Shown here piece by piece: positions 1-7,621 of a stretch of DNA of 7,621 nt. The notes beneath the pieces are model-generated. The model ran no database searches. It saw only the letters and a program-made list of their open reading frames with translations, and had not been told where the DNA came from. The number at the start of each line of letters is the position of its first letter. Within the stretch, counting starts at the first letter, position 1. This DNA comes from Candidatus Hydrogenedentes bacterium CG07_land_8_20_14_0_80_42_17. GTDB lineage: Bacteria > UBA8481. Location: NCBI GenBank assembly GCA_002780065.1, contig PEWQ01000191.1, forward strand, positions 1 through 7,621, read 5' to 3'. A program made the position numbers and the translations under genes.

Positions 1-826
1 AAGACCAAGTATTCCACGAGCCCATAAGATCGACCGAGCGCGCATTCGGAGCGTCAACTATGAAGAGAGTTCCATTTGGCTTAGCGGCTTCTGCTGCGGC
101 AGATGTAGCTGTCAAATTCGTTGTCGAGACGGAAGAAGAAACTGAACCTCCAATTACGATTTCAGAATTTTCTCCGCCAAGCCCGTCTGGTACGCGCTTA
201 GTGTTTGCTGGATCTATGACCCAGTCGCTTCCATTGACAACAAATTTGTATTGGTAAGTTCCGGGTGCAAGCCGAATTTCAGCGCTCCATACGCCGTCGC
301 CGTCAGGATCGGAGAGAGGATTGGCAGAGCTACTCCAATTATTAAAACTTCCGGCGATTGTGACACTGCGGGCGCCTGCAGACGGTCGAAAATTAAAAGT
401 AGCCGCAGACAGAGAGGAGACTGCCGTAGATTGATTTTGCTGTGACGTATTGTTATTAGAATTGTTTTGCGAAGTTGCCTCTGCAGAGGTAATTTCTATA
501 ACTGAGTTTTCACCGCCCATGCCGTCGCTTGTGTGAATTGAATTGCTTGGATCAGGAATCCAGTCAATTCCATTTACAACAAATTTGTATTCGTATTTTC
601 CGGCTTGAATAGGAATGTCGATTGTCCAGAGTCCGTCACCGTCGGAATCCGACATTTTATTTTCAGTGACGCTCCATTTATTGAAAGTTCCTGCTACAGC
701 AACCGACCGAGTTCCTTCTTTTGCTCGATATGAAAATGTTTTTCCATGAGCTGGAATACCGGAACTCTCTGCAATTAACGCAAAAACCGCAATTAATATC
801 CAAGTGAATTTTTTAATATTTTTCAT
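1..826 (-). CDS. Secreted protein with tandem CBM48/AMPK-type glycan-binding domains (partial, C-terminus beyond window)
   Basis: The frame stays open from the ATG at 826 to the window edge, giving 275 codons without a stop. Residues 1-28 look like a Sec signal peptide: a Lys-containing N-terminus, a hydrophobic core at about 8-19, and possible cleavage after AHG (26-28). Two complete homologous domains follow, at about 29-112 and 142-226, and a third begins at about 252. Each complete domain has the hallmarks of glycogen-binding CBM48/AMPK-beta modules: an AG(T/S)FN(K/N)W segment (45-51, 158-164), a D-x-DGDG(L/V)W turn (60-67, 173-180), Y(E/Q)YKFVVNG (78-86, 191-199) and DG(M/L)GGENS (101-108, 214-221). 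The second linker (113-141) is rich in Ser, Asn and Gln. An AAGGAG site (834-839) lies 7 nt before the start. Family knowledge suggests binding to alpha-glucans outside the cytoplasm. A catalytic domain may lie downstream outside the window, or the protein may be binding-only. The domain call is strong; the substrate is inferred. Confidence 0.88.
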   Translation of the reverse strand, partial: MKNIKKFTWILIAVFALIAESSGIPAHGKTFSYRAKEGTRSVAVAGTFNKWSVTENKMSDSDGDGLWTIDIPIQAGKYEYKFVVNGIDWIPDPSNSIHTSDGMGGENSVIEITSAEATSQNNSNNNTSQQNQSTAVSSLSAATFNFRPSAGARSVTIAGSFNNWSSSANPLSDPDGDGVWSAEIRLAPGTYQYKFVVNGSDWVIDPANTKRVPDGLGGENSEIVIGGSVSSSVSTTNLTATSAAAEAAKPNGTLFIVDAPNARSVDLMGSWNTWS

Positions 827-864
827 ACCATTTCTCCTTTTGCTATTTAAATTATCAACCCAAA

Positions 865-873
865 ATTATATCA
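865..873 (-). promoter_or_regulatory. Extended -10 promoter for the CBM48-type gene
   Basis: Read on the minus strand, 873 to 865 is TGATATAAT, a perfect TATAAT preceded by the TGn extended -10 element. Transcription would start near 858, giving a leader of about 32 nt that contains the Shine-Dalgarno site. No good -35 hexamer is present, as is common for extended -10 promoters. A competing reading is TTGCTT (880-875) with GATAAT (856-851) and an 18-bp spacer. Both read toward the same gene. Confidence 0.5.
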
Positions 874-921
874 AAAGCAAGTAAAAACGTTTCAGAAGCC
901 TTAAAAATCAAAAATTATTTC

Positions 922-950
922 TTGACTTCATTCTCTTTGAGGTTTATTTT
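922..950 (+). promoter_or_regulatory. Sigma70-like promoter abutting the ABC ATPase start codon
   Basis: TTGACT (922-927) and TATTTT (945-950) are separated by exactly 17 bp. The predicted transcription start, 6-7 nt after the -10 box, falls at about 956-957, on the ATG itself. This would make a leaderless mRNA, which agrees with the lack of a well-placed Shine-Dalgarno site; the nearest candidate, GAGG at 939-942, is 14 nt from the ATG and inside the promoter spacer. Confidence 0.5.
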
Positions 951-956
951 GCGCTC

Positions 957-2066
957 ATGGCTGATATCGAAATGACAAGCGTTCGGAAAGTTTATCCGAA
1001 CGGTTATGTTGGGTGTGACGGAGCAACATTCAGGATCGAGGACGGAGAATTTTGCGTTCTTGTTGGACCTAGCGGAAGCGGCAAGACTACGCTTTTGAGA
1101 ATGATTGCAGGGCTCGAAGAGATAACCGGCGGCGAATTGAAGATTGCCGGTACAAGGATGAATGAAATTTCTCCGAAGGATCGGGACATTGCAATGGTTT
1201 TTCAAAACTATGCTCTGTATCCTCACATGACAATTTACGAGAACATGGCTTTTGGACTGAGACTTCGCGGAATTCCGGACTCTGAGATTGACAGTCGTGT
1301 CAGGGAAGCCGCGCAACTGCTTCAGCTAGGCGACAGACTCGAGAATAAACCTAAAGAGTTATCTGGCGGTCAGAGACAGCGTGTTGCAGTTGGAAGATCA
1401 ATTGTGCGGAAGCCGAAGGTTTTTCTTTTCGATGAACCTCTTTCGAATCTTGATGCTAAATTGCGAGTAGAGATGAGATTGGAACTTGCGAGACTGCACA
1501 GAAAACTCAATGCAACGATAGTTTACGTCACTCACGATCAAGTTGAGGCTATGACGCTTGCGAGCAGAATTATTGTGATGAAAGACGGCGAGGTTCAGCA
1601 GATTGGAACTCCGCTTGATTTGTATACAAAGCCCAACAATAAATTTGTTGGAGGATTTATCGGCTCGCCTGCGATGAATTTCTTTCCTGCTGAATTATCG
1701 GCTCAAGGCGATTCAGTTATGATTAAAAGTAATGGGTTTACTCTTAGAGCAACTCAGGATCAGGCTGAAGCAATGAGGAAGAAGAATTTTATTGGGAAGA
1801 AAGTTATTTTTGGAATCAGGCCGGAACATATTCATGACAAACTTTTTCTTCCGGATGCACCTCTCGACCATGCATTTAATGCAATTGTAGATGTTGTCGA
1901 ACCGATGGGCTCGGAGACGCTCGCATATTTGCGCGTCAAAGAGAATGTTGCTGTAGTTCGGCTTAGAGGCGATGCAGTTCCGACGGTTGGAACTCAGATT
2001 GACCTCGTTTGCGACATGAGCCAGTCGCATATATTTGACGCTGAAAATGAAGAGAGCATTTTTTAA
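957..2066 (+). CDS. Orphan sugar ABC transporter ATP-binding protein, MalK/UgpC/MsmX type
   Basis: This cytoplasmic ATPase would power import of sugars or sugar derivatives by docking on membrane permeases. All nucleotide-binding motifs are present: Walker A GPSGSGKT (37-44), Q-loop Gln83, signature LSGGQ (135-139), Walker B VFLFDEP (155-161), D-loop SNLD (163-166) and switch His193. A C-terminal regulatory OB-fold/TOBE region follows from about 240, with the IRPEH motif (287-291) typical of MalK/UgpC proteins. The length of 369 residues is normal for the family. No permease or binding-protein gene adjoins it, so it may be a shared ATPase serving several transporters, as MsmX and MsiK do; the rest of its system could also lie elsewhere. 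It is divergent from the CBM48-type gene across 130 bp, which hints at a common link to glucan use. The start at 957 fits the alignment start of the family (MADIEMTSVRKVY) but has no convincing Shine-Dalgarno site. Confidence 0.93.
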   Translation: MADIEMTSVRKVYPNGYVGCDGATFRIEDGEFCVLVGPSGSGKTTLLRMIAGLEEITGGELKIAGTRMNEISPKDRDIAMVFQNYALYPHMTIYENMAFGLRLRGIPDSEIDSRVREAAQLLQLGDRLENKPKELSGGQRQRVAVGRSIVRKPKVFLFDEPLSNLDAKLRVEMRLELARLHRKLNATIVYVTHDQVEAMTLASRIIVMKDGEVQQIGTPLDLYTKPNNKFVGGFIGSPAMNFFPAELSAQGDSVMIKSNGFTLRATQDQAEAMRKKNFIGKKVIFGIRPEHIHDKLFLPDAPLDHAFNAIVDVVEPMGSETLAYLRVKENVAVVRLRGDAVPTVGTQIDLVCDMSQSHIFDAENEESIF

Positions 2067-2095
2067 CCAAAGTCGTGCAAGTCACATTTTAGAAT

Positions 2096-2119
2096 CACGG
2101 AGACACAGAGACACGGAGA
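2096..2119 (+). repeat. Triplicate 8-bp tandem repeat CACRGAGA
   Basis: Three contiguous units, CACGGAGA, CACAGAGA and CACGGAGA, follow one another 30 bp after the ATPase stop codon and are followed by T-rich DNA (2120-2156). The units differ at a single position. The array is intergenic and has no visible coding role. Similar CACAGAGA-type short repeats are scattered between genes in various environmental bacterial genomes, from general memory rather than a search. Confidence 0.8.
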
Positions 2120-2169
2120 TTTTTTAAATAATTTTTTATTTTATCTTTTTTTTCCTTTAATTGAATTGA

Positions 2170-2197
2170 TTGAATTACTCTAAAATTTTACGATAAT
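2170..2197 (+). promoter_or_regulatory. Candidate promoter for the diguanylate cyclase pair
   Basis: TTGAAT (2170-2175) and GATAAT (2192-2197) are separated by 16 bp in an AT-rich spacer. The predicted transcription start is near 2203-2204, two or three bases before the ATG of a 19-codon reading frame (2206) and about 58 nt before the first GGDEF gene. AT-rich DNA yields such matches by chance, so confidence is moderate. Confidence 0.4.
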
Positions 2198-2205
2198 ATA
2201 ACCGT

Positions 2206-2265
2206 ATGAAATTTAGGGTGGAACTAAAAAAGAACTCAGTTGCCTCAAGGTCGAAAAATAGATGA
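2206..2265 (+). CDS. Possible 19-codon leader peptide overlapping the GGDEF start (ATGA)
   Basis: A short frame opens at ATG 2206, encodes a basic peptide beginning MKFRVE and ending SKNR, and stops at TGA 2263-2265. That stop overlaps the ATG of the next gene (2262-2264) as ATGA. It has no Shine-Dalgarno site, but a promoter candidate would start transcription almost at its ATG, so it could be read as a leaderless message and couple translation to the cyclase gene. The frame is short enough to arise by chance. I recognise no family. The overlap and promoter position are seen; expression is inferred. Confidence 0.3.
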   Translation: MKFRVELKKNSVASRSKNR

Positions 2266-3800
2266 AGTTCGTTGATAGAATTTTTCGAATAGACGAAGGT
2301 AAACTGGTTATCCAGAATAAAATTTCTTTATATGCGGGATTCATTGCCGTTTTGCTTCCTGTTCTTTTTGTAATACTAAATAATTTTTTTGGAGCCTCTA
2401 CTCATCCTCACAATCAGCCGACAGCTATTGCAAATTTTGAAGTCAATTCAAGGGTTTATTGGATTTATTTTATTTCTCTTTCTTTATCAGTTCCTATTCT
2501 TTCATTTTTATGGGGTGGCCATATAGGAGCGGGAGTAAGCGTCGGGCTCTCGATACCATTTATTATACTTCTGCTTTTTAATATCACTTCAATGTCGCAT
2601 AGTTATGGAGTAAGAAGCGACGATATATTGAGTTCAATAGTTGGATTGATTGCGGCGATTATTACTTGTATTGGAATTACTCGGCTCGGCGAAAAAATCG
2701 GCGAAGCGAGGCTGAATCTGCGCGGGAAAATAGCTTCATCGTGGGATCATTATCAAGATATGTCTGCTAAAAAAAATCTTCTTCACTTGCAGATAGAAGA
2801 AACGAAAAAAAAATCGAGTGCTATGAATTTGCTGATACAAAAAATAAAAAGCCTGATCGATTCCAGTTCCGATTTAGCAAAAGAGTTGGATTTATCAAAG
2901 ACAGCTAAATATGTAGCTCATAACGCAAGGGAGATACTTGGCAGAGGTCGAGTGCTGGTTTACAGATACAATCAGACTGGAAGTTCGCTTCTTTATGCGG
3001 AACCGCCGCTTCAATCGAATGAATCGGCAAACGGAGAAGATTTCAATTCGATAGTAAAGCGCCGCAGAAAAAATTTATTGTTGTCGGATATTTCACAGAA
3101 TTATCAGATTGCTCCAAGCAGTCCGATGGAGCGAAAATTTAATTCTCTGATTCTTGTTCCGCTTATGACAGGTTATGATGTTTGGGGAGTGATTCGGGTC
3201 GAGTCTCTGCAAAAATCCGATTTTACACGCGACGACCTTTCTGCTATCGACATGCTTTCTGTTCCGGCAACGCTTGCATTGCACAATGCAGATCTTTACT
3301 CTCTTTTGGCTCAGAAAGCTGTGACAGACGGTTTGACCGGTTTATATCGTAGGCATTTATTTGAGAAGAGAATAGAGATTGAGATATCGAGAGCAAGAAG
3401 AGGAGGTAAAAATCTTTCTCTTATATTTTTGGATATCGATTATTTCAAATCGGTGAACGATAATTTTGGGCATAGAGTCGGAGATTTAGTTTTGAAAGAG
3501 ATATCCGCTGTTTTGATAGAGGAGACGGTTGCGCCGGGAATTGCTGCGAGATACGGCGGAGAAGAATTTGTTTTGCTTATGCCTGAAACAAACAAAAAAG
3601 ACGCTCTGGAAAAAGCTGAAGCTATCAGGCAAAGAGTGGAACAGAAGAAATTTGAAGAATTGAATCGAACAATGACTATTTCAGCAGGCGTTGCATCATA
3701 TCCTGATGATGCAACATCTTCGAAAAACTTAATTGAGCAGGCAGATAACGCGGTTTATATGTCTAAGAGGAATGGCCGCAATAGAGTGACGCCGGCATGA
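2262..3800 (+). CDS. Membrane-anchored GAF-GGDEF diguanylate cyclase (no RxxD I-site)
   Basis: It should make cyclic di-GMP from two GTP at the inner face of the membrane. The N-terminus holds four probable transmembrane segments (about 22-43, 64-85, 88-109 and 121-142). A helical linker, probably coiled coil, follows (about 145-205), then a GAF-like sensor region (about 206-348) and a C-terminal GGDEF domain (about 350-512). In the last, DGLTGL (356-361), the metal-binding DID (391-393) and the active-site GGEEF (432-436) are intact. The product-inhibition I-site (RxxD) is replaced by VAPG (423-426), so feedback by c-di-GMP through this site should be absent. The start is fixed by an in-frame TAG (2259-2261) directly before the ATG; AAGG at 2247-2250 is a weak Shine-Dalgarno candidate 11 nt away. 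Its stop overlaps the next gene by ATGA, so the two are cotranslated and probably function together. The ligand of the GAF region is unknown. Confidence 0.9.
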   Translation: MKFVDRIFRIDEGKLVIQNKISLYAGFIAVLLPVLFVILNNFFGASTHPHNQPTAIANFEVNSRVYWIYFISLSLSVPILSFLWGGHIGAGVSVGLSIPFIILLLFNITSMSHSYGVRSDDILSSIVGLIAAIITCIGITRLGEKIGEARLNLRGKIASSWDHYQDMSAKKNLLHLQIEETKKKSSAMNLLIQKIKSLIDSSSDLAKELDLSKTAKYVAHNAREILGRGRVLVYRYNQTGSSLLYAEPPLQSNESANGEDFNSIVKRRRKNLLLSDISQNYQIAPSSPMERKFNSLILVPLMTGYDVWGVIRVESLQKSDFTRDDLSAIDMLSVPATLALHNADLYSLLAQKAVTDGLTGLYRRHLFEKRIEIEISRARRGGKNLSLIFLDIDYFKSVNDNFGHRVGDLVLKEISAVLIEETVAPGIAARYGGEEFVLLMPETNKKDALEKAEAIRQRVEQKKFEELNRTMTISAGVASYPDDATSSKNLIEQADNAVYMSKRNGRNRVTPA

Positions 3801-5113
3801 ACTCTTCAGGAACAATTGGATATTCAATGCTGATGATCGACGCTATTGCAGGCTTATCGGTTTATTTTGCGGCATTGATTTTTCCGATGTGTTTAGCAAA
3901 GCGCCGAAAGTTTTTTCTCTATTCTATAGCTTTGCTATCCGCTCTTCTTCTATTGACTTTACGGATAATTCTGCCTGCAATGAATTCGGCTCAATATCTT
4001 TTGCTATCTCTGCCAGTGCTCTTTATTATTGCCGGCATAGCGGCAAAACTGCAGAGTGATTTTTCTGCTACCATTTCCGAATATGAAGAGAAGAGAAGAT
4101 TGCCGCTGGAGGCTGAGATTGCTAGAATGGAGTCTGAAAACGAAGAAAATGCTGATCACTTTATAAAATTGCAAAATACATTTAATTCAATAAATAGAAA
4201 ATTCAATTTTGTTAAGTCTTTTGGCTCATCGCTTCGATTTGAAACTGCATGGTTAGATATAGAGAATGGGACAAGAGCTCTTTTGAATACTACTCCGATT
4301 TTACATCTTCCGAGACTGCCCGGTTCAATACCGTCCGGATTTTTTCCGTTTGTAGAAAACGGCAACGAATTATTTTCTCGAAGAGAATGGGTGGAAGCAA
4401 TAGGAGGGGAGAGAAAAGAGTCAAGGGAACTGGAGAACAATCGCTTAATTTGGATTCCGCTCTTTTTTGGTGATGGGCAGAAAGCGGTTCTACATCTCAA
4501 AACTGATCAAAATATTGATGACGATGCTGTTGAGATATTTGCAACTCAATTGAACCTTCTTTTGGAAAAGATGCGGCTTTACAATGAAGTCGAATTGCAG
4601 TCAAGAACGGATTTGATGACCGGTCTGTCGCATCATGCGGCTTTCAAGGAAATTTTTGAAGAAGAAGTTGACCGAGCGCGAAGAATGGAACGCTCGGTCT
4701 CGCTTCTTATGATAGATGTGGACTTTTTTAAACAAGTAAATGATACTCACGGGCATTTAGTTGGAGATCAGGTTTTAATTCATGTTGCGAAAAATATCAG
4801 AGATATGGTTCGCATTTCGGACAGTGTTGCGCGTTATGGCGGAGAAGAATTTGCTGTAATACTTCCTGAAACTGGGATTGACGGAGCAAAAGAGATTGCT
4901 GAACGGATAAGAGCAAGAATTGAGGACTCACCGATAACAGTGAAGACAGAGACAGAAGAGAAGACAATTCGAAAAACCATTTCTGTCGGAATAGCATCGT
5001 CACCTCCTATTTCTAAAAACTCAGTTGAACTAATATCTGCGGCTGATGCGGCGTTATATTGCGCAAAACGTAGCGGAAGAAATCGCGTTGAAGCTTCCGA
5101 GAACACAAAATAA
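3797..5113 (+). CDS. Membrane-anchored GGDEF diguanylate cyclase with intact RxxD I-site
   Basis: This second probable diguanylate cyclase is translationally coupled to the first, its ATG overlapping the preceding TGA. Three hydrophobic segments (about 11-34, 38-60 and 66-84) anchor it. A charged helical stretch, likely coiled coil, follows (about 88-135), then a divergent GAF-like region (about 140-262) and a GGDEF domain (about 268-435). The domain retains TDLMTGL (271-277), the metal-binding DVD (307-309), the I-site RISD (339-342) and the active-site GGEEF (348-352). It should therefore be catalytic and subject to product inhibition. The overall plan matches the upstream protein, suggesting tandem duplication followed by strong divergence of the sensor half. 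Initiation at 3797 relies on coupling, since no strong Shine-Dalgarno site is present; Met11 (3827) is an alternative. An AT-rich hairpin closes the operon. The signal sensed is unknown. Confidence 0.9.
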   Translation: MNSSGTIGYSMLMIDAIAGLSVYFAALIFPMCLAKRRKFFLYSIALLSALLLLTLRIILPAMNSAQYLLLSLPVLFIIAGIAAKLQSDFSATISEYEEKRRLPLEAEIARMESENEENADHFIKLQNTFNSINRKFNFVKSFGSSLRFETAWLDIENGTRALLNTTPILHLPRLPGSIPSGFFPFVENGNELFSRREWVEAIGGERKESRELENNRLIWIPLFFGDGQKAVLHLKTDQNIDDDAVEIFATQLNLLLEKMRLYNEVELQSRTDLMTGLSHHAAFKEIFEEEVDRARRMERSVSLLMIDVDFFKQVNDTHGHLVGDQVLIHVAKNIRDMVRISDSVARYGGEEFAVILPETGIDGAKEIAERIRARIEDSPITVKTETEEKTIRKTISVGIASSPPISKNSVELISAADAALYCAKRSGRNRVEASENTK

Positions 5114-5128
5114 ATATTTTGAGTTTTT
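5102..5128 (+). terminator. Weak intrinsic terminator candidate after the GGDEF pair
   Basis: AACACAAAATA (5102-5112) and TATTTTGAGTT (5115-5125) can fold into an imperfect hairpin with one A-A mismatch. A run of five T (5124-5128) overlaps the base of the 3' arm, so only three T remain after it. The hairpin spans the stop codon of the second cyclase gene. The stem is mostly A-T pairs, so it would be weak. Confidence 0.35.
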
Positions 5129-5161
5129 CCAATTTTCATTTTTCAATTATTTCACACGCTC
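5124..5161 (+). repeat. 38-bp exact direct repeat, copy 1
   Basis: This AT-rich element starts TTTTTCCAATTTTC and ends TTTCACACGCTC, and is identical over 38 bases to 5277-5314. The two copies begin 153 bp apart. The identity ends sharply on both sides. It lies in the spacer left of the ars operon. Confidence 0.9.
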
Positions 5162-5189
5162 TTTGCGAAAGGAAAATTGCATCTCATCT

Positions 5190-5220
5190 GGAGGCACGCA
5201 CGCTACGCATCAATGCCTTC
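5190..5220 (+). other. Possible hairpin between the 38-bp repeats
   Basis: GGAGGCA (5190-5196) can pair with TGCCTTC (5214-5220), with one G-T pair, around a 17-nt loop. The segment is markedly richer in G+C than the flanking repeats. No T-run follows, so it does not look like a terminator, and its role is unknown. Confidence 0.3.
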
Positions 5221-5276
5221 AAGACGAGTTATAATATTTGAAATTGCAAATTGGAAAGTGCAAATTGAAAATTTTA

Positions 5277-5314
5277 TTTTTCCAATTTTCATTTTTCAAT
5301 TATTTCACACGCTC
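5277..5314 (+). repeat. 38-bp exact direct repeat, copy 2
   Basis: It is identical to 5124-5161. Just before this copy, further AATTGGAAA- and AATTGAAAA-like words (5249-5257, 5263-5271) are reverse complements of words inside the repeat (5279-5287, 5293-5301), and TGAAAATT (5266-5273) can pair with AATTTTCA (5284-5291). The region therefore carries both direct and inverted copies of one short motif family, as in dispersed intergenic repeats. Confidence 0.9.
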
Positions 5315-5321
5315 GACGGGA

Positions 5322-5357
5322 GAGGACAGGGGAGAAGACAGTGGTGAGGACATGAAA
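5322..5357 (+). repeat. Three imperfect 12-bp tandem units headed GAGGACA
   Basis: GAGGACA, GAAGACA and GAGGACA begin at 5322, 5334 and 5346, exactly 12 bp apart, with variable five-base tails. The array starts directly after the second 38-bp repeat. It is purine-rich on this strand and does not sit in any convincing reading frame. Confidence 0.55.
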
Positions 5358-5414
5358 GAATGAACCTTGATGACATAATGGTGTCGATTTTTTTCGAGAT
5401 GCTTTAAAAAAATG

Positions 5415-5444
5415 TTGACAATTCGTTATATGACGAAATAACGT
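5415..5444 (+). promoter_or_regulatory. arsR operon promoter
   Basis: A consensus -35 TTGACA (5415-5420) is followed 18 bp later by a poor -10, TAACGT (5439-5444). Transcription would begin near 5451, leaving a leader of about 20 nt with the arsR Shine-Dalgarno site GGGAG (5459-5463). The -35 is convincing and the exact -10 is not; CGTAAT (5442-5447) is an alternative with a long spacer. Confidence 0.6.
5422..5443. promoter_or_regulatory. ArsR operator: two overlapping inverted repeats
   Basis: TTCGT and ACGAA flank TATATG (5422-5437), giving a near-perfect 16-bp palindrome with one mismatched pair. An overlapping perfect inverted repeat, CGTTAT with ATAACG separated by 8 bp, spans 5424-5443. 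Both sit between the -35 and -10 elements, where a bound ArsR dimer would block RNA polymerase. The palindromes are seen; ArsR binding is inferred from family behaviour and position. Confidence 0.6.
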
Positions 5445-5470
5445 AATGAAAAATAATTGGGAGAATATGC

Positions 5471-5866
5471 ATGAACAACAATGACAAGATTTTTTTGAAG
5501 AACTTTATACGCATCACAAAGGTACTGGCTGATGAGAGCCGAGTTCGCATCTTGCGGCTCGTTATGGAAAAGGAACTCTGCGTCTGCCAAATCATCGAGA
5601 CAATTCAGTTGGCACCATCGACGGTTTCAAAGCACCTTTTGCTTCTCAAACAAGCTGGGCTTGTCGATTCACTTAAACGCGGTCGGTGGATGCACTATAG
5701 GGTTGCTTCTGCCGAAAGAAGGTCGGCGGCGGCGGACATACTTACACTTGTAAGAAAGGCTCTCAGCCATGACATTCAGATTGAGAGTGACTTAAAGCGG
5801 CTGAAAATTATTCTCAAAATGAATCGCGAAGATCTTTGCCGAAGGCAGATAGGGCGAAAAAAATGA
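5471..5866 (+). CDS. arsR: ArsR/SmtB-family As(III)-responsive repressor
   Basis: This winged-helix repressor should bind the palindrome in its own promoter and release it when As(III) or Sb(III) binds. The 131-residue protein starts with the usual ArsR helix (KVLADESRVRILRLV, 17-31). It then carries ELCVC (35-39), matching the metal-binding ELCVC segment of enterobacterial ArsR with Cys37 and Cys39. The third Cys of the E. coli type (three residues on) is absent; the position is Ile42. The recognition helix is APSTVSKHLLLLKQAGLV (48-65). A basic C-terminal tail holds one more Cys (123), which could be a third ligand. GGGAG (5459-5463) lies 7 nt before the ATG. It is the first gene of the ars operon, 31 bp before the next start. 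Function is assigned with high confidence; the exact ligand set is inferred. Confidence 0.93.
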   Translation: MNNNDKIFLKNFIRITKVLADESRVRILRLVMEKELCVCQIIETIQLAPSTVSKHLLLLKQAGLVDSLKRGRWMHYRVASAERRSAAADILTLVRKALSHDIQIESDLKRLKIILKMNREDLCRRQIGRKK

Positions 5867-5897
5867 AAAGATATTTTTAATGAAGGAGGATATTTCT

Positions 5898-6077
5898 ATG
5901 AAATCGGATAATAAGGAAGATAAAGATCAGAGTGAAGCGAAATCTAAGTCTAAAGGGCTACTCTCGCGGTTTATCGATAAGATCGACAAGTCGCTTGAAG
6001 AGAAGGCAAAGAAAACAAAGTCTCCGTGCTGTTCAGGTTCCAATTCAAGGGGTGGTAAGGGCTCTTCGTGTTGCTGA
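5898..6077 (+). CDS. Small ars-operon protein with two vicinal Cys pairs, function unknown
   Basis: A 59-residue soluble protein lies between arsR and the permease gene. The start at 5898 is preferred because AAGGAGGA (5883-5890) lies 7 nt upstream, one of the strongest ribosome sites in the window; an upstream in-frame ATG (5880) would place that site inside the gene. Residues 1-20 are Lys, Ser, Glu and Asp rich. Residues 20-40 look like an amphipathic helix ([20 protein letters not shown]). The tail is Gly/Ser rich with Cys44-Cys45 and a C-terminal Cys58-Cys59. There is no signal peptide or membrane segment. Vicinal Cys pairs are known As(III) ligands in the ArsD metallochaperone, so binding As(III) and passing it to the permease or pump is a reasonable inference, not a demonstrated role. 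Its 3' end overlaps the permease gene by 10 nt, which favours coupled translation. I recognise no named family. Confidence 0.8.
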
Positions 6078-7012
6078 AATTTGTCGATGGACTTGTTTAC
6101 GACATTCTCAAATTGCCGCAGGGAGGTCGACTCGGCGCATCTGTAAGCTTTTTTGTTTACGACTCGATCAAGATTCTTCTACTGCTGTATGGAATGATAT
6201 TCGTCATTGGAGTTCTGCGAACGTTTCTTCCACAGGAAAAAGTCAAGGGGTGGATGACTGGCACTGGAATTTTCGGCAACTTTGGTGCCGCATTATTCGG
6301 ATCGGTCACACCGTTCTGCTCTTGCTCCTCGGTTCCGATCTTCATCGGATTCATGGAGGCGGGAGTGCCTTTGGGAGTAGCGTTTTCATTCCTGATCACA
6401 TCTCCTTTGGTCAATGAATATCTTGTGGTTTTGATGCTGGGATTTTTTGGATGGCGTATCATGGCACTCTATGTGGGGAGCGGCATCTTAATCGGCGCCG
6501 TTGCAGGGGCAGTGCTGGGACGAATGCAGTTGGAAAAATATCTTGTAAGAGATCTCGTTGTGGAAAACGGAGCTATCACGGAGTCCCAGTCATTTTCGGA
6601 TTTTGGGGCACGTATGAAATTCGGTTTCGACGAAGCCTCGTCCATAACGAAGAAAATATGGCTCTGGGTGCTTATCGGAGTCGGAATCGGTGCGGGAATA
6701 CATAACTTCGTGCCGCAGGAAACACTGCAAAGGATTGCGGGTTCCGCCGGTATTTTTTCCGTCCCGATAGCTGTTCTTGTGGGCGTGCCGATGTATGGCA
6801 GTTGCGCCGCTATAGTCCCGATAGCGATCGTTCTGTTTCAGAAAGGAGTTCCGCTCGGAACCGCTCTCGCATTCATGATGGCTACAGCGGCATTGAGTCT
6901 TCCGGAAGCCATCATGCTGAGGCGGGCGATGAAGCTGGAGCTCATCCTTGTGTTTTTCGGAGTGACGACGATTGCTATCATCATAATAGGATACCTCTTC
7001 AATGTCTTGTGA
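6068..7012 (+). CDS. arsP: ArsP/DUF318-family permease (probable organoarsenical exporter)
   Basis: This inner-membrane permease belongs to the family of ArsP, which exports trivalent organoarsenicals such as methylarsenite. The 314-residue protein has about eight hydrophobic segments. The signature [10 protein letters not shown] (81-90, Cys84 and Cys86) is followed by TSPLVNE (111-117). The second half repeats the layout with [11 protein letters not shown] (243-253, Cys246) and ATAALSLPE (272-280), showing an internal duplication. The start is GTG at 6068, supported by AAGGG (6057-6061) 6 nt upstream. It overlaps the small cysteine gene by 10 nt and arsC by 11 nt. The Cys residues may bind trivalent arsenic. 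The family also includes members of unknown substrate, so organoarsenical transport is inferred from family and operon; inorganic arsenite or another thiophilic ion cannot be excluded. Confidence 0.87.
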
Positions 7013-7475
7013 ACTAGACTTCAAACGTTTGAAAATACTCTTTCTCTGTACTGGCAACTCCTGCCGTTCGCAGATGGCCGAGGGCTGGGCGCACGCGTTG
7101 AAGAACGACGTGATAGAGGCATACTCAGCCGGAATCGAGATGCACGGCCTGAACCCTCGCGCGGTTGAGGTGATGAAGGAGGCCGGGGTCGATATTTCAG
7201 GTCACAGATCTAAACTCGTCGATGAATTTCGTGACGAGAATTTCGACGCGGTCGTGACTGTCTGCGGCCATGCCAACGAGACCTGCCCCATGTGGCTCGG
7301 AGCCAAGACGCGCATTATTCACGTCGGTTTCGACGACCCGCCAAAGCTGGCGAAGGACGCCAAATCGGAAGAAGAAGCGCTGGCGCACTACCGTCGCGTC
7401 CGCGATGAGATCAAATTGTTTATCCAATCGTTACCTGAGGCATTAAGCGCCCCGGAAGGAGTTCACCATGAGTGA
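7002..7475 (+). CDS. arsC: Arsenate reductase, thioredoxin-coupled LMW-phosphatase type
   Basis: This cytoplasmic enzyme reduces arsenate to arsenite using a disulfide cascade that ends on thioredoxin. The 157-residue protein shows the P-loop CTGNSCR (Cys16 to Arg22, the CX5R motif). The second redox pair, Cys88 and Cys95, lies in [10 protein letters not shown], and the acid/base Asp is in DDPP (111-114). These match the Cys10/Cys82/Cys89 triad of the S. aureus pI258 enzyme. The length is slightly above that family because of short N- and C-terminal extensions. The ATG at 7002 overlaps the permease stop by 11 nt, with TAGGA (6987-6991) 10 nt upstream. Its product is substrate for the efflux pump encoded next. 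The gene is G+C richer than the left half of the window (35 of 60 at 7081-7140). Confidence 0.95.
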
Positions 7476-7621
7476 AACATCAAAACGGCTTTCGTTTCTC
7501 GATCGGTATTTGACAGTTTGGATATTCCTGGCCATGGCGCTTGGTGTGGGCGGAGGTTACATCTTTTCCGGCATCAATGCGTTTCTGGAACGGTTCTCTG
7601 TCGGCACGACCTCCATCCCCA
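7468..7621 (+). CDS. acr3: ACR3-family arsenite efflux pump (partial, N-terminus only)
   Basis: Only the first 51 codons lie in the window. The translation begins [20 protein letters not shown], continues with a hydrophobic first membrane segment rich in Gly (about 16-34), and reaches VGTTSIP (45-51). The LDRYLTxWIF opening and the GTTSIP element are characteristic of bacterial Acr3 proteins (BASS superfamily), which export arsenite at the inner membrane. The start overlaps the arsC stop by 8 nt and has AAGGA (7456-7460) 7 nt upstream, so the two are translationally coupled. The catalytic Cys of the family lies beyond the window and cannot be checked. Confidence 0.9.

Follow-up and report, generated by a model that had tools for sequence, protein, structure and literature searches.

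The window, by which we mean the whole 7,621-nt stretch analysed here, carries an ars operon from position 5471 onward, with the gene order arsR-small-permease-arsC-acr3. Among the other predicted genes are an ABC ATPase (957-2066) and, just upstream of the operon, a pair of diguanylate cyclases (2262-3800 and 3797-5113) that overlap by 4 nt. The first gene of the operon (5471..5866, forward strand, as for all operon features below) encodes an ArsR/SmtB-type regulator that matched NF033788 at 82.7 bits, above the cut-off of 55. Upstream of it, a dyad read from the sequence (CGTTAT-N8-ATAACG, 5424..5443) stands beside a TTGACA box and looks like an ArsR operator, a candidate that the promoter scan did not pick out. 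Downstream of the permease lies a thioredoxin-type arsenate reductase of the LMWP fold, ArsC (7002..7475), which matched PF01451 at 2.6e-20 and TIGR02691 at 7e-45, the latter with 152 bits and so below the model cut-off of 174. The last gene, for an Acr3 arsenite transporter, runs past the end of the window; its 5′ part (7468..7621) matched TIGR00832 over residues 8-51 (3e-8). The region between the GGDEF gene and arsR (5124-5326) holds a 50-nt AT-rich direct repeat in two copies that are 90% alike and 153 nt apart; a further, smaller repeat and an inverted repeat that is imperfect are also present.

Our attention was directed at the second gene of the operon (5898..6077), which encodes a protein of 59 amino acids plus a stop codon. 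Its head is rich in lysine, and its two CC pairs fall at residues 44-45, encoded at 6027..6032 and therefore outside the gene overlap, and at residues 58-59. The Shine-Dalgarno sequence AAGGAGG (5883..5889) pairs with the anti-SD sequence at -11.7 kcal/mol, the best value in the window, compared with -8.3 for Acr3, -8.1 for the permease and -7.3 for ArsR. An alternative ATG at 5880 has almost no such pairing (-0.9), which makes 5898 the likely start. The last 10 nt of the gene (6068..6077) contain both the terminal Cys-Cys-stop and the start codon of the permease, which is GTG in the window and ATG at the identical spot in relatives. These results bear out what a sequence-only reading had described: a 59-residue protein with these CC pairs, the strongest ribosome site in the operon, and a 10-nt overlap with the ArsP gene. 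AlphaFold2 predicted a single helix (residues 15-40) with loose tails at pLDDT 50-70. The amphipathicity of this helix was significant against shuffled sequences in the window protein (p 0.007). Across the family, hydrophobicity repeats with a period close to that of a helix; the mean peak lies at 90 degrees, and about 21% of members were significant at 100 degrees.

The permease (6068..7012) is a 314-residue ArsP_1 protein (PF03773, 1e-64; 219 bits against a gathering score of 32.3) whose only cysteines are C84, C86 and C246. The first two form the C(S/T)C motif of a membrane segment (FCSCSS), and the TPF-CSC signature corresponds to cluster 2 of Yang et al. 2015 (PMC4435449). The best NCBIfam matches were the SO_0444 Cu/Zn exporter and SaoE, the latter used here as a model name only, and both were far below cut-off. 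A PDB fold search with the permease gave nothing at E <= 0.001, and no solved structure related to either the permease or the small protein came up in sequence searches.

The small protein belongs to a family that is previously undescribed, widespread and missing from current family libraries. No convincing Pfam or NCBIfam family was found for the window protein or 65 relatives, no homologue was found by tblastn of the 59-residue protein in plasmids or by a scan of viral contigs, and literature searches found no paper on such a family. Whole-genome searches gave matches in 91/384 genomes of the Velamenicoccus (Omnitrophota) phylum, in 24/279 of a Woesearchaeota-like phylum (a few of them false), in 11/288 of the Cerasicoccus (Verrucomicrobiota) phylum, and in 2/198 and 4/46 genomes of two further phyla, each identified by a genome titled Deltaproteobacteria; all phylum names used here are taken from the titles of records. 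The window's own phylum was represented by two genomes in the searched set, and the relatives compared here come from other lineages. In all, we read about 126 loci with an intact small-plus-permease pair, from bacteria and archaea, among them an arsR-small-permease locus (L020) of the cultured Cerasicoccus maritimus; weak or truncated matches without a permease (L142, L204, L226, L227) were left out of the counts.

In a set of 88 intact members, the proteins are 34-59 residues long and follow one pattern: a Lys-rich head, the stretch KKGFFxRLxEKLDKKMEEKAK (its Asp kept in 86/88), CC or CCC, a Gly/Ser/Lys/Asp linker, and terminal Cys. The sequence-only reading had proposed to look for the Cys pairs in related operons, and they proved conserved: the middle positions are kept in 84/88 and 81/87 members, the first terminal Cys in 84/87 and the second Cys after it in 78/82. 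With the last codons omitted, 27 close pairs gave a pS of 0.74, a pN of 0.17 and a pooled dN/dS of about 0.066; silent sites were near saturation, and the values indicate purifying selection. Since a homologue also lies in place at all 13 of the nearest permease relatives, the small ORF is not a chance ORF.

The family is tied to one group of permeases. A genome scan with the window permease gave 13 loci at 58-68% identity, the next dropping to 49%, and a small homologue stood directly upstream at each of the 13 (14/14 clade permeases counting the window). A profile of these relatives' small proteins gave no significant match at 67 more distant permease loci, so that the small protein is found at 0/67 outgroup permeases. 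There, a different partner is common: a thioredoxin_3 gene lies near 51/67 outgroup permeases, as against 1/14 in the clade and 3/126 in the wider set. In a tree of 117 permeases, the small-bearing ones fall in one supported clade along with three sampled members without the small gene, a distribution that needs a minimum of four trait changes, such as one gain plus three losses. Across the 384 Velamenicoccus-phylum genomes, a sharp gap in score sets the clade permeases apart (469-555 bits, others at most 371), and the small gene is directly upstream of 84 of 97. The remaining 13 clade permeases indicate that it is not always needed, and a CCS-stop fossil that persists in the overlap of some of them shows that the small protein can be lost. 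The small and permease genes are thus a co-evolving, usually overlapping pair.

The permease has a cysteine of its own that tracks this pairing. C246 (codon 6803..6805) sits in a GSCAAI motif of the second half, equivalent to the CSC motif. C84 and C86 are common to every ArsP_1 permease compared, whereas the C246 position is Cys in 40/42 small-bearing permeases and in 2/72 others, of which 70/72 have Ala. Because trivalent arsenic prefers three thiols, the third permease cysteine may be the counterpart of the Cys tail. The match is a correlation within one clade, whose three permeases without the small gene also carry C246, and we regard it as suggestive.

How much weight the terminal cysteines can bear depends on the overlap. 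The two genes overlap at 107/126 loci, and at 102 of about 126 the permease start codon lies inside the tail Cys codon (xxA TGY). By itself, this arrangement of frames makes Cys (or Trp or stop) favoured there, and the first terminal Cys is therefore partly forced. It is retained without overlap at three loci (L199, L201, L192), but several archaeal loci whose genes do not overlap have lost it. Of the two motifs, the middle CC(C) is the more reliable. Of the earlier proposal of a partner for the permease, the coupling is upheld, and the stress laid on the extreme C-terminal pair should move to the middle one.

Domain fusions link the small domain to arsenate reduction. In two genomes of one phylum (L208, L210), an arsenate reductase is joined in frame to a C-terminal small domain. 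The ArsC active site CTGNSCRS is intact in both, an overlapping clade permease comes next, and arsR lies upstream. Pfam assigns residues 6-140 and 6-138 to the reductase, and about 46 residues remain for the small domain. Fusion to the enzyme that produces arsenite is new evidence linking the small domain to an arsenite source and suggests an undescribed hand-over step in arsenic detoxification.

Within 1.5 kb of the 126 loci we found ArsR at 33, ArsC at 16 and Acr3 at 12, with any of the three at 46 and ArsC or Acr3 at 25; these counts are lower bounds, given the short flanks read. Another ars gene was present in the flanks read of 22/84 Omnitrophota copies, and most are without one. The arsenic assignment is strong for the window operon and the ArsC fusions and weaker for the whole family. 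In one member (L141), a His-rich insert (GGHSHKHDHGHEHGHD) lies between the Cys clusters and an ArsC gene adjoins; the insert is a hint of other metals.

Several known systems offer points of comparison. ArsD, an As(III) metallochaperone of about 120 residues, serves the ArsA ATPase of the ArsAB pump (PMC6205960, PMC2440759); like the small family as read here, it is a small cytoplasmic protein of ars operons that has vicinal Cys pairs and delivers arsenic for efflux. The small protein shares the vicinal pairs but not the size or fold, since the family has 34-59 residues, a predicted single helix with disordered tails, and a permease as its partner. Neither the window protein nor 65 relatives matched ArsD in Pfam or NCBIfam, in agreement with the initial view that the two are unrelated. 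The Thioredoxin_3 proteins (TM0996/MTH895-type) are also small thiol proteins in the same operon slot next to an ArsP_1 permease; they have a CxxC thioredoxin fold rather than a helix and CC tail, neither that fold nor a PF13192 match was found in the small protein, and the two are almost mutually exclusive. Bacterial metallothioneins resemble the family in being very small, Cys-rich and likely soft-metal ligands, but the small family has few Cys and a fixed operon partner, and a Pfam search gave no match to metallothionein family models. The mercury flavoenzyme MerA has a flexible C-terminal tail that ends in a vicinal Cys pair and passes metal to an inner thiol site; the likeness lies in such a tail, and no homology is claimed. 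By annotation, the permease is of the same family as C. jejuni ArsP, a reported exporter of trivalent organoarsenicals, MAs(III) (PMC6205960), and differs in the extra clade-specific cysteine C246.

Based on these observations, we predict that the small family is a dedicated cytoplasmic thiol partner of one ArsP_1 clade that passes trivalent arsenic to a three-cysteine permease, a reading to which we give about an even chance. Binding and transfer of trivalent arsenic by the small protein are what we infer. In the proposed mechanism, the basic helix would lie against the permease or the cytoplasmic side of the membrane, the membrane placement being drawn from an amphipathicity that reaches significance in only about a fifth of members, and the flexible CC(C)...CC tail would capture trivalent arsenic as As(III), possibly as methyl-As(III) or another soft metal, either from the cytoplasm or from ArsC as arsenite is made. 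Thiol exchange would then move the cargo from the tail to C84, C86 and C246 of the permease for export, with the Cys tail standing in for the thioredoxin-fold partner of sister permeases. A more specific version, which we put forward tentatively, is that of a membrane-tethered, disordered metallochaperone family that channels arsenite from ArsC to a three-cysteine permease without an ATPase in bacteria and archaea, a route that Omnitrophota, Woesearchaeota-like archaea and Verrucomicrobiota would share. If true, a function could be named for a small family in roughly one quarter of the sampled Velamenicoccus (Omnitrophota) genomes, and a second kind of arsenic hand-over protein would exist besides ArsD, for a permease without an ATPase. 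The loading of cargo onto ArsP-type permeases would also become directly testable, with the ArsC fusion and the third permease cysteine marking the two ends of the relay.

The same architecture could instead serve the export of another soft metal (Cu, Cd, Zn or Hg species), with ars genes as merely frequent neighbours. The Cu/Zn exporter and SaoE models that best match the permease, far below cut-off as they are, lean this way, as do the His-rich insert and the 80/126 loci without another ars gene in range. Further, a related Nitratiruptor group of ArsR, permease, thioredoxin and ArsC is induced by Cd and Cu (PMC10092412). Nevertheless, the ArsC fusions and the arsR-arsC-acr3 operon of the window speak for arsenic, and the His-rich member itself adjoins ArsC; we consider another cargo unlikely. 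A metallothionein-like buffer that soaks up metalloid, its link to the permease being one of co-regulation, would account for the strong ribosome site, the small size and the 4-7 Cys of most members. The 4-5 Cys that most carry are few for a buffer, and copies without a permease look like remnants. The small gene is tied to a single permease clade, where it lies directly upstream and takes the slot that sister permeases give to another partner; for this reason we judge a pure buffer role rather improbable.

A role as redox partner, in which the CC pairs stand in for thioredoxin and reduce either the disulfide of ArsC or the cysteines of the permease, also seems quite improbable. It would fit the slot taken from a thioredoxin-fold protein and the two fusions to thioredoxin-type ArsC, but the small protein has no thioredoxin fold or match, and that of the window has no CXXC. 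Vicinal CC disulfides are strained and seldom serve as reductants. All 126 loci have the permease as a neighbour, and only 16 have ArsC nearby. The small ORF might finally be a translational leader that mainly loads ribosomes for the overlapping permease, its tail dictated by the overlap. The strong ribosome site and the frequent placing of the permease start inside the tail Cys codon are what such a leader would predict. It would not predict amino acids conserved outside the overlap (the dN/dS value omits the last codons), a terminal Cys retained at the three loci without overlap, or a small domain fused to ArsC, and we regard it as very improbable. The dedicated arsenic partner is the reading that we prefer.

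Some members depart from the usual arrangement. At one locus (L222, G473:C16), an ArsR-type regulator continues in frame, with no stop, into a small domain; this is a fusion or a tight in-frame pair, and the small protein may start at its own internal ATG. Decayed modules were also seen (L125, L126, L183, L243), with either a frameshifted small gene and a truncated permease or an intact small gene and a permease remnant. A selenocysteine variant suggested by an in-frame TGA (L125, L126) was rejected: both hits belong to a single decayed copy that has a frameshift and a truncated permease. Upstream, a DUF134 helix-turn-helix gene is common, making up 21 of the 71 upstream genes scanned in a mixed set. 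Such DUF134 (PF02001) proteins precede small-bearing permeases at many Omnitrophota loci, which weakens the case for arsenic there, and similar ones precede thioredoxin-bearing permeases; L244 and L246-L248 are further loci of this kind. Their presence before both sorts of permease suggests that DUF134 proteins may regulate in response to metals or thiols.
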